A DNA stretch of 64,000 nucleotides from Polymorphum gilvum SL003B-26A1 (lineage in GTDB: Bacteria > Pseudomonadota > Alphaproteobacteria > Rhizobiales > Stappiaceae). The notes under the pieces are model-generated. The model was not told where the DNA came from and searched no databases. It saw only the letters and a program-made list of their open reading frames with translations. The DNA lies in assembly GCF_000192745.1 (NCBI RefSeq), contig NC_015259.1:3673001-3737000 (forward strand), read 5' to 3'. Shown here piece after piece: positions 1 to 64,000 of this stretch. Position 1 is the stretch's first letter, and each line of letters starts with the position of its first letter. The translations under genes and the position numbers were made by a program.

Positions 1-545
1 CGCACGCCGGCCAGGTCGTTGAGCTGGAACACGACGGTCCTGCCCTCGAAGGCGACGGCATAGCGCAACGGCGCGAGCCGCGTGACGGCGATGCCGTCCT
101 GCGGTCCGAGCCGCCGGTAGCTGACCGGCTCGGACGAACTCCATTCCGTGTAGTCGCGGAAATAGGCGAAATGCAGCCAGCCGTCGTCGCGGTCGAGCAC
201 GTCCAGCCGGATGTTGCCGGCATAGCGCACGCCGCGGTGCAGGAAGCGGTAGTAGAAGTAGTTCTCAGTCGGGTAGACCGTCACCTCTCCATCGAGACCC
301 GAGAACACGTGCCGGAACACCGCGACGGGATCGGCGAAATCGATCGCGGCCGCGTCGCCGGGCAGGCTGTCGACGTAGGCCTGGTTGGTCTGGATTGCCG
401 GCCGCCCCGCTTCCTGCGCAAGGACGGCTCCCGACGCGGCCAGCATCAAGGCCGCGCCGGCCAGCCCCTTTGCCACCCGGCGCAGACGCGCCCCGCCTCC
501 CGCCGGCCGCACGCGGCCGGCGGACGATTCCGGTCCCTGGATCAT
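1..545 (-). CDS. Exported protein of unknown function (C-terminus outside window)
   Basis: Only the first 181 codons lie in the window. The N-terminus is Arg-rich, followed by a hydrophobic core at about residues 27-43 ending in a likely signal-peptidase site after AVLA, so the product is probably periplasmic or secreted. The mature part seen is rich in aromatic residues and looks beta-rich, with no motif I recognise. The start codon lies 10 bp after the stop of the repeat protein upstream on the same strand, so the two are probably co-transcribed and may work together. No function is assigned. Confidence 0.7.
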   Translation of the reverse strand, partial: MIQGPESSAGRVRPAGGGARLRRVAKGLAGAALMLAASGAVLAQEAGRPAIQTNQAYVDSLPGDAAAIDFADPVAVFRHVFSGLDGEVTVYPTENYFYYRFLHRGVRYAGNIRLDVLDRDDGWLHFAYFRDYTEWSSSEPVSYRRLGPQDGIAVTRLAPLRYAVAFEGRTVVFQLNDLAGV

Positions 546-555
546 GCCGGCGCCC

Positions 556-2808
556 TCACCGGACCTGCAACTGCGGCACGACCGGCTGCTGCTGCAACAC
601 GGGCGGCGTCTGCTGCGGCCGGATCTTGGGGCCGTCGGACCCGGTGCGCATATGGGTCTGCGCCCTGGTGTGCACCTGCACCGAGCCTTCGCGCTGATGG
701 CTCAGCGCCTTCGCATGCGGCGGCTGCGAGCCGGACCGCAGGTGCGACTGCGCCTTGGTATGCGGTTGCACCGAGCCCTCGCGCTGATGGCTGAGCACCT
801 TGGAGTGCGGCGGAGCCGACCCTTGGCGCCGGTGCGTCTGCTCCTTCGTGTGCGGCGGCGCCGAGCCCTGGCGACGGTGCGTCTCGACGCGCGTGTGCGG
901 CGGTGCCGAACCTTGGCGACGGTGCGTCTCCGTGCGCGTATGCGGCGGCTGCGAGCCCTCGCGGCGGTGGGTCATGGCACGCGTGTGCACCGGGGAACCC
1001 TGACGGTGATGGGTCATCGCCCGGGTGTGGACTGGCGAACCGTGGCGGCGATGCGTCATGGTACGGGTATGCACCGGCCGCGGCACCGGCGTCGGGATGA
1101 CGCCGGCAGGTGGCGGCGCGGGCGCCTCGCAGACCTGGTAGATCTCGACGTCGCCGATCCGCGTCGCGTCGTTGCGGGTGAATTCCTCGGCGATCAGCGT
1201 GCCTGTGGCGTCGGTCAGCACGTCGCTGTCGACCAGATAGCTCTGGTACGGGCCGGTCGGCGGATAGGCGGGACCGGGTGCCGGATACTCGCCATAGGCG
1301 GCTTCCGGCGCGATCTCGTCGAACGCTTCCTGCGGCATGCCCTGCAGGCCGTGGACCTGGGAATCGTCGCCTTCGTCGACGCCGGGCAGCCGGCACGGAG
1401 CCTCCGGCGAGCACAGGTAGTCGCCGGAGATCCAGACGAAGTCGTCCGGTTCGCCGAGGTCCGATGTCCAAGTGGCCGGGTCGTAGCCTGGCGCGAAGTC
1501 AACGCCGCCGGCGCAGTTGGCGCGCAAGAACGGCTGGCCCTCAGCGCTGCGATCATAGTAGCCGACGTCGTAGCGGCCGATCGGCGCCCAGACCCCGGTT
1601 TCGCCGAGCTGATAGAGCAAGGCACGCGCCTCGCTCGCCACGGCGAAGGGGGCCTCGACATCGAGGCCGAGATTGCGGATGCCGCCGCGTTCGGCGACGA
1701 CCATCACGTCCTGCGCTCCGCAGCGCGGGAAGGCGATGTCGGACACCGGGCTGGAGAAGCCGCGCTCTGCGATCGTCTCGGCATCGATGTGGAAGTCGGG
1801 CAGCAGGAACTCGCGCCGCACGTCCGTGAGGTCGAAGCCGCCATCGGCACTCAGCGCCACCGACCAGACCGCGTTGGTACGTTCGTCCTCGCTGGCGACC
1901 GCGTAGTCGGGATTGCCGAAACCCTCGTTGGCCCAGGTGGCATAGTAGAGCCGGACCGCGCCGGCCTCGTCGTGGCGCACGCCGACACCCCAGACACGGC
2001 GGCGGAAGTCGGCGAAGTTCCAGCATTCGGGTGAATGGGCAAAGTCGCCGGATGGGCAGGCGTCGATGGTCGCCGTGCGCAGCGGATCGAAGGCGATCGG
2101 CGGCAGCGCCAGCCGCGCGCCGGTCGTCGCGTCGAGGAAGCCGACGCGGCCGTCCAGCCCGTGGTCGAAGTGGTCGAGATCGCGGCCGTCCTCAAGCGCG
2201 ATCCGGTGGATCATGCCGGTCTCCAGGTCGGAGACGAAGAATTGCCCGTGGGCGGGATCGAAGGCGATGTTGCCGAGCGCCGCGCCCGAATTGGCGCGCC
2301 CGTCGAGCGCGATCTCGGCGAACGCCGAGGGTTCGTAGCCGTTGGCCGCGTCGAGCCGGTAGACGGTTCCAGGACCGCCGCCCTCGCCCCACATGCCGGT
2401 CATCCAGCCCGAACCGCCGGGCTCCAGATGCAGGCCGAAGGCCGAGGTGGCGGCCAGGTAGACGTTGGCGGCCTCGTCGAGGGCGATGCCGAACACCTGG
2501 CCGACCTCGGCGGCCGAGACGGGCGCGCGCTTGAGCGGCTCGATCCAGTGGCTGCCGTCCGGCGCATGGCCGGGCGCGCGCACGTCGACGATCTCGCCGA
2601 CCGTGCCGGCCGAATCGATCACCGTCGTCACGCTGCCGTCGGCGGCGGTGACGTCGGTCGTTCCGGAGAATTTGGTGTGATAGGCCTCGCCCGGCGCCAT
2701 CGGCTCGTAGCCGGGCGGCACGTCCTGGGCGCGAAGGCCGGAGAGGGAAACGACCATCCCGAAAGCGAGGGATGCGGCGAAACTGACACTTTTCCAGGAC
2801 CGGTACAT
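556..2808 (-). CDS. Secreted propeller-like protein with ten His/Arg-rich C-terminal repeats
   Basis: Predicted 750-residue exported protein. The ATG at 2808 is chosen because GGAGGA precedes it and a signal peptide (about residues 5-27) follows; an upstream in-frame ATG adds 14 residues that do not look like part of it. Residues about 60-400 carry recurring short segments such as FGIALDEAANVYLA and GNIAFDPAHGQFFVSD, typical of beta-propeller folds (inference). A Cys-containing middle region follows. From about residue 579 come ten repeats of 14-15 residues with a pattern near HTR-x-x-THRRQGS, then a Pro/Gln-rich tail. The repeats are dense in His, Arg and Lys, suggesting metal, nucleic acid or anionic polymer binding; none of this is shown. 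It is followed at 10 bp by another exported-protein gene. I recognise no named family. Confidence 0.8.
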   Translation of the reverse strand: MYRSWKSVSFAASLAFGMVVSLSGLRAQDVPPGYEPMAPGEAYHTKFSGTTDVTAADGSVTTVIDSAGTVGEIVDVRAPGHAPDGSHWIEPLKRAPVSAAEVGQVFGIALDEAANVYLAATSAFGLHLEPGGSGWMTGMWGEGGGPGTVYRLDAANGYEPSAFAEIALDGRANSGAALGNIAFDPAHGQFFVSDLETGMIHRIALEDGRDLDHFDHGLDGRVGFLDATTGARLALPPIAFDPLRTATIDACPSGDFAHSPECWNFADFRRRVWGVGVRHDEAGAVRLYYATWANEGFGNPDYAVASEDERTNAVWSVALSADGGFDLTDVRREFLLPDFHIDAETIAERGFSSPVSDIAFPRCGAQDVMVVAERGGIRNLGLDVEAPFAVASEARALLYQLGETGVWAPIGRYDVGYYDRSAEGQPFLRANCAGGVDFAPGYDPATWTSDLGEPDDFVWISGDYLCSPEAPCRLPGVDEGDDSQVHGLQGMPQEAFDEIAPEAAYGEYPAPGPAYPPTGPYQSYLVDSDVLTDATGTLIAEEFTRNDATRIGDVEIYQVCEAPAPPPAGVIPTPVPRPVHTRTMTHRRHGSPVHTRAMTHHRQGSPVHTRAMTHRREGSQPPHTRTETHRRQGSAPPHTRVETHRRQGSAPPHTKEQTHRRQGSAPPHSKVLSHQREGSVQPHTKAQSHLRSGSQPPHAKALSHQREGSVQVHTRAQTHMRTGSDGPKIRPQQTPPVLQQQPVVPQLQVR
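631..1074 (-). repeat. Ten-unit 42-45 bp coding tandem repeat
   Basis: Encodes ten consecutive units of 14 residues (first two) or 15 residues (last eight). Conserved positions are His at 2, Thr/Ser at 3, Arg/Lys at 4, then T/S-H, Arg at 10 and Gly-Ser at 12-13. Units are degenerate at the DNA level, so this is not a fresh expansion, but the period is strict. Confidence 0.9.
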
Positions 2809-2974
2809 GGTTCCTCCCCCGTCCAAGGCGGCTGACGGAACCCGGCACATGCGGGTTCCTGCAGGACGACCGCTTACTTATCCTACAGGCAAAGCGGCAA
2901 CGGGGATACACGCAAGGTTACGTAGCTGCGGCGCGGCCTCTGCCGCAGCTGCGTCGGAACGCGACGGGGCTCGA

Positions 2975-4399
2975 TCAGACCGCCGTGCCGCCGACGGTCA
3001 GCGCGTTGATGCGCATGGACGGCTGGCCGACGCCGACCGGAACGCCCTGGCCCTGCTTGCCGCAGGTGCCGAGGCCGGGGTCGAGCGCCATGTCGTTGCC
3101 GATCATGGCGACACGGGTCAGCGCGTCCGGACCGTTGCCGATCAGCATGGCGCCCTTCACCGGGGCGCCGACCCTGCCGTTCTCGATCCGGTAGGCCTCG
3201 GTGCAGGAGAACACGAACTTGCCCGAGGTGATGTCGACCTGGCCGCCGCCGAAGGACACGGCGTAGATGCCGTCGCGGACCGAGGCCAGGATCTCGGCCG
3301 GGTCCTTGTCGCCGCCGAGCATGATGGTGTTGGTCATGCGCGGCATGGGGATATGGGCATAGGACTGGCGGCGGCCGTTGCCCGTCGGGGCCATGCCCAT
3401 CAGCCGGGCGTTCTGGCGATCCTGCATGTAGCCGACCAGGATGCCGTCCTCGATCAGTGTCGTGCGGCTGGTCGGCGTGCCCTCGTCGTCGACGGTGAGC
3501 GACCCGCGCCGGTCGGCGATGGTGCCGTCGTCGACGATGGTGACGCCGGGGGCGGCGACGCGCTGGCCCATCAGGCCGGCGAAGGCGGAGGTCTTCTTGC
3601 GGTTGAAGTCGCCCTCCAGGCCGTGGCCGACCGCCTCGTGCAGCAGGATGCCCGGCCAGCCGGGGCCGAGCACGACATCGAAGGTGCCGGCGGGCGCGGG
3701 CACCGCCTCGAGGTTCACCAGCGCCTGGCGCAGCGCCTCGTCGACGCCGGCCTGCCAGCGCTCGGGCGTGACGAAGCGAGCGAAGCCCTCGCGGCCGCCG
3801 CAGCCGTAGGAGCCCGATTCCATGCGCTCGCCGGAGCCGGCGACGACGTTGATCGACAGGCGCACCATCGGGCGGATGTCGCGCACCCGGTGGCCGTCGG
3901 CGCGCAGGATGTCGACCACCTGCCAGGAGCCGGCGATCGAGGCCGTCACCTGGCGCACGCGCGGATCCTTGGCCCGGGCGTAGGCGTCGATCTCCTGCAA
4001 CAGCTTCACCTTCGCCTCGAAGCTCGGCGCGCCGAGCGGGTTCTCGTCGGTGTAGAGGCGCTGGTTGGTGCCGGCGGGCGCAGCCGCGTAGCTACCGGAA
4101 TGGCCGGTCCTGACGGCGGCGACGGCGTCGGCGGCGCGCTTCAGCGCGCCTTCGGAAATCTCGCCAGAATGGGCGTAGCCGGCGGCCTCGCCGACAACGG
4201 CGCGCAGGCCGAAGCCCTGGGCGGTGTCGTAGCTCGCCGACTTCAGCCGGCCGTTGTCGAAGACGAGGCCCTCCGACTGGCGGTACTCCAGGAACAGTTC
4301 GCCGTCGTCGGCGCCCGACAGGGCGTCGGCGGTGAGCCGTCGCGCGGTCTCCAGGCCGAGGCCGGAGGCTTCCAGAAGGTCAATGTTGATGTCGGTCAT
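2975..4399 (-). CDS. tldD: Metalloprotease TldD
   Basis: Predicted 474-residue TldD, the catalytic half of the TldD/TldE (PmbA) heterodimer, which degrades unfolded peptides and in some bacteria matures modified peptides or clears CcdA antitoxin. The zinc motif HEAVGH (HExxxH) is at residues 254-259, and the C-terminal part keeps the usual Cys-containing segment (FSCTEAYRIENG). Length matches the family. Its partner gene pmbA lies about 6 kb away on the same strand in a different transcription unit. No strong Shine-Dalgarno is seen upstream of the start, which faces a DUF2093 gene. Confidence 0.95.
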   Translation of the reverse strand: MTDINIDLLEASGLGLETARRLTADALSGADDGELFLEYRQSEGLVFDNGRLKSASYDTAQGFGLRAVVGEAAGYAHSGEISEGALKRAADAVAAVRTGHSGSYAAAPAGTNQRLYTDENPLGAPSFEAKVKLLQEIDAYARAKDPRVRQVTASIAGSWQVVDILRADGHRVRDIRPMVRLSINVVAGSGERMESGSYGCGGREGFARFVTPERWQAGVDEALRQALVNLEAVPAPAGTFDVVLGPGWPGILLHEAVGHGLEGDFNRKKTSAFAGLMGQRVAAPGVTIVDDGTIADRRGSLTVDDEGTPTSRTTLIEDGILVGYMQDRQNARLMGMAPTGNGRRQSYAHIPMPRMTNTIMLGGDKDPAEILASVRDGIYAVSFGGGQVDITSGKFVFSCTEAYRIENGRVGAPVKGAMLIGNGPDALTRVAMIGNDMALDPGLGTCGKQGQGVPVGVGQPSMRINALTVGGTAV

Positions 4400-4633
4400 G
4401 GGCTCTGGTCCGTCGGTTCGGGCGGGCGGGACGGCGCCACGCGGCGGTCGTTGCGCCTAACATAGCGGTTCCGGCGCGGATTTCATCCCGGCAATGTTCG
4501 CGCTCCCACCGGCTTTCGGCGATTGACCGCGGCGGCGGGCTTGCTCATAACCGTTGGCAGAGCACGACAGGGGGCGCCCTCTCCGGCCGATCCCGGACCC
4601 GCCCCGTCTACACCCGGACCGGACACGAAGCCG

Positions 4634-4861
4634 ATGATGAACCGCTACGAGAACCCGCGCATCCCCGGCGAGGCGCGCATCCGCTACCTGGACGGCGACT
4701 ACCACATCGAGGCGCCGGGCACTTTCGTGCGCTGCGCGGTGACGGGACAGGTGATCCCCCTGGACGAACTGAAATACTGGAGCGTCGAGCGCCAGGAGGC
4801 CTATGTCGACGCCGCAGCGGCGCTGAAGCGCTACCAGGAATGCGAAGGCCGCCGGAACTGA
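4634..4861 (+). CDS. DUF2093 domain-containing protein
   Basis: A 75-residue soluble protein matching the alphaproteobacterial DUF2093 family: it carries the hallmark IRYLDGD near the N-terminus, then RCAVTGQ-IPLDELKYWSVERQEAYVDA. Two adjacent ATG codons (4634 and 4637) could start it; an in-frame extension to 4523 is possible but has no family similarity. The function is unknown. The Cys in RCAVTGQ and a later Cys are the only candidate functional residues visible. It is divergent from tldD. Confidence 0.88.
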   Translation: MMNRYENPRIPGEARIRYLDGDYHIEAPGTFVRCAVTGQVIPLDELKYWSVERQEAYVDAAAALKRYQECEGRRN

Positions 4862-4869
4862 CGGCGGCC
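4847..4869. other. Perfect 8-bp hairpin enclosing the stop codon
   Basis: GGCCGCCG at 4847-4854 pairs with CGGCGGCC at 4862-4869; the 7-nt loop contains the TGA stop of the DUF2093 gene. There is no T-tract, so it is not a classical intrinsic terminator; it could stabilise the 3' end. Confidence 0.5.
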
Positions 4870-4964
4870 GACGGCCCGAAGGGTCGGGCGAAGGACTGCA
4901 GACGGCTCCCTGGAGGGGCACCCGGGAGCCGCCTGCCATCCGGGCTAAGTCGTTCGGACGGAGA

Positions 4965-5405
4965 TCAGAACGACAGCAGCCGCGTGTCTGCGGCGAGCAG
5001 GCGGGCCGCCATCTCGCCGGGTTTGGCCGGGGTGACGCCGTCGATCAGGACGCTGGCGTCGGATTCCCTGTTGGGCAGGTAGATGGCACAGACCTCCACC
5101 GTGCCGCCCTTGTCCATGATCATCTTCATCAAGCCCTGCGGGCTCATGCCCTTGGGCTTCTGCGGCGCGGTCGCGCTGTCGGGCGCCTGCTTCAGCGCCA
5201 TGTCGGCGGCCGGGCCGCACAGCAGGATGTGCGCGGACGCGCCCTGCTGGACCGATTCCATCGTCAACACCATCGCCATCAACTGGGTTTGGGCCTCGGC
5301 CGCGGTGAGGAGGGTGACGAGGTTCGAGACCTTGTCCGCCGCTGCCGCCGGCAGCGCCGCGAGCAGAGCGGTCGAGACCGCCGCCGCCTTCAACCATGTG
5401 CGCAT
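4965..5405 (-). CDS. Periplasmic DsrE/DsrF-like protein
   Basis: A 146-residue protein with a clear signal peptide ending AAAA at about residue 23. The mature part resembles the DsrE/DsrF sulfur-relay fold: an N-terminal strand-helix unit, then ILLCGPAADMAL, and later VEVCAIYLPN with a Cys in the position often used for sulfur binding. The function here is unknown. The ATG at 5405 is preferred because AAGGAG lies 7 nt upstream; the ATG six bases earlier overlaps that site. A stand-alone gene in tandem with tldD but with the DUF2093 gene between them. Confidence 0.75.
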   Translation of the reverse strand: MRTWLKAAAVSTALLAALPAAAADKVSNLVTLLTAAEAQTQLMAMVLTMESVQQGASAHILLCGPAADMALKQAPDSATAPQKPKGMSPQGLMKMIMDKGGTVEVCAIYLPNRESDASVLIDGVTPAKPGEMAARLLAADTRLLSF

Positions 5406-5536
5406 GTCCATCTCCTTAGGTTGGGTGGTCCGCGTGAGTGTCGCGGACAGCTAAGCCGGGCCTGGCCCCGGCGTCTGTGACCAAGTCACAGTCGGCGGCG
5501 GCCAATTCGTCACACCCTGCCCGGAGGCGAGACCGG

Positions 5537-5983
5537 TCAGGCCCCGCTCCGGCGCCGGCCGGCGGACATGGCCAGCCCGTCGCGCATGTTCAGGCCGAGC
5601 AGGGCGACGTTGACGGCACCGGCGGCGAGTTCGAGCCCCTGGACGGCGAAGAACCAGGCGTCGAAGGCCTCGGCCTGCGCCTTCGACGCGAGGAACACGG
5701 CCGACGGCAGCAGCACCAGCAGGCCATTCACCGCTACCGCCTTCATGCGGCGCTTCTTGCGCTCGACGAGGGGCCCGCGCCACCTGGCGCCGAGCGAGAA
5801 GCCGGAGGCGCCGGCGGCGATCATGGCCGGGATCAGCACGGCCATGCCGGTCAGGATGCGCGTCTTGACCAGCGCGATGTCGGCGGGCGTGCCGAACAGT
5901 TCGGCCACGACCGTCGAGATCCAGAACAGGGCGATGGTGGTGAGGGCGAGGCCGCCTGCGGCGGCATGCAGTTTCGATTTCAT
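5537..5983 (-). CDS. Small four-helix membrane protein, target candidate of the MarR regulator
   Basis: Predicted 148-residue inner-membrane protein with four hydrophobic segments at about residues 8-28, 42-62, 84-103 and 110-132, a basic loop (VERKKRRMK) between helices 2 and 3, and a basic C-terminus. GGAG stands about 9 nt before the start. I do not recognise a named family. It is divergent from a MarR gene, and the 75 bp between them hold two similar palindromes, so repression by that regulator is the natural inference. Confidence 0.7.
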   Translation of the reverse strand: MKSKLHAAAGGLALTTIALFWISTVVAELFGTPADIALVKTRILTGMAVLIPAMIAAGASGFSLGARWRGPLVERKKRRMKAVAVNGLLVLLPSAVFLASKAQAEAFDAWFFAVQGLELAAGAVNVALLGLNMRDGLAMSAGRRRSGA

Positions 5984-6000
5984 GATCGCAGCTCCATTTC

Positions 6001-6012
6001 ATAGCATGCTAT
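6001..6012. promoter_or_regulatory. Candidate MarR operator 1
   Basis: Perfect 12-bp palindrome ATAGCATGCTAT, 18 bp upstream of the membrane protein start and 46 bp upstream of marR. It resembles the short AT-flanked palindromes MarR dimers bind. Confidence 0.6.
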
Positions 6013-6027
6013 TCATATAGAAATTGC

Positions 6028-6039
6028 ATAGCACACTAT
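6028..6039. promoter_or_regulatory. Candidate MarR operator 2
   Basis: ATAGCACACTAT, a near-copy of operator 1 with two central changes, centred 27 bp from it and 19 bp before the marR start. Two sites between divergent genes fit autoregulation plus control of the neighbour. Confidence 0.5.
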
Positions 6040-6058
6040 TCAAGTCCATTCTGCGGGC

Positions 6059-6499
6059 ATGGGATTCGATAAGACGATGTCGGCGGGCTATCTCGCCAAC
6101 CACATGGCGCGGCTGTTCTTCAACGCGTTGGCGGAGCGCATCAAGCCGCTCGGCCTCGCGCCGGCGCAGTTCATGACGCTGCTGGAGTTGTGGGCCGAGG
6201 ACGGCCTGACCCAAAAGGATCTGGTCGCGCGCCTGGACGTCGAGCAGGCGACGATGGCGAACACGCTGGCGCGCATGGAACGCGACGGGCTGGTCGTCCG
6301 CAGGCCCCACGTCCGCGATAAGCGGGCCCAGTCGATCTGGCTCACGGAACATGCGCGAACGCTGCAGGGGCCGGCGACGGAAGCGGCGCGATCGGTCAAC
6401 GCGCTGGCCCTCGCCGAGTTGAGCGACGCGGAACGGGCGCAGTTCCTTTCATCCATGAACCGGACGATCGCCGCCCTGCGCAAGGCCGCATCGGCCTGA
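6059..6499 (+). CDS. MarR family transcriptional regulator
   Basis: A 146-residue winged-helix regulator. The order is typical: N-terminal dimerisation helix, LGLAPAQFMTLLELWAEDGLTQKDLVARLDVEQATMANTLARMERDGLVVRRP as the DNA-binding helices and wing start, then an Arg/Asp pair (RDKR) in the wing and a C-terminal helix. It likely senses a small phenolic or other ligand; the ligand is unknown. The start is uncertain because no Shine-Dalgarno is evident and a second Met lies six codons in. Divergent from a membrane protein with two shared palindromes. Confidence 0.9.
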   Translation: MGFDKTMSAGYLANHMARLFFNALAERIKPLGLAPAQFMTLLELWAEDGLTQKDLVARLDVEQATMANTLARMERDGLVVRRPHVRDKRAQSIWLTEHARTLQGPATEAARSVNALALAELSDAERAQFLSSMNRTIAALRKAASA

Positions 6500-6525
6500 G
6501 CTGGGCGCGTGCCTCAGAGGGCGGC

Positions 6526-7557
6526 TCAGACGCTGGCGCGGAACAGGCGCCGGCGCGCCGCCTCGGCGATCAGGTCCAGGAGCCGGTCCTCGCCGTCGAT
6601 CGCCATGTCCACCTTCAGCACCAGAGACCTGGCCGCCAGCCAGCGGTAGTACTCGCCGGCCGTCGCCTGCAGGCGCGCCATGTCCTTGGCGGTGGTGACC
6701 AGTTGCAGGCCCTGCGCCTCCGCGGCGGTGATCAACTCGCTCGCCTCGTGCTCGGTGAAGGCGTGATGGTCGGGATAGGCGCGCCGCTCGACCACCTCGG
6801 CGCCGAGATCGGCCAGGGTCTTGAAGAACTTCTCGGGTCGGCCGAGGCCGGCATAGGCGAACACCCGCTCGCCGGCGAGCCGGTCGCCGTCGCGCGCCAC
6901 CAGCCGGGCATGGAACAGCGGCAGGCCCCTGCGCGCGGCAAGGTGCACCACCGGTTCGGCCCGCCCGCCCTCGCCGACGACGACCAGCACGTCGGCCTTC
7001 ACGATCTGGGTCCTGAGCGGGGCGCGCAGCGGCCCGGCCGGCAGGCACAGGCCGTTGCCGACGCCGACCGCGGCGTCGACCAGCGCGACCGACAGATCCT
7101 TGTGCAGGGCCGGGTTCTGGAAGCCGTCGTCCATCAGGATCAGCCCGGCGCCGATCTCGGTAGCCAGGCGTGCACCGGCGACCCGGTCCGCCGAGACCAC
7201 CGTCGGTGCCACGCGGGCGAGCAGGAACGCCTCGTCGCCGACGTCCTCGGAGGTATGGACATCGGGGTTGACTACCACCGGTCCGGTGAGGCGGCCGCCG
7301 TAGCCGCGCAACAGATAGACCGGAGCCCGGCCTGCCGCCTTCAGCCTGTCGCCGAGGCGCAGGGCGAAGGGCGTCTTGCCTGAGCCCCCGACAACGAAGT
7401 TGCCGATGCAGACGACCGGCACGGAGGCGCGGCCGGCGGGCGCCTGCAGCATGCGCCGGCCGGCGATGCGGCCGTAGACGAACCCCACCGGCGCCAGCAG
7501 GGCGGCGGCCAGTCCCCGTCTCGGCCACCACCAGAATGCCGGCGCGGTCCGCTTCAT
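6526..7557 (-). CDS. lpxK: Tetraacyldisaccharide 4'-kinase LpxK
   Basis: A 343-residue inner-membrane-associated kinase that phosphorylates the 4' position of the tetraacyldisaccharide precursor to form lipid IVA in the Raetz pathway. Visible features: an N-terminal hydrophobic anchor, the P-loop GNFVVGGSGKTP at about residues 49-60, LILMDDGFQNP, and the C-terminal DHHAF segment. The ATG at 7557 overlaps the waaA stop as ATGA, which fixes the start and shows translational coupling. It is the last gene of the six-gene minus-strand operon. Confidence 0.97.
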   Translation of the reverse strand: MKRTAPAFWWWPRRGLAAALLAPVGFVYGRIAGRRMLQAPAGRASVPVVCIGNFVVGGSGKTPFALRLGDRLKAAGRAPVYLLRGYGGRLTGPVVVNPDVHTSEDVGDEAFLLARVAPTVVSADRVAGARLATEIGAGLILMDDGFQNPALHKDLSVALVDAAVGVGNGLCLPAGPLRAPLRTQIVKADVLVVVGEGGRAEPVVHLAARRGLPLFHARLVARDGDRLAGERVFAYAGLGRPEKFFKTLADLGAEVVERRAYPDHHAFTEHEASELITAAEAQGLQLVTTAKDMARLQATAGEYYRWLAARSLVLKVDMAIDGEDRLLDLIAEAARRRLFRASV

Positions 7558-8849
7558 CCTTGCTCCTCCGTCCGCAGACGGTGCAGGAAAGGCTCCAGTT
7601 CGGCAAGCGTGCGCTCCAGCGCGCCGGTGCCCTCGCCGGCAACCGCCCGGGCGCGTTCGGCCAGCGCGGCCCGCTCCGCGCCATCGGCGAGCAGCTTCGC
7701 CACCGCTCCGGCCAGGCCGTCCGGCGCCTCGACACGCACGGCCGCGTGCGCCTCCCATAGGTCGCGATAGACGGCGCGCGTGTTGGCGACCGCCGGTCCG
7801 GTGACGATGGGCACGCCGAGCTGGGCCGGCTCGACCGGGTTGTGGCCGCCGACCGGCGCGAACGATCCGGCCAGGAACACGACCTCGGCCAGACGCAGGA
7901 ACAGGCCCATTTCACCCAGCGTGTCGGCGAGATAGACTTCGGTCTGCGCCTCGGGCACGCCGCCCTGCGAGCGGCACGCGAAGGCGAGGCCGCGGCCGGC
8001 AAGATCGCGCGCGATGTCGTCGCCGCGCACCGGATGGCGCGGCATCAGGACGGTCAGGAGATCCGGGAAGCGCTCGCGCAGGCGCGCGTGGGCGGCAAGC
8101 GCGATGTCCTCTTCGCCCGGATGGGTGGAGGCCGCCAGCCACACCCTGCGCCCGCCGAGTGCTGCGCGCAGGCGCGCCAGTTCCGCCTCGTCGGCGGCCG
8201 GCGGTTCCACATCGTATTTCAGGTTGCCCGGCGAGCGGACAGCCGCGACGCCCAGGCGGCGGTAGCGCTCGGCATCCGACCGGCTCTGCGCCAGGCACAG
8301 GTCGACGGTGGAAAACAGGGCGCGCGCCAGGCGTCCGAAGCGCTTCCACCGCGCGAAGGAGCGCACAGACAGCCGACCGTTGACGACGACCAGCGGAATG
8401 GCGCGTTCGGCAAGCAGGGAAAAGGTCGCCGGCCAGACCTCGGATTCGACCATCAGCGCCAGCTCCGGCCGCCAGTGGTCGAGGAACCGGCGCAACACCG
8501 GCGGCGAATCGTAGGGCACAAACTGATGCACGGCGCCGGCCGGCAGCCGCTGCGCGGCCACCTCGGCCGAGGTCGTGGTGACCGTGGTCAGCAGCACGCT
8601 GGAGCCGCCGTCGACGAGCCGCTCGACCAGCGGCAGCACGGAGTTGGTCTCGCCGACACTCGCCGCGTGCACCCACACCAGACGGCCGTCGGGACGCACC
8701 AGAGCTGTGCGGCCGAACCGTTCGCCGCCGCGCGCCGGATCGTCCTTGCCGACCCGGCAGCGCAGCTTGTGCACGATCCAGGCAGCCGGCAGGGCCAGCG
8801 TGGCGAGCCCGCGGTAAACCGTCAGGACGGCCGAGCGCCGCTCAGCCAT
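7554..8849 (-). CDS. waaA: 3-deoxy-D-manno-octulosonic acid transferase WaaA
   Basis: A 431-residue GT30-family transferase that adds Kdo to lipid IVA at the cytoplasmic face of the inner membrane. It shows the family order: N-terminal hydrophobic segment, the GERFG stretch, VWVHAASVGET with the catalytic Glu, the ESEIWP-like VESEVWP, VNGRLSVRSFARW, and in the C-terminal Rossmann domain ASTHPGEE and GGHNPVEPAQLGVPIVTGP. It overlaps the DUF374 gene by 8 bp at its start and lpxK by 4 bp at its stop. Confidence 0.97.
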   Translation of the reverse strand: MAERRSAVLTVYRGLATLALPAAWIVHKLRCRVGKDDPARGGERFGRTALVRPDGRLVWVHAASVGETNSVLPLVERLVDGGSSVLLTTVTTTSAEVAAQRLPAGAVHQFVPYDSPPVLRRFLDHWRPELALMVESEVWPATFSLLAERAIPLVVVNGRLSVRSFARWKRFGRLARALFSTVDLCLAQSRSDAERYRRLGVAAVRSPGNLKYDVEPPAADEAELARLRAALGGRRVWLAASTHPGEEDIALAAHARLRERFPDLLTVLMPRHPVRGDDIARDLAGRGLAFACRSQGGVPEAQTEVYLADTLGEMGLFLRLAEVVFLAGSFAPVGGHNPVEPAQLGVPIVTGPAVANTRAVYRDLWEAHAAVRVEAPDGLAGAVAKLLADGAERAALAERARAVAGEGTGALERTLAELEPFLHRLRTEEQG

Positions 8850-9540
8850 CGCTGCGGCCGACCAGTTCGTAGGCGCGGGCCGTGACGCGGTTCAATCCGG
8901 CCTCGACGGCCAGGCGGGCCTGTTCAAGGGCCTCGTCGTCCGCATCCGCCGGCACGCGGATCAGGTCGCCGATGGCGATCGCCGCCCGCCCGAACGGCAG
9001 GTTCACGCTCGCGCGGTCCCAGGTGTCGAGCTCGATGCTGCGGCTGGTGGCAACGGCGACGGGCACGATCGGCCGTCCCGAATGCTTGGCCAGTTGGACG
9101 ATGCCGGGTCCGGCCACCCGCGCCGGTCCCTTCGGCACGTCGGCGGTAAGCGCGACGATCTCGCCGTCCTTGAGCGCCCGCAGCGCCTCGATGAAGCCGC
9201 GCATGCCGCCGCGCTTGGCGATCTGGTGCGCCTTCTGGCTGCCCGAGGCGCGGATCAGCTCGATGCCGAGCTTCTTCGCCGCAACGGCGTTGATCTCGCC
9301 GTCGGCGGATCGCGAGATCATCACGCGGGTAGTCCAGCCGTCCGGCTTGGTGAAGGGCATCATGAAGTGCTGGCCGTGCCACATGGCGACGATCGCCGGC
9401 ATCTCGCTCCCGATCCGCTCGTAGATGCCGGGCGGGTCGATCACCATGCTGTTGGTCCTGCGCACGAAGCGCAGGTAGGCGGCAAGCGCCGAACCGACAG
9501 CCTTGAGCAGCAGGGGATGCCGGCCGATGGTCTTGATCAT
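8842..9540 (-). CDS. DUF374 lysophospholipid acyltransferase family protein
   Basis: A 232-residue protein of the DUF374 family. The motif MWHGQHFMMPF (an H-x4-D-like acyltransferase box in modified form), ISRSADGE and ALTADVPKGPARVAGPGIVQLAKHSGRPIVPVAV match the family. It has one N-terminal hydrophobic segment. It lies between DUF4170 and waaA in the LPS operon and probably acts in lipid A or envelope lipid assembly, though the reaction has not been deduced from sequence. Its stop overlaps the waaA start by 8 bp. Confidence 0.9.
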   Translation of the reverse strand: MIKTIGRHPLLLKAVGSALAAYLRFVRRTNSMVIDPPGIYERIGSEMPAIVAMWHGQHFMMPFTKPDGWTTRVMISRSADGEINAVAAKKLGIELIRASGSQKAHQIAKRGGMRGFIEALRALKDGEIVALTADVPKGPARVAGPGIVQLAKHSGRPIVPVAVATSRSIELDTWDRASVNLPFGRAAIAIGDLIRVPADADDEALEQARLAVEAGLNRVTARAYELVGRSDG

Positions 9541-9576
9541 CGTGTCAGGGTCCGGACGGACGCCGTCGGCGCCGTC

Positions 9577-9816
9577 TCACTCCTCGGTTTCCGGGTCGAG
9601 CAGGCGATGCATGTGAACGATGAAATAGCGCATGTGCGCGTTGTCGACCGTCGCCTGTGCCTTCGCCTTCCAGACCTTGTAGGCTTCGGCATAGTTCGGA
9701 TAGATGCCAACGATGTCGAGCCGGTCCAGATCGCGGAAGGTCAGCCCGGCCGGGCTCACCAGTTCGCCGCCGAACACGAGATGCAGAAGCTGTTTCGGCT
9801 CTTTGTCCTTGATCAT
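9577..9816 (-). CDS. DUF4170 domain-containing protein
   Basis: A 79-residue protein closely matching the DUF4170 family: LLHLVFGGEL, IVGIYPNYAEAYKVWKAKAQATVDNAHMRYFIVHMHRLLDPE. The family is short and almost confined to Alphaproteobacteria; its function is unknown. The start is ambiguous: AGGAG is 13 nt before the ATG at 9816 and 1 nt before an in-frame GTG at 9828. Placement inside the lipid A operon is shared by many relatives, suggesting an accessory envelope role. Confidence 0.88.
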   Translation of the reverse strand: MIKDKEPKQLLHLVFGGELVSPAGLTFRDLDRLDIVGIYPNYAEAYKVWKAKAQATVDNAHMRYFIVHMHRLLDPETEE

Positions 9817-9849
9817 GGTCGGTGTCACGCTCCTGGAACGTTGGAACTG

Positions 9850-10656
9850 TCAAGTCTTGGGGCCGACGATCGCGGCGATCGCACGGCACACCGGATCGAT
9901 CAGCGCCTCGGAAGAGGCTGCCAGTTCCGGATGTCGGATCGCCCGCCGGTTGTAGCGCAGGCCCTGACCGGCAAGGTCGGTCAGCCTGCCGCCCGCTTCC
10001 TGCACCAAAAGATCGGCCGCCGCAAGATCCCAGTCATGGGCGCGGGCGCGCGCCGCCGCCGCCTCCGCGCGCCCGGCCGCGACGAAGGCGAGGCGATAGG
10101 CCAGCGAGCGGATGACGCCCGACGGGATGAAGCCGGCGGCCCCTGCCCTGCTGTCGTCGATGATCGAATGCGGACCGACCAGGCGCGCGCCCTTCAGCGT
10201 GGCATGGGCGGAGACGGCCAGCCGCTCGCCGTTCAGCCACGCGCCGGCCCCGTCCGCGGCCAGGAACATCTCCTCGCGCACCGGGTTATACACCGCGCTG
10301 GCGATCGGTCGTTCGTCCTCGATCACCGCGATCACCACGGTCCATTCGTCCGCGCCGGCCAGGAAGGCGCGGGTGCCGTCGATCGGGTCGACGATGAAGA
10401 CGCGCCGCTTGTCCAGCCGCGCGTGGTCGTCGGCGGTCTCCTCTGACAACCAGCCGTAGCCGGGACGCGCGGTCAGCAGCGTCTCTGCCAGGAAGCCGTC
10501 GACGGCCATGTCGGCCTCCGACACCGGCGAGGAGCCCTCCTTGAGCCAGGTGCGCGGATCGTCGCCGAAATACTCCAGCGCGATGGCCCCGGCCCGACGC
10601 GCCGCCTCCTCGATGAGCTCGAGTTCGCCCGAGCCGCCTGTCTCAGTCGCCGGCAA
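9850..10656 (-). CDS. Inositol monophosphatase family protein (CysQ-like)
   Basis: A 268-residue member of the lithium-sensitive phosphatase superfamily. Metal-binding motifs are present: WLSEE at about 73-77, DPIDGTRAF at about 94-102 and WDLAAADLLVQEAGG near 213-227. Close relatives are annotated as 3'(2'),5'-bisphosphate nucleotidase CysQ, which recycles PAP from sulfate assimilation; substrate cannot be fixed from sequence. The start is a TTG at 10656 inside the end of pmbA (14-bp overlap), with GAGG about 9 nt upstream; no other start is plausible. Confidence 0.88.
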   Translation of the reverse strand: MPATETGGSGELELIEEAARRAGAIALEYFGDDPRTWLKEGSSPVSEADMAVDGFLAETLLTARPGYGWLSEETADDHARLDKRRVFIVDPIDGTRAFLAGADEWTVVIAVIEDERPIASAVYNPVREEMFLAADGAGAWLNGERLAVSAHATLKGARLVGPHSIIDDSRAGAAGFIPSGVIRSLAYRLAFVAAGRAEAAAARARAHDWDLAAADLLVQEAGGRLTDLAGQGLRYNRRAIRHPELAASSEALIDPVCRAIAAIVGPKT

Positions 10657-11986
10657 TCGTCAGACCCTCGATGAGAACGCTCGGGCAGGCGACCGAATAG
10701 CGCGCATCGAGGTCGCTGCAGGGCACCAGGCGGGCGAACATGTCCTTCAGGTTGCCGGCGATGGTGATCTCGCTGACCGCCTGCACCGGCTCGCCGTTCT
10801 CGAACCAGAAGCCGGCCGCGCCGCGCGAATAATCCCCGGTGACGCCATTGACGCCGTGGCCGATCAGGTCGGTCACCAGCAGTCCCTGGCCGAGTTCGCG
10901 CATCATCTCCTCGGGCGTCCGGCCTCCCGGCTCCAGCGTCAGGTTGGTGGCGCCCGGCACGGGGCCCGAGCCGCCGCGATGGGCGCGCCCGTTCGGCGCC
11001 AGGCCCAGTTCGCGCGCGCTCGCCGTATCGAGGAACCAGTGCTTCAGCACGCCGTCCTCGATCAGGGTCAGGGGTTGCGACGCGGTGCCCTCGCCGTCGA
11101 AGGGGCGCGTGCCGGGACCGCGCGGCTTGAGCGGATCGTCGGTCACGGTGATGCCGGGCGCGAACACCGGCTGGTTCATCCGGTCCTTGAGGAAACTGGT
11201 GCCGCGGGCGATCGCCGCGCCGTTGATGGCGCCGGCGAAATGGCCGAGCAGGCTGCGTGCGGCGCGCGATTCGTACAGGATGGCGGCGGTGCGCGTGGTC
11301 AGCTTGCGCGGGTTGAGTCGGCGCACCGCGCGCTCGCCGGCGCGCCGGCCGATGTCAACGGCTGCGTCCATGTCCTCGAGGAAGGTCCGGTAGTCGTAGT
11401 CGTAGTCCCGCTCCATGGCGGTGCCCTCGCCGGCGACGGCCGTCATCGACAGGCCGTGGCGGGAGGTCATGTAGGCGCCGGTGAAGCCGTGGCTGGTCGC
11501 CAGCACCACGCCGGCCAGCCGCCAGGAGGCGCTCGCCCCGCCGGACTTGCTGACGCCGGGCACCGCCAGTCCGGCCGCTTCCGCCTCGCCGGCCAGGTCC
11601 GCGAGGCGCGCGGCGGTCATCGGTGTCGGGTCGAGCAGGTCGAGCCGGGGGATGTCGCGGATCAGCTGGTCCGCATCGGCGAGGCCGGCATAGGGATCCT
11701 CGGGAGTGACGCGCGCCATCGCCACGGCGCGTTCGGCAAGCCCCTGGATGTCGTCCAGCGTGTTCGACGAGATGCTGGCGGTGCGCCGGCCGACGAACAC
11801 CCGCAGCGTGACGTCGTCGCCCTCGGCGCGGTCGGTTTCCTCGACCTTGCCCTCGCGCACCTCGACGGCGAGCGACGTGCCGGTGATCGCCACCGCGTCG
11901 CAGGCATCCGCCCCGGCCTTGCGCGCCGCCTCCACCAGCCGCGCCGCGCGCGCCTCCAGTTCGCTCTGGTCGATCCCTTCAGTCAT
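10643..11986 (-). CDS. pmbA: TldE/PmbA family metallopeptidase subunit
   Basis: A 447-residue TldE (PmbA), partner of TldD. It lacks the HExxxH motif, as expected for TldE, and shows the typical central and C-terminal segments GHFAGAINGAAIARGTSFLKD, PFDGEGTASQPLTLIEDGVLKHW and GVNGVTGDYSRGAAGFWFENG. TldE forms the peptide channel of the complex. The ATG at 11986 is used because the alternative at 11998 sits directly on AGGAG. It heads the six-gene operon ending in lpxK; the overlap with the next gene indicates coupling. Confidence 0.95.
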   Translation of the reverse strand: MTEGIDQSELEARAARLVEAARKAGADACDAVAITGTSLAVEVREGKVEETDRAEGDDVTLRVFVGRRTASISSNTLDDIQGLAERAVAMARVTPEDPYAGLADADQLIRDIPRLDLLDPTPMTAARLADLAGEAEAAGLAVPGVSKSGGASASWRLAGVVLATSHGFTGAYMTSRHGLSMTAVAGEGTAMERDYDYDYRTFLEDMDAAVDIGRRAGERAVRRLNPRKLTTRTAAILYESRAARSLLGHFAGAINGAAIARGTSFLKDRMNQPVFAPGITVTDDPLKPRGPGTRPFDGEGTASQPLTLIEDGVLKHWFLDTASARELGLAPNGRAHRGGSGPVPGATNLTLEPGGRTPEEMMRELGQGLLVTDLIGHGVNGVTGDYSRGAAGFWFENGEPVQAVSEITIAGNLKDMFARLVPCSDLDARYSVACPSVLIEGLTIAGD

Positions 11987-12223
11987 GGCTGCTCGCATCT
12001 CCTGCCTGTCGCGTCTGTTTAGGACGGCGCAGGCCGGCGGACAAGCGCAGCGTGCCGACGGCCGCTGCGCCCGGACGCGCCGGTTTTGAGTCAGGATTCC
12101 GTAACCCTCTTTGAAATCAGAGTTTTTTAACCGTGCCTGTTAAGCGGAACGGCACCGCTGCCGGCTATCGTGAAGTCATTCACGAGGCCCGACACAAGAA
12201 CCTGGGCCCGATGGAGAGGCGAA

Positions 12224-12820
12224 TTGGGACGTCAGACAGCACTTGACGGAGCACCGGGGGCCGGGGCGAGCAGCGACAGGCGGCTCGACCCCGGCCTGCT
12301 ACCGGTCAAATTCGACACCGCGATGCCGGGGCCGCCGAACGGCGGCGCGGCGCAGGTGCCCGCCCGCGTCTACCTCGATCGCGACATGGCCATCATCAAG
12401 CGCCCGCTGGCCGGGCTGCCGCTGACGCTGGTCGTTCCGGTCGGCGTGTTCGAGGGCGTGGCGGTCGAGATCGTCCCCGGCGCCGTGCCGGGAACCCTCA
12501 GCGCACGGCTGTTCCTGCGCCATCCCGATCCGGCGCTGTCGGTGACCCTGCGCGAGACCGACACGGCCGAGGCGCTCGCCGGCGACTGGGCCGACTGGGC
12601 CGAGGCGCTCGCCCTGCCGCTGCTGGTGTGCGAACCCGACGGCAGCGTGACCCGTGTCGACCGCCGGGCCGGCTGTTCCGCCGGCCGGCCGCTGCCACGC
12701 CGAAAGATCATGGCGCTCACCGGCCGCAGGCCGCGCTTCCTCAACCGCAGAAAGACCGGCGGCCCCGCGCACGGACAGCCGGTCCATCGCGGCGAACGCG
12801 AGATCATCGCGCGCCACTAG
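12224..12820 (+). CDS. DUF6101 family protein
   Basis: A roughly 198-residue cytoplasmic protein of a family known mainly from Rhizobiales (DUF6101). Recognisable elements are SSDRRLDPGLLPVKF near the N-terminus, the VYLDRDMAIIKRPLAGLPLTLVVPVGVFEGVAVEI core and a basic C-terminus (RPRFLNRRKTGG). Function unknown. I prefer TTG at 12224 because GGAGAGG sits 4 nt upstream; a GTG at 12170 would add 18 residues without a ribosome site. It is divergent from the pmbA operon. Confidence 0.8.
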   Translation: MGRQTALDGAPGAGASSDRRLDPGLLPVKFDTAMPGPPNGGAAQVPARVYLDRDMAIIKRPLAGLPLTLVVPVGVFEGVAVEIVPGAVPGTLSARLFLRHPDPALSVTLRETDTAEALAGDWADWAEALALPLLVCEPDGSVTRVDRRAGCSAGRPLPRRKIMALTGRRPRFLNRRKTGGPAHGQPVHRGEREIIARH

Positions 12821-12933
12821 GCCGTGGCGCCCTATCCCCGACGCCGGACCGCCGCGCGTTCCGGCAAGGACCTGCCGACGCCCTTCGGTCCCGGGCGTCC
12901 GGCCGGCGGCTTGCCTTACTGAAAAATTAACAT

Positions 12934-12949
12934 GTTTCATGCATGAAAC
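12934..12949. promoter_or_regulatory. Perfect 16-bp palindrome, operator candidate
   Basis: GTTTCATGCATGAAAC, fully symmetric, 45 bp upstream of the preferred start of the diguanylate cyclase gene and in AT-rich surroundings. It overlaps an upstream alternative ATG (12943), which argues for the downstream start. Confidence 0.5.
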
Positions 12950-12993
12950 GTCGGCATCGGATTTGTGCCTTCGTCTTTCGGTCCAGAGCGTCC

Positions 12994-14232
12994 ATGCCCC
13001 TCGACACCGCCACCCTAAACGCCGCCATCACGGTCATCGGCTTCGTCGGAGCGGTGCTGCTGTTCCTCGTCTGGCGCTTCTCCATGGGCAGCAGCAGCAC
13101 GCACAGGGACAGCATCCTGATCTGGGCGGCGGCGTTCATGCTGATCGGCTGCGGCACGCTGATCGTCGGGCTGCGCAACCACCTGCCCGAAACCTTCAGC
13201 ATCGTCGCGGGCAATGCCCTGATCATGCTCGGCATCGGCCTCAGGCGGATGGCGGTCGCCGCGTTCTGGCACCTGAAGCGCCGCCATATCGCCGCCATCG
13301 CCCCGGCGGTCGTCTGGCTCGCCCTGTGCCTGGTGCCGGAGTTCCTCGGCTCCTACACCGCACGCGCTATTTTCGTGCAGGTCTACCTGATCCTGATACC
13401 GCCATGGATCGCCTACATGTGCTTCGCGCACAACCGGGAGAACCTCTATTCCGGCTTCTGGTTCGGCATCAGCGCGCTGATCGACTTCGCCGTCAACCTG
13501 TCGCTGTTCGTCGCCTTCCGCATCGCGCCGGTCACCAGCCACGCCGAGGCGATGCAGAACGACATCTACAAGGGCTACATGCTGATCATGATCGTCACGG
13601 CGGTCGCCTCGGTGATCCTCGCCTTCGCCATGGTAATCGAGCGCGAGGAGCGGCGCCTGCGCATCCAGGCGCGCCGCGATCCGCTCACCGGCCTCGCCAA
13701 CCGCCGCGCCTTCTTCGAGCAGGCGCAGGACTGGCTCGATCGCCATGCGGCAACGCCGAAGACCTTCTCGGTGGCGCTGTTCGATCTCGACGACTTCAAG
13801 TCCGTGAACGACCGCTTCGGCCATGCCGCCGGCGACGAGATGCTGACCACCTTCGCCGAGGTCTGCCGGGAGCGGCTGCGGCCGGGCGACCTCGCCGGCC
13901 GCCTCGGCGGCGAGGAGTTCGTGCTGTTTCTGCCCGACACCCCGGCCGATGCGGCGCTGGTGCTGGCCGACCGGCTGCGGCATGCCTTCGCGCAGGCGGC
14001 CGAGACGCGCACCGGCGGCACCCTGGCGGCGACCACCAGCGCGGGCGTTCACGGCGGGCGCTGCGGCGAGGACGATCTCGACCGGGTACTGGCGGTCGCC
14101 GACGCCGCGCTCTATTCCGCCAAGCGGGCCGGCCGCAATCAGGTGGTGCGCAGCGATGCGGGGCAACCGCCCGAAACCGCCCGCGAGCCGGGGCTGGCAC
14201 CCGTCCGCCGCGGCCTCGCCGCCTCGGCCTGA
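12994..14232 (+). CDS. Membrane diguanylate cyclase (GGDEF)
   Basis: A 412-residue protein with six or seven transmembrane segments (about residues 7-215) followed by a complete GGDEF domain. The active site is GGEEF at 305-309, preceded by DPLTGLANRR and FDLDDFKSVND; an inhibitory-site RxxD (RPGD, 296-299) lies five residues before it, so product inhibition is expected. It should make cyclic di-GMP from GTP at the inner membrane in response to an unknown signal. The ATG at 12994 is chosen over 12943, which overlaps a palindrome. Confidence 0.9.
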   Translation: MPLDTATLNAAITVIGFVGAVLLFLVWRFSMGSSSTHRDSILIWAAAFMLIGCGTLIVGLRNHLPETFSIVAGNALIMLGIGLRRMAVAAFWHLKRRHIAAIAPAVVWLALCLVPEFLGSYTARAIFVQVYLILIPPWIAYMCFAHNRENLYSGFWFGISALIDFAVNLSLFVAFRIAPVTSHAEAMQNDIYKGYMLIMIVTAVASVILAFAMVIEREERRLRIQARRDPLTGLANRRAFFEQAQDWLDRHAATPKTFSVALFDLDDFKSVNDRFGHAAGDEMLTTFAEVCRERLRPGDLAGRLGGEEFVLFLPDTPADAALVLADRLRHAFAQAAETRTGGTLAATTSAGVHGGRCGEDDLDRVLAVADAALYSAKRAGRNQVVRSDAGQPPETAREPGLAPVRRGLAASA

Positions 14233-14248
14233 GCGGGCGATCCGTTCG

Positions 14249-15202
14249 TCAGAGCGAGCCGATCAGCGCGTCGGCAACATAGCCGGAAAACACGACCCAG
14301 CCGTAGGTGGTGTTGGAGCGGAACAGCTTCAGGCACTGGTCCGGGTGGTCGATGTCGAGCACCAGGATCTGCCAGACGAGGTGTCCGGCACCGGCGGCGA
14401 GGCCGAGGAAGGCCGCTGGACCGGCATCGGCCAGCGCGGCTGCAAGCGCAAACAGGCCCGTTGCGGCGCCATAAAGGGCGATCAGCGCCGGCTTGGTCCG
14501 CGCGCCGAACAGGCGGGCGGTGGAGCGCACGCCGACCAGCGCGTCGTCCTCCTTGTCCTGGTGGGCATAGATCGTGTCGTAGCCGATGGTCCAGCAGATG
14601 CCGCCGAGATAGAGCACCACCGGCGCCCAGTCGAGCCGGCCGAAGGCGGCCGCCCAGCCCATCAGCGCGCCCCAGGAGAAGGCGAAGCCGAGGAACAGCT
14701 GCGGCCAGTCGGTGACCCGCTTCATGAACGGATAGACCGCCACCGTCGCCAGCGACGCGATGCCGAGCGCAATGGCGAAGCCGTTGAACTGGATCAGCAC
14801 CAGGAAGCCGACGAACGCCTGCAGCACGAGGAAGACCTTGGCCTGGGTGCGCGTCACCTGCCCCGCGGGGATCGGCCGCGAGCGCGTGCGCTCGACCTGG
14901 GCGTCGATGTCCTCGTCGACGAGGTCGTTGTAGGTGCAGCCGGCGCCGCGCATGGCGACCGCGCCGATCAGGAACAGGGCGAGGTGCCAGGGATCGGGAT
15001 AAGGCGCCTCTGCCGCGATCGCCGCCAGCGCCGCCGACCACCAGCACGGCCACAACAGCAGCCACCAGCCGATCGGCCGCTCCCAGCGCGCCAGCCGCGC
15101 ATAGGGCCGCGCCCAGGCCGGCAGCCGGGTGTCGACCCAGTGCCGCTTGACCGCGTCGGAGACGGGGCCGGTGTCCTTCGTGCCGAACAGTCCGAATGTC
15201 AT
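14249..15202 (-). CDS. ubiA: 4-hydroxybenzoate polyprenyltransferase UbiA
   Basis: A 317-residue inner-membrane enzyme that prenylates 4-hydroxybenzoate in ubiquinone synthesis. The two Asp-rich motifs of the UbiA superfamily are present: [10 protein letters not shown] near residue 90-100 and [13 protein letters not shown] near 210-220, within about eight or nine transmembrane helices. RSRPIPAGQ after the first motif is also characteristic. It is flanked by two diguanylate cyclase genes and converges on the upstream one; no operon partner is evident. Confidence 0.96.
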
Positions 15203-15270
15203 GCCCGCTGGTTAGCACGGCGCGACGGGTCGAGGCGAGCGGGAATTCCCCGCTCCGGACGCGCAGCCGG

Positions 15271-16539
15271 TCAGCCGCAGAGTGTCTCCGGCTGCGGCCC
15301 GACCACGCAGTTGCGCCCCCGCGCCTTGGCCTCGTAGAGCCGGCTGTCGGCGCGTTCGAACAGCCCTTCCAGCGTCGTCCCCTCCTGCGGAGCGATGGCG
15401 ACGCCGATGCTGACCGTGACCGGCTCCAGGAAGGCGTCGCGGGTGACCTCCGCGATCGTCCGGCGCAACCGCTCGGCGATCGACAGCGCCGCCTCGGCAC
15501 CGAGCCGCGCGCTCAGGATGACGAATTCCTCGCCGCCGTAGCGGAAGATGGCATCGTCGGAGCGCTGGTTGTCGCGCAGCACGCGGGCGATGGTCGCCAG
15601 CACCTCGTCGCCGGCCTGGTGGCCGTAGCTGTCGTTGACCTTCTTGAAATGGTCGATGTCGAGCACGAACAGGCTGGCCGGATGGCGCGCGTCGAGGGCG
15701 CGCTCGAGCAGCGCCGGCGCCTGGGTGTCGAACTGGCGGCGGTGGGAAACGCCCGTCAAGAAATCGGTATTGGCCGTCTTCAGCAGGTCCTCGTAGCGCT
15801 CCCGGTAGGTCAGCACATGGAACACGTCGCGGAACGGCAGCGGCTCCGCATGCAGGTCCTTGTCCTTGAACAGGCGGAGATAAGCCATGAAGAACACGGT
15901 ATAGACCACCGTCGCCGACATCTTGGCCGCCCAGCCGCCGAACAGCACCTCCATCGGCGCGCCGGAGACATAGTGCAGGGCGAGGAAGAAGCCGGCCTGG
16001 TCGAAGGTCAGCACCGCCGCGCCGCAGATCAGGAAGCGCAGGCCGACGTGCCGGGTGAGCCAGGTGCCGAGGCGCTCGTAAAGCAGGATGATGGCGATCG
16101 CGTCGAGGAACAGCAGCACCGTTCCCCACACCATCAGCCAGCCCATCTCGTCGACGAAGCCGATGTCGGGCAGCCGTCCGGGCACCACCGACACCGTCTC
16201 GTGGCTGCGCAGCACCATCACCAGGCCGACGATCAGGAAGTTGCCGATCAGCAGGCCGTAGATCGGCTGACGCACCAGCGCGGCGTCCTCCTTGATGTAG
16301 AGCAGCAGGATCATCAGCAGCTTGCCGGAGAAGAGCACCGTCGATCCCGGCGAGATGATGCCGAACGGCAGTTCCACGTAGAAGACGCTGGCGAGATAGG
16401 TCTCCAGGAAGTGCATCACGCCCAGCGCGCAGACGAACACGCCGAGCCCGATGCGCTTGCGCAGCTGCAGCAGCGTCATCATCACGGTGAAGTAGAGGGC
16501 CGCCTGCGCAACCAGAAGGAGGGTATTCGTCATCGCCAT
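15271..16539 (-). CDS. Membrane diguanylate cyclase (GGDEF) with VUT-like membrane domain
   Basis: A 422-residue protein with about six transmembrane segments (residues 5-225) and a C-terminal GGDEF domain. GGEEF is at 335-339; RSDD at 326-329 is an inhibitory RxxD site. The substrate strand [17 protein letters not shown] is intact, so it should be active. The membrane part, with [25 protein letters not shown], recalls the queuosine-precursor-transporter (VUT/YhhQ) fold; that is a tentative impression. AGGAG lies 7 nt before the start. Confidence 0.9.
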
Positions 16540-16657
16540 GGCGATACTCCTACCCGCTTCGTATCCGGATACAAGCCCAAGTTGGCGGCATCCGGACCCG
16601 TCCCGCCGGCTTTTTTCCGCCCGCCCTCACGCCAGGATGCGAGACCCCGGCGCCGCG

Positions 16658-17137
16658 TCAGGGCACGTCGTCGTCGTCCTCCTCCCGAAGGTCGCGTTCG
16701 AACAGGACGAGCGGGCTCGGCTCGAAGCCCTCGCTCTCGTAGAGCATCGCCGCCGAACCGCCCGCGTCGGCGAACAGATGCACCTGGCGGATGCCGAAAT
16801 CGGCCAGGTCCCGGCAGATCGCGCGCAGGAACCTCCGACCGAGGCCGCGGCCGCGCGCGCCCTCGAGCAGGTAGAGGTCGTCGACCAGCGCGACCCGTCC
16901 GCCATGGTCGATCGAATGGCGGTAGAGCGCAATGGCATAGCCGACCCGATCGCCGCGATAGGTCGCCAGCCAGGCCCGTCCGAGGGATGCGTCGACCAGC
17001 AGGGTGCGCAAGGCGTCCTCCTGCACGCGATCCATCGGATAGCCGGTCTCGGCGTGGAAGCGCCGCGCCATCGCCACGATGTCGTCCGCCGTCGCGGGTC
17101 CGCCGAGCAACAGCCCGAATCCCATGTGCCGTACCAT
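16658..17137 (-). CDS. GNAT family N-acetyltransferase
   Basis: A 159-residue GNAT protein. The acetyl-CoA-binding motif A is seen as [23 protein letters not shown], and motif B as [30 protein letters not shown]. The acceptor is unknown. GGAAGG is 6 nt upstream of the start. The tail is very acidic (EEDDDDVP). Divergent from purD with about 160 bp between. Confidence 0.9.
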
Positions 17138-17295
17138 CGTCAGCCTTCCAATTGCCGCCGGTTGCCCTGCATGCTAGACCGCGCCCGGACCGTGCCCGAG
17201 ATCGTAGCTGTGATCGCAGCTGTCCGGCCGGCCGATCCCGGCCTATCCTCCGTCGCTTGCGCGACCCTTGTGTGCAGACCCCGCGAGAGCCCCTC

Positions 17296-18574
17296 ATGAA
17301 CATTCTCCTGATCGGATCCGGCGGCCGCGAACACGCCCTTGCCTGGGCCATCGCCAATTCCCCCCTGCTGACCAGGCTCTTTGCCGCGCCGGGAAACGCC
17401 GGCATCGCCGAGGTTGCCACGCTCGTCGATCTGGACGTTTCGGATGCCGCCGCCGTGATCGCCTTCTGTCGTGCCAGGGCGATCGACCTCGTCGTGGTCG
17501 GTCCGGAGGGTCCGCTGGTCGCCGGCCTGGTCGACGCGCTCGCAGCGGCCGGCATCAAGGCCTTCGGTCCGAGCCGGGCCGCCGCGCAGCTCGAGGGCTC
17601 CAAAGGGTTCACCAAGGACCTGTGCCGCGAGGCCGGCATCCCGACCGCCGCCTATGGCCGCTTTTCCGACCGCGACGCCGCCCTCGCCTACGTGCGGGCG
17701 CAGGGCGCCCCGATCGTCGTCAAGGCGGACGGCCTGGCGGCCGGCAAGGGCGTCGTCGTCGCCATGACCCTGAGTGAGGCCGAAGACGCCGTGCGCGGCC
17801 TGTTTCGATGGCAACGCTTTCGGTGACGCCGGCTCGCGCGTGGTGATCGAGGAATTCCTCGACGGCGAGGAAGCCAGCTTTATCGTCATGGTCGACGGCG
17901 AGAACGTGCTGCCGATGGCCACCAGTCAGGATCACAAACGCGTTGGCGATGCCGATAGCGGCCCGAACACCGGCGGCATGGGCGCCTATTCGCCGGCGCC
18001 CGTGATGACCGAACGGATGATCGCGCGCACCCTCGCCGAGATCGTGCAGCCGACCATCGACGCCATGGCCGCCCGCGGCACGCCGTTCAAGGGCGTACTC
18101 TATGCCGGGCTGATGATCGGAGACGAAGGCCCGAAGCTGATCGAATACAACACGCGCTTCGGCGATCCGGAATGCCAGGTGCTGATGATGCGGCTCAAGG
18201 ACGACATCGTCACGCTGATGCTCGCCTGCATCGACGGCACCCTCGACACGGTCTCGGCGCGCTGGCGCGACGAGGTCGCGCTGACCGTCGTGATGGCGGC
18301 GAAGGGCTATCCGGGCGACTATGCCAAGGGCAGCGAGATCCGCGGCCTGGCCGAGGCTGCCGCCGATCCGGACGTGCAGGTCTTCCACGCCGGCACGCGC
18401 GCCGAGGGCGGCCGCATCCTCGCCAACGGCGGACGCGTGCTCAACGTCACGGCGCTCGGCCGCACCGTCGCCGAGGCGCGCGCGCGCGCCTATGCGGCCG
18501 TCGAGCGGATCGACTGGCCGGAAGGCTTCTGCCGCACCGACATCGGCTGGCGAGCGATCGCACGCGAAGACTGA
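17296..18574 (+). pseudogene. purD: Phosphoribosylamine-glycine ligase PurD, split by a one-base frameshift
   Basis: PurD catalyses the second step of de novo purine synthesis. The N-terminal half ([17 protein letters not shown] to [16 protein letters not shown]) reads in one frame and stops at 17826; the C-terminal half ([19 protein letters not shown] onward, with [11 protein letters not shown]-like and [10 protein letters not shown] motifs) reads in the next frame to 18574. The span is 1279 bp, one base more than 426 codons. The break lies near 17796-17799 in GCGCGGCC, where removal of one G restores a normal V-R-A-C-F-D-G reading. With the base removed the protein is 425 residues, the usual length. 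Either a sequencing error or a true lesion. Confidence 0.93.
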
Positions 18575-18671
18575 CACTCGATGAGCTGCCCGCATGGCCC
18601 GGCAGGGCTTGCGGCGCGCCCATCTTGGGGGCCATTCTTGCCGTTCCGTTCGAGGGGGGAATCGGATCCGC

Positions 18672-19589
18672 ATGAGCCTGCCGCCAGACCTGCCCGACCT
18701 GTTTCCCGGCTTCCGCAACGCGGACGTGGAGGGCGACGGCGCGACCATCCACTGCCGAATCGGCGGCAACGGCCCGCCGCTGCTGCTGCTGCACGGCTAT
18801 CCGCAGAGCCATGTCATGTGGCACCGGATCGCGCCCGAGCTCGCCCGCCGCTTCACCCTGGTGATCGCCGACCTGCGCGGCTACGGCCAGAGCTCGGTGC
18901 CGGCCGCCTCGCCGGACCACGCGTCCTATTCCAAGCGCGCCATGGCGGCGGACATGGTCGCGGTCATGGACCGGCTCGGCCATCGCCGCTTTGCGGTCTG
19001 CGGCCACGACCGCGGCGCGCGCGTCGGCTACCGGCTGGCGCTCGACCATCCCGAACGCGTCGCGCGCATCGCCGTGCTCGACATCCTGCCGACCTGGGAC
19101 TACTGGCGGAAGATGGACCGCGCCTTCGCGCTCAGGGTCTACCACTGGGCGTTCCTTTCCCAGCCCGCGCCGATGCCCGAGCGGCTGATCGCCGGCGACG
19201 CCGTCGGCTATCTGGAGCACACGCTGGCAAGCTGGACCGCGGCGAAGAACCTGACCACCTTCGCGCCGGAAGCGCTCGCCCACTACCGCGCCGCCTATGT
19301 CCAGCCGGAGCGCATCCGCGCCATGTGCGACGACTACCGGGCCGGCGCCTTCGTCGACTTCGAGCACGACGCCGCCGACCGCGCGGCCGGGCGGCGGATC
19401 GCCGCGCCGCTCCTCGCCCTATGGGGCGGCACCGGCATCGCCCAGGGCGCCGACACGCCGCTCGACGTGTGGCGCCAATGGGCCGACGACGCGAGCGGTG
19501 AGGCGATCGACAGCGGCCATTTCGTCGCCGAGGAGAACCCCGCCGCCCTGCTGGCGCTGCTGGTACCGTTCCTCGAGGCCGCATCGTGA
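18672..19589 (+). CDS. Fluoroacetate dehalogenase-type alpha/beta hydrolase
   Basis: A 305-residue alpha/beta hydrolase. Every residue known to matter in the Rhodopseudomonas palustris enzyme RPA1163 is present with a constant offset of three: nucleophile Asp113, carboxylate-binding Arg114 and Arg117, Asp137, the halide pocket His158-Trp159-Tyr222 and catalytic His283. The surrounding stretches GHDRGARVGYRLALDHP, LDILPTWDYW and MCDDYRAGA also match. It should hydrolyse the carbon-halogen bond of haloacetates, including fluoroacetate, to glycolate. It lies about 100 bp after purD and overlaps the next gene by 4 bp. Confidence 0.88.
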   Translation: MSLPPDLPDLFPGFRNADVEGDGATIHCRIGGNGPPLLLLHGYPQSHVMWHRIAPELARRFTLVIADLRGYGQSSVPAASPDHASYSKRAMAADMVAVMDRLGHRRFAVCGHDRGARVGYRLALDHPERVARIAVLDILPTWDYWRKMDRAFALRVYHWAFLSQPAPMPERLIAGDAVGYLEHTLASWTAAKNLTTFAPEALAHYRAAYVQPERIRAMCDDYRAGAFVDFEHDAADRAAGRRIAAPLLALWGGTGIAQGADTPLDVWRQWADDASGEAIDSGHFVAEENPAALLALLVPFLEAAS

Positions 19590-20686
19590 GCGCGCCCGCC
19601 GACCGCCAGGCGGCCTTTTCCGGCACCAAGCCCGTGCCGGCGGCCCTCGCCCTGCCCGAGGAAACCCTGGCGGCCTGGCTCGAAGCCCATGTCGAGGGCT
19701 TCAGCGGTCCCGTGCGCTTCCGCCAGTTCAGGGGCGGCCAGTCCAACCCGACCTACCTGGTCGAGGCGGCCGGTGTCGCCTACGTGCTGCGCCGCAAGCC
19801 GCCGGGCCCGCTGCTGCCGTCCGCCCACGCGATCGAGCGCGAATACCGGGTCATGACCGCACTCGGCGCCGCCGGATACCCGGTGCCGCGCACCCGCGTG
19901 CTGTGCGAGGATCCGACCATCGCCGGCACCGCCTTCTACCTGATGGACCGGGTCGAGGGGCGGATCTTCTGGGAGCCCGGCCTGCCGGAGCTTGCGCCGG
20001 CGGAGCGCGCCGCCGTCTACGACGCCATGAACGCGACGCTCGCCCGGCTGCACGCGCTCGATCCGGCCGCCCTCGGCCTGGCCGACTTCGGCCGTCCCGA
20101 CGGCTATGTGGCGCGCCAGGTCGCGCGCTGGTCGAAGCAGTACCGGGCGTCGCAAACCGAGACCATCGCCGAGATGGACCGGCTGATCGACTGGTTGCCG
20201 GACAACCTGCCGCCCGAACAGCCGGCGCGCATCGTCCACGGCGACTACCGGCTCGACAACCTGATCCTGCATCCCGATCGCGCCGAGGTCGTCGCCGTGC
20301 TCGACTGGGAACTGGCGACGCTCGGCGACCCGGTCGCCGACTTCACCTACCACCTGATGCCGTGGCGCATGCCGCCGGCACCGGCGGGCACGGGCATCGG
20401 CACGCTGCTCGGGCTCGATCTCGACGCCCTCGGCATCCCCGGCCTCGACGCCTACATCGCCGCCTACGAGGCGCGCACCGGCCTTGCCGTCGCCGACCGG
20501 CTGGCGTTCTACTTCGCCTACAATTTCTTCCGCTTCGCCGCGATCCTGCAGGGCATCGCCGGGCGCGTGCGCGACGGCACGGCGACCAGCGAGAACGCAG
20601 CCGGCATGATCGCCCAGATCCGGCCGCTCGCCGAGACGGCCTGGCACCATGCCGAACGCGCGGCGGACGGAGGTTCTCGGGGATAA
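19586..20686 (+). CDS. Aminoglycoside-phosphotransferase-like family protein (ACAD10/11 type)
   Basis: A 366-residue kinase-like protein of the APH fold. It shows an N-terminal FRGGQSNPTYLV nucleotide loop, VLRRKPPGPLLPSAHAIEREYRV, catalytic loop HGDYRLDNLILHP and the metal-binding LDWELATLGDPVADF. This matches the subgroup usually encoded beside acyl-CoA dehydrogenases and related to ACAD10/ACAD11, where it phosphorylates 4-hydroxyacyl-CoAs in 4-hydroxy acid breakdown; here no acyl-CoA dehydrogenase is adjacent. GTG start overlaps the stop of the dehalogenase gene. Confidence 0.87.
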   Translation: MSAPADRQAAFSGTKPVPAALALPEETLAAWLEAHVEGFSGPVRFRQFRGGQSNPTYLVEAAGVAYVLRRKPPGPLLPSAHAIEREYRVMTALGAAGYPVPRTRVLCEDPTIAGTAFYLMDRVEGRIFWEPGLPELAPAERAAVYDAMNATLARLHALDPAALGLADFGRPDGYVARQVARWSKQYRASQTETIAEMDRLIDWLPDNLPPEQPARIVHGDYRLDNLILHPDRAEVVAVLDWELATLGDPVADFTYHLMPWRMPPAPAGTGIGTLLGLDLDALGIPGLDAYIAAYEARTGLAVADRLAFYFAYNFFRFAAILQGIAGRVRDGTATSENAAGMIAQIRPLAETAWHHAERAADGGSRG

Positions 20687-20883
20687 ATATGACGCATCCG
20701 GTGATAATTTTGCACCTGCGTCAGCTTATCTCCGCGTGTATTACTTTCGGCCTTCCGCCTTATCCTGCTGCTTTTCCATTCCGTTCAAGAGTAATTAACC
20801 CGCGCCTGCTAGTTAAAATTCGGGATCAACGGCCGAACAGCACGAAATGAGCAGGGCCGGCGCGGGGAAAGGCAGCGGAGGGC

Positions 20884-23800
20884 ATGGCAATAGGGTCGAC
20901 ATCGTTCCAGGACGATGTAGAGGGGCACGACAGGGAAAAGCCCGTCGATGCCGTCGAGACCGGCGCATGTCCGCGCCCCCGCCTTCGCTCCCGTCCTTCC
21001 GGCTTCGACACCATCGTCCAGCAATGGACCCGCGACGGCATGCGCATCGCGCAGCCGCTCAACCTGATCTTCCTGTCGCTGTTCCTCCTCTCGGCGGTCG
21101 TCTTCGCGACCAGTGCGGTCGTCCACCGCTACACGGAAATCACCGCCGACGTCGCCGCCCTCGGCCGCTCGGCGGAACGCATGCTCGTCCAGGAGCGGAT
21201 AAACCTCGGCAGCGGCCTGGAGAAGGCGCTGGTCGGCCTGTCGGGCCATCACGGTCTGGCGGATGCCATGCGCGCCGGCGACCGTGCCGCGTTGCTCGCC
21301 CTCGCCCGCCCGCTGTACGCCGAACTCAACATCCGCTACGGCATCACCCAGATGACCTTCGTCGACCCGCAGCGCCGCCCCGTGCTGGCGGTGCACCGGC
21401 CGGCCCTGCAGGACGCCGGGATCGCGCGCAAAGCGCTGCTGGAGGCGGAGCGGACGCAGCGCCCGACGACCGGCCTCGACCTCGGCGACGCCGGGCTGCT
21501 GACGCTGGAGGTGGTGCGGCCCTGGCTCGCCGGCGGCGAGCTGATCGGCTACCTGTCGATCGGCATGGAGATGGGCAAGCCGCTCGATTCCCTGTCCTCC
21601 GCGCTCGGGGTCCAGGTGATCCAGGCCTATCTCAACGGCAGCATCGACCCGTCCCGCTGGGCCTCGATCGATACGGCGCGGCCGACCCAGAGCCGCTGGC
21701 TGATCTCGGAGCGCTACACCCTGTCGAGTTCCGGCGCGATGGCGATCCCGGGCCGGCTCGGCGACGTGCTGGACGCCCATGCGGACGCCGACCGGCCGTT
21801 CCGAGAGGTGTTTCTGACGGGATGGCGCATCAAGATCGCCTACGGCATCCCGCTGCTCGACGTCGGCGGCCGTCCGGTCGGCTTCCTGGTCACGCTGGAG
21901 GACATCACCGCCGCGCTGCTCGATTTCGCCTCCGGCGTGCTGGGGACCATCCTGATCGTGGCCGCCTTCGCCGTCCTGGCCGGCCTCCTCGTCCATCGCC
22001 TGGCAGGCCACCTGCAGGACACCGTTGTGGCCACGCGCCGGCGCCTGGAGGCCGAAGTCGGTCTGCGCACGAGGGCGCTCGCGGAGAGCGAGAGCCGCCT
22101 GCGCGAGGCGCAGCACATCGCCGCCATCGGCAACTGGGAGCGTGATCTGGTCACGGACGAGGCCCACTGGTCGGACGAGATCTACGCCATCTACGGCGTC
22201 GACCCGAAGACGGCCAATCCGTCGATCCGCTCGATCCTGAGCCAGACCCATCCCGACGACCGCGCCATCATCCTGGACACGCTGCGCAAGGCGCTGGAGA
22301 CCTGCTCGGACTACGAATTCGAGCACCGCATCATCCGGCCGGACGGCGAAGTCCGCTGGCTGCACGTGAAGGCCCGGTTCGCGCTCGACGCCGACGGCCG
22401 ACCGGTGCGCACGGTCGGCGTCACCCACGACATCACCGAACGCCGGCGCGCGGAAGAGCGCAGCCTGAGGCTCGCCAACATCCTGGAGGCGTCGCTCAAC
22501 GAGATCTACCTGTTCGACGCGCAATCCTGCCGCTTCACCCACGTCAACCGGCGCGCGCGCGAGAACACCGGCTACTCGATGGACGAGCTCAAGCAGCGCT
22601 CGGCCTGGGACCTTAAGCCCGATTTCGACGAGAGCCGCTTCCGCGCCCTGGTCGTTCCGCTGCTGGAGGGCGCCACCAACTCGCTCCATTTCGAGACCGT
22701 GCACGAGCGCAAGGACGGCTCCCGCTATCCGGTCGAGGTCCAGCTGCAGCTCAACACGGATGTCGGATCGCCGCTGTTCGTCGCCATCATCAACGACATC
22801 TCCGAGCGCAAGCTGCGCGAGGACGAGGTGCGCAGGGCCAAGGAGGCTGCCGAGCGCCTGGCGTTCTTCGACGAACTGACCGGGCTGCCCAACCGTGCCG
22901 CATGCCTGCGCGACGTCGAGCCCCTGTTCGGCGACGGGGACGTCGAGCACCTGATCATCCACATGGATCTCGACAACTTCAAGCTCATCAACGACACCCT
23001 CGGCCACACCGCCGGCGACGTCTACCTGCGCGCGACCGGCGCACGCCTGCGGGCTGCCTGCGCCGCGCCGGCGCGCGCCTACCGCTGGGGCGGCGACGAA
23101 TTCGTCATCGTCGTGCCGGTCGACGGCGACGCCGCCGCACGGGGCGCCTGCGAGGCGGTGTTCTCCTGCATGCGCGCACCACTCGACTACGAGGGTGCCA
23201 CCATCTGGCCGACCGTCAGCATGGGGATCGCCCGCTACCCCCAGGACGGCACGGACTTCGGCGCGCTGATGGTCAATGCCGACCTTGCCCTCTACCGCTC
23301 CAAGGAGGCCGGCAAGGACCGCTGGTCCTTCTTCACCACCGACATGAAGGCCGACAGCGACGCGGAGGCGCGCGTCGAGGCGGACCTCTACCGCGCCGTC
23401 GAGCGCGACGAACTGTTCCTGGTCTATCAGCCGCAGGTCAACATCCGCAGCGGCGAGGTCACCGGCGTCGAGGCGCTGCTGCGCTGGCAGCATCCGCTGC
23501 GCGGCGCCCTGTCGCCGGCCGAATTCCTGCCCGTGGTGGAGAAATCGCGGCTGGCGCCGGTGGTCGGCGCCATCGTGCTCGACAAGGCGCTCGCCGCGGC
23601 ACGCATCTGGAGCGACCGCGGCCTCGACTTCGGCCGCGTCGCCGTCAACCTGTCGCCGCAGCACCTGAAGGCCGGCACCTTCCTCGCCGACGTGCTGAAC
23701 GCCATCGACAAGCACGACGTCAGCCCGGACCGGATCACCGTGGAAGTGCTGGAATCGATCTTCCTCAACGACGCCAGCTGCCGCAAGATCGAAGTTCTGG

Positions 23801-24159
23801 AAGACCTCCACCGGCGCGGCGTCCACATCGAGCTCGACGACTTCGGCACCGGCTACGCCTCGCTGTCGCATCTCGCCGACCTGCCGATCGACGGACTGAA
23901 GATCGACCGCAGCTTCACGGCGCAACTGCTCGCCGATTCCAAGGCCCAGGTGGTGGTCAACTCGATCATCCACCTCGCCCGCGCGCTCGACATCGGCATT
24001 GTCTGCGAGGGCATCGAGACCGACGCCCAGGTGGCGCGGCTGCGCATGATGGGCGACTTCAGCGTGCAGGGCTACCTGATCGCCCGGCCGGCGCCGTTCG
24101 AGATCTTCTCCGCCTGGCTGGAGCGACGCACCGAGGCACGGCGCAGCGCCGCGGTCTGA
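20884..24159 (+). CDS. dCache-PAS-PAS-GGDEF-EAL cyclic-di-GMP signalling protein
   Basis: A 1091-residue inner-membrane protein. Two transmembrane helices (about 57-80 and 351-371) enclose a periplasmic sensor of about 270 residues with the NIRYGITQMTFVDPQRRPVLAVHRP signature of double-Cache modules. Two PAS domains follow (about 400-520 and 525-645), then GGDEF at 736-740 without an upstream RxxD site, and EAL at 863-865. The EAL catalytic set is complete (N922, E954, DDFG 985-988, K1006, E1042, Q1062), so phosphodiesterase activity is expected; both activities may be retained. GGAG is 3-4 nt before the start; Met53 is an alternative. Confidence 0.9.
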   Translation: MAIGSTSFQDDVEGHDREKPVDAVETGACPRPRLRSRPSGFDTIVQQWTRDGMRIAQPLNLIFLSLFLLSAVVFATSAVVHRYTEITADVAALGRSAERMLVQERINLGSGLEKALVGLSGHHGLADAMRAGDRAALLALARPLYAELNIRYGITQMTFVDPQRRPVLAVHRPALQDAGIARKALLEAERTQRPTTGLDLGDAGLLTLEVVRPWLAGGELIGYLSIGMEMGKPLDSLSSALGVQVIQAYLNGSIDPSRWASIDTARPTQSRWLISERYTLSSSGAMAIPGRLGDVLDAHADADRPFREVFLTGWRIKIAYGIPLLDVGGRPVGFLVTLEDITAALLDFASGVLGTILIVAAFAVLAGLLVHRLAGHLQDTVVATRRRLEAEVGLRTRALAESESRLREAQHIAAIGNWERDLVTDEAHWSDEIYAIYGVDPKTANPSIRSILSQTHPDDRAIILDTLRKALETCSDYEFEHRIIRPDGEVRWLHVKARFALDADGRPVRTVGVTHDITERRRAEERSLRLANILEASLNEIYLFDAQSCRFTHVNRRARENTGYSMDELKQRSAWDLKPDFDESRFRALVVPLLEGATNSLHFETVHERKDGSRYPVEVQLQLNTDVGSPLFVAIINDISERKLREDEVRRAKEAAERLAFFDELTGLPNRAACLRDVEPLFGDGDVEHLIIHMDLDNFKLINDTLGHTAGDVYLRATGARLRAACAAPARAYRWGGDEFVIVVPVDGDAAARGACEAVFSCMRAPLDYEGATIWPTVSMGIARYPQDGTDFGALMVNADLALYRSKEAGKDRWSFFTTDMKADSDAEARVEADLYRAVERDELFLVYQPQVNIRSGEVTGVEALLRWQHPLRGALSPAEFLPVVEKSRLAPVVGAIVLDKALAAARIWSDRGLDFGRVAVNLSPQHLKAGTFLADVLNAIDKHDVSPDRITVEVLESIFLNDASCRKIEVLEDLHRRGVHIELDDFGTGYASLSHLADLPIDGLKIDRSFTAQLLADSKAQVVVNSIIHLARALDIGIVCEGIETDAQVARLRMMGDFSVQGYLIARPAPFEIFSAWLERRTEARRSAAV

Positions 24160-24180
24160 CCGGAGCCTCCGGTTTCCGGT

Positions 24181-24210
24181 GCTTTCGGGCGCTTTCGGGC
24201 GCTTTCGGGC
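24181..24210. repeat. Three perfect 10-bp direct repeats
   Basis: GCTTTCGGGC occurs three times head to tail, 22 bp after the GGDEF-EAL stop codon. It is intergenic and short; no function is evident. Confidence 0.8.
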
Positions 24211-24307
24211 GCGCATGCCTTGAAATTGCCGTCAGTTCAGGCTTGGAGTGGGCGCGCCCGACCCTCCCATCGTCGGCACGGACCCGCAACACCAGGACCT
24301 CCGCCCC

Positions 24308-25141
24308 ATGGCGACACCCAGGATCGGCATCGCGCTCGGCGGCGGCGGCGCGCGCGGCATGACCCACATCCCCGTGCTCGAGGCCTTCGACGACCTCGGC
24401 ATCCGCCCGCACGCCATCGCCGGCTCCTCGATCGGCGCGCTGATCGGCGCCGCCTATGCCGGCGGCCTGTCGGGCCGGGAAATCCGCGAGATCGCGGTGG
24501 AGACCTTCCGCGACCGCAACGCCGTCGTCTCGCGCCTGTGGCGGCTGCGCCCGCGCCGCTTCTCCGACCTGGTCGGCGGCAGCCTGGTGCAGTTCGACCC
24601 GCTCAAGGTGGTCAGCCTGTTCGCCGGCGACCGGCTCGTGCACGACTTCGAGGACCTGAAGATCCCTCTGGTCGTGCTCGCCACCGACTTCTACGGCTGC
24701 ACCGAGATCGACATCCGCAGCGGCCCCCTGCTGCCGGCGATCGCCGCCTCGATCGCCATTCCCGTCGTGTTCCGCCCGGTCCGGCTGCACGGCCGCGTGC
24801 TCATCGACGGCGGCGTCGCCAATCCGCTGCCCTTCGACGCCCTGCCGCCCGAGTGCGACGTGCTGGTCGCCGTCGACGTCGTCGGCGGGCCGGTCAAGCG
24901 CGCCGACCGGCACCTGCCGACCACGCTCGACTCCCTGTTCGGCGCCTCGCAGATCCTGATGCGCTCGATCACCGCCGAGAAGCTGAAGAAGCGCAGCCCC
25001 GACATCCTGGTGCGGCCCGACGTCGACGACATCCGCGTCCTCGACTTCCTCAAGACCCGGCACGTGCTCGACACCGCCGAGCCCCTGCGCGAGAAGGTCA
25101 AGCGCCTGCTCGACAGACACCTGGGCGAGACGCCATTGTAA
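24308..25141 (+). CDS. Patatin-like phospholipase family protein (RssA-like)
   Basis: A 277-residue serine acylhydrolase. Oxyanion motif GGGGARG, nucleophile motif GSSIG and the catalytic DGG (VLIDGGVANPLPFDALP) are all present, so the Ser-Asp dyad is intact. The size and the absence of extra domains fit the RssA-like bacterial group; the substrate lipid is unknown. Start taken as the ATG at 24308, directly before ATPRIGIALGGGGARG; the longer reading from 24248 has no similarity. Likely transcribed separately from the preceding gene. Confidence 0.92.
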   Translation: MATPRIGIALGGGGARGMTHIPVLEAFDDLGIRPHAIAGSSIGALIGAAYAGGLSGREIREIAVETFRDRNAVVSRLWRLRPRRFSDLVGGSLVQFDPLKVVSLFAGDRLVHDFEDLKIPLVVLATDFYGCTEIDIRSGPLLPAIAASIAIPVVFRPVRLHGRVLIDGGVANPLPFDALPPECDVLVAVDVVGGPVKRADRHLPTTLDSLFGASQILMRSITAEKLKKRSPDILVRPDVDDIRVLDFLKTRHVLDTAEPLREKVKRLLDRHLGETPL

Positions 25142-25229
25142 TCTTCCTCGACCTAACTCAAGAAGACTCGTTTCATTGCGATTTTTCACTATAATTCCAC
25201 TACGTAAGTTTTTCGATTTATACAGAATA

Positions 25230-25260
25230 TTAACCTGCGATTAACCTTTCACCGTAAATA
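25230..25260 (+). promoter_or_regulatory. Candidate CtrA-controlled promoter
   Basis: TTAA-CCTGCGA-TTAA at 25230-25244 is an exact TTAA-N7-TTAA CtrA site. A -10-like TAAATA at 25255-25260 lies 11 bp after it, so the site would overlap the -35 region, as at many CtrA-activated promoters. The predicted start of transcription is near 25267, just before AAGGAG at 25276-25281. Confidence 0.6.
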
Positions 25261-25289
25261 CTGGGAGAAATCGACAAGGAGACAAGCGG

Positions 25290-25631
25290 ATGAACCGCGT
25301 GGCCCCACGATCCCTAGACGAGGACCTCTGCCCGGTCCCGCACGAGATGCTTCAGGCCCTGATGCGCCAGAACGGCGCCGCCGCCCGCGCCCTGCCCGAG
25401 GACCAGCGCAGCCGGCTTGCCGTGTTCTGCTACCGCAAGGCGCATCTGCGCCGCCTCGGCCTGGAGATCGCCGCGACCTGCTCGGCCCGCGCCCTGGTAG
25501 AGGAAGCCGGCCATGCCGGCGAACTGATCTTCCGCCAGTCGCGCGATCCGGCCGCGACGCTGGCGAGCGACACCTATCTGACCGCCCGCGAAGGCCGCCG
25601 GCCGGTCACCCTGTGCAGCTACAAGGGGTAG
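25290..25631 (+). CDS. Small uncharacterised soluble protein
   Basis: A 113-residue protein with no signal peptide or membrane segment and no family I recognise. It is largely helical by eye, with a basic stretch (FCYRKAHLRRLGLEIAATCS) and four Cys residues in all. AAGGAG sits 8 nt before the ATG. It forms its own transcription unit: an exact CtrA-type site upstream and a strong hairpin downstream. CtrA dependence would suggest a cell-cycle, motility or envelope role, which is inference only. Confidence 0.75.
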   Translation: MNRVAPRSLDEDLCPVPHEMLQALMRQNGAAARALPEDQRSRLAVFCYRKAHLRRLGLEIAATCSARALVEEAGHAGELIFRQSRDPAATLASDTYLTAREGRRPVTLCSYKG

Positions 25632-25658
25632 AAAGCTTCCTCCCGTCTACCCCCTCCT

Positions 25659-25712
25659 GGCGCCGCTCCGTCCTCGTCCCTCATCAAACCACGCGGAGCG
25701 GCGCCTCTTTCT
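25659..25712 (+). terminator. Rho-independent terminator after the small CtrA-linked gene
   Basis: A perfect 12-bp stem, GGCGCCGCTCCG (25659-25670) with CGGAGCGGCGCC (25694-25705), 23-nt loop, followed by TCTTTCTT. A smaller hairpin, GGGGTAGA/TCTACCCC (25625-25653), overlaps the stop codon just before it. Confidence 0.65.
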
Positions 25713-25832
25713 TCCTCATCCCCTGAACCGATCCCCGGTCGCGCCTCTTGCGGGCTGCGGACGTCTTGCGCCTTGCCGGCGCGGGCGCGCGCGCTACCCT
25801 TGAAGCATGCCCCACGTTCCGGGAGATGCCGC

Positions 25833-26633
25833 ATGCGCCGTCCCTTCGCCCTCCTGCTGACGCTCTTGGCCGGCGTCCTCGCGTTTGCCGCCGTCGGTCC
25901 GGCCCAGGCCGCCTGCCAGCTGATCGCCTCCAACGGCGCGCCGCCCTACCTGATCCGTGCCGCCCTCGCGCCCGACGAGGTCGGCATCCGCTACATCGGC
26001 CATTCCACCTTCGAGATCGAGACGCCCAGGGGCGTGCGCATCGCCACCGACTACAACGACAGCATCCGTCCGCTGCTGGCGCCGAGGGTGGCGACCATGA
26101 ACGGCGCCCATTCGACCCATTACAGCGTCAACCCCGATCCGGCGATCGAGCACCTGCTCTACGGCTGGAACCCGGCCGGCGGGCCGATCGACCACGACCT
26201 CATCGTCGAGGACGTGCGCATCCGCAACATCCAGACCAACATCCGCGGCTGGGACGGCGAGACGCGCCGGCTCGGCAACTCGATTTTCGTGTTCGAGGTC
26301 GCAGACCTGTGCATCGCCCATCTCGGCCACCTGCACCATCGTCTCACGCAGGAAGACCTCACCCGCCTCGGCCAGATCGACATCGTCCTCGCTCCGGTCG
26401 ACAACGCCTCGACGCTGCGCCTCGACAGCCTGATGGACGTGCTCAAGGCCGTCCGCCCGGCGATGGTGATCCCGATGCATTTCCACTTTTCCGGCGCCCT
26501 CGCCAACTTCCTCGCCCGCGCGTCCGCCGAGGGCTTCGAGATCGTCCAGGCCGACGGGTCGGACCTGATCGCGCGCCGCGCCACCCTGCCGGACCGACCC
26601 ACCGTCACCGTCATGATGCCCGGCGGCGGCTGA
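25833..26633 (+). CDS. Exported metallo-beta-lactamase-fold hydrolase
   Basis: A 266-residue protein with a signal peptide (residues 1-24, ending AQA). The mature part resembles the UlaG-like branch of the metallo-beta-lactamase fold: IRYIGHSTFEIETPRGVRIATDYN, a His in GAHSTHYS, IAHLGHLHHRL, LAPVDNASTL and PMHFHFSG, supplying several candidate metal ligands, though the canonical HxHxDH is not intact in its usual form. Substrate unknown. GGGAG lies 7 nt before the ATG at 25833. Convergent with tadA. Confidence 0.85.
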   Translation: MRRPFALLLTLLAGVLAFAAVGPAQAACQLIASNGAPPYLIRAALAPDEVGIRYIGHSTFEIETPRGVRIATDYNDSIRPLLAPRVATMNGAHSTHYSVNPDPAIEHLLYGWNPAGGPIDHDLIVEDVRIRNIQTNIRGWDGETRRLGNSIFVFEVADLCIAHLGHLHHRLTQEDLTRLGQIDIVLAPVDNASTLRLDSLMDVLKAVRPAMVIPMHFHFSGALANFLARASAEGFEIVQADGSDLIARRATLPDRPTVTVMMPGGG

Positions 26634-26660
26634 GGCGGAACGGTCCGCCTCGTCCTCAGC
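26629..26660. terminator. Bidirectional hairpin between convergent genes
   Basis: GAGGCGGA (26632-26639) and TCCGCCTC (26644-26651) form a perfect 8-bp stem with a 4-nt loop, and the outer GCTGAGG/CCTCAGC arms extend it. It overlaps both stop codons. No T-tract, so efficiency is uncertain. Confidence 0.45.
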
Positions 26661-27186
26661 GCCGGTCGCGGAAGAAGTCCTTCAGAAGTTCCCCGGCCGG
26701 CCGCTCGCCGATGCCGGCATAGACCTCCGGCGCGTGGTGGCAGGTCGGGCTGGCGAAGAAGCGCACGCCGTGGTCGACGGCGCCGCCCTTCTCGTCGCCT
26801 GCGCCATAGTAGAGCCGGCGGATGCGGGCGAAGGAGATCGCGCCGGCGCACATCGGACAGGGCTCGAGCGTGACATAGAGGTCGCAGCCGGAAAGCCGCT
26901 GGGAGCCGAGCGCGGCGCAGGCGGCGCGGATGACTAGCATCTCGGCATGGGCGGTCGGGTCGTTCAGCTCGAGCGTGCGGTTGCCGTCGGCGGCGACGAC
27001 CCGGCCGTCGCACACGAGCACCGCGCCGACCGGCACCTCGCCGCGCGCGGCCGCGTTCCGGGCCTCGGCGAGCGCCAGGTCCATGAACGAGGTGACGCCG
27101 GCGGGGCCGGTTTCGGCCGGATGATCGGCCGGGCGGCCGGCAGGGGCGGCGGCCGGGCGACCTGAAGGCGGGGCGGGGTCGGGCAT
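26656..27186 (-). CDS. tadA: tRNA-specific adenosine deaminase TadA
   Basis: A 176-residue zinc deaminase that converts wobble adenosine 34 of tRNA-Arg(ACG) to inosine. Zinc and catalytic residues are present as HAE at 80-82 and PCPMC with Cys110 and Cys113. A Pro/Ala-rich N-terminal extension of about 30 residues precedes the domain. The ATG at 27186 has GGAGG six bases upstream, which fixes the start and excludes the much longer open frame running upstream. Divergent from the pseudouridine synthase gene. Confidence 0.95.
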
Positions 27187-27447
27187 CGGGTCCCTCCGGG
27201 TGATCGGGCGAGGGGTTATAGCGCGGATAGCCGCGACCGCGCACCCCTTGGCGGAACCTCGGCAGTCCTCTGGCAGTCCTCTGGCAGGTCTCCGGTGGGG
27301 CTCCGCGGGTCTCCGGCGGTTTTCCGGCCGGTTTGCGGTGGGATGTCGGACAGTCTTCGGATACAAGCGGGACACGAGAACGGAGGCCGGGCGGTCGCCG
27401 GAAAAACGCCGATTTGCGAACCGCTCCGGCTCTGCTATGACGCGGAC

Positions 27448-29136
27448 ATGACCGACAGGAAATCCCCCTCCCGGTCCCGCGGCAACAGCCCGCGCGGGCC
27501 CCGTACCGCATCCGGCTCGGCAGCCGCCAAGGGCGGCGCCAGAGGCGCCGGAGCGCCCAAGAATCGCAAGGAAAAACAAGGATCTGGCGCAAAGCCGCCA
27601 CGGCCGGAGGCGGGCACGCGCAAGCCCCGCCCGCAGCCCGCGCCGGCGACGGCGGCAGCCGATGGCGCGCCTTCCGGGCCCGACGCTATCCCCGCCCGCG
27701 ACGGCGAGCGCATAGCCAAGGTGATGGCGCGCGCCGGGCTCTGCTCGCGCCGCGACGCCGAGGCCTGGATCCTCGCCGGGCGCGTCGCCGTCAACGGCAA
27801 GATCTTGGAAAGCCCTGCCCTTACAGTGACTTACGACGACGAGATCGTGGTCGACGGGCAACCGCTGCCGCAGAAGGAACGCACCCGGCTGTGGCTTTAC
27901 CACAAGCCGCGCGGGCTGGTCACCACGGCCCGCGACCCGGAGGGGCGTCCGACGGTTTTCGACAGTCTTCCCAAGGACTTGCCACGGGTTCTTGCGGTCG
28001 GCCGGCTGGACATCAACACCGAGGGCCTGCTGCTTCTGACCAACGACGGCGGCCTGGCGCGGGTGCTGGAATTGCCCGCCACCGGCTGGCTGCGCCGCTA
28101 CCGGGTCCGCGCCTACGGAAAAATCGAGCAAAGTCAACTCGATAGCCTCGCCGACGGGATCGCCATCGACGGCATTCTCTACGGCACCATCGAGGCCGTT
28201 CTGGACAAGCAGCAGGGGGATAACGTCTGGCTGACGGTCGGCCTCAGGGAGGGCAAGAACCGCGAGGTCAAGCGCGTCCTGGAGCACCTCGGACTGTCCG
28301 TCAACCGCCTGATCCGACTGTCTTTCGGTCCGTTCCAGCTGGCCGACCTCGGCGAGGGCGAGGTCAGGGAGATCCGCGGCCGGGTGCTGCGCGACCAGCT
28401 GGGGGACAAGCTGGCGGAGGCCGCGGGGGCGGATTTCGAGGCGCCGGTCCTGACCCAGGCAGAACCAGACAAGCCCTTGAAGAAGAAAGAGAACATTCAG
28501 AAAAGTCGCGCCGGAGGCGAGTGGATGAGCGCCCGCGAGGGGGCGGCGGCGACGCGCACCGGCGGCCGCCGGAGCGCGTCCGACGAAGCGCCGGAAAGGC
28601 GCCGGAAAGGCGCCGGAAACCCTCCTGAGACCCGCCGACCTTCCGGCAAATCCCAGGACAGGCCCCAGGACCGGCCTCAGAAGGTGTCGCCGCGCAGCCG
28701 CTTCCGCCTGACCAGCGAACCGCGCCCGCGCTCCCGCGCGCCCGAACGCGACGAGGCCCCGCGCCCGCCGGCACGGCGGATCTGGAGCGAGGAGGGCCTG
28801 GTCGAGGACAAGCAGCAGGACACGCGGCTCGCCCGCAAGGCGAGGCCGGAGCGCACCGAGCGACCGGAGCCTCGCGACGAGCGGCGTCGGGAAGATCGGC
28901 CCCGGAGTGAGCGGCCCCGGAGCGAGCGGCCGTTCCGCGACCGAGCCGGCGGCGACGAGCGTCCGCCGCGCGGCGGACCGAAGGGTCCCGGGCGGGGCGG
29001 GGCAGGCAAGGGCCCGCGCACCGGACCCGGCAAAGGCCCGGGGCGGAGCGGCATGCGAAGCGAAGGCGGGGGCTCGGGTCGGGGCGGTGGGCACGGTCCC
29101 GGCCGGGGCGGCGGCAAGCCGCGCGGGCGGCCGTGA
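27448..29136 (+). CDS. rRNA pseudouridine synthase, RluB/RsuA type, with long disordered tail
   Basis: A 562-residue protein. Residues 1-84 are low-complexity and basic; an S4 RNA-binding domain (about 85-145, [22 protein letters not shown]) and the RsuA-family catalytic domain follow, with catalytic Asp188 in [13 protein letters not shown] and later [18 protein letters not shown]. It probably modifies the large-subunit rRNA near position 2605 as RluB does. The last 200 or so residues are an Arg/Gly/Pro/Glu-rich disordered tail, common in alphaproteobacterial members. Start at 27448 is preferred over 27295, which would add repeat-rich non-conserved sequence. Confidence 0.92.
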
Positions 29137-29175
29137 GGCACCTGCGGTGAGGGACGATTTCATGAGGACGGGTGC

Positions 29176-29730
29176 ATGAGGATCGTCGCGGGCCGGTTCA
29201 AGGGGGCCGCCCTTGCCGCGCCCAGGGGCGAGGCGACGCGGCCGACCAGCGACCGGCTGCGCGAGAGCGTGTTCAACATCCTGGTCCACGGCCTCGGCGT
29301 CGAACTGGACAGCGCGCGAGTGCTCGACCTGTTCGCCGGCACCGGCGCGCTCGGCTTCGAGGCGATCAGCCGCGGCGCGCGCCACGCCACCTTCGTCGAG
29401 GAAGGAGTGGAGGCGCGCGGCGTCATCCGCCGCAACATGGAAACGCTCGGCCTCAACGGCGTCGCCAAGATCCTGCGCCGCGACGCGACCCGGCTCGGCC
29501 CGGCCGGCACCATCGAGCCGTTCGACCTCGTGTTCGCCGACCCGCCCTACGGCAAGGGGCTCGGCGAAAGGGCGCTCGCCTCGGCGCGCGCCGGAGGCTG
29601 GCTGAAACCGGGCGCCGTCTGCGTGCTTGAGGAACGCGCCGGCGTCGCCATCGAGGTCCCCGAGGGCTTCACGGAACGCGACCGACGCACCGCCGGCGAC
29701 AGCCAGGTCCTGTTCCTGGAAGTCGCCTGA
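29176..29730 (+). CDS. rsmD: 16S rRNA (guanine(966)-N2)-methyltransferase RsmD
   Basis: A 184-residue Rossmann-fold methyltransferase. MRIVAGRFKG at the start, RPTSDRLRESVFNIL, the SAM loop VLDLFAGTGALGFEA and the catalytic motif FADPPYGKGL are all diagnostic of RsmD. It modifies G966 of 16S rRNA in the assembling small subunit. It follows the pseudouridine synthase by 39 bp on the same strand, a frequent pairing in Rhizobiales. Confidence 0.96.
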   Translation: MRIVAGRFKGAALAAPRGEATRPTSDRLRESVFNILVHGLGVELDSARVLDLFAGTGALGFEAISRGARHATFVEEGVEARGVIRRNMETLGLNGVAKILRRDATRLGPAGTIEPFDLVFADPPYGKGLGERALASARAGGWLKPGAVCVLEERAGVAIEVPEGFTERDRRTAGDSQVLFLEVA

Positions 29731-29746
29731 CCGGACGAACGGCCTC

Positions 29747-29792
29747 TTGACGATCTTTCATGTTCGAGAAATTATTCCGAATATGAAAGATC
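29747..29792 (+). promoter_or_regulatory. Promoter and operator overlapping the start codon of the XRE gene
   Basis: TTGACG (29747-29752) and ATTATT (29771-29776) are 18 bp apart, giving a predicted transcription start at about 29783, the A of the ATG. An inverted repeat, GATCTTTCATGTTCG (29752-29766) and CGAATATGAAAGATC (29778-29792), 15-bp arms with one mismatch, covers the same region. Confidence 0.6.
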
Positions 29793-30370
29793 CCTTGCCA
29801 GAACCCTCGCCCCTCGATCCCGCCCAGCTCGATCGCCAGATCGCCGACCGGCTGAAGGCGCTGCGCCTGCAGCGCGGCTGGTCGCTCGACGACCTCGCCC
29901 GGCTCAGCGGCGTCAGCCGGGCCAGCCTGTCGCGGCTGGAGAATGCCGAGGTCAGCGCCAGTGCGGCGACGCTCGGCCGCCTGTGCGCCGCCCACGGCAT
30001 GCCGCTGTCGCGGCTGATGTACCTGGTCGAGGAGGGCTTTGCGCCGCTGATACGATACAGCGACCAGCCGCTGTGGCGGGACCCGGAGACCGGCTTTCGC
30101 CGCCGCGCCGTGTCACCGCCGGCCCAGGCGCTCGCCGGCGAGGTGCTGGAGGGCAGCCTGCCGCCGGCAACGCGCATTTCCTACGAACGGCCGCCACGTC
30201 CGGGGCTGGAGCACCATCTCGTGCTGCTCGACGGCGCGCTTGCGGTCAGCCTGGACGGCACGCGCCACACGCTGTCTGCAGGCGACTGCCTGCGCTACCA
30301 GCTGTTCGGTTCCAGCCTGTTCGAGACGCCAGAGGACGCCGGCGCCCGCTATCTCCTGTTCCTTGTCTGA
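29783..30370 (+). CDS. XRE-family regulator with C-terminal cupin domain
   Basis: A 195-residue regulator: helix-turn-helix at about residues 20-70 (LKALRLQRGWSLDDLARLSGVSRASLSRLENAEVSASAATLGRL), then a cupin barrel (about 110-190, LEHHLVLLDGALAVSLDGTRHTLSAGDCLRY), the usual sensor domain of this family. No Shine-Dalgarno precedes the ATG; instead the predicted transcription start falls on it, so the mRNA is probably leaderless. The gene is likely autorepressed through the inverted repeat. It is followed after 13 bp by a GNAT gene. Confidence 0.9.
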   Translation: MKDPLPEPSPLDPAQLDRQIADRLKALRLQRGWSLDDLARLSGVSRASLSRLENAEVSASAATLGRLCAAHGMPLSRLMYLVEEGFAPLIRYSDQPLWRDPETGFRRRAVSPPAQALAGEVLEGSLPPATRISYERPPRPGLEHHLVLLDGALAVSLDGTRHTLSAGDCLRYQLFGSSLFETPEDAGARYLLFLV

Positions 30371-30383
30371 AGGTTCGACCGCC

Positions 30384-30926
30384 ATGCAAACGGCCTCCGG
30401 TCTTTCCTGGTCCCTGTCGCGGCTGACAGCCGACGCGCTCGAGGCGTCCGTCGACGACCTCGGCACCCTGCTGCACGCCTGCGTGCTCGCCGGCGCCAGC
30501 GTCGGCTTCGTGCTGCCGTTCCCACCGGAGGCCGCCGCCGCCTTCTGGCGCACGAAGGTGCTTCCGGGCGTCGCCCGCGGCGGCACGGTGCTGCTGGTCG
30601 CGCGCGAAGCGGGCCGCCTCGTCGGCACCGTCCAGCTCGACGCCGACACGCCGGCCAACCAGCCGCACCGGGCCGAGGTGAGAAAGCTGCTGGTGCATCC
30701 GGACGCCCGCCGCCGAGGCCTTGCCCGCACGCTGATGGCCGCCATCGAAGCGGAAGCGCGGGCGCTCGGCCGCAGCCTGCTCACGCTCGACACGCGCACC
30801 GGCGACGCCGCCGAGCCGCTCTACGCCTCGATGGGCTACAGCACCGCCGGCGTCATCCCCGGCTACTGCCTCGACGTCGACCGCACGCACCTCGATGCTA
30901 CCACTGTGATGTACAAGGGGATCTGA
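30384..30926 (+). CDS. GNAT family N-acetyltransferase
   Basis: A 180-residue GNAT enzyme with motif A seen as VRKLLVHPDARRRGLARTLMAAIEAEARALG and motif B as LLTLDTRTGDAAEPLYASMGYSTAGVIPGYCLD. It lies 13 bp after the XRE-cupin regulator, so the two form a small operon; the pairing suggests that the regulator controls the acetyltransferase in response to the acceptor or a related small molecule (inference). Confidence 0.9.
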   Translation: MQTASGLSWSLSRLTADALEASVDDLGTLLHACVLAGASVGFVLPFPPEAAAAFWRTKVLPGVARGGTVLLVAREAGRLVGTVQLDADTPANQPHRAEVRKLLVHPDARRRGLARTLMAAIEAEARALGRSLLTLDTRTGDAAEPLYASMGYSTAGVIPGYCLDVDRTHLDATTVMYKGI

Positions 30927-31074
30927 GGGCCACGCGGCCTTCTCGCGCCATGGGCGGAAGGTTCGGTGCGTGTCCTTCGAGGCGCCCGCTCGCGCAGGCT
31001 CCTCAGGACGGGGCCCGGAGGAACGCGCGGTTTCGCTTGAGCCGGACGGCCGGACGGCGTTTAGTCTGACGGCC

Positions 31075-32361
31075 ATGACGCCAGTGCCCTCTGCCCCGAC
31101 GCAGCCATCCCCCTTGCCACCGCCCACAACGCCGCCGCCCGGCGGCCTGAAGCGGAGGCTGACGCTGCCCTATGTGGTGCTCTACGGCCTCGGCGTGACC
31201 GTCGGCGCAGGCATCTACGTCCTGATCGGCGAAGTGATCGCGCGCGCCGGCGATCACGCGCCGGTGGCGTTCCTGATCTCCGGGCTGGTCATGTTGCTGC
31301 CGGCAGCGTGTTTCGCCGAACTGACCGGGCGGCTGCCCTATGCGGCAGCCGTAGCGCATTTCGTCGAGGCGGGCTTCGGCTCCAGACACCTGTTCCTGCT
31401 CGTCGGGCTGGCGGTGGTGGCGGTCGGCGTGGTCTCCTCGGCGGCGATCGCCCTCGGCGCGGCCGGGTATCTCGGCGAACTCGTCGACCTGCCGGCGCCG
31501 GTGCTCGCCGTGGCCGCGATCCTGACGACCGGCTGCGTCGCCGTGATCGGCATCCGTGAATCGGTTGCCATTGCCGGAGTGCTGACGCTCGTCGAGGTCG
31601 GCGGCCTCGCCGCCGTGGTCGCCGGTGCGCTGTGGGCGGGCGCGGACCTGCCGGCGCAGGCGCTGGCTTCACCTCCGCCGTCCGCCGATCCCGCGCTGTG
31701 GGGCGCGATCCTCGGCTCCAGCCTGATCGCCTTCTTCGCCTTCATCGGCTTCGAGGACATCGCCTCCATCGCCGAGGAGACGGTCGCGCCGCAGCGGACG
31801 CTGGCGCACGGCATCTTCCTGACGCTGGCGCTCACGCTGGTCATCTATTTCGCCGTGCTGCTGGCGGCGCTGGCCAGCGTGCCGCGGGAAGCCCTGACCG
31901 ACAGCACGGCACCGCTTGCCGAGGTATTCGCCCACACGACCGGCCTGTCGCCGGTGACGATCGCGCTGATCGCGGTCGTCGCCACGGTGAACGGCATCAT
32001 CGTCCAGATGATCATGGCCTCGCGGGTGCTGTACGGGCTGGCCGACCGCGGGGCGCTGCCGGGCGGCCTCGGCACGGCCCTTCGCGCGGTGCATCCGGCG
32101 ACCGGCACGCCGGTGCGGGCGACCGTCCTCGTCGTGGCTCTGGTCCTGGTCCTGGCGCTCGCCTTCCCGATCACGGGCCTGGCGGAGGGAACGTCGACGA
32201 TCACCCTGGTCGTGTTCATGCTGGCGGCGGCGGCGCTGATCCGCATCAAGCGGTCCGGCGTGCCGGCGCCTGAAGGCACGGTGGTGGTGCCGGGCTGGGT
32301 GCCCTGGGGCGCGATCCTCGCCTGCGGCGCGCTGCTGGTCGGCGGGCTCGCAGGCGGCTGA
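31075..32361 (+). CDS. APC family amino acid permease
   Basis: A 428-residue transporter with about 11-12 transmembrane segments. The first helix holds the unwound substrate-site motif GLGVTVGAGIYVLIG, and helix 6 carries SLIAFFAFIGFEDIASIAEE, both typical of the APC superfamily. A Pro-rich N-terminal tail (about 24 residues) is unusual but probably cytoplasmic. Substrate probably an amino acid; not decidable here. The 109 residues that an upstream extension would add are not conserved. Converges on a small membrane-protein gene. Confidence 0.92.
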   Translation: MTPVPSAPTQPSPLPPPTTPPPGGLKRRLTLPYVVLYGLGVTVGAGIYVLIGEVIARAGDHAPVAFLISGLVMLLPAACFAELTGRLPYAAAVAHFVEAGFGSRHLFLLVGLAVVAVGVVSSAAIALGAAGYLGELVDLPAPVLAVAAILTTGCVAVIGIRESVAIAGVLTLVEVGGLAAVVAGALWAGADLPAQALASPPPSADPALWGAILGSSLIAFFAFIGFEDIASIAEETVAPQRTLAHGIFLTLALTLVIYFAVLLAALASVPREALTDSTAPLAEVFAHTTGLSPVTIALIAVVATVNGIIVQMIMASRVLYGLADRGALPGGLGTALRAVHPATGTPVRATVLVVALVLVLALAFPITGLAEGTSTITLVVFMLAAAALIRIKRSGVPAPEGTVVVPGWVPWGAILACGALLVGGLAGG

Positions 32362-32367
32362 TCGCGC

Positions 32368-32640
32368 TCAGCCCCGGTCGACGCGACGGCGCGGCCGGGT
32401 GCGGCGCAGGACGCGCGAGAAGGATGCCGGCGCCCGCTCTTCCAGCCACAGCAACAGGCCGTCGAGGCGCAGCTTGCGGCGGCGGTGGCCGCGCAGCCAG
32501 CGCGTCGCCCCGCGGCTGGTGCCGAGGATCACCACCAGGCCCGCGGCCAGGAGCGGCACGCCGGTCGGGATCGGAGTCCACACGGTCAGCAGGCCGAGCA
32601 CGATCAGCACCGCCGCCAGCAGCCAGAACAGCACCCGCAT
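32368..32640 (-). CDS. Small two-helix membrane protein (PGPGW-like)
   Basis: A 90-residue protein with a continuous hydrophobic region at residues 3-45, including WTPIPTGVPLLAAGLVVILG, reminiscent of the PIPTG/PGPGW-type helix hairpin of small transmembrane proteins. A strongly basic C-terminus (RRRKLRLDG and RRTRPRRRVDRG) would lie in the cytoplasm. Function unknown. A short direct repeat, TCCGTGACGG twice at 32692-32712, lies upstream and may be regulatory. Confidence 0.65.
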   Translation of the reverse strand: MRVLFWLLAAVLIVLGLLTVWTPIPTGVPLLAAGLVVILGTSRGATRWLRGHRRRKLRLDGLLLWLEERAPASFSRVLRRTRPRRRVDRG

Positions 32641-32947
32641 CGCCGCACCGCCTCGTCCATCGGATGGGAACGCCAACCAGATGACACCGGATCCGTGACG
32701 GCTCCGTGACGGGGGCTGCACGTCCCCCAGAACAGCTGCGCTCGGCAACGAGCTTGGCCATGCGGCCGCGTCGACCAAGTATTCAATGCAGGCAGATACG
32801 AAGACACAAAGATGGTGCACCGCGATAAATTGCCGTTAGGTCAATATACGCGCCCGGATTGCCTTGTCCGCCCGATTATCGGGATACGGGAAATTAACAG
32901 GTCTTCCCCTAGCCTTGCCGGCGTGTGTTTCAAGTCGTGGTTGCCTG
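32641..32947. other. Intergenic region between small membrane protein and Amt fusion
   Basis: Holds two 11-bp-spaced copies of TCCGTGACGG (32692-32701, 32703-32712), a GGGGG/CCCCC hairpin (32711-32728) and a 13-bp near-palindrome CCCGATTATCGGG (32871-32883). I see no convincing sigma-70 or sigma-54 promoter for the downstream gene, and no small ORF. Confidence 0.4.
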
Positions 32948-35900
32948 ATGCCGAAGATTATCGGATTTCTCGCCGGTCTGACTTTGTCCCTTTTTCCATC
33001 GCTGTCCCACGCGGCGACGACCGCGACAGCTCTTCCAGTTCCGGGCCACAGCCTGGTCGAAGCGGGGCTGGAGCAACGACTGCAGCACTCGATGGACACG
33101 ATGTGGGTGCTGGTCGCAGCCGGCTTGGTGCTGCTGATGCAGGTCGGCTTCATGCTGCTCGAGGCCGGCCTGGTGCGCTCGAAGAACTCGATCAACGTCG
33201 CCCAGAAGAACCTGTTCGACTTCGCCTTCTCGGTGGTCACCTTCGCCGCCGTCGGTTTCATGTTCGCCTTCGGCGCCGCCAGCGGCTTCGGCATCGGCCT
33301 CGATTCCAGCCTGTTTCTGCTGTCGGAGCTCGATGCCTGGGGCTACGCGATATTCGCCTTCCAGGTGATGTTCTGCGGCACCGCAGCGACGATCGTGTCG
33401 GGCGCCGTGGCCGAGCGCATGAAGCTGCCGGCCTATGTCTGGAGTTCGGTGTTCACCGCCGGACTGATCTATCCGGTGTTCACCCACTGGGCCTGGGGCA
33501 ATCTGTTCGTCAAGGACAACGCCCCCTTCCTCGCCGACATGGGCTTCGTCGATTTCGCCGGCTCGACCGTGGTGCATGGCACCGGCGCCTGGATCGCGCT
33601 GGCGGCGTGCCTGGTCATCGGCCCGCGGCTCGGCCGGTTCGACCGCGAGCGCCGGCCGGTGCGCATTCAGGGCCACAGCGCGGTGCTGGCGACCAGCGGC
33701 GCGCTGCTCTTGTTCGTCGGCTGGATCGGCTTCAACGGCGGCTCGGCGCTCGGCGTGACCGCTGACCTCGGCTCGATCATCGCCAACACGGTGCTGGCGG
33801 CGGCGAGCGGCACGGCGGCGGGCTATTTCATCGGCGTGCGGCAGAACGGCTTCATCCTGCCGGAGAAGTCGATCTCCGGCCTGCTCGGCGGCCTGGTCGC
33901 GGTGACCGCGGGCTGCCAGGTGCTCGACACGGTCGGTGCGGTGGCGATCGGCCTCGTCGGCGGCGGCGCGGCGGTGTGGGTCAATCATGCGATCGAGAGG
34001 CACCTGCGCATCGACGACGCCGTCGGCGCGATCGGCGTGCACGGCATCGCCGGCCTCGCCGGCACGCTCGGCCTCGCCCTCCTCGCTCCTGCGGCAAACC
34101 TGCCGCTGGCGAGCCGGCTCGAGCAGCTGGGCGTGCAGGCGCTCGGCGCCGGGCTGAACTTCGTCTGGGCGTTCGGCATGGGCTTCCTGTTCCTGTCCCT
34201 GCTCGGCAGGGTGGTCGAACTGCGCATCTCGCCCGAACGCGAGGCGAGCGGCATGAACGAGACCGAGCACGGCACACGCCTCGGCATCGGCCATGTCGAG
34301 GAGGCGCTCGGCCGGCTGATCGAGGGCAAGGCCGACCTCAACCTTCGGCTTCCGGTTATTCCCGGCGACGACAGCGAGCGCCTGACCAGCATGTTCAACG
34401 CGCTGATGGACTCGATCCAGAACGAGGAACTGGCGCAGATCCAGGCGGCGGACGCGGCGCGCTCGCGCGAGGAGGCGGAGCGGCTGAGCGCGCTCGCCAA
34501 CGCGACCTTCGAGGCGATCGTGATCTCCGTGGACGGGCGCATCGTCGACGGCAACGCCGCGCTGGAGGATCTGCTCGGGCTGCCGATCACCAGGCTGAAG
34601 GGGCGCGATCTCAGCCACTTCCTCTCCCTCGACGACCGCGAGGAGTTGCTGAAGCACCTGGACGAAGCCGAGAGCCACCCGCGCGAGCTCACCGTGCTGC
34701 ACCAGGACGGCACGCCGGTCCCGGTCGAGATGCGCACGCGGATGATCTCCTACCGCGGCGTGCCTACCCGGGTGACGGCGGTCATCGACCTCAGGGAACG
34801 CAAGAAGGCGGAGGCGCAGATCCTGCACCTCGCCCAGCACGACCCGCTGACCGACCTGCCGAACCGGGCAGTGTTCAACAAGGAACTGGAGGCGGCGATC
34901 GACGAGGCCAGGGCGGCGGTCGCGTCGTCGGCGCTGCTGCTGATCGATCTCGACAGGTTCAAGGACATCAACGACCTGCACGGCCACCTGGTCGGCGACC
35001 GGGTGATTCGGGTGACCGCGGAGCGGCTGCGGCAGGGCAGCCGGCGCACCGATACGGTCGCCCGCCTGGGCGGCGACGAATTCGCCGTCATCCAGCGCAA
35101 CATCGACTTCGTCACCCAGGCCGAGGACATGGCCCACCGGCTGCTCGACAGGCTGTCGGCGCCGATCGACTGCGGCAACGGCCTGATCCTGCGGGCTGGC
35201 GCCAGCATCGGGATCTCGGTCATCCCAGCGCAGGGCGGCGGCGCCGAGACCATCGTCTCGAACGCCGACATCGCGCTCTACGAGGCCAAGCACAGGGGGC
35301 GCAACGCCTATTGCCTGTTCAAGGACGGCATGGGCGACCTCATGCGCCGGCGGCGCGAGTTGGAAGCCGATCTCGACATCGCGCTGGAAAAGGGGCAGTT
35401 CGAACTGCATTTCCAGCCGCGGCTGCAGATCAGCGACGCGCGCATCGCCTCCTACGAGGCGCTGATCCGCTGGAACCATCCGGACAAGGGCCTGATCAAC
35501 CCCGCCGACTTCATCCCGGTCGCGGAGGGCTCCGGCCAGATCCTCGGCATCGGCAAGTGGGTGCTCGACGAGGCGCTGACGGTCGCCGCACGCCACCTCG
35601 GCGAGGCCCGAATCAGCGTCAACGTCAGCCCGCTGCAGTTCCGCGAGAACGGCTTCGCCGACGCCGTCGAGGAAGCGATCGACCGGTCAGGCCTGCCGCC
35701 GAGCCGGCTCGAACTCGAGATTACCGAGAACCTGCTGATCGAGGACGACGCCCGTGCCTTGTCGATCCTCAGGAAGCTGAAGGCGAAGGGCATCCGCATC
35801 GCCCTCGACGATTTCGGCGTCGGCTATTCGTCGCTCGGCTACCTCAGCCGCTTCCCGTTCGACGCGATCAAGATCGACCGGTCCTTCGTCGTCGGCATCC

Positions 35901-36241
35901 ACACCAACGCGAACGCGCTGGCGATCGTGGAAACGGTCGCCCGGCTCGGCCATGCGCTCGGCATGGAGGTGGTCGCGGAAGGCATCGAGCGGGAGGAAGA
36001 ACTGCGGATCATGATCGACAAGGGCTGCGACGAGATCCAGGGTTTCCTGGTCGGTCGGCCGAAGCCGATCGGCGCGCTCGAACGCAGCGTGCCGCCCCCC
36101 GTCGGGGCGATCCTGGCCAGCCTGGACGGCGCCACCAGGACGACCCCGGACGCCCACGTCGCACAACTCAAGGACGTGAACGCGGAGCTGAAGGCGGCCG
36201 TCCGTGCCGGTGCGGGGGCGCGGGTCAAGCGGCCCGGATAA
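32948..36241 (+). CDS. Amt ammonium transporter-HAMP-like-PAS-GGDEF-EAL fusion
   Basis: A 1097-residue protein. After a signal-like N-terminus, residues about 40-430 form an Amt domain with 11 helices; the ammonium-pathway residues are kept: Asp202 in DFAGSTVVHG, twin histidines His210 and His365 (VHGIAG) and the FQVMF gate region. A linker of about 440-510 resembles a HAMP module, followed by PAS (515-615), GGDEF at 708-712 with an RxxD site (RRTD 699-702), and EAL at 837-839 with complete catalytic residues (N892, DDFG 954-957, K975, E1011, Q1031). It should couple ammonium sensing or transport to cyclic di-GMP turnover. Amt domains fused to signalling modules are known, such as the Kuenenia histidine-kinase fusion; this arrangement is uncommon. 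Confidence 0.9.
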   Translation: MPKIIGFLAGLTLSLFPSLSHAATTATALPVPGHSLVEAGLEQRLQHSMDTMWVLVAAGLVLLMQVGFMLLEAGLVRSKNSINVAQKNLFDFAFSVVTFAAVGFMFAFGAASGFGIGLDSSLFLLSELDAWGYAIFAFQVMFCGTAATIVSGAVAERMKLPAYVWSSVFTAGLIYPVFTHWAWGNLFVKDNAPFLADMGFVDFAGSTVVHGTGAWIALAACLVIGPRLGRFDRERRPVRIQGHSAVLATSGALLLFVGWIGFNGGSALGVTADLGSIIANTVLAAASGTAAGYFIGVRQNGFILPEKSISGLLGGLVAVTAGCQVLDTVGAVAIGLVGGGAAVWVNHAIERHLRIDDAVGAIGVHGIAGLAGTLGLALLAPAANLPLASRLEQLGVQALGAGLNFVWAFGMGFLFLSLLGRVVELRISPEREASGMNETEHGTRLGIGHVEEALGRLIEGKADLNLRLPVIPGDDSERLTSMFNALMDSIQNEELAQIQAADAARSREEAERLSALANATFEAIVISVDGRIVDGNAALEDLLGLPITRLKGRDLSHFLSLDDREELLKHLDEAESHPRELTVLHQDGTPVPVEMRTRMISYRGVPTRVTAVIDLRERKKAEAQILHLAQHDPLTDLPNRAVFNKELEAAIDEARAAVASSALLLIDLDRFKDINDLHGHLVGDRVIRVTAERLRQGSRRTDTVARLGGDEFAVIQRNIDFVTQAEDMAHRLLDRLSAPIDCGNGLILRAGASIGISVIPAQGGGAETIVSNADIALYEAKHRGRNAYCLFKDGMGDLMRRRRELEADLDIALEKGQFELHFQPRLQISDARIASYEALIRWNHPDKGLINPADFIPVAEGSGQILGIGKWVLDEALTVAARHLGEARISVNVSPLQFRENGFADAVEEAIDRSGLPPSRLELEITENLLIEDDARALSILRKLKAKGIRIALDDFGVGYSSLGYLSRFPFDAIKIDRSFVVGIHTNANALAIVETVARLGHALGMEVVAEGIEREEELRIMIDKGCDEIQGFLVGRPKPIGALERSVPPPVGAILASLDGATRTTPDAHVAQLKDVNAELKAAVRAGAGARVKRPG

Positions 36242-36569
36242 GTCGACGCGACCGCGTGCGCCATCGTGGGGCCAGTCAGAGCGGGTTTCAGATGCTGCAT
36301 TGTACTTTTGCAGACTCGCTCATTTTTAGCCTGTTTTTCAGCCATTCAGGCAAAAAATAGGCAGTTCTTGAAAGCAAGTGTTGCAGCGGCGCAATAGTGC
36401 TGCCGATTGTTGCGAAACCGCCAAATTTCCATTTCCCTAGACGGCTTCAGATCGTGTTCCCTGTGGTTGTGGGGGATCACCCGATGCGGCCGGTCCGGAG
36501 CACCTCCCAAAGCCGATGCTCCACCAACAGCCGCACCGATGACCTGGGTCATGATTTCTGGAGTTCGCA
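36242..36569. other. Upstream region of the porin gene
   Basis: Contains an AT-rich inverted repeat, TTTTTAGCCTG (36323-36333) and CAGGCAAAAAA (36347-36357), and near the start codon a hairpin ATGACC-TG-GGTCAT (36539-36552). Porin mRNAs often have structured leaders; a promoter was not identified with confidence. Confidence 0.4.
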
Positions 36570-37748
36570 ATGCGTTCTAGCCGCATTTTTTCCGTCCTGT
36601 CGCTTGGATCCGCGATGATCGCAGGCGTTACCGCGGCGCAGGCCGCGGATCTTCCCGTAGCGCCGGAGCCGATCGACTACGTGCGCGTCTGCGACGCGTT
36701 CGGCACCGGCTTCTATTACATCCCCGGCACCGAGACCTGCCTGCGCGTCGGCGGCAAGGTCCGTGTCGACTTCTACTTCAACAACTACGGCGACGCTCCG
36801 AGCAACTGGAGCGACCGGACGGCCAACGCCACCGAAACGCGCGCCCGCGGCTACCTGCGCCTCGACGCGCGCACCAACTCGGAATACGGCCTCGTCCGCG
36901 CCTACATGGACACCTGGGTGACCAGCGACTCGCCGCACGGCAACGCGACCGTGGAGCTGTACGAGGGCTACATCCAGTTCGGCAACTTCACGTTCGGCAA
37001 GACCCAGTCGTTCTTCGACTTCTACACCGGCTATTCCTACGGCGCGTCGATCAGCGACTACACCGATGCCAAGACCTGGAGCGCGGCCTACACCGCCGCC
37101 TTCGGCAACGGCTTCTCGGCAACCGTCGCCATCGAGGACGCGACCACTCGCCGGGCCGACCTGATCTCGCCGGTCGTCAACGGCTACGCCGGACACCGCT
37201 GGCCGAATCTCGTTGCCAACCTGCGCGTCGACCAGGGCTGGGGCTCCGCCCAGATCATGGGTGCGGTGCATGAGGTCCGCTTCCTCGACGCGACCGCCAG
37301 CGGCCAGGTCGGCTGGGCGATCGCCGCAGGCGTCGAGTTCAACGTGCCGTTCTTCGGCACCGACGACGCGATCGCCTTCCAGGTCGGCTACTCCGACGGC
37401 GCCAGCAATTTCCCGATGAACGACTGGGACGGCCTGATCACCGACGCGGTGTTCAACGGCGTCTCCACCAAGACGACCAAGACCATCAACTTCGCGGCCG
37501 GCTACAACCACAACTTCAATGAGAAGTGGGAAGCCAACCTCGAAGGCGGCTACCACATCGCCGATGCGCTCGGCTCGGCCTTCGACTTCTCGCAGTGGGG
37601 CCTGAACGCCAACGTCGTCTGGAAGCCGATCGAGGGCCTCGGCATCGGCGCGGAGGTCGCCTACCGTCAGGTCGACTACAAGACCGCGACCGGTCTCGCC
37701 GACAAGGACGAGATCTACACCACGCTGCGCATCGAGCGGGAATTCTGA
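36570..37748 (+). CDS. Porin (Rhizobiales outer-membrane porin family)
   Basis: A 392-residue outer-membrane beta-barrel with a signal peptide ending AQAA at about residue 25. It has the family hallmark VRVCDAFGTGFYYIPGTETCLRVGGKVRVD with the paired Cys, alternating hydrophobic strands throughout, and the C-terminal Phe needed for barrel insertion. It serves general diffusion of small solutes. GGAG is 6 nt before the ATG. A rho-independent terminator follows at 37781. Codon choice is more restricted than its neighbours, fitting a highly expressed gene. Confidence 0.96.
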   Translation: MRSSRIFSVLSLGSAMIAGVTAAQAADLPVAPEPIDYVRVCDAFGTGFYYIPGTETCLRVGGKVRVDFYFNNYGDAPSNWSDRTANATETRARGYLRLDARTNSEYGLVRAYMDTWVTSDSPHGNATVELYEGYIQFGNFTFGKTQSFFDFYTGYSYGASISDYTDAKTWSAAYTAAFGNGFSATVAIEDATTRRADLISPVVNGYAGHRWPNLVANLRVDQGWGSAQIMGAVHEVRFLDATASGQVGWAIAAGVEFNVPFFGTDDAIAFQVGYSDGASNFPMNDWDGLITDAVFNGVSTKTTKTINFAAGYNHNFNEKWEANLEGGYHIADALGSAFDFSQWGLNANVVWKPIEGLGIGAEVAYRQVDYKTATGLADKDEIYTTLRIEREF

Positions 37749-37780
37749 TCCCGCTCCGCATCGCGGACGAACCTACGGAA

Positions 37781-37803
37781 AAGGCGGCCTTCGGGCCGCC
37801 TTT
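37781..37803 (+). terminator. Rho-independent terminator after the porin gene
   Basis: AAGGCGGCC (37781-37789), TTCG tetraloop, GGCCGCCTT (37794-37802), then a short T run. A classic stable tetraloop terminator, with AAAA before the stem and TTT after it. Confidence 0.8.
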
Positions 37804-37982
37804 AGCGTGTCGACACACCCGCAGCCTCTCCGGCGGGCGTCATTCCGGTCAAACGTGAGCTGCGAGCCGGAACCGGAGAGCCGCGGTGTCGATGAAAGAG
37901 ACCGGGAGACCCCGGCTCGCCGATCCCGCATCTGCGCTTCGCTGCGGGCGTGATGACGCGTTTGGAGGGGGTCAGCGGTCTG
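37804..37982 (+). repeat. Intergenic repeat copy A (about 179 bp)
   Basis: From the AGCGTGTCGACA end through GTCATTCCGG, AACCGGAGAGCCGCGGTGTCGATG and GATCCCGCATCTGCGCTTCG to GGGTCAGCGGTCTG. The same blocks occur in the same order on the opposite strand at 40879-41061. The CCCGCA-GCGAAGCGC-TGCGGG part is itself a palindrome. Non-coding, with no ORF of note. Confidence 0.85.
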
Positions 37983-38020
37983 GGCGGCGCCGCTTGCCGG
38001 ATTTGGCAAGGGGCGCGCGG

Positions 38021-39856
38021 CTATTTGCGGCCGAACAGACGCTCGATGTCGCCGAGCTTGAGCTCGATCCAGGTCGGCCGGCCGTGGTTGCACTGGCCCG
38101 ACAGCGGCGTCGCCTCCATGTCGCGCAGCAGCGCGTCCATTTCCTCCGCCCGCAGCCGTCGCCCGGCGCGCACCGAACCGTGGCACGCCATAGTCGCGGC
38201 GACGTGATCGAGGCGCTCCTTCAGCCCCGTCGCGGTGTCCCATTCCGCCAGTTCGTCGGCGAGATCCCGGACGAGCCCGCGGATGTCGATCTCGCCGAGC
38301 AGGGCCGGCGTCTCGCGCACCGCCACGGCGCCGGGCCCGAACGGCTCCAGCACGAGGCCGACGCTTTCCAGCTCGGCGGCGCGTTCCGCCAGCCGCCCGA
38401 CGTCTTCTTCCGGCAGCTCGACGATCTCGGGAATGAGCAGCATCTGGCGCGCGACGGCCCTGGCCGCCAGGGCCTCCTTGAGCCGCTCGTAGACCAGCCG
38501 CTCGTGCGCGGCATGCTGGTCGACGATGACCAGACCGTCCTCGGTCTGGGCGATGATGTAGGTGCCGTGCACTTGTGCCCTTGCGGCGCCGAGAGGTCGG
38601 CGCAGGGCCTCCTCGTCGACAGGAACGGCCCCCGCCCGCGCATCCGCGGAAAGGGGCAGGACATCGCCGAGACCGGCCTGCATCGGCTCGCTGAAGCCGG
38701 CCGGCGCGGGCCCGGGGCGGAAGGCGGAGCGCCGCCAGTCCCAGCCGGCGGCGCCGGACGCCGGGGACCGATACGGGGCTTCGGCGGCTGCGGCGCACCC
38801 GCCGAAGCCGCCGGCGCGGATGGCGTCCATCGCCGCGGCCGCGTTGGCAGTCGACGCGCGATGACCGGCCGTGACAAGCGCCTGCCTGATCGCGCCGACC
38901 AGCAGCCCGCGCACGAGCTGGCCGTCGCGGAAACGCACGTCGGCCTTGGCCGGATGGACGTTGACGTCGACATGGGCCGGGTCGAGTTCGAGGAACAGCA
39001 CCGCCACCGGATGGCGGTCGCGCGCCAGGACGTCGGCATAGGCACCGCGCAGGGCGGACAGGAGCAGCTTGTCCTTCACCGGCCGGCCGTTGACGTAGAA
39101 GAACTGCTGCTGCGCAGTGCCGCGGTGAAAGGTCGGCAGGCCGGCGAAGCCGGTCAGGCGCACGCCTTCTCTCTCCGCGTCGAGCTCCAGCGCGTTGTCG
39201 ACGAAGTCGCGGCCGAGGATCTGGGCGATGCGGGCCAGGCGCGGATCGGCGTCGCGGGCGGGTGGCCAGGACTGCGCCTGCCGGTCGGCGCCGGACAGGG
39301 AAAAGCCGATGTGCGGATAGGCGAGCGCAATGCGACGCACCACCTCGGTTATGGCGGCAGCCTCGGCGCGGTCGGACTTCAGGAACTTCAGCCGGGCGGG
39401 CGTGGCGAAGAAGAGGTCGCGCACCTCGACCTGGGTGCCCCTGTGGCGGGCGGCCGGCCCGAGCGGCGTTTCCCGACCGCCCTCGACCGCGATGCGCCAG
39501 GCGTGCGGCTCGTCGACGTGGCGGGTGACGATCGACAGCCGGCCGACCGCCCCGATGGAGGGCAGCGCCTCGCCGCGGAAGCCGAGGGTGCGGATGTCGA
39601 ACAGGTCCTCGTCGGCGATCTTGGAGGTGCAGTGCCGGCGGACGGCGAGGGCGAGATCCGCCGCAGTCATGCCCGAGCCGTCGTCGGAGACGCGCAGCAG
39701 GGTCTTGCCGCCGGCGGCGGTGACGATCTCCACCATGCCCGCCCCGGCGTCGACCGCGTTCTCGACCAGTTCCTTGACCACGCTTGCCGGGCGCTCGATC
39801 ACCTCGCCCGCGGCGATGCGGTTGATCACCGCCTCGCCCAATTGCCTGACTGCCAT
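38021..39856 (-). CDS. mutL: DNA mismatch repair endonuclease MutL
   Basis: A 611-residue MutL. The GHKL ATPase domain is complete ([16 protein letters not shown] at 58-63, [12 protein letters not shown]), and the C-terminal domain has the endonuclease motif [12 protein letters not shown] (DQHAx2Ex4E, Asp446 to Glu457) plus CNHGRPT near the end, so it should nick DNA like MutL from non-Dam organisms. The linker is Pro/Ala-rich. ATG at 39856 is chosen because [23 protein letters not shown] is the normal family start; the open frame upstream is non-coding. It is divergent from the HAD gene. Confidence 0.96.
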
Positions 39857-39976
39857 TGCGTTTCGAGTCCGTTCGCGGTTCCGCGCCGCGTCCGCTTCGT
39901 ATATGGTCCGCCCGCCTCCCGGCAGCGGGCCCGATTCCCGGGTCAAGCATATCAGATCAGACCGCAAGAGACGCCC

Positions 39977-40849
39977 ATGAACGCCACCGCTCCGCTCCTC
40001 GTTTCCGGTCTCGGGGCGCTCGCCCCCGACTATTCGGGCATCCTCTGCGACGTCTGGGGCGTGCTGCACAACGGCGTCACCGCCTTTCCGGACGCCCACG
40101 GAGCGTTGCAGCGCTTCCGCGAAGAGGCCGGCGGCGCCGTCATCCTGATCACCAACGCGCCGCGTCCGGCCGCGCCGATCCATGACCAGCTCGCCGGCTT
40201 CGGCGTGACGCGTGCCGCCTATGACGACGTCGTCACCTCCGGCGACGTGACGCGCCATCTGCTGATCGAGAACCTGGACCGCAAGGTCGTGCACATGGGA
40301 CCGGAGCGCGACATGCCGCTCTACGAGGGCCTGGACATCGCCCTGACCGGCGACGACGCGGCCGAACTGATCAGCTGCACCGGGCTGATCGACGACGAGC
40401 GCGAGACGCCCGACGACTATCGCGACCGGCTGACCCGGCTCGCCGCCCGCGGCCTGCCGATGATCTGCGCCAATCCCGACATCGTCGTGGAGCGCGGCGA
40501 GCGGCTGATCTGGTGCGCCGGCGCGCTGGCACGGCTCTACGAGGACCTCGGCGGCACCGTGACCATCCTTGGCAAGCCGCATAAGCCGATCTACAGCGCG
40601 GCGCTGGCGCGTCTGCAGGACATCCAGGGCGCGGCCTTCGACCGCAATCGCGTGCTGGCGATCGGCGACGGCCTGCCGACCGACATTCGCGGGGCGGTGT
40701 CGCAGGATCTCGACGTGCTGTTCATCACCGCCGGCATCCACGCCGCCGATTTCGGGCCGAGCGAGGCGCCCGACGAGGCGCTGATCCGGCGCCGGCTGGC
40801 CGAAGAAGGCCTGTCGGCGCGCGCCGCCGTGCCGCGGCTGCGCTGGTAA
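39977..40849 (+). CDS. HAD-superfamily hydrolase, subfamily IIA (TIGR01459)
   Basis: A 290-residue HAD phosphatase with DVWGVLHNG as motif I (DxDG variant), ILITNAPRP as motif [10 protein letters not shown] as motif III and [12 protein letters not shown] as motif IV. The cap arrangement fits subfamily IIA, and the DVWGVLHNG variant is that of the proteobacterial group assigned to TIGR01459. The substrate is unknown; a sugar phosphate or glycerol phosphate is usual for relatives. Divergent from mutL with a roughly 120-bp promoter region; bracketed with mutL by inverted repeats. Confidence 0.9.
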
Positions 40850-40856
40850 ACGCAAG

Positions 40857-40878
40857 AAGGCCGCCCGGCGGCGGCCTC
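40857..40878. terminator. Hairpin after the HAD gene
   Basis: AAGGCCGCC, CGGC loop, GGCGGCCT. No T-tract on the plus strand; on the minus strand it is followed by TTCTT. Probably a transcript-end hairpin, perhaps two-directional. Confidence 0.4.
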
Positions 40879-41061
40879 AGACCTGCTGACACCCCTCCAA
40901 AGGCGTCATCCCGCACGCAGCGAAGCGCAGATGCGGGATCGGTGAGCCGGCCTCTCGGTCTCCTTCATCGAGACCATCGACACCGCGGCTCTCCGGTTCC
41001 GGCTGCAGATCACGCTTGGCCGGAATGACACTGGAGAGGCCGCAAGTTTGTCGACAAGCTG
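40879..41061 (-). repeat. Intergenic repeat copy B (about 183 bp), inverted relative to copy A
   Basis: Reverse complement matches copy A in block order: TCGACA, GTCATTCCGG, AGCCGGAACCGGAGAGCC, GCGGTGTCGATG, GATCCCGCATCTGCGCTTCG. It has a short insertion of TGGTCTCGATG relative to A. The pair brackets mutL and the HAD gene. Confidence 0.85.
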
Positions 41062-41106
41062 AGGCCGCCCGAAGCCGGCCTTCTCAAAAGCGGATGGCGA
41101 AGCGAC

Positions 41107-41781
41107 TCAGCCGAACAGCTTGTCGATGTCGGCCTGAGAGCCATTCAGCATGGCGTCGACGTCGTCCTGGGACACGCCCTCGCCGGCATGCTGCGGGCCG
41201 TGCAGGATGAGTTCCCGCTTGCGGCGCTCGGCGTCGGTCTCCTCGGGCGTCGTCTCCATGGTCTCGACAATGCGCAACTTCTCGACGAAGGCGGAGACGC
41301 GCTGGTCGATGTAGTTGAGCGTGCCGACGACCTTGGAGATGCGCTGGCCGGTGATGTCCTGGAAGGCGCAGGCCTCGAAGATCTCGATCATCTTGGCGTT
41401 GACCAGATCCTGGTAGGCGGCGGGGTCGGACGTGTCCGCGCCCATGATCTCCTCCGCCGCCGTCATGATGGTATGGGTGGCGGATTCGGTCGCCTCGACG
41501 ATGGCATCGAGTTCGCGGCCGGCGTCCGGGATCTTGTTGTGCTTCATGTCGTTGGCGCGCAGCGCCGTGATCTCTTCCTTCATGCGGGAGATCTCGGAGG
41601 CGATCGCCGTCAGTTCGCCGGTGACGGCCGGCTGCACGGTGAGCAGGAAATCGTGCATCGAACCGGACATGACTTCCGCCAGCTGCATGACGTCGTTCAG
41701 GCTGACGTCGCCGCCGCGGTTGCGGTTGCCTTCCAGGAATTCGATGACGCGGACTACGTTTTCTCTTGTCATTGTGGTCAT
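41107..41781 (-). CDS. cheZ: Chemotaxis protein phosphatase CheZ
   Basis: A 224-residue, mostly helical protein that dephosphorylates CheY-P. The catalytic motif ACAFQDITGQRISKV holds Asp142 and Gln146, equivalent to Asp143 and Gln147 of E. coli CheZ. The C-terminal tail carries two successive CheY-binding-like segments, SQDDVDAML (204-212) and SQADIDKLF (215-223). AAGGAGG lies 8 nt before the ATG at 41781. The gene follows cheY on the same strand after 207 bp in which I see no gene. Confidence 0.9.
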   Translation of the reverse strand: MTTMTRENVVRVIEFLEGNRNRGGDVSLNDVMQLAEVMSGSMHDFLLTVQPAVTGELTAIASEISRMKEEITALRANDMKHNKIPDAGRELDAIVEATESATHTIMTAAEEIMGADTSDPAAYQDLVNAKMIEIFEACAFQDITGQRISKVVGTLNYIDQRVSAFVEKLRIVETMETTPEETDAERRKRELILHGPQHAGEGVSQDDVDAMLNGSQADIDKLFG

Positions 41782-41988
41782 TTCCCAGCCCTCCTTGGGC
41801 GTCGCCCGCGATGCCGCGAGCCCCGTCCCGCGCGGGGACGAGAAACGCATGCTCCGGTTTCGGACGGAAGTACTTCCATGAGCCGGTCCGGGAACCGGGC
41901 CGGCCGCGCCACCGGAAACACGCCTTTCGCAACAACACGGGCGGACCGAGGCGCGCTGGCCGCCGTCCGCTCCGCGACGCGAAAGCAC

Positions 41989-42372
41989 TCAGTCGGCGAA
42001 CACGGCCTCGATCTTGCCCTTCAGCGTCTGCGCGTTGAACGGCTTCACGATGTAGTTGTTCACGCCGGCCTTCTTGGCGGCGATGACGTTTTCCGTCTTG
42101 GATTCCGCCGTCACCATGATGAACGGCGTCTTGCAGAGACCGGAGTCGGAGCGAACCTGCTTCAGCAGTTCGTAGCCGGTCATCGGTTCCATGTTCCAGT
42201 CCGAGATGACCAGGCCGTAGCGGCGCTGCTTCATCTTCTCGAGGGCTTCGGTACCATCCGCCGCATCGTCGATGTCTTCAAAACCGAGCTGCTTCAGCAA
42301 GTTCCGGATAATCCGAATCATGGTCTTGTAATCATCAACCACGAGGACCGGCATCTGAAGATCAAGGGCCAT
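41989..42372 (-). CDS. cheY: Chemotaxis response regulator CheY
   Basis: A 127-residue single-domain receiver. Phosphorylation residues are all present: acidic pair Asp13-Asp14, phosphoacceptor Asp58 (VISDWNMEPMTG), Thr88 and Lys110 (IVKPF). It should carry the phosphoryl signal from CheA to the flagellar switch. GGAG is 6 nt before the ATG. A stem-loop GACACG-GGTT-CGTGTC (42446-42461) lies in its leader. No cheA or other chemotaxis gene is in the window; the cheY-cheZ pair is the only one. Confidence 0.95.
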   Translation of the reverse strand: MALDLQMPVLVVDDYKTMIRIIRNLLKQLGFEDIDDAADGTEALEKMKQRRYGLVISDWNMEPMTGYELLKQVRSDSGLCKTPFIMVTAESKTENVIAAKKAGVNNYIVKPFNAQTLKGKIEAVFAD

Positions 42373-42622
42373 CGTCTACTCCATACTGTCAACTACGCGG
42401 CCCACCCTTCGGGCCTAAAGACGCGATCTGACGAAACAGGAGAGAGACACGGGTTCGTGTCCTCGCCTCCCCACACTCCGGTCAATTTAGGTGAAGCCCC
42501 TGAAAAGTCCGTTAATAACGAGCGGCTTTTTCTTGGCCGAAAGCCGTATTGAACGGCTGGCGCCGCGCGCCTAGCTTCGGCGTCCAGAGAACGACTGGGA
42601 CCAGCGAAAAGGTTTGACCGAA

Positions 42623-43069
42623 ATGCTCGAGCTGCGGCGGCTATGCTTTGAAGACCTGGAAGTCGGGATGACGGAAACCCTGGTCAAGCACGTCAGTTCC
42701 TCCGACGTGGTCGGCTTCGCGGAGGTCTCCGGCGACCGCAACCCGATCCACCTGTCCGAGCATTTCGCCGCCAAGACGCCGTTCCGCACCCGTATCGCCC
42801 ACGGCCTGTACACGGCCAGCCTGATCTCCGCGGTACTCGGCACCCGCCTGCCCGGACCGGGGGCGATCTACCTGTCGCAGACGCTGAATTTCAAGGCGCC
42901 GGTGAAGATCGGCGACGACGTCACCGTGACGGTCACCGTGGTCGACCTGCTGGAGCGCGGCAACCGGGCGCGGCTGCAGTGCACCTGCGCGGTCGGCGAC
43001 ATCGTGGTGCTGGAAGGCGAGGCGCTGGTGAAGGTGCCCAGCCGAGACGACGACGCGCTGCGCATCTGA
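42623..43069 (+). CDS. MaoC-like hydratase (first of two paralogues)
   Basis: A 148-residue hot-dog-fold protein with the R-specific enoyl-CoA hydratase motif SGDRNPIHLSEHFAA-x5-RIAHGL, containing the catalytic Asp and His. A second paralogue lies about 3 kb downstream (45829), sharing TASLIS, SQ-x-NF-x-APV and the overall length. The start is ATG 42623; a TTG three codons earlier is possible. Substrate is unknown. Confidence 0.9.
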   Translation: MLELRRLCFEDLEVGMTETLVKHVSSSDVVGFAEVSGDRNPIHLSEHFAAKTPFRTRIAHGLYTASLISAVLGTRLPGPGAIYLSQTLNFKAPVKIGDDVTVTVTVVDLLERGNRARLQCTCAVGDIVVLEGEALVKVPSRDDDALRI

Positions 43070-43081
43070 ACGCGCCAGGGC

Positions 43082-43612
43082 TCAGGGCATCTTCGACGGC
43101 AGGGCGATGGTCTCGCCGTCGACGACGAAATGACCGTAGCCGGTGTGGTGGATCGTCTTCGGCGCGGCCTGCGCAGGATCGCGCCAGGCCCGTACCACCT
43201 CCAGGACGAACAGGTTGTAGCGCTTGACGAAGCCGTCGTCGACCACCCGGCATTCCAGGTTGGCGAAACACTCCGCGACCAGCGGCGCGCCGACCTCGGC
43301 CGCCGGCAGCGGCGTGAGCCCGATCTCCCTGAACTTGTCGACCGTGCGCCCCGAGCAATTGCCGGCGGCGACCACCTTCGGCGCGAGGCCGACGTCGGGA
43401 ATGGCGATCACGCATTCGCCGGTCGCGCGCAGGGCGGCGAAGCTGTAGGAGCCACTGACCAGGCAGGCGACCAGCGGCGGGGTGAATTCCATCATCATGT
43501 GCCAGGACATGGCCATGACATTGGCCCGCCCCTCGTCTGCGGTGGTCAACAGGACGACGGGACCGGGTTCGATCAGCCGGTAGACCTCGGCAAGCGGCAA
43601 CTCTTCGAACAT
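43082..43612 (-). CDS. Flavin reductase family protein
   Basis: A 176-residue FMN-binding split-barrel protein. VVLLTTADEGRANVMAMSWHMMMEFTPPLVACLVSGSYSFAALRATGECVIAIP fits the family, which reduces FMN or FAD with NAD(P)H or binds FMN as part of a larger reductase. GGAGG is 7 nt before the ATG. It is divergent from ribF, which makes FMN and FAD, so a shared flavin role is likely. Confidence 0.88.
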   Translation of the reverse strand: MFEELPLAEVYRLIEPGPVVLLTTADEGRANVMAMSWHMMMEFTPPLVACLVSGSYSFAALRATGECVIAIPDVGLAPKVVAAGNCSGRTVDKFREIGLTPLPAAEVGAPLVAECFANLECRVVDDGFVKRYNLFVLEVVRAWRDPAQAAPKTIHHTGYGHFVVDGETIALPSKMP

Positions 43613-43790
43613 GGGGCGACCTCCACGCGAAAGGACGAAGGACAGCCCCTGGAGGCCGCCGGGGTCCAGTCTACACCATCGCGCTCCGCGCCGCGCGCCA
43701 CGCGTCAGCGCGATGCTTGACCTTTCGCCGCGAAGGCGGCAGGGTCCGGCGCACCCGCCGTTCCCGCTGTCGCCCGCCAGGTTCCCGCGC

Positions 43791-44792
43791 ATGCCCGACA
43801 CGTCCGCCGTCCGTTTTTCCCTGGTCGACGACCTTGCCGCCTTTCCCGCGCATCTGCGCGGCGGCGTCGTGGCGATCGGCAACTTCGACGGCGTCCACCG
43901 CGGCCACCGCGCCGTGCTCGACGAGGCCGCGGCGGTCGCTCGCGCAACCGGCGAGCCGGTCTATGCGATGACCTTCGAGCCGCATCCGCGCACGGTGTTC
44001 AACCCGTCCCGGCCGGTTTTCCGCCTGACCCCGGCCCCGATCAAGGCGGCGGTGATGGAGGCCTTTGGCCTCGACGGCCTGCTGGTGGTGCCGTTCACCC
44101 ACGATTTCGCCGGCATGGAAGCCGCCGACTTCGTGCGCGGCATCCTGATCGACACGCTGCGGATCCGCCACGCGGTGACCGGCTACGACTTCCATTTCGG
44201 CAAGGCGCGCGCCGGCACGCCCGACTACCTGCGCAACGCGGGCCGGGACCACGGCTTCGGCGTCAACATCGTCGAGGCGGAGAACGACGAGGGCGGCGAG
44301 GTCATCTCGTCGTCGCGCATCCGTGCCGCGCTTGCGGACGGCGACCTCGTGCTGGCCAACGCCCTGCTCGGCTATCGCTGGTTCGTCGAGGGCACGGTCG
44401 AGCACGGTGAGAAGCGCGGTCGCGATCTCGGCTATCCGACTGCGAATCTCCGTCTGGCGCCGGAATGCACGCTCAGGCACGGCATCTACGCCGTCCAGGT
44501 CCAGGTCGACGGGCAGCGCCACGAGGGCGTCGCGAGCTTCGGCCGCCGGCCGATGTTCGACAACGGCGCGCCGCTGCTGGAGACGTTCCTGTTCGACTTT
44601 GCCGGTGATCTCTACGGCCGAACCATGCGGGTGAGCTTCGTGTCGTTCCTGCGCCCCGAGGCGCGCTTCGACGGCATCGAGGCCCTGATCGCGCAGATGG
44701 ACAGGGACAGCGACGAGGCCCGGGCCGCCCTTGCCTCGGCGCGGCCGCTGTCGGCGCTCGACCTCGCCCTCGGCGCCCAAGGCGTGGAATGA
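43791..44792 (+). CDS. ribF: Bifunctional riboflavin kinase/FAD synthetase RibF
   Basis: A 333-residue enzyme that turns riboflavin into FMN and then FAD. The N-terminal FAD-synthetase domain has AIGNFDGVHRGH and the ISSSRIR motif; the C-terminal kinase domain has GYPTANLRL. Both are complete. It overlaps the EamA transporter gene by 4 bp (ATGA) and is divergent from a flavin reductase. No FMN riboswitch-like leader is seen. Confidence 0.96.
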   Translation: MPDTSAVRFSLVDDLAAFPAHLRGGVVAIGNFDGVHRGHRAVLDEAAAVARATGEPVYAMTFEPHPRTVFNPSRPVFRLTPAPIKAAVMEAFGLDGLLVVPFTHDFAGMEAADFVRGILIDTLRIRHAVTGYDFHFGKARAGTPDYLRNAGRDHGFGVNIVEAENDEGGEVISSSRIRAALADGDLVLANALLGYRWFVEGTVEHGEKRGRDLGYPTANLRLAPECTLRHGIYAVQVQVDGQRHEGVASFGRRPMFDNGAPLLETFLFDFAGDLYGRTMRVSFVSFLRPEARFDGIEALIAQMDRDSDEARAALASARPLSALDLALGAQGVE

Positions 44793-45736
44793 CGCCGGCC
44801 CCGTCCACCCCGGCCGACACCCTGCGCGGCATCGTCCTGATGACGGCGGCGATGCTGATCGTGCCCTTGATGGACATCGTCGCCAAATATCTGTCCGCCG
44901 TGCTGCCGCCGCTCGAGATCGCCTTCGGGCGGTTCGCGTTCCAGGGCGCCTTCGCGGTCCTGACCGCGGCAATCGGACCCGGCTTCGCGGCGCTTCGGAC
45001 GCGACGCTGGCGCGCCAACCTGCTGCGCGGCGTCCTGCTGGCCGGAGCGACCTTCGCCTTCTTCACGGCCGTGAAGGTCATGCCGGTCGCCGACGCGATC
45101 GCCATCTTCTTCGTCGAGCCGATGATCCTAACCGGCCTGTCGGCCGTCTTCCTGCGCGAGACAGTCGGCTTCCGGCGCTGGATCGCGATCGCTGTCGGCC
45201 TCGCCGGCGCGCTGCTGATCATCCGCCCGGGCTTCGCCGAGTTCGGACCGGTGGCGGTGCTGCCGCTGGTCACCGCCTTCCTGTTCGCGCTCTACCTGCT
45301 GATCACGCGGCACCTGTCCGGCGAGGACAGCATGCTGTCGATCCAGTTCACCACCGCGCTTGGCGGCGCCGCAGTGCTCGGGGCAGCGCTGCTGGTCGTC
45401 GGCGCCACCGGAGCGACGGCCGAGCCGCTGGTATTGCCCGGCGTGCCCGAACTCGGCCTGCTCGCCGTCATCGGCGCCATCTCGTTCTTCGCCCACGGGC
45501 TCATCGTGCGGGCCTTCGCGCTGGCTCCGGCCTCCGTGCTCGCGCCGTTCAACTATCTGGAGATCGTCAGCGCGACCCTGTTCGGCTTCCTGGTGTTCGG
45601 CGACTTCCCCGACCTGCCGACCTGGGGCGGCATCGCGCTCATCGTCGGCAGCGGGCTCTACATCGCCCACCGCGAGCGCGTTCGCGCGACCGTCGTGGCG
45701 GCCGGGACCGCCGACCGCACCGGCGCGGTCGAGTGA
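44789..45736 (+). CDS. EamA-family (DMT) transporter
   Basis: A 315-residue inner-membrane protein with ten transmembrane segments in two EamA halves; FFTAVKVMPVADAIAIFFVEPMILTGLSAVFLRE in the first half and APASVLAPFNYLEIVSATLFGFLVFGD in the second are typical. Substrate unknown; relatives export amino acids, metabolites or riboflavin-like compounds. It starts on the stop of ribF, so the pair is translationally coupled, which makes a flavin-linked role worth considering. Confidence 0.92.
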   Translation: MTPAPSTPADTLRGIVLMTAAMLIVPLMDIVAKYLSAVLPPLEIAFGRFAFQGAFAVLTAAIGPGFAALRTRRWRANLLRGVLLAGATFAFFTAVKVMPVADAIAIFFVEPMILTGLSAVFLRETVGFRRWIAIAVGLAGALLIIRPGFAEFGPVAVLPLVTAFLFALYLLITRHLSGEDSMLSIQFTTALGGAAVLGAALLVVGATGATAEPLVLPGVPELGLLAVIGAISFFAHGLIVRAFALAPASVLAPFNYLEIVSATLFGFLVFGDFPDLPTWGGIALIVGSGLYIAHRERVRATVVAAGTADRTGAVE

Positions 45737-45828
45737 GCAGGTCCTTGATTTTTGCGGCAGCGCAGCAAAAACTGCGGACCGCAGGCGTCCTTGCACTGAA
45801 TTCCCGTCCGTTTCCCGAAAGGCTCCCG

Positions 45829-46281
45829 ATGACGTCCTCGCCCGCCGACCACACCAGCTACGCATTCGAGGATCTGGAGATCGGCATGCGTGCCGAGAGC
45901 GTCGACACTGTGACCGAGACGATGATCGCGCAGTTCGCCGCGGCGAGCGGCGACTACAATCCGGTGCATTTCGACGCCGACTATGCCGCTGGCACGCGCT
46001 TCAAGCGGCCGATCGCGCACGGGCTTCTGACCGCGTCGCTGATTTCCAAGGTGATGGGCATGAAGCTGCCCGGCGCCGGCGGCATCTACGTGTCGCAGTC
46101 GTTCAACTTCCGCGCCCCGGTCTATCCGGGCGACACCGTGGTCTCGACCGCGACCGTGACCAGCCTCGACCCGCAGCGCGGCTTCGCGACCATCTCCGTG
46201 CGCTCCGAGGTGGACGGGCGGACCGTGCTCGACGGCGAGGCGCTGGTCATGCCGCGCCGGGCCGCCCGAACCGCCCATTGA
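45829..46281 (+). CDS. MaoC-like hydratase (second paralogue)
   Basis: A 150-residue hot-dog-fold protein with SGDYNPVHFDADYAA-x5-PIAHGL, the R-hydratase motif with catalytic Asp and His. Closely related to the protein at 42623 over its whole length. Substrate unknown; either an acyl-CoA or a hydroxyacyl intermediate. GAAAGG is near the start. The short inverted repeat TTTTTGC/GCAAAAA (45749-45771) lies upstream, after the EamA stop. Confidence 0.9.
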   Translation: MTSSPADHTSYAFEDLEIGMRAESVDTVTETMIAQFAAASGDYNPVHFDADYAAGTRFKRPIAHGLLTASLISKVMGMKLPGAGGIYVSQSFNFRAPVYPGDTVVSTATVTSLDPQRGFATISVRSEVDGRTVLDGEALVMPRRAARTAH

Positions 46282-46550
46282 GGCGCGGCCGCGATGCCAT
46301 TTCGCGCTTTATTCCGTTTCGCGACGCTGGTAGTAGAGCCGGCATGACCCGTCATGCGCCCTTCCGCCGGAGCCAGGCTGCCGCCGGCCTGCGAATTACC
46401 GGCCCGGCCTTCGGCTGACGCCCCGCGCGGCGCCGAAGGACCGGGAGCACGTCCACGACCGCCGGACCGCCGCCGCAAGGGCGTGCCGCTCCGCGACCCG
46501 ACCGTCCGAATTCCGGCGCATGCCAGCGCCCCACCTGCGGATCCCATTCG

Positions 46551-49541
46551 ATGACCGAGACCCCGAGCCGCGACTATTCCGAAACGCTGAACCTGCCGAC
46601 CACCGACTTCCCCATGCGCGCCGGCCTGCCGCAGAAGGAGCCGGAGATCCTCGCGCGCTGGCAGAAGCTCGGCCTCTACGGCCGCCTGCGCGCGGCGGCA
46701 AAGGGCAAGGCGAAGTTCCTGCTGCACGACGGCCCGCCCTACGCCAACGGCCACATCCACATCGGCCATGCGCTGAACAAGACGCTGAAGGACATCGTCA
46801 CGCGCTCCATGCAGATGCTGGGCTACGACAGCAACTACGTGCCCGGCTGGGACTGCCACGGACTGCCGATCGAGTGGAAGATCGAGGAGGAGAACTACCG
46901 CTCCAAGGGCCGGCAGAAGCCGGATCTCGCCGATCCGGAGGCGATGATCGCCTTCCGCCAGGAATGCCGCGCCTATGCCGAGCACTGGATCGGCGTGCAG
47001 CGCGACGAGTTCCGCCGGCTCGGCATCGAAGGCGACTGGGACACCCCCTATCTGACCATGAACTTCGACAGCGAGGCGGTGATCGCCGAGGAACTGATGA
47101 AGTTCGCCACCTCCGGCCAGCTCTACCGCGGCTCCAAGCCGGTGATGTGGTCGGTGGTCGAGAAGACCGCGCTGGCCGAGGCCGAGATCGAGTACCACGA
47201 CTACCAGTCGGACATGATCTGGGTGAAGTTCCCGGTGATCGAGGCGGGCGGCACCGACGAAGCCGCCGCCGAAGACCTGCTTGACGCCTCTGTCGTCATC
47301 TGGACAACCACGCCGTGGACCATCCCGGGCAACCGGGCGATCTCCTATTCCGCCAGGATCGCCTACGGCCTCTACGAGGTGACGCAGGACGGGCTGCCGG
47401 ACGAAAACTGGGTGCAGAAGGGCGACCGGCTGATCCTCGCCGACGCGCTGGCCGAGGACGTGTTCAAGAACGCGCGCATCGGCGCGTTCCGCAAGCTCCG
47501 CACTGTCACCGCCGACGAACTCGGCGCGATTACCTGCGCCCATCCCTACCGCGAGCTCGGCCTCGGCGGCTACGCCTTCGACGTGCCGCTCTTGGACGGC
47601 GAGCACGTCACCGACGACGCCGGCACCGGCTTCGTGCACACCGCGCCCGGCCACGGCACCGACGACTTCGAGATCTGGACGGCGAAGGCGCGCGAGCTGG
47701 AGGCGCACGGCATCGACACGGCGATCCCGTTCACCGTCGCCGACGACGGCTTCTACACCAAGGACGCGCCGGGCTTCGACGGCATCCAGGTGATCGACCA
47801 CAAGGGCGAGAAGGGCAAGGCCAATAAGGCCAACATCGAGAGGCTGAAGGAGGCCGGCGCGCTGATCGGCCTCGGCCGGCTCAAGCACCAGTATCCGCAT
47901 TCCTGGCGCTCCAAGAAGCCGATCATCTTCCGCAACACGCCGCAGTGGTTCGTCTACATGGACCGCGCGATCGAAGGCACCAATGACGGTTCTGGCGACA
48001 CCTTGCGCGCGCGCGCGCTGGCCGCCATCGACGCCACGCGTTTCGTGCCGGCCGGCGGCCAGCGCCGGCTGCGCTCGATGATCGAGAACCGGCCCGACTG
48101 GGTGCTGTCCCGGCAACGGGCCTGGGGCGTGCCGATCACCGTGTTCGTCAACCGGGACACCGGCGAGGTGCTGAAGGATCCGGCCGTCAATGCTCGCATC
48201 GTCGAGGCGTTCCGCGCCGAGGGCGCCGACGCCTGGTTCGCCCCCGGCGCCAGGGAGCGCTTCCTCGGAGACGCCTATCGGGCCGAGGAGTGGGACAAGG
48301 TCGACGACATCCTCGACGTCTGGTTCGACAGCGGCTCGACCCACGCCTTCTGCCTGGAAAAGCGCGCCGACCTGATGCCGAAGCGGCGCGGTCTCGGCGG
48401 CGAGGACTACGTGCTCTACTTGGAGGGCTCCGACCAGCACCGCGGCTGGTTCCACTCCTCGCTGCTGGAAAGCTGCGGCACACGCCGCCACGCGCCCTAC
48501 GACGCGGTGCTGACCCACGGCTTCACCATGGCCGAGGACGGGCGCAAGATGTCCAAGTCGCTCGGCAACCAGGTGTTCCCGCAGGACGTCATCAAGCAGT
48601 ACGGCGCCGACATCCTGCGCCTGTGGGTGGCCTCGTCGGACTATGCCGAGGACCAGCGCATCGGGCCGGAGATCCTCAAGACCAACGTCGACAGCTACCG
48701 CAAGCTGCGCAACACTATCCGCTGGATGCTCGGCTCGCTCGCCCATTACCGCGGCGAAACGGTGGCGCTCGCCGACATGCCGGAGCTGGAGCGCCTCATG
48801 CTGCACCGGCTGGCCGAGCTCGACGCGCTGGTGCGCGAGGCCTACTGGGCGTTCGACTACAAGAAGGTCTCGCACCACCTGTTCACCTTCATGACGGTGG
48901 AGTTGTCGGCGTTCTATTTCGACGTGCGCAAGGACGCGCTCTACTGCGATCCAGCGTCGTCGGTGCGGCGCAAGGCCGCGCTCCACGTCATCGACCGGCT
49001 GTTCGACTGCCTGGTCACCTGGCTGGCGCCGATGCTGCCCTTCACCATGGAGGAGAGCTGGCTGGCGCGCCATCCCTCCGAGGACGGCTCGGTGCATCTG
49101 CAGCTGTTCCCGCAGGTGCCGGCCGCGTGGCGCGACGACGCGCTGGCGGCGAAATGGGCGCGCATCCGCACCGTGCGGCGCGTCGTCACCGGCGCGCTGG
49201 AGATCGAGCGGCGCGACAAGCGCATCGGCTCCTCGCTGGAAGCGCATCCGGTCGTCCATGTTACCGATCCGGAGCTGGTGGCCGCGCTCGCCGGCATCGA
49301 CATGGCCGACATCTGCATCACCAGCCAGCTGACGTTGACCGACCGACCGGCGCCGGAGGGCGCCTTCGCGCTCGACGATACCCGCGGCGTCGCCGTGGTG
49401 CCGGGCTTGGCCGAAGGCCGAAAGTGCGCCCGCTCGTGGAAGATTCTGCCCGAGGTCGGCTCGGATCCGGACTATCCGGACGTCACCCCGCGCGACGCGG
49501 CGGCGCTGCGCGAGTGGGACGCGGCGCACAAGGCAGCGTGA
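46551..49541 (+). CDS. ileS: Isoleucine-tRNA ligase
   Basis: A 996-residue class I synthetase. The HIGH motif appears as [14 protein letters not shown] at about residues 62-75, the editing domain has [10 protein letters not shown], and KMSKSLGN lies at about 666. The C-terminal zinc ribbon is reduced: [13 protein letters not shown] has a single Cys where other groups have paired Cys, a state typical of alphaproteobacterial IleRS. No T-box leader is seen. It is followed by lspA one base after its stop. Confidence 0.97.
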
Positions 49542-49542
49542 C

Positions 49543-50085
49543 GTGGACGGCTGGACCGCGCGCTGGCTGTGGGGCTCCAGGAGCGGCTTCGTCGCCGCCG
49601 TGGCGCTCGCCGGCTTCGTGCTCGACCAGGCGACCAAGCTGTGGGTGCTGTTCGTGTTCGACCTGCCGGCACGCGGCTCCGTCGCTGTGCTGCCGGTGCT
49701 CGACCTGGTGATGGTGTGGAACCGGGGCATCTCCTACGGGCTGTTCCAGCAGGACGGCCCGGTCGGGCGGTGGGCGCTGGCGCTGTTTACGCTGGCGGCG
49801 GCGGTCGGCCTGTGGATCTGGTCGGTGCGCGCCACGACGCGCCTCGCCGCTCTGGCGCTTGCGCTGGTCATCGGCGGAGCGCTCGGCAACGGCGTCGACC
49901 GCTTCGCCTACGGAGCGGTCGCCGACTTCGTGCACATCCATGTCGGCACCTTCTCCTGGTACGTGTTCAACCTCGCCGACGCCTGGATCGTTGCCGGCGT
50001 CGCCGGTCTCCTGTATGACGGTTTCGCAAGCGGTCCAAATAATGCCGCAAAATCCGGGTCTAAGGACCCGAACGCGGACGGATAG
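49543..50085 (+). CDS. lspA: Lipoprotein signal peptidase LspA
   Basis: A 180-residue aspartic protease of the inner membrane that cleaves prolipoproteins before the lipidated Cys. Four transmembrane segments; the catalytic Asp residues lie in ALGNGVDRFAYGAVADFVHIH and FNLADAWI. GTG start one base after the ileS stop, so it is co-transcribed. The family order ileS-lspA is widespread. The last 15 residues are basic and non-conserved. Confidence 0.96.
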   Translation: MDGWTARWLWGSRSGFVAAVALAGFVLDQATKLWVLFVFDLPARGSVAVLPVLDLVMVWNRGISYGLFQQDGPVGRWALALFTLAAAVGLWIWSVRATTRLAALALALVIGGALGNGVDRFAYGAVADFVHIHVGTFSWYVFNLADAWIVAGVAGLLYDGFASGPNNAAKSGSKDPNADG

Positions 50086-50156
50086 TCGTGTGAGGTAGCT
50101 CCGCAACGGGTTGCCGACGGCATCACAGCAAGACGGGAACCGGCGACGTGCGGTGG

Positions 50157-50876
50157 ATGAGCTCTCAGAACACTTCCGGAATGCGGCGCGGCGTGGCGCT
50201 GGCGGGGCCCCTTGCGGCGGCTTTCGCGAGCCTGCTGCTGGCCGGCTGCGTGAGCAATTCCGAAGGTTACGAGGAAGGCGTCGACCGCGCCGCGGTGCGC
50301 CAGATCATGTCCGGGCTCGGCGCCGTCGACCCGCAGGCCAAGCCGATCGACTACAAGCCCCGGGCGCCACTGGCGATGCCGGCCAAGCTAGACGACCTGC
50401 CGCCGCCCGAAGACGACAAGCAGTCTCAGGTCGCCGCCAACTGGCCGCAGAACGACGACAAGGAACTGAAGGAACTGCGGGCGATCTACGCCGGCGGCGA
50501 CCCCAACACCAGCCTGCTGACCCCCGAGCAGATGCGCGGCATCCGCATCGGCGACGGCAGCCGCCCGGACCCGGTGCGCGACGCCCGCGACGCCGAGATC
50601 CGCGAGGGCGCGCGCCTGACGCCGGCGGAAATGAAGGCCCAGCACGAAGGCGCGACCAAGGTCGACACGTCGCGGCTGTTCGATCCCGAGGGCAGGCCCG
50701 TGCGCCGCTTCCTGATCGAACCGCCGGTGGCCTACAGCACGCCCGCCGCCAACGCGCCGCTGGTCGCTCCCTCGGACGACAAGCAGCTCAAGGAGCGCGT
50801 TGCCCGCGAGATGGAAGGCGGCAAGCTGCGGCCCGGCTGCGTCCCGTCGGCGACCGACGACTGCATCATGGACTGA
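50157..50876 (+). CDS. Putative lipoprotein of unknown function
   Basis: A predicted 239-residue lipoprotein: a basic N-terminus, a hydrophobic stretch and the lipobox LLAGC at about residues 26-30. The mature part is rich in Pro, Asp and charged residues with no domain I know, and is likely disordered in part. It follows lspA, whose product would process it, a common but not functional link. The start is uncertain: GTG 50148, ATG 50157 or ATG 50181 are all in frame before the lipobox. Confidence 0.75.
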   Translation: MSSQNTSGMRRGVALAGPLAAAFASLLLAGCVSNSEGYEEGVDRAAVRQIMSGLGAVDPQAKPIDYKPRAPLAMPAKLDDLPPPEDDKQSQVAANWPQNDDKELKELRAIYAGGDPNTSLLTPEQMRGIRIGDGSRPDPVRDARDAEIREGARLTPAEMKAQHEGATKVDTSRLFDPEGRPVRRFLIEPPVAYSTPAANAPLVAPSDDKQLKERVAREMEGGKLRPGCVPSATDDCIMD

Positions 50877-51019
50877 GCCGCGCGGGGCGGACGCCGCCCG
50901 TCGCTTCGCCAACATGACCAAAATTTAACGGGCCGGCTCCGGAACGCCGCCTATATTGCGGGACACCGGGACGGGACCGCGCACGCATGCGGCCGGACCG
51001 GCAACGGGAGATCCAGTCC

Positions 51020-52423
51020 ATGCCCCTGACTCTTCGGCTGCCGCACAAGCCGCTTGCCGCCCTTGCCTGCGCCCTTCTGTTGCAGGCGCCGGTGGCGCTC
51101 CTGGGCGGTGCCCCGGCGCAGGCCGGCGACACGGTCACCATCGCGCCGAACCTCAGCCACTTCAGCCTCGACAACGGCCTGCAGGTCGTGGTCATTCCGG
51201 ACCATCGGGCACCGGTCGCCACCCACATGATCTGGTACAAGGTCGGCGCGGCGGACGAGCCGCCCGGCCAGTCCGGCGTGGCGCATTTCCTCGAACACCT
51301 GATGTTCAAGGGCACGACGACCCATCCCGACGGCGCCTTCTCGGCCATGGTCGCCGAACTGGGCGGCCAGGAAAATGCCTTCACCAGCAACGACTACACC
51401 GCCTATTTCCAGCGCGTCGCCAAGGAGCACCTGCCGCTGATGATGGAGCTGGAGGCGGACCGCATGCAGAACCTGGTTCTGACAGACGCGGTCGTCGCGC
51501 CGGAGCGCGACGTGGTGCTGGAGGAACGGCGCATGCGCGTCGACAGCGACCCGGCCGCGCGCCTGCAGGAGACGCTGTCGGCCGTCGCCTATGTCAACCA
51601 TCCCTACGGCTCGCCGGTGATCGGCTGGGAAAGCGAGATCGAGGCGCTGAACAGCGCGGCGGCGATCGCCTTCTACGACCGCTTCTACACGCCCAACAAC
51701 GCCATTCTGGTGGTCGCCGGCGACGTCGAGGCGGACGAGGTCCGGCGCCTGGCGCAAGACACCTATGGCAAGGTGCCGCGCAGGGCCGAGCCTGGCGAGC
51801 GGCTGCGGCCGAGCGAGCCACCGCTGGCCGGCGCCCGCTCCGTCACGCTCGAAGACCCCCGGGTGCGCCAGCCGTCGGTGACCCAGACCTGGCTGGTTCC
51901 CAGCCAGGCAACCGGCGCGGATCGCGAGCCGGAAGCGCTGGAACTGCTGGCAAAGATCCTTGGCGGCGGCGCCACCAGCCGCCTGCACAAGGCGGCGGTC
52001 CTGGAAGCCGGGAGCGCGATCTCCATCGGCAGCTACTACCAGGACACGTCGCTCGACGACACCCGCTTCCTGGTCTACGCCACGCCGCGTGACGGTCACA
52101 CGCTGGAGGAAATGGACACGATCATCGCCGAGACCATTCGCGCCGTCGCCGAGACCGGCGTCAGCGAGGCAGAGCTCGACCGCGCGAAGCGCCGCCTGAT
52201 CGCAGATGCGATCTACGCCCAGGACAGCCAGATGCGGCTCGCCCGCATCTTCGGCAGCGCCCTGACCAGCGGGCAGGCGATCGAGGACGTGCAGACCTGG
52301 CCCGCGCAGATCCAGGCGGTAACCCGCGAGGACATCCAGACGGCGGCACGCCGGCTGCTCGCCCCGCCGGTCACCGGCTACCTGAAGCCGGCCGACGATG
52401 CCGACCCGAACAGCAGGTCCTGA
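51020..52423 (+). CDS. Exported M16 zinc peptidase (catalytic subunit)
   Basis: A 467-residue protein with a signal peptide (ending AQAGDT at about residue 36). The inverted zinc motif HFLEH is at residues 89-93, with the distal Glu downstream in the helix containing ELEADRM. It should degrade peptides in the periplasm. It sits 25 bp before an M16 homologue without the motif; such pairs form active/inactive heterodimers resembling the mitochondrial processing peptidase. GGGAG is 8 nt before the ATG. Confidence 0.93.
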   Translation: MPLTLRLPHKPLAALACALLLQAPVALLGGAPAQAGDTVTIAPNLSHFSLDNGLQVVVIPDHRAPVATHMIWYKVGAADEPPGQSGVAHFLEHLMFKGTTTHPDGAFSAMVAELGGQENAFTSNDYTAYFQRVAKEHLPLMMELEADRMQNLVLTDAVVAPERDVVLEERRMRVDSDPAARLQETLSAVAYVNHPYGSPVIGWESEIEALNSAAAIAFYDRFYTPNNAILVVAGDVEADEVRRLAQDTYGKVPRRAEPGERLRPSEPPLAGARSVTLEDPRVRQPSVTQTWLVPSQATGADREPEALELLAKILGGGATSRLHKAAVLEAGSAISIGSYYQDTSLDDTRFLVYATPRDGHTLEEMDTIIAETIRAVAETGVSEAELDRAKRRLIADAIYAQDSQMRLARIFGSALTSGQAIEDVQTWPAQIQAVTREDIQTAARRLLAPPVTGYLKPADDADPNSRS

Positions 52424-52448
52424 CGGGCCACGTTCCACGGAGACGGAC

Positions 52449-53795
52449 ATGACGATGCAGACACGTCCCGGCGCCCTGCTGCGCCTGTCGATGACCGGCT
52501 CGCTGACCGGTCTTGCCGCCCTGCTGCTGCTTGCGCTCACCGGGCTCGCGGCCCAGGCGACCGCGATCCAACGCATCGTCAGTCCCGGTGGGATCGAGGC
52601 CTGGCTGGTCGAGGATCACACGGTGCCTCTGATCGCGCTGAACTTCTCGTTCGAGGGCGGCTCCACGCAGGACCCCGACGGCAAGGAAGGCGTCACGCGC
52701 CTGCTCGCGGCGACGCTGGACGAAGGAGCCGGCGAACTGACGTCCGAGGCCTTCCAGGCACGGCTGGAGGAGCTTGCCGTCAGCATCAGCTTCAATGCCG
52801 GCATGGACCGCTTCTACGGCAGCCTGAGAAGCCTGACGGATACCGGCGAGGACGCCTTCGACCTCCTGCACCTGGCGCTTTCGGCCCCCCGTTTCGACGA
52901 GGACGCCGTCGACCGGATGAAGTCCCAGATCGTGTCCGGTCTGAAGCGCGAGACGCGGGATCCGGACGCCATCGCCTCCAAGGCCTTCATGCGCGCGGCC
53001 TTCCCCGACCATCCCTATGCGCGGCCGTCGAACGGCACGGAGACGAGCGTGCCGGCGCTGACCCGCGACGACCTCGTCGCCCAACATCGCCGCCTCGTCG
53101 CGCGCAAGGGCCTGACCATCGGCGTGGTCGGGGCGATTGACGCCGACACGCTCTCCGTCCTGCTCGACAGGACCTTCGCCGGGCTCCCCGAGCAGGGCGA
53201 TCTGGTCCCGGTCGCCGAAACGCAGCCGGAGACCGGGATCCGCGTCGACGAGACGCTGGACGTGCCGCAGACGACGGTGCTGCTCGGCCTTCCAGGTCCG
53301 AAACGCGACGATCCCGACTACCAGTCCGCCTTCGTGATGAACCATATCCTGGGCGGCGGCAGCTTCACCTCCTGGCTCTACAGGGAGGTTCGGGAAAAGC
53401 GCGGGCTCTCCTACAGCGTTGGCACCGACCTGTCGCCGTATGACCGCTCCGGCGTGCTGTTCGCGTCGGGCGCAACGCGCGCAGACCGGGCCTCGGAGAC
53501 GCTGGACATCATCCTGCAACAGTTCGAGCGCATGGCTGCGGACGGCCCGACGCCCGAAGACCTCGCCAAGGCGAAGAGCTTCCTGACCGGTTCCTATGCC
53601 CTGCGTTTCGACACATCGGGCAAGATCGCGGGCCAGCTCGTGGCGCTGCAGAATGCGGGGCTGGGCATCGACTACTTCGACCGGCGCAACGCCGAGATCG
53701 AGGCCGTGACGCTCGAGGACGTCAAGCGCGTCGCACAGCGCTACCTTGCGGGCAAGACGCCGACCGTGGTGACGGTCGGACCGGCGACAAACTGA
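52449..53795 (+). CDS. Exported M16 peptidase-like protein (non-catalytic subunit)
   Basis: A 448-residue homologue of the preceding peptidase with a signal peptide (ending AAQATA, about residue 38). Where HxxEH should stand it reads GVTRLLAATLDEGA, so it cannot bind zinc in the usual way. The C-terminal SYSVGTDLSP and GGGSFTSWLYREVREKRGLSYS are well kept, as in substrate-binding beta subunits. Expected to pair with its neighbour. GGAG is 6 nt before the start. Confidence 0.92.
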   Translation: MTMQTRPGALLRLSMTGSLTGLAALLLLALTGLAAQATAIQRIVSPGGIEAWLVEDHTVPLIALNFSFEGGSTQDPDGKEGVTRLLAATLDEGAGELTSEAFQARLEELAVSISFNAGMDRFYGSLRSLTDTGEDAFDLLHLALSAPRFDEDAVDRMKSQIVSGLKRETRDPDAIASKAFMRAAFPDHPYARPSNGTETSVPALTRDDLVAQHRRLVARKGLTIGVVGAIDADTLSVLLDRTFAGLPEQGDLVPVAETQPETGIRVDETLDVPQTTVLLGLPGPKRDDPDYQSAFVMNHILGGGSFTSWLYREVREKRGLSYSVGTDLSPYDRSGVLFASGATRADRASETLDIILQQFERMAADGPTPEDLAKAKSFLTGSYALRFDTSGKIAGQLVALQNAGLGIDYFDRRNAEIEAVTLEDVKRVAQRYLAGKTPTVVTVGPATN

Positions 53796-53802
53796 CCGAT
53801 CC

Positions 53803-55290
53803 TCAGCCCGCGGCCCGCTTGCGGGGCGCGGGCGCCGGAGCGCCCTGCAGAATCTCCGCCCTGACCGGGCGCGGCGGCGAGAATAGGAAGCCCTGCGCCA
53901 GCTTGACGTCGAAATCGAGCAGTTCGAGGACCTGGGATTCGGTCTCGACGTGGTCGGCGACCAGTTCCATGCCGTAGCGGTTGAGCAGGTCGCCGAAGTC
54001 GGCCGGATGGATGTGGCCGTGATCGGTCCCCTTGCGGCCGATCAGGTAGTCCGCGTTCAGCTTGGCGAAGCGGAAACCCCGGTCGGCCAGCGCCTTGAAG
54101 TCCATCTTCAGGTCGACGATCTGGTCGATCGAGAAACGGAAGCCGATTTCGGCCAGGGCGCCGAGGCTTTCCATCTCCATCACCCCCATCTGGGCAACGT
54201 CGGCCTGCGTGAACTCGAAGATCAGCAGGTCGCCGAAATTGCGGTTGGCGCGGACGAATTCCAGGAAGCCCGGGAAGAAGGTCTCGTCGACCAGCGACAG
54301 CGACGACACATTGCAGAACAGCGCCGCGTCGCGATTACGGTTGGCCAGCTTGCGGATCACCTGCACGGAGCGGAACAGCAGCAGGTTGTCGATCCGCGGC
54401 ACCAGACCGGACCGGATCGCCTCGGCCATGAACACGCGCGGCTCCAGCGTCTGCCCGTTGGCGTCGCGCAGCCGGGTCAACGCCTCGTAGTATTTCACCC
54501 GCCGCTGGGGCAACGTGACGATGGGCTGAAGATAGAGATCGACCCGGTTGGCGTTCAGCGCCCCGCGGATCAGCTCGCGCATCGCCGGATCCGCTTTCGG
54601 CGCCTCGAACGGCGGCAGGTCTTCCAGGATCGGGTCGCCCAGCTCGGGCCTGTCGCGTCGGCCGGCCGTCAGCGGCGGCTGAGCCGTGGCAGGGTCGTGG
54701 AGATACGCCGCCGGCGGCGTTTCGGCGTGGCGCGCGGACTCGCGATGGCCCACATCATGGATGGGCGCATAGACCGGCTGGCCCCTGTAGGCGGGCGCCG
54801 GATCGTGAGGCCGGGCAGCCGCGGCATAGGCCGGCTCGCCGCCGCCACGATAGGCCAGTTCCGGCGGCGGCGGCGGCGCTGCCAGCGCGCGCTGTTCCTC
54901 GAACCGGCCCTCCATGTCGGACATGGCCTCGGCCATCTGCTTGACCAGCGTGCCGAGGACCTCGACTTCGGCGAACAGGGGATCGATCTCCTCGCGCGTG
55001 CGGCGCGGAATGGTGTGCTCGACGCCGGACAGCCGCCCTTCCAGGTTGGCGACGTCGCCGTCGATCTCGGCCAGCCGGTCTTCCAGGCGATCGACGGCCT
55101 CGCTGACCGCGCCGCGGTCGCGCGAGCGCGACAGGAGGACGTGCACCATGATCATGGTGCACATCATCGCCAGCGACAGCGACAGCGCTTCGCCGGCCGG
55201 ACGGCCGAACCGATAGACCAGCACCGCAGCCACCGACAGGGCGATGATCCCCATGCAGGTGACGATGAATATGGTCGTGCCGCGCCCCAT
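53803..55290 (-). CDS. TipF-like membrane protein with degenerate EAL domain
   Basis: A 495-residue protein: two N-terminal transmembrane helices (about 6-26 and 35-53), a coiled coil (about 58-135), a Pro/Ala-rich linker (135-235) and a C-terminal EAL domain (about 235-480). EAL itself is kept (269-271), and Asn327 and Glu359, but the catalytic DDFG is D-Q-I-V (389-392), K-x-D is K-x-N (410-412) and the AEG-like glutamate segment reads ADH. This matches TipF, the cyclic-di-GMP-binding flagellar placement factor of Caulobacter. It probably binds rather than hydrolyses the nucleotide. Confidence 0.8.
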   Translation of the reverse strand: MGRGTTIFIVTCMGIIALSVAAVLVYRFGRPAGEALSLSLAMMCTMIMVHVLLSRSRDRGAVSEAVDRLEDRLAEIDGDVANLEGRLSGVEHTIPRRTREEIDPLFAEVEVLGTLVKQMAEAMSDMEGRFEEQRALAAPPPPPELAYRGGGEPAYAAAARPHDPAPAYRGQPVYAPIHDVGHRESARHAETPPAAYLHDPATAQPPLTAGRRDRPELGDPILEDLPPFEAPKADPAMRELIRGALNANRVDLYLQPIVTLPQRRVKYYEALTRLRDANGQTLEPRVFMAEAIRSGLVPRIDNLLLFRSVQVIRKLANRNRDAALFCNVSSLSLVDETFFPGFLEFVRANRNFGDLLIFEFTQADVAQMGVMEMESLGALAEIGFRFSIDQIVDLKMDFKALADRGFRFAKLNADYLIGRKGTDHGHIHPADFGDLLNRYGMELVADHVETESQVLELLDFDVKLAQGFLFSPPRPVRAEILQGAPAPAPRKRAAG

Positions 55291-55573
55291 TGCCGCCTGT
55301 GGTTTTGTTGCTTCGAATCAATGTCCGCTCCCGGGATTTTGCCCGAAAGCGACCGGCGTTCCGAATCCCTTCGCGCCGGAGGCAAGCGCTGCACTGCGCT
55401 TGTCCCCGACAATAGCGCCGAACGGCGGGCATTGCACGCCGCCCCCCGGGGCGGAAATCGCCGCGCCCGCGGGCCATGACAACGCTTTGTTTACCCTGTT
55501 GGCAGAAAGTTCGCAGGACGGATCGCAGTGATCCCGCCGCAGGAAAACCGAGAACAACGGGAGTCACCCGGGA

Positions 55574-57025
<1,452 letters not shown>

Positions 57026-57080
57026 GCCGCCGACGCGCACCGACGGGAGCCGGGTCGTTTACCGCACCGCACGCATGCGC

Positions 57081-57109
57081 TTGTGCACGAGACCGCGCCG
57101 GTTTATATC
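57081..57109 (+). promoter_or_regulatory. Candidate sigma-70 promoter
   Basis: TTGTGC (57081-57086), 17-bp spacer, TATATC (57104-57109), with a predicted start near 57116 and the next ATG at 57163. A CGCCG-N8-CGGCG inverted repeat (57096-57113) overlaps the -10. Confidence 0.4.
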
Positions 57110-57162
57110 GGCGTCTGCTAAGTCGACGAAATAATTGAGACTTGTGGGCCGGGGGGCGTGAG

Positions 57163-57738
57163 ATGTCTGGAAGGTTTGTTGCCGCGCAGGTTCTTTGCAG
57201 CGCGACCGTTGGCGCCCTGCTGATGGGCTGGACCGCGTTCGGCGCCGCCCATGCCCAGACGGGGGCCCAGACGGGGGTTCCCGCGCCTGCCGCAACGCTC
57301 GTCAGCGCCTACGAGGCCCTGGACGCCGCCTGGGACGCCGCTCCGCTCGCCTTCACGGCGGCGACATTCGTGCGCGAGCCGGCCTCCGGCTACGGCCAGT
57401 ACGAGCCGCTGGCGAGCTCGGTCTTCAGGAGCGACGAGACGCTGGTGGTCTATGCCGAGCCGGTCGGCTACGGCTTCGCCGCCGGTCAGGACGGCTTCGG
57501 CATCGAGCTGAAGGCCGGGTTCGAACTGCGCACGCCAGGCGGACAGGTGCTTCTGCGCGACGACGGGTTCGCCACGCTCGGCCGGTCGACCAGGACGCGG
57601 TCGCGGGAGTTCCACGCGACGCTGAGCTTCCGGTTCGACGGCCTGCCGGCCGGCTCGTACGTCCTCGCGACGACGCTGACCGACATTGTCGGATCGAGCT
57701 CCGCCAGCTTCGAGCTGCCCTTCTCCATCGCCGATTGA
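57163..57738 (+). CDS. Exported protein of unknown function
   Basis: A 191-residue protein with a signal peptide ending AAHAQ at about residue 32. The mature part looks beta-rich, with two repeated Gly/Phe-rich segments, and resembles no family I know. A purine-rich GGGGGGCG stretch lies before the start at 57163. It stands alone, with a likely own promoter, and converges on the tadG-like gene. Confidence 0.7.
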   Translation: MSGRFVAAQVLCSATVGALLMGWTAFGAAHAQTGAQTGVPAPAATLVSAYEALDAAWDAAPLAFTAATFVREPASGYGQYEPLASSVFRSDETLVVYAEPVGYGFAAGQDGFGIELKAGFELRTPGGQVLLRDDGFATLGRSTRTRSREFHATLSFRFDGLPAGSYVLATTLTDIVGSSSASFELPFSIAD

Positions 57739-57797
57739 GACCCCTGCCCGGGCGCCGTTGCGCCTGGCCGGTACGCCTGACCGACCTGCGGCCCGCC

Positions 57798-59471
57798 TCA
57801 ACGCGCCAGCCGCAGCCTGCTGATTTCCTTGCCGATCCGCTCGAAGGCGGTGACCAGTTCGCTGTTGGAGCCGGCGTCGAAGGCCATCTCCGGCGACGAC
57901 GCGCAGTCGCGCAGCAGCTTGCGGGTCGCGTAGTCGCCGACCTGGAACGCGATGGTGTAGACCTGCGTCGCCTCGTAGGTCGCGGCGTTGCGGCAGGCGA
58001 GCGCCGTCCGCTCGTCCATCTTGGCGGCGATCTCCCCGGCCGTGTCGATGCCGCTGCCGAGCCGCTGTTCGGTGCCGTAGCCGTAGGCGTTGTATTCGGT
58101 GCGGTTGTGGCTCGACGACTTGTCCTGGTAGGTGTTGGCGCCGTCGGTCATGACGATCATGATCCTGCGGTGGTCCTTTTCCCGCTTCTGGTCGGGCGAG
58201 CGCCCGCGCGAGAAAGGTTCCTGCGGCGTCAGCACGCGCCAGCCCCAGACGACGCCTTGGTGGATGTTGGTGTAGCCGTCCGCGCGCATGGCGGCGACGG
58301 CATCAAGCAGGGCCTGCTTGTCGTTGGTCAGATCGGTGATCGGCTGGGTCTTGCACAGGAAGTTCGGTCCCTGCGACGACGAGGTGCCGTAGGACTTGGG
58401 CTGGTTGCGGTACTTGCAGAGGCGCCCCTGGGCGACCTCGCGCGTGGCGAGGCTGCCGTGGATCGGGCTGTCGCCCTGGTCGTAGATATTGACCTGGGCC
58501 GCCTGCTTGGCGGTCAGGGAGCAGGCGCCCGCGTTATCGGCCAGCCAGTTATTCGAATAACGGTAGCCGTCGCGGTTGTCCGGGGAGCTGTCGGGCTCGT
58601 CGGGGGCGAAGGCGGGAACGTACAGGCTCGCCGGTACGTCCGGATCGGCCGCGTCGTCGGTCACGTCATAGGGCATCGGCCGGGCCTCGACGCAGCCGAG
58701 CCAGTCCGTGCCGCCGAGTTGCTGGTAGAGCGAGAAGCGGCTCGGCCGGCCGTTGACAAGGGCGGACGACGAGAACAGGGACGGGACCGGCGTGCCGTCG
58801 CTGCCGGTCTGGAAATTGGTCCAGTGCACGGGCGAGCGGCCTTCGCGGTCCATCCAGGGCTGCGTCGCCTTGTCGGCGCCGATGTTGACGAAGGCGGTGA
58901 ACGGCACTAGGCCGACCATGACCCGGTCGTCCTCCGTGCTAATCTCGTTGATCGACATCAGCGTTCGGATCAGATCGGAGGCGGCCTGCTTGAGCGTCGT
59001 CATGCGCGACCCGGCCATCGAGCCGGAATTGTCGAGCACCAGCACCACGTCGAACGAGGCGGTGCCGACCTTGGATTCGGCCATCACGGCGAAACTGATC
59101 TCTTCGACGCCGAGCAGCGGCGCGAAGAAGGTCGGCATGGTGACGCCAGCCTCGACGCTGATCGTGCCGTCGCCGACGGTCACGTTGCGCGACACGCTGC
59201 CGCGCTCGGGCGCCGTATAGAGGCCGTCGAAATAGGCCTCGGCATGCTGGCGGATCTGCTCCGCCGTGTATGTGCCGGATTTGTAGTTTGCAGCCAGCGC
59301 GGTGGCGTCCGCCGCCGACTGCAGGCGGCTCTTTTCCGTCACCACGCGCGACATGTCGATGCCGACGCCACTGCCCGCGGTCAGCAGGAAGGCGAAAGAG
59401 CCGAAGGCGATCGCGATGTTGCCGCGCCTGTCGGAGAGAAAGCGGAAGATCTTCACGGCCAGAGTCCCCAT
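57798..59471 (-). CDS. TadG-like protein with von Willebrand factor A domain
   Basis: A 557-residue protein. An N-terminal RRGNIAIAFG segment and one transmembrane helix (about 19-42) match the TadE/TadG pilus-assembly family; a von Willebrand A domain follows with the MIDAS motif DNSGSM near residue 150. Tad machinery assembles type IVb Flp pili used in adhesion. No other tad/flp gene is in the window, so this may be a stand-alone TadG-like surface or envelope protein. Upstream ribosome site is weak. Confidence 0.88.
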   Translation of the reverse strand: MGTLAVKIFRFLSDRRGNIAIAFGSFAFLLTAGSGVGIDMSRVVTEKSRLQSAADATALAANYKSGTYTAEQIRQHAEAYFDGLYTAPERGSVSRNVTVGDGTISVEAGVTMPTFFAPLLGVEEISFAVMAESKVGTASFDVVLVLDNSGSMAGSRMTTLKQAASDLIRTLMSINEISTEDDRVMVGLVPFTAFVNIGADKATQPWMDREGRSPVHWTNFQTGSDGTPVPSLFSSSALVNGRPSRFSLYQQLGGTDWLGCVEARPMPYDVTDDAADPDVPASLYVPAFAPDEPDSSPDNRDGYRYSNNWLADNAGACSLTAKQAAQVNIYDQGDSPIHGSLATREVAQGRLCKYRNQPKSYGTSSSQGPNFLCKTQPITDLTNDKQALLDAVAAMRADGYTNIHQGVVWGWRVLTPQEPFSRGRSPDQKREKDHRRIMIVMTDGANTYQDKSSSHNRTEYNAYGYGTEQRLGSGIDTAGEIAAKMDERTALACRNAATYEATQVYTIAFQVGDYATRKLLRDCASSPEMAFDAGSNSELVTAFERIGKEISRLRLAR

Positions 59472-59625
59472 TTCGGGGTCTTTCTACCCGATCCGGTTTT
59501 CCAGCCGATTTAGGAAACCGTTAAAGTTTGGCTACAAGGCTGCTCGAATGCGATGCAAGGGACCGGGCAGCGGCCGGCACCGGGACCGGGACTCCGGCCG
59601 GCAGGAATTTTCTCGATCCGCGCCA
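59472..59625. other. Gap between tadG-like gene and groES promoter
   Basis: Non-coding. Holds a long imperfect GC hairpin (GCCGGC near 59574 with GCCGGC near 59597) and, near the tadG start, no convincing promoter. I see nothing else. Confidence 0.3.
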
Positions 59626-59654
59626 TTGACATCGCCAGAGGGTGATCATAAATC
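59626..59654 (+). promoter_or_regulatory. groESL promoter
   Basis: TTGACA (59626-59631), 17-bp spacer, TAAATC (59649-59654); predicted start near 59661, immediately before the CIRCE element. Confidence 0.65.
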
Positions 59655-59663
59655 CTTCGCGCG

Positions 59664-59690
59664 TTAGCACTCGCTTGAGGGGAGTGCTAA
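59664..59690. promoter_or_regulatory. CIRCE element (HrcA operator)
   Basis: Perfect TTAGCACTC-N9-GAGTGCTAA, 100 bp upstream of groES and just after the predicted transcription start. HrcA represses groESL here until heat shock titrates GroEL. Confidence 0.95.
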
Positions 59691-59790
59691 CAGGACGCGG
59701 GATCTCCCCCGCGATCTCTCGAGCCATCAACTTTGTGGATTGCGTGCTGCCTTCGGATGGGGGCACGCCGCATGAGAGGAAAGAGCCAAG

Positions 59791-60078
59791 ATGACATTTC
59801 GTCCGCTGCACGACCGTGTCGTTGTCCGCCGCGTGAATTCCGAAGAGAAGACCGCCGGCGGCATCATCATCCCGGACACCGCCAAGGAAAAGCCGCAGGA
59901 AGGCGAAGTCGTCGCCGTCGGCCCCGGTGCCCGCAAGGAGAACGGCGACCTGATCGCCCTCGACGTCAAGGCCGGCGACCGCGTCCTGTTCGGCAAGTGG
60001 TCCGGCACCGAGGTCAAGATCAACGGTGAAGACCTGCTGATCATGAAGGAATCCGACATCATGGGCGTAATCGCCTAA
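59791..60078 (+). CDS. groES: Co-chaperonin GroES
   Basis: A 95-residue subunit of the heptameric lid of the chaperonin. [41 protein letters not shown], with the mobile-loop sequence TAGGIIIPD, is typical. It is the first gene of a two-gene operon under CIRCE control; 53 bp separate it from groEL. Confidence 0.97.
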
Positions 60079-60122
60079 TCCGCGTCCGACCCGATCCTTC
60101 AAGTTCCAATCCAGACAAGTGA

Positions 60123-61930
<1,808 letters not shown>

Positions 61931-61947
61931 AACGCTTTAGAATACGG

Positions 61948-61975
61948 AAAGGGCGGCTTGCGGGCCGCCCTTTTT
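61948..61975 (+). terminator. groESL rho-independent terminator
   Basis: AAAGGGCGGC (61948-61957), TTGCGG loop, GCCGCCCTTT (61964-61973), then TTTTT. A textbook intrinsic terminator located after the duplicated units. Confidence 0.9.
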
Positions 61976-62001
61976 GCTTGCCCGGGATCAGGACCGAGGC
62001 G

Positions 62002-63489
62002 TCAGCGCATCAGGTAGGCGGCGATCCAGCTGGCGATCCGGCCGAACGGCGGGCGGATCAGGCCGCCGGTGTTCCAGCGCGCCTGTTCGAACACGCCCTT
62101 GGCGTGGCTCAGCGCGCGGAAGCCCTCGACGCCGTGATAGGCCCCCATGCCGCTTTGGCCGACGCCGCCGAACGGCAGGTCGTCCTGGGCGTAGTGCAGC
62201 AGCACATCGTTGACGGTGACGTTGCCGCTGGTGGTGCCGGCGAGGACCTTGTCCCGGTTGGCGCGGCCGACCCCGAAGAAATACAGCGCTAGCGGGCGCG
62301 GCCGCGCGTTCACGAAGGCGATCGCCTCGTCGAGGCTCCGGTAGGCAAGGACCGGCAGGAGCGGGCCGAAGATCTCCTCCTGCATGACCGTCATCTCGTC
62401 CGTCACGTCAAGCAGCACGGCCGGCGCCACGGCATTCGGCAGCGGCTGCTGCGGAGGCGGCTCGGCCTCGATCTCGATCACGCGCGCGCCCTTTTCCCGG
62501 GCGTCGTCGAGCAGCGCCCGCTGCCGCTCGGCATGGCGCGCCGTGATCATCGAGGTGTAGGCGGGATCCGCCGTCCCGCCCGGATGATAGTGCCGGACCG
62601 CCGCGACATAGGCGGCGACGAAGCGGTCGAGATCCGCCGCGTGTACCAGCACGTAGTCGGGCGCGATGCAGGTCTGCCCGGCGTTGGCGGTCTTGCCGAA
62701 GGCGATGTCCGCCGCCGCCCGCTCGACCGGATGGCCGGGCTCGACGATGACCGGCGACTTGCCGCCCAGTTCCAGCGTCAGCGGCACGAGCGTGTCGGCG
62801 GCCGCGCGCATCACCTTGCGGCCGACGGCGGTGCTGCCGGTGAAGACCAGATGGTCGAACGGCAGGGCGGAGAAGGCGGCGCCGACGTCGGCTCCGCCGG
62901 TGACGACGGCGACCTGCTCCTGCGGGAAGATCTCGCCCAGCATGGCGGCCAGCAGCTCGGTCGTCGCCGGCGTGAGTTCGGACGGCTTGACCATAGCGCG
63001 GTTGCCGGCGGCAAGCGCGGTCGCCAGCGGCACCAGCGCCAGCGACACCGGATAGTTCCAGGGCGACAGGATGCCGACGACGCCGAGCGGCTGGCGGATG
63101 ACGTGCGCGCGGCCGGGCTGGAAGGTCAGCGCCACGCGGCGGCGCTCCGGCCGCATCCAGCGGCGCAGGTGGCGATGCTGGTACTTGATCGCCTGCACCA
63201 CCGGCGCGAGGTCCATGATCGCCGTTATCTGCGCCGGCCGGTGGCCGAAGTCGGCGCGCGCGGCCGCCTCGAATTGCCGTCGCCGCGCGACGAGCGCCGC
63301 CTTGAGCGCGCGCAGGGCGGCCCGGCGGCGCTCGAGCGGCGGCGGGCCGTCGGCGAGAAACGCCGAGCGCTGGCGCGCGAGCAGGGCGGCAAGGCTGCCC
63401 GCGCCGCTCGCCCCGTCGCTCGCCCCGTCGCTCGCCTGGTTGCTTATCTGGTCGCTTATCTGGTCGCTGGCCTCGCCCTGCGCCGTCAT
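62002..63489 (-). CDS. Coniferyl aldehyde dehydrogenase-type ALDH
   Basis: A 495-residue aldehyde dehydrogenase with ELGGKSPVIVE and the catalytic GQTCIAPDYVLVH, and the HHLRRWMRPE-like KYQHRHLRRWMRPERR typical of the coniferyl-aldehyde dehydrogenase group, which oxidises aromatic aldehydes. The PWNYPVSL motif and C-terminal SGMGAYHG also fit. The N-terminal 35 residues are a low-complexity S-D-Q-I/S-D-G-A repeat encoded by a 12-bp repeat. GGAAGG precedes the ATG. Converges on the groEL terminator. Confidence 0.9.
   Translation of the reverse strand: MTAQGEASDQISDQISNQASDGASDGASGAGSLAALLARQRSAFLADGPPPLERRRAALRALKAALVARRRQFEAAARADFGHRPAQITAIMDLAPVVQAIKYQHRHLRRWMRPERRRVALTFQPGRAHVIRQPLGVVGILSPWNYPVSLALVPLATALAAGNRAMVKPSELTPATTELLAAMLGEIFPQEQVAVVTGGADVGAAFSALPFDHLVFTGSTAVGRKVMRAAADTLVPLTLELGGKSPVIVEPGHPVERAAADIAFGKTANAGQTCIAPDYVLVHAADLDRFVAAYVAAVRHYHPGGTADPAYTSMITARHAERQRALLDDAREKGARVIEIEAEPPPQQPLPNAVAPAVLLDVTDEMTVMQEEIFGPLLPVLAYRSLDEAIAFVNARPRPLALYFFGVGRANRDKVLAGTTSGNVTVNDVLLHYAQDDLPFGGVGQSGMGAYHGVEGFRALSHAKGVFEQARWNTGGLIRPPFGRIASWIAAYLMR
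63406..63477 (-). repeat. 12-bp tandem repeat in the ALDH N-terminus
   Basis: Six consecutive 12-bp units starting at 63406, 63418, 63430, 63442, 63454 and 63466 (two pairs identical). They encode four-residue units near S-D-Q-I, S-D-G-A. Period of 12 keeps frame, so unit number can vary. Confidence 0.85.
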
Positions 63490-63668
63490 GGCCGCCCTTC
63501 CTGCACGGCGCGCGCGGAGGCCGCGCACCGGTCGAGGGCCAGAGTAAGGCGGCCGCCATCATCCGGCAACCGGTTCCGCAACCGCCTGCGCCGCGGCCCT
63601 TGACGCCGCCGCCGTTCGCCGCCAAGTGAAGGAGACGCCCCCCTTGACCCGACAACGCCGAGGCCCCG

Positions 63669-63881
63669 ATGAGCAACGACCTGGACGCCCGCGTCGAAAA
63701 GCTGGAGATCGACCTGGCCCATGCCGTCTACACCATCGACGAGATCAACGCCGTGGTGGTCGAGCAGGCACGCCAGATCGACCGGCTGACGCGCAGGCTG
63801 GCCGACATGACGGATCGGGTCGAGGACCTGATCGAGACCGGCTTGGCCGGTCACCGGATCGACAAGCCGCCGCACTACTGA
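63669..63881 (+). CDS. slyX: SlyX family protein
   Basis: A 70-residue coiled-coil protein: heptads across residues 5-55 (LEIDLAHAVYTIDEINAVVVEQARQIDRLTRRL) and the C-terminal KPPHY characteristic of SlyX. The function of the family is unknown. It is divergent from the aldehyde dehydrogenase gene. Confidence 0.9.
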   Translation: MSNDLDARVEKLEIDLAHAVYTIDEINAVVVEQARQIDRLTRRLADMTDRVEDLIETGLAGHRIDKPPHY

Positions 63882-63933
63882 GGCCGGGTCGGCCGGCCGT
63901 CGCGGGCAGCGGCAGGCAAGGCCGGCGGCGCGA

Positions 63934-63962
63934 TTGACGGCGCGCTCAGCGCATGGCATAAG
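63934..63962 (+). promoter_or_regulatory. Weak promoter candidate at the window end
   Basis: TTGACG (63934-63939), 17-bp spacer, CATAAG. It would serve a gene beyond the window; nothing else is seen after slyX. Confidence 0.25.
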
Positions 63963-64000
63963 CCGACCATCATCAAGAGAAGGGCTGGCGCCCTCGCCAA

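Follow-up and report, generated by a model that had tools for sequence, protein, structure and literature searches.

Can one protein let ammonium outside the cell set the level of the biofilm signal cyclic-di-GMP (c-di-GMP) within it? The question is raised by a gene of the soil bacterium Polymorphum gilvum SL003B-26A1 that joins an ammonium transporter (Amt) domain to enzyme domains for both synthesis and breakdown of c-di-GMP. The gene lies in a 64,000-nucleotide stretch of contig NC_015259.1 (positions 3,673,001 to 3,737,000), referred to below as the window.

Gene and domain architecture

The gene is a single forward-strand reading frame with zero internal stops, in which a likely signal peptide is followed by Amt, a HAMP-like helix pair, PAS, GGDEF and EAL (Table 1). 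The initial annotation had described such a polypeptide, and the reading frame, Pfam and profile-profile comparison (hhalign) agree with it. The same module order was found in 61 full-length relatives from many alphaproteobacterial families, which rules out a sequencing or annotation error; the fusion in P. gilvum is real, and chance is excluded. Translation could alternatively begin at an in-frame TTG at 32864, and no clear ribosome-binding site was seen upstream of the start at 32948. Residues 1-50 are not conserved, with 22% mean identity among relatives. Conservation counts given as x/62 refer to the P. gilvum protein together with these 61 relatives.

Table 1. Features of the fused Amt gene, in window coordinates.
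Feature	Position	Strand	Basis or remark
Whole reading frame, 1097 aa, Amt-HAMP-like-PAS-GGDEF-EAL	32948..36241	+	ATG at 32948
Hydrophobic N-terminus, likely signal peptide, residues 1-22	32948..33013	+	sequence
Amt domain, residues 52-443	33101..34276	+	Pfam PF00909; model TM-score
Gln65, Glu72, Asn88, Asp91 (Thr148, Ser151 downstream)	33140..33220	+	Ks-Amt5 NH4+-site counterparts
Asp202 (conserved Asp) to His210 (first pore His)	33551..33577	+	invariant 62/62
His365, second pore His	34040..34042	+	invariant 62/62
Asn437, Amt/linker junction	34256..34258	+	alignment of fused vs unfused Amts
HAMP-like transducer, residues 448-492	34289..34423	+	hhalign; AlphaFold2 model helices
PAS domain, residues 511-612	34478..34783	+	Pfam PAS_9/PAS/PAS_4; model strands 523-614
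Signalling helix between PAS and GGDEF, residues 616-630	34793..34837	+	AlphaFold2 model
GGDEF domain, residues 629-786; GGDEF motif 708-712	34832..35305	+	Pfam, alignment
EAL domain, residues 807-1038; EAL motif 837-839	35366..36061	+	Pfam, alignment

The architecture had been called poorly studied, and a literature search, with subscription journals mostly outside it, indeed gave no Amt-GGDEF-EAL paper and no experimental work on any member of the P. gilvum-type clade. It is nevertheless not rare: the Amt-PAS-GGDEF-EAL fusion is kept in about 60 other species, all alphaproteobacterial relatives, and an independent gamma- and betaproteobacterial group has the same domains.

The Amt domain and its ammonium pathway

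The Amt fold and a full-length PF00909 match (Ammonium_transp, 396 of 399 profile positions, E 1.9e-100) place residues 52-443 in the Amt/Mep/Rh ammonium transporter superfamily. The modelled domain matched AmtB, Af-Amt1 and Ks-Amt5 with TM-scores of 0.90-0.95 overall, and the closest solved Amts are two receptors, Ks-Amt5 of Kuenenia stuttgartiensis (6eu6; TM-score 0.95 by target length, and the top-scoring PDB Amt by sequence with 311 bits) and Sd-Amt1 of Shewanella denitrificans (8qj3/8qj4; TM-score 0.94). The phenylalanine gate (Phe142/Phe262) and the selectivity filter (Trp183 and Ser266) are present and invariant (62/62).

The initial annotation took Asp202, His210 and His365 to mark an intact ammonium pathway. 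These residues are correctly numbered, fall on the conserved Asp and the twin His of Amt proteins and are invariant, so that the pathway is intact as far as residues go. The three residues are shared by almost every Amt, the genome's own AmtB among them, and are therefore uninformative about sensing, while Ks-Amt5 keeps the equivalent residues yet does not transport (PMC5764959), so that an intact pathway in the P. gilvum fusion need not mean transport.

The residues of the Ks-Amt5 site where two NH4+ are held (Q24, E31, N47, D50, T51, T109 and T112) are identical at five of seven positions in the P. gilvum protein, the exceptions being T51, replaced by Phe92, and T112, replaced by Ser151. Gln65, Glu72, Asn88, Asp91 and Thr148 are invariant (62/62) in the alignment of P. 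gilvum-type proteins. At first these residues separated fused Amts from proteobacterial AmtB proteins, but they were later found in GlnK-linked, GlnK-fused or unfused Amts of six taxa (Bacteroides, Haladaptatus, Enterococcus, Ruminococcus, Monoglobus and Methanofollis), and the site was dropped as proof of sensing. This qualifies the report on Ks-Amt5, in which the ammonium-site residues were called absent from assimilatory Amts (PMC5764959).

The pore of Ks-Amt5 is blocked by Phe27, Tyr30 and Phe34, which correspond to Phe68, Leu71 and Leu75 in P. gilvum, so that only the first is shared. Leucine also occupies positions 71 and 75 in P. gilvum's own AmtB, and Sd-Amt1, with Phe, Phe and Asn at the three positions, is likewise unlike Ks-Amt5. 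With two of the blocking residues absent, the Amt part of the fusion may be able to transport. A blocked pore has been reported for Ks-Amt5 alone and may not be a defining feature of Amt receptors.

These observations bear on the possibility that the Amt part is an efficient transporter and that the c-di-GMP half reports flux or the transport cycle instead of binding at a dedicated site. Every transport residue is intact, the leucines at 71 and 75 are those of AmtB, and the fit of the model to transporters (TM-score 0.90-0.93) is only slightly poorer than its fit to receptors. Against it, the genome's one other Amt belongs to an ordinary, dedicated glnK-amtB pair, which can serve uptake and makes the fused copy more likely to sense than to provide bulk supply; Asn437 replaces an aspartate conserved in unfused Amts; and transport is lacking in Ks-Amt5, a member of the same clade (PMC5764959). 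We regard such a flux-reporting transporter as rather unlikely.

The junction and the HAMP-like linker

Residue 437 distinguishes the two kinds of Amt in a sequence set sampled by similarity: it is Asn (GLN) in 73/73 aligned fused Amts and Asp (GLD) in 11/11 unfused members of the same Amt subfamily. The segment that follows was not recognised as HAMP by Pfam, even at E<=10, nor by a sequence profile searched against the PDB, where the best matches were designed proteins. Profile-profile comparison with hhalign matched it to the AS1-connector-AS2 HAMP profile, scoring 92.9% over 43 columns against 20 HAMP segments from the same genome, versus no more than 9.9% for 26 other segments cut from the same alignment, no more than 10.6% for 60 column shuffles and 2.8% for the reversed profile. 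The AlphaFold2 model of the linker has a two-helix arrangement (448-458 and 477-519), and the description as HAMP-like, made earlier from the sequence, is thus borne out. A HAMP-like linker was present in every Amt-fusion output class tested; HAMP was reported missing in Ks-Amt5 (PMC5764959), and its presence in the other Amt fusions examined qualifies that paper on a second point.

A different reading makes the Amt part a transporter controlled by GlnK/PII, with GGDEF-EAL reporting nitrogen status through PII binding. A precedent for PII contact with such enzymes is Azospirillum brasilense GlnZ, whose binding partners include a cyclase as well as a cyclase/phosphodiesterase with a PAS domain (PMC7646526). 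In P. gilvum, however, no glnK was found beside the fusion gene or among conserved neighbours, and the C-terminal GLD of GlnK-linked Amts is altered and runs on into HAMP, making PII control highly improbable.

PAS and the c-di-GMP enzymes

Pfam recognised the PAS domain (PAS 516-603 and PAS_9 523-604, E ~1e-7), GGDEF (E 3.6e-43) and EAL (E 2.5e-72). The RLGGDEF motif and the metal and guanine ligands (D667, F671, K672, N675, D676, G683, D684 and K781) are identical in 62/62 sequences save for one Gly-to-Ala change at the first glycine of GGDEF, and the EAL metal and catalytic positions (E837, N892, E924, D954, D955, K975, E1011 and Q1031) are identical in all 62. Both domains thus look enzymatically active, in keeping with the initial annotation. 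The I-site RxxD at 699-702 was considered as a conserved control point and rejected, relatives having R in 31/62 and D in 44/62. As an even guess, net activity might be mainly that of a phosphodiesterase, with GGDEF acting as a cyclase or a GTP-controlled regulator. The output half has the same order as Pseudomonas aeruginosa PA0861 (RbdA, 5xgb-5xge) and PA0575 (5m3c) and Escherichia coli DosP, and keeps their catalytic residues (42% identity to PA0575 across GGDEF-EAL), but these proteins carry other sensor modules and no Amt.

All modules are under purifying selection (dN/dS for five close pairs: Amt 0.03-0.14, GGDEF-EAL 0.03-0.15). Four genomes of one related genus encode a sister protein in whose Amt most pathway residues have been lost and whose GGDEF-EAL is intact; in the sister proteins L168-L170, HAMP-PAS-GGDEF-EAL is kept under purifying selection despite the degenerate Amt, and in L168, the one scanned, Pfam did not recognise the Amt part. 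The enzyme half can therefore serve without ammonium, which lends some weight to the view that the main input (redox, ligand or light) comes through PAS, with Amt mainly a membrane anchor or weak modulator. Across the 62 sequences, however, conservation is highest in the Amt module, with 63% mean identity and 94 invariant columns, and among the folded domains it is lowest in PAS, with 48% and 3 invariant columns; a mere anchor would not retain its pore residues. We consider PAS improbable as the main input.

Relationship to other fused Amts

Fused Amts formed one clade apart from unfused ones in a quick tree with SH-aLRT support and no bootstrap: 73 fused rows fell in one branch (98%), with the unfused rows outside it. 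Outputs in this clade include histidine kinases, chemoreceptors, GGDEF and PAS-GGDEF-EAL, and both known receptors belong to it. The P. gilvum Amt, which shares its chain with a cytoplasmic signalling output, thus clusters with the known receptors and not with the unfused Amts. Fusions to kinases and other outputs were already documented, as the initial annotation noted. In Ks-Amt5 the receptor domain likewise precedes a signalling output, which differs in being a histidine kinase and has been shown to respond to ammonium (PMC5764959). Sd-Amt1, known here from its sequence and from PDB titles (8qj3 'OFF-state', 8qj4 'ON-state', 8qpf), is an Amt-GGDEF receptor with 39% identity, the GLN junction and the same ammonium-site residues as P. 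gilvum; it differs in being about 644 aa long, too short for PAS and EAL, and its Amt groups with a Vibrio Amt-GGDEF protein (L084) near Amt-kinases, outside the P. gilvum-type clade. The kind of receptor is therefore already known, the P. gilvum protein is a bifunctional variant of it, and fused Amt receptors are a larger, little-studied group built on one plan.

The closest Amt relatives of the P. gilvum type are alphaproteobacterial Amt-MCP chemoreceptors (L083, L171-L176; ~44-57% identity), which share a clade (99% SH-aLRT) and the HAMP-like linker with it but have a chemotaxis signalling domain as output. Gamma- and betaproteobacterial Amt-PAS(n)-GGDEF-EAL proteins (L198-L211) have the same domain list and a HAMP-like linker, but their Amt branches with Amt-kinases and their GGDEF-EAL modules come from other families. 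A single origin of Amt-linked GGDEF-EAL was rejected by best-hit ranking, trees and an AU test (p-AU 0.00014), and by these comparisons the P. gilvum type was assembled separately from the gammaproteobacterial fusion.

We suggest tentatively, and with some doubt, that Amt-HAMP is a portable ammonium-receptor cassette of single origin, marked by the Asp-to-Asn junction, that was joined to most main bacterial outputs (kinases, chemoreceptors, cyclases), and to PAS-GGDEF-EAL at least twice independently, with external ammonium directly setting c-di-GMP through a trimeric receptor that drives dimeric enzymes, and with one genus' receptor having lost most of the ammonium pathway under selection to become a sensor for something else.

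Proposed signalling and genome context

Our favoured reading, held with moderate confidence, is that the P. gilvum protein is an inner-membrane ammonium receptor controlling a bifunctional c-di-GMP enzyme. Ammonium control of c-di-GMP seems likely because of kinship to Ks-Amt5, which responds to ammonium (PMC5764959), and to Sd-Amt1, two of whose PDB entries are titled as receptor states, and not because of Asp202, His210 and His365. That ammonium is the signal appears quite probable; that its binding alters enzyme output is a little less assured, if still probable. External NH4+ would enter the Amt selectivity filter and side pocket, and the resulting shift of the Amt trimer would travel via the GLN junction and the HAMP-like helix pair to PAS, from which the signal would reach the GGDEF-EAL tandem and change the balance of c-di-GMP synthesis and breakdown. 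Amt proteins are trimers, and GGDEF, EAL and HAMP are dimers; the protein could thus be a test bed for how a trimeric receptor drives dimeric modules, as well as for the conversion of transporter to receptor, for which the Asn437 marker and the common HAMP-like linker are candidates.

No conserved neighbour gene was found across families, and context gave no functional clue, which fits a self-contained receptor-enzyme, for which a conserved neighbour is not expected. If the favoured reading is true, ammonium would be wired to c-di-GMP in a way that bypasses GlnK, two-component relays and metabolism, and a basic nutrient ion would be linked to the switch between motile and sessile life in one polypeptide. 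The P. gilvum c-di-GMP network comprises 25 GGDEF and 7 PilZ matches, and the genome is reported to carry genes for flagella, chemotaxis and pili (PMC3281065).

Architecture, conservation and genomic setting

The initial annotation had read this gene as joining an ammonium transporter (Amt) domain to PAS, GGDEF and EAL domains in one polypeptide, and this was borne out by the single frame, by Pfam and by relatives elsewhere. A genome scan returned 78 loci, 61 of which encode a full-length protein (about 1040-1110 aa) with equal domain order, in Roseibium, Stappia, Breoghania, Jiella, Aurantimonas, Rhodobium, Mesorhizobium, Novosphingobium, Hyphomonadaceae and others, which rules out an artefactual fusion.

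In an alignment of these relatives with the window protein (62 sequences, the window clade), conservation was highest in Amt (mean identity to the window protein 63%, 94 invariant columns), followed by GGDEF and EAL (57-58%) and PAS (48%, 3 invariant columns); close pairs indicated purifying selection in every module. The residues agree with the view that GGDEF and EAL both look intact, as the GGDEF ligand positions and the EAL metal and catalytic positions examined were invariant in the 62 sequences, save for one G->A change in the first Gly of the GGDEF motif. Conservation in this alignment did not extend to the RxxD inhibition site.

Features of the fusion, its surroundings and related loci
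Feature	Sequence	Position	Strand	Remark
Fusion gene	Window	32948-36241	+	Single open frame, 1097 codons
Ammonium_transp	Window protein	residues 52-443		Pfam, above curated cut-off
PAS	Window protein	residues ~511-604		Pfam, above curated cut-off
GGDEF	Window protein	residues 629-786		Pfam, above curated cut-off
EAL	Window protein	residues 807-1038		Pfam, above curated cut-off
Amino-acid permease	Window	30970-32361	+	Flanking gene
Porin_2 outer-membrane porin	Window	36570-37748	+	Flanking gene
GGDEF protein	Window	12943-14232	+	Further c-di-GMP gene
Second GGDEF match	Window	~15310-15774	-	Strand opposite to the 12943-14232 gene
dCache-PAS-PAS-GGDEF-EAL protein	Window	20884-24159	+	Further c-di-GMP gene
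ORF	Window	41107-41988	-	C-terminal match to chemotaxis phosphatase CheZ, E 2.9e-13
Sister protein	L167	2078-5422	-	
Sister protein	L168	1441-4767	+	
Sister protein	L169	2088-5414	-	
Sister protein	L170	1439-4744	+	
Split Amt-PAS-GGDEF-EAL gene	L197	203-3671	-	Amt-PAS and GGDEF-EAL frames
Amt-MCP fusion	L083	5923-8388		

The only other Amt gene in the P. gilvum genome is an ordinary uptake system, since it lies immediately downstream of glnK. Neither flanking gene is kept beside the fusion in other species.

Receptor or transporter

Fold searches matched the Amt part to Ks-Amt5 of Kuenenia stuttgartiensis (6eu6, "Sensor Amt Protein", TM-score 0.95) and to Sd-Amt1 of Shewanella denitrificans (8qj3/8qj4, "Receptor Sd-Amt1 (OFF/ON-state)", 0.94), and the output half to the GGDEF-EAL of PA0575, the PAS-GGDEF-EAL of PA0861, MorA and DosP. 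Sd-Amt1 has a second stretch matching the window protein, which is taken to be GGDEF because Pfam finds this domain in the Vibrio relative L084; Amt receptors for c-di-GMP enzymes are therefore of a kind already known from Ks-Amt5 and Sd-Amt1.

Asp202, His210 and His365, initially cited as an intact ammonium pathway, are present but are common to nearly all Amts. The Ks-Amt5 NH4+ site (Q24, E31, N47, D50, T51, T109, T112; PMC5764959) aligns with Q65, E72, N88, D91, F92, T148 and S151, and was not found in the proteobacterial AmtB proteins compared. Most or all of its residues occur in GlnK-linked or GlnK-fused Amts of Bacteroides, Haladaptatus, Methanofollis, Enterococcus, Ruminococcus and Monoglobus, so the site was dropped as proof of a receptor; judged by sequence, it is a subfamily trait. 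The Ks-Amt5 paper describes these residues as absent from assimilatory Amts (PMC5764959), whereas they are present in GlnK-linked, GlnK-fused or standalone Amts at seven loci (L301-L305, L308, L072). Three of these (L301, L302, L305) are Firmicute Amts whose frame (601-612 codons) ends in GlnK/PII-like sequence. In place of Tyr30 and Phe34, which block the Ks-Amt5 pore, the window protein has Leu71 and Leu75, as does P. gilvum's own AmtB.

On the alignments, a better marker of fused Amts is residue 437, at the Amt/linker junction, which is N in 73/73 aligned fused Amts and D in 11/11 unfused subfamily members. By motif scan, all 111 fused proteins that yielded the motif have N and 47 unfused ones have D; the departures are L112, a real exception, and L078, a spurious match. 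Since the marker follows the clade, it could reflect descent and not function.

Taken together, we consider it plausible, and on balance favored, that the window protein is a self-contained membrane protein with ammonium-controlled c-di-GMP turnover. Four points appear not to have been described in the literature searchable: the bifunctional form with HAMP-PAS-GGDEF-EAL, its separate origin beside Amt-chemoreceptors, the HAMP-like linker common to the fusions, and Asn437 as a marker.

A shared HAMP-like linker

Throughout the window clade the linker keeps its length without gaps and has a HAMP-like pattern (...DL..RL.V..GDE.ERL..LFN.LMD.IQ). HAMP was not found in it by Pfam, nor by searching PDB sequences with a profile. 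Compared profile to profile with 20 HAMP segments of the P. gilvum genome, it scored 92.9%; the highest control values were 9.9% among 26 other pieces of the protein and 10.6% among 60 column shuffles, and reversing the profile gave 2.8%. An AlphaFold2 model (mean pLDDT 87, pTM 0.51) placed two linker helices at 448-458 and 477-519; another, at 616-630, precedes GGDEF. By the same comparison, the linkers of Amt-MCPs (95.8%), gammaproteobacterial Amt-GGDEF-EAL proteins (84.9%) and Amt-kinases (74.6%) match HAMP, and also one another. Ks-Amt5 was reported without HAMP by Pfluger et al. (PMC5764959); its solved chain stops before the linker.

Distribution and origins of receptor-like Amts

With a cut-off chosen to part receptor-like Amts from ordinary AmtB, evenly sampled genomes gave matches in 32/385 Alphaproteobacteria and 23/398 of the phylum. 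Among the 40 loci fetched, the class sample held 17 kinases, 2 chemoreceptors and 1 GGDEF-EAL, and the phylum sample 14 GGDEF-EAL (and one more whose GGDEF-EAL part occupies its own frame), 3 unfused Amts and 2 chemoreceptors. At L197 the gene is split by a frameshift or an error in sequencing, and its closest relatives, L199 and L200, are whole. Across 130 genomes surveyed independently with Pfam, every frame of at least 770 codons among the matches listed, a list that stops short of the weakest, fell in the fused-Amt clade; the assignment leaves aside one 719-codon frame (G523).

In a quick Amt tree made without bootstrap, the 73 fused rows formed one branch excluding unfused rows (SH-aLRT 98). 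The window clade (support 98) was nested in a branch with alphaproteobacterial Amt-MCPs (99), and gamma- and betaproteobacterial Amt-GGDEF-EAL proteins grouped apart from it, with Amt-kinases and Sd-Amt1. Many Amt-free GGDEF-EAL modules were nearer to that of the window protein than the gammaproteobacterial Amt-linked ones, and a single group of all Amt-linked modules was rejected (p-AU 0.00014; one row, L198, is long-branched). Because tree, ranking and test agree, the five-part layout was assembled more than once.

The best relatives of the window protein's PAS-GGDEF-EAL part (46-49% identity) are proteins from four genomes of one related genus (L167-L170), whose GGDEF-EAL modules branch next to the window clade as its sister group (support 91, GGDEF-EAL tree). 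Their N-terminal membrane domain aligns with Amt over its whole length, with a similar number of spans by hydropathy. In L167 the second His and the second gate Phe are missing; L168-L170 have lost the Trp, both His, the Asp and the site residues, and Pfam found no Amt domain in L168, the one of these three scanned. The HAMP-like, PAS, GGDEF and EAL regions are intact in all four, and the degenerate part is under purifying selection (dN/dS 0.03-0.07; two pairs, one with near-saturated dS). From these sequences, the ammonium receptor seems to have been retooled for another use, not discarded.

Fusions of Amt to a chemotaxis signaling domain (Amt-MCP) were seen at L083, L171, L172, L173, L175, L176, L196 and L204. 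Speculatively, two Amt trimers would fit a chemoreceptor trimer-of-dimers. The Amt-MCP of Phaeobacter inhibens lies on a conjugative plasmid and is annotated merely as "ammonium transporter".
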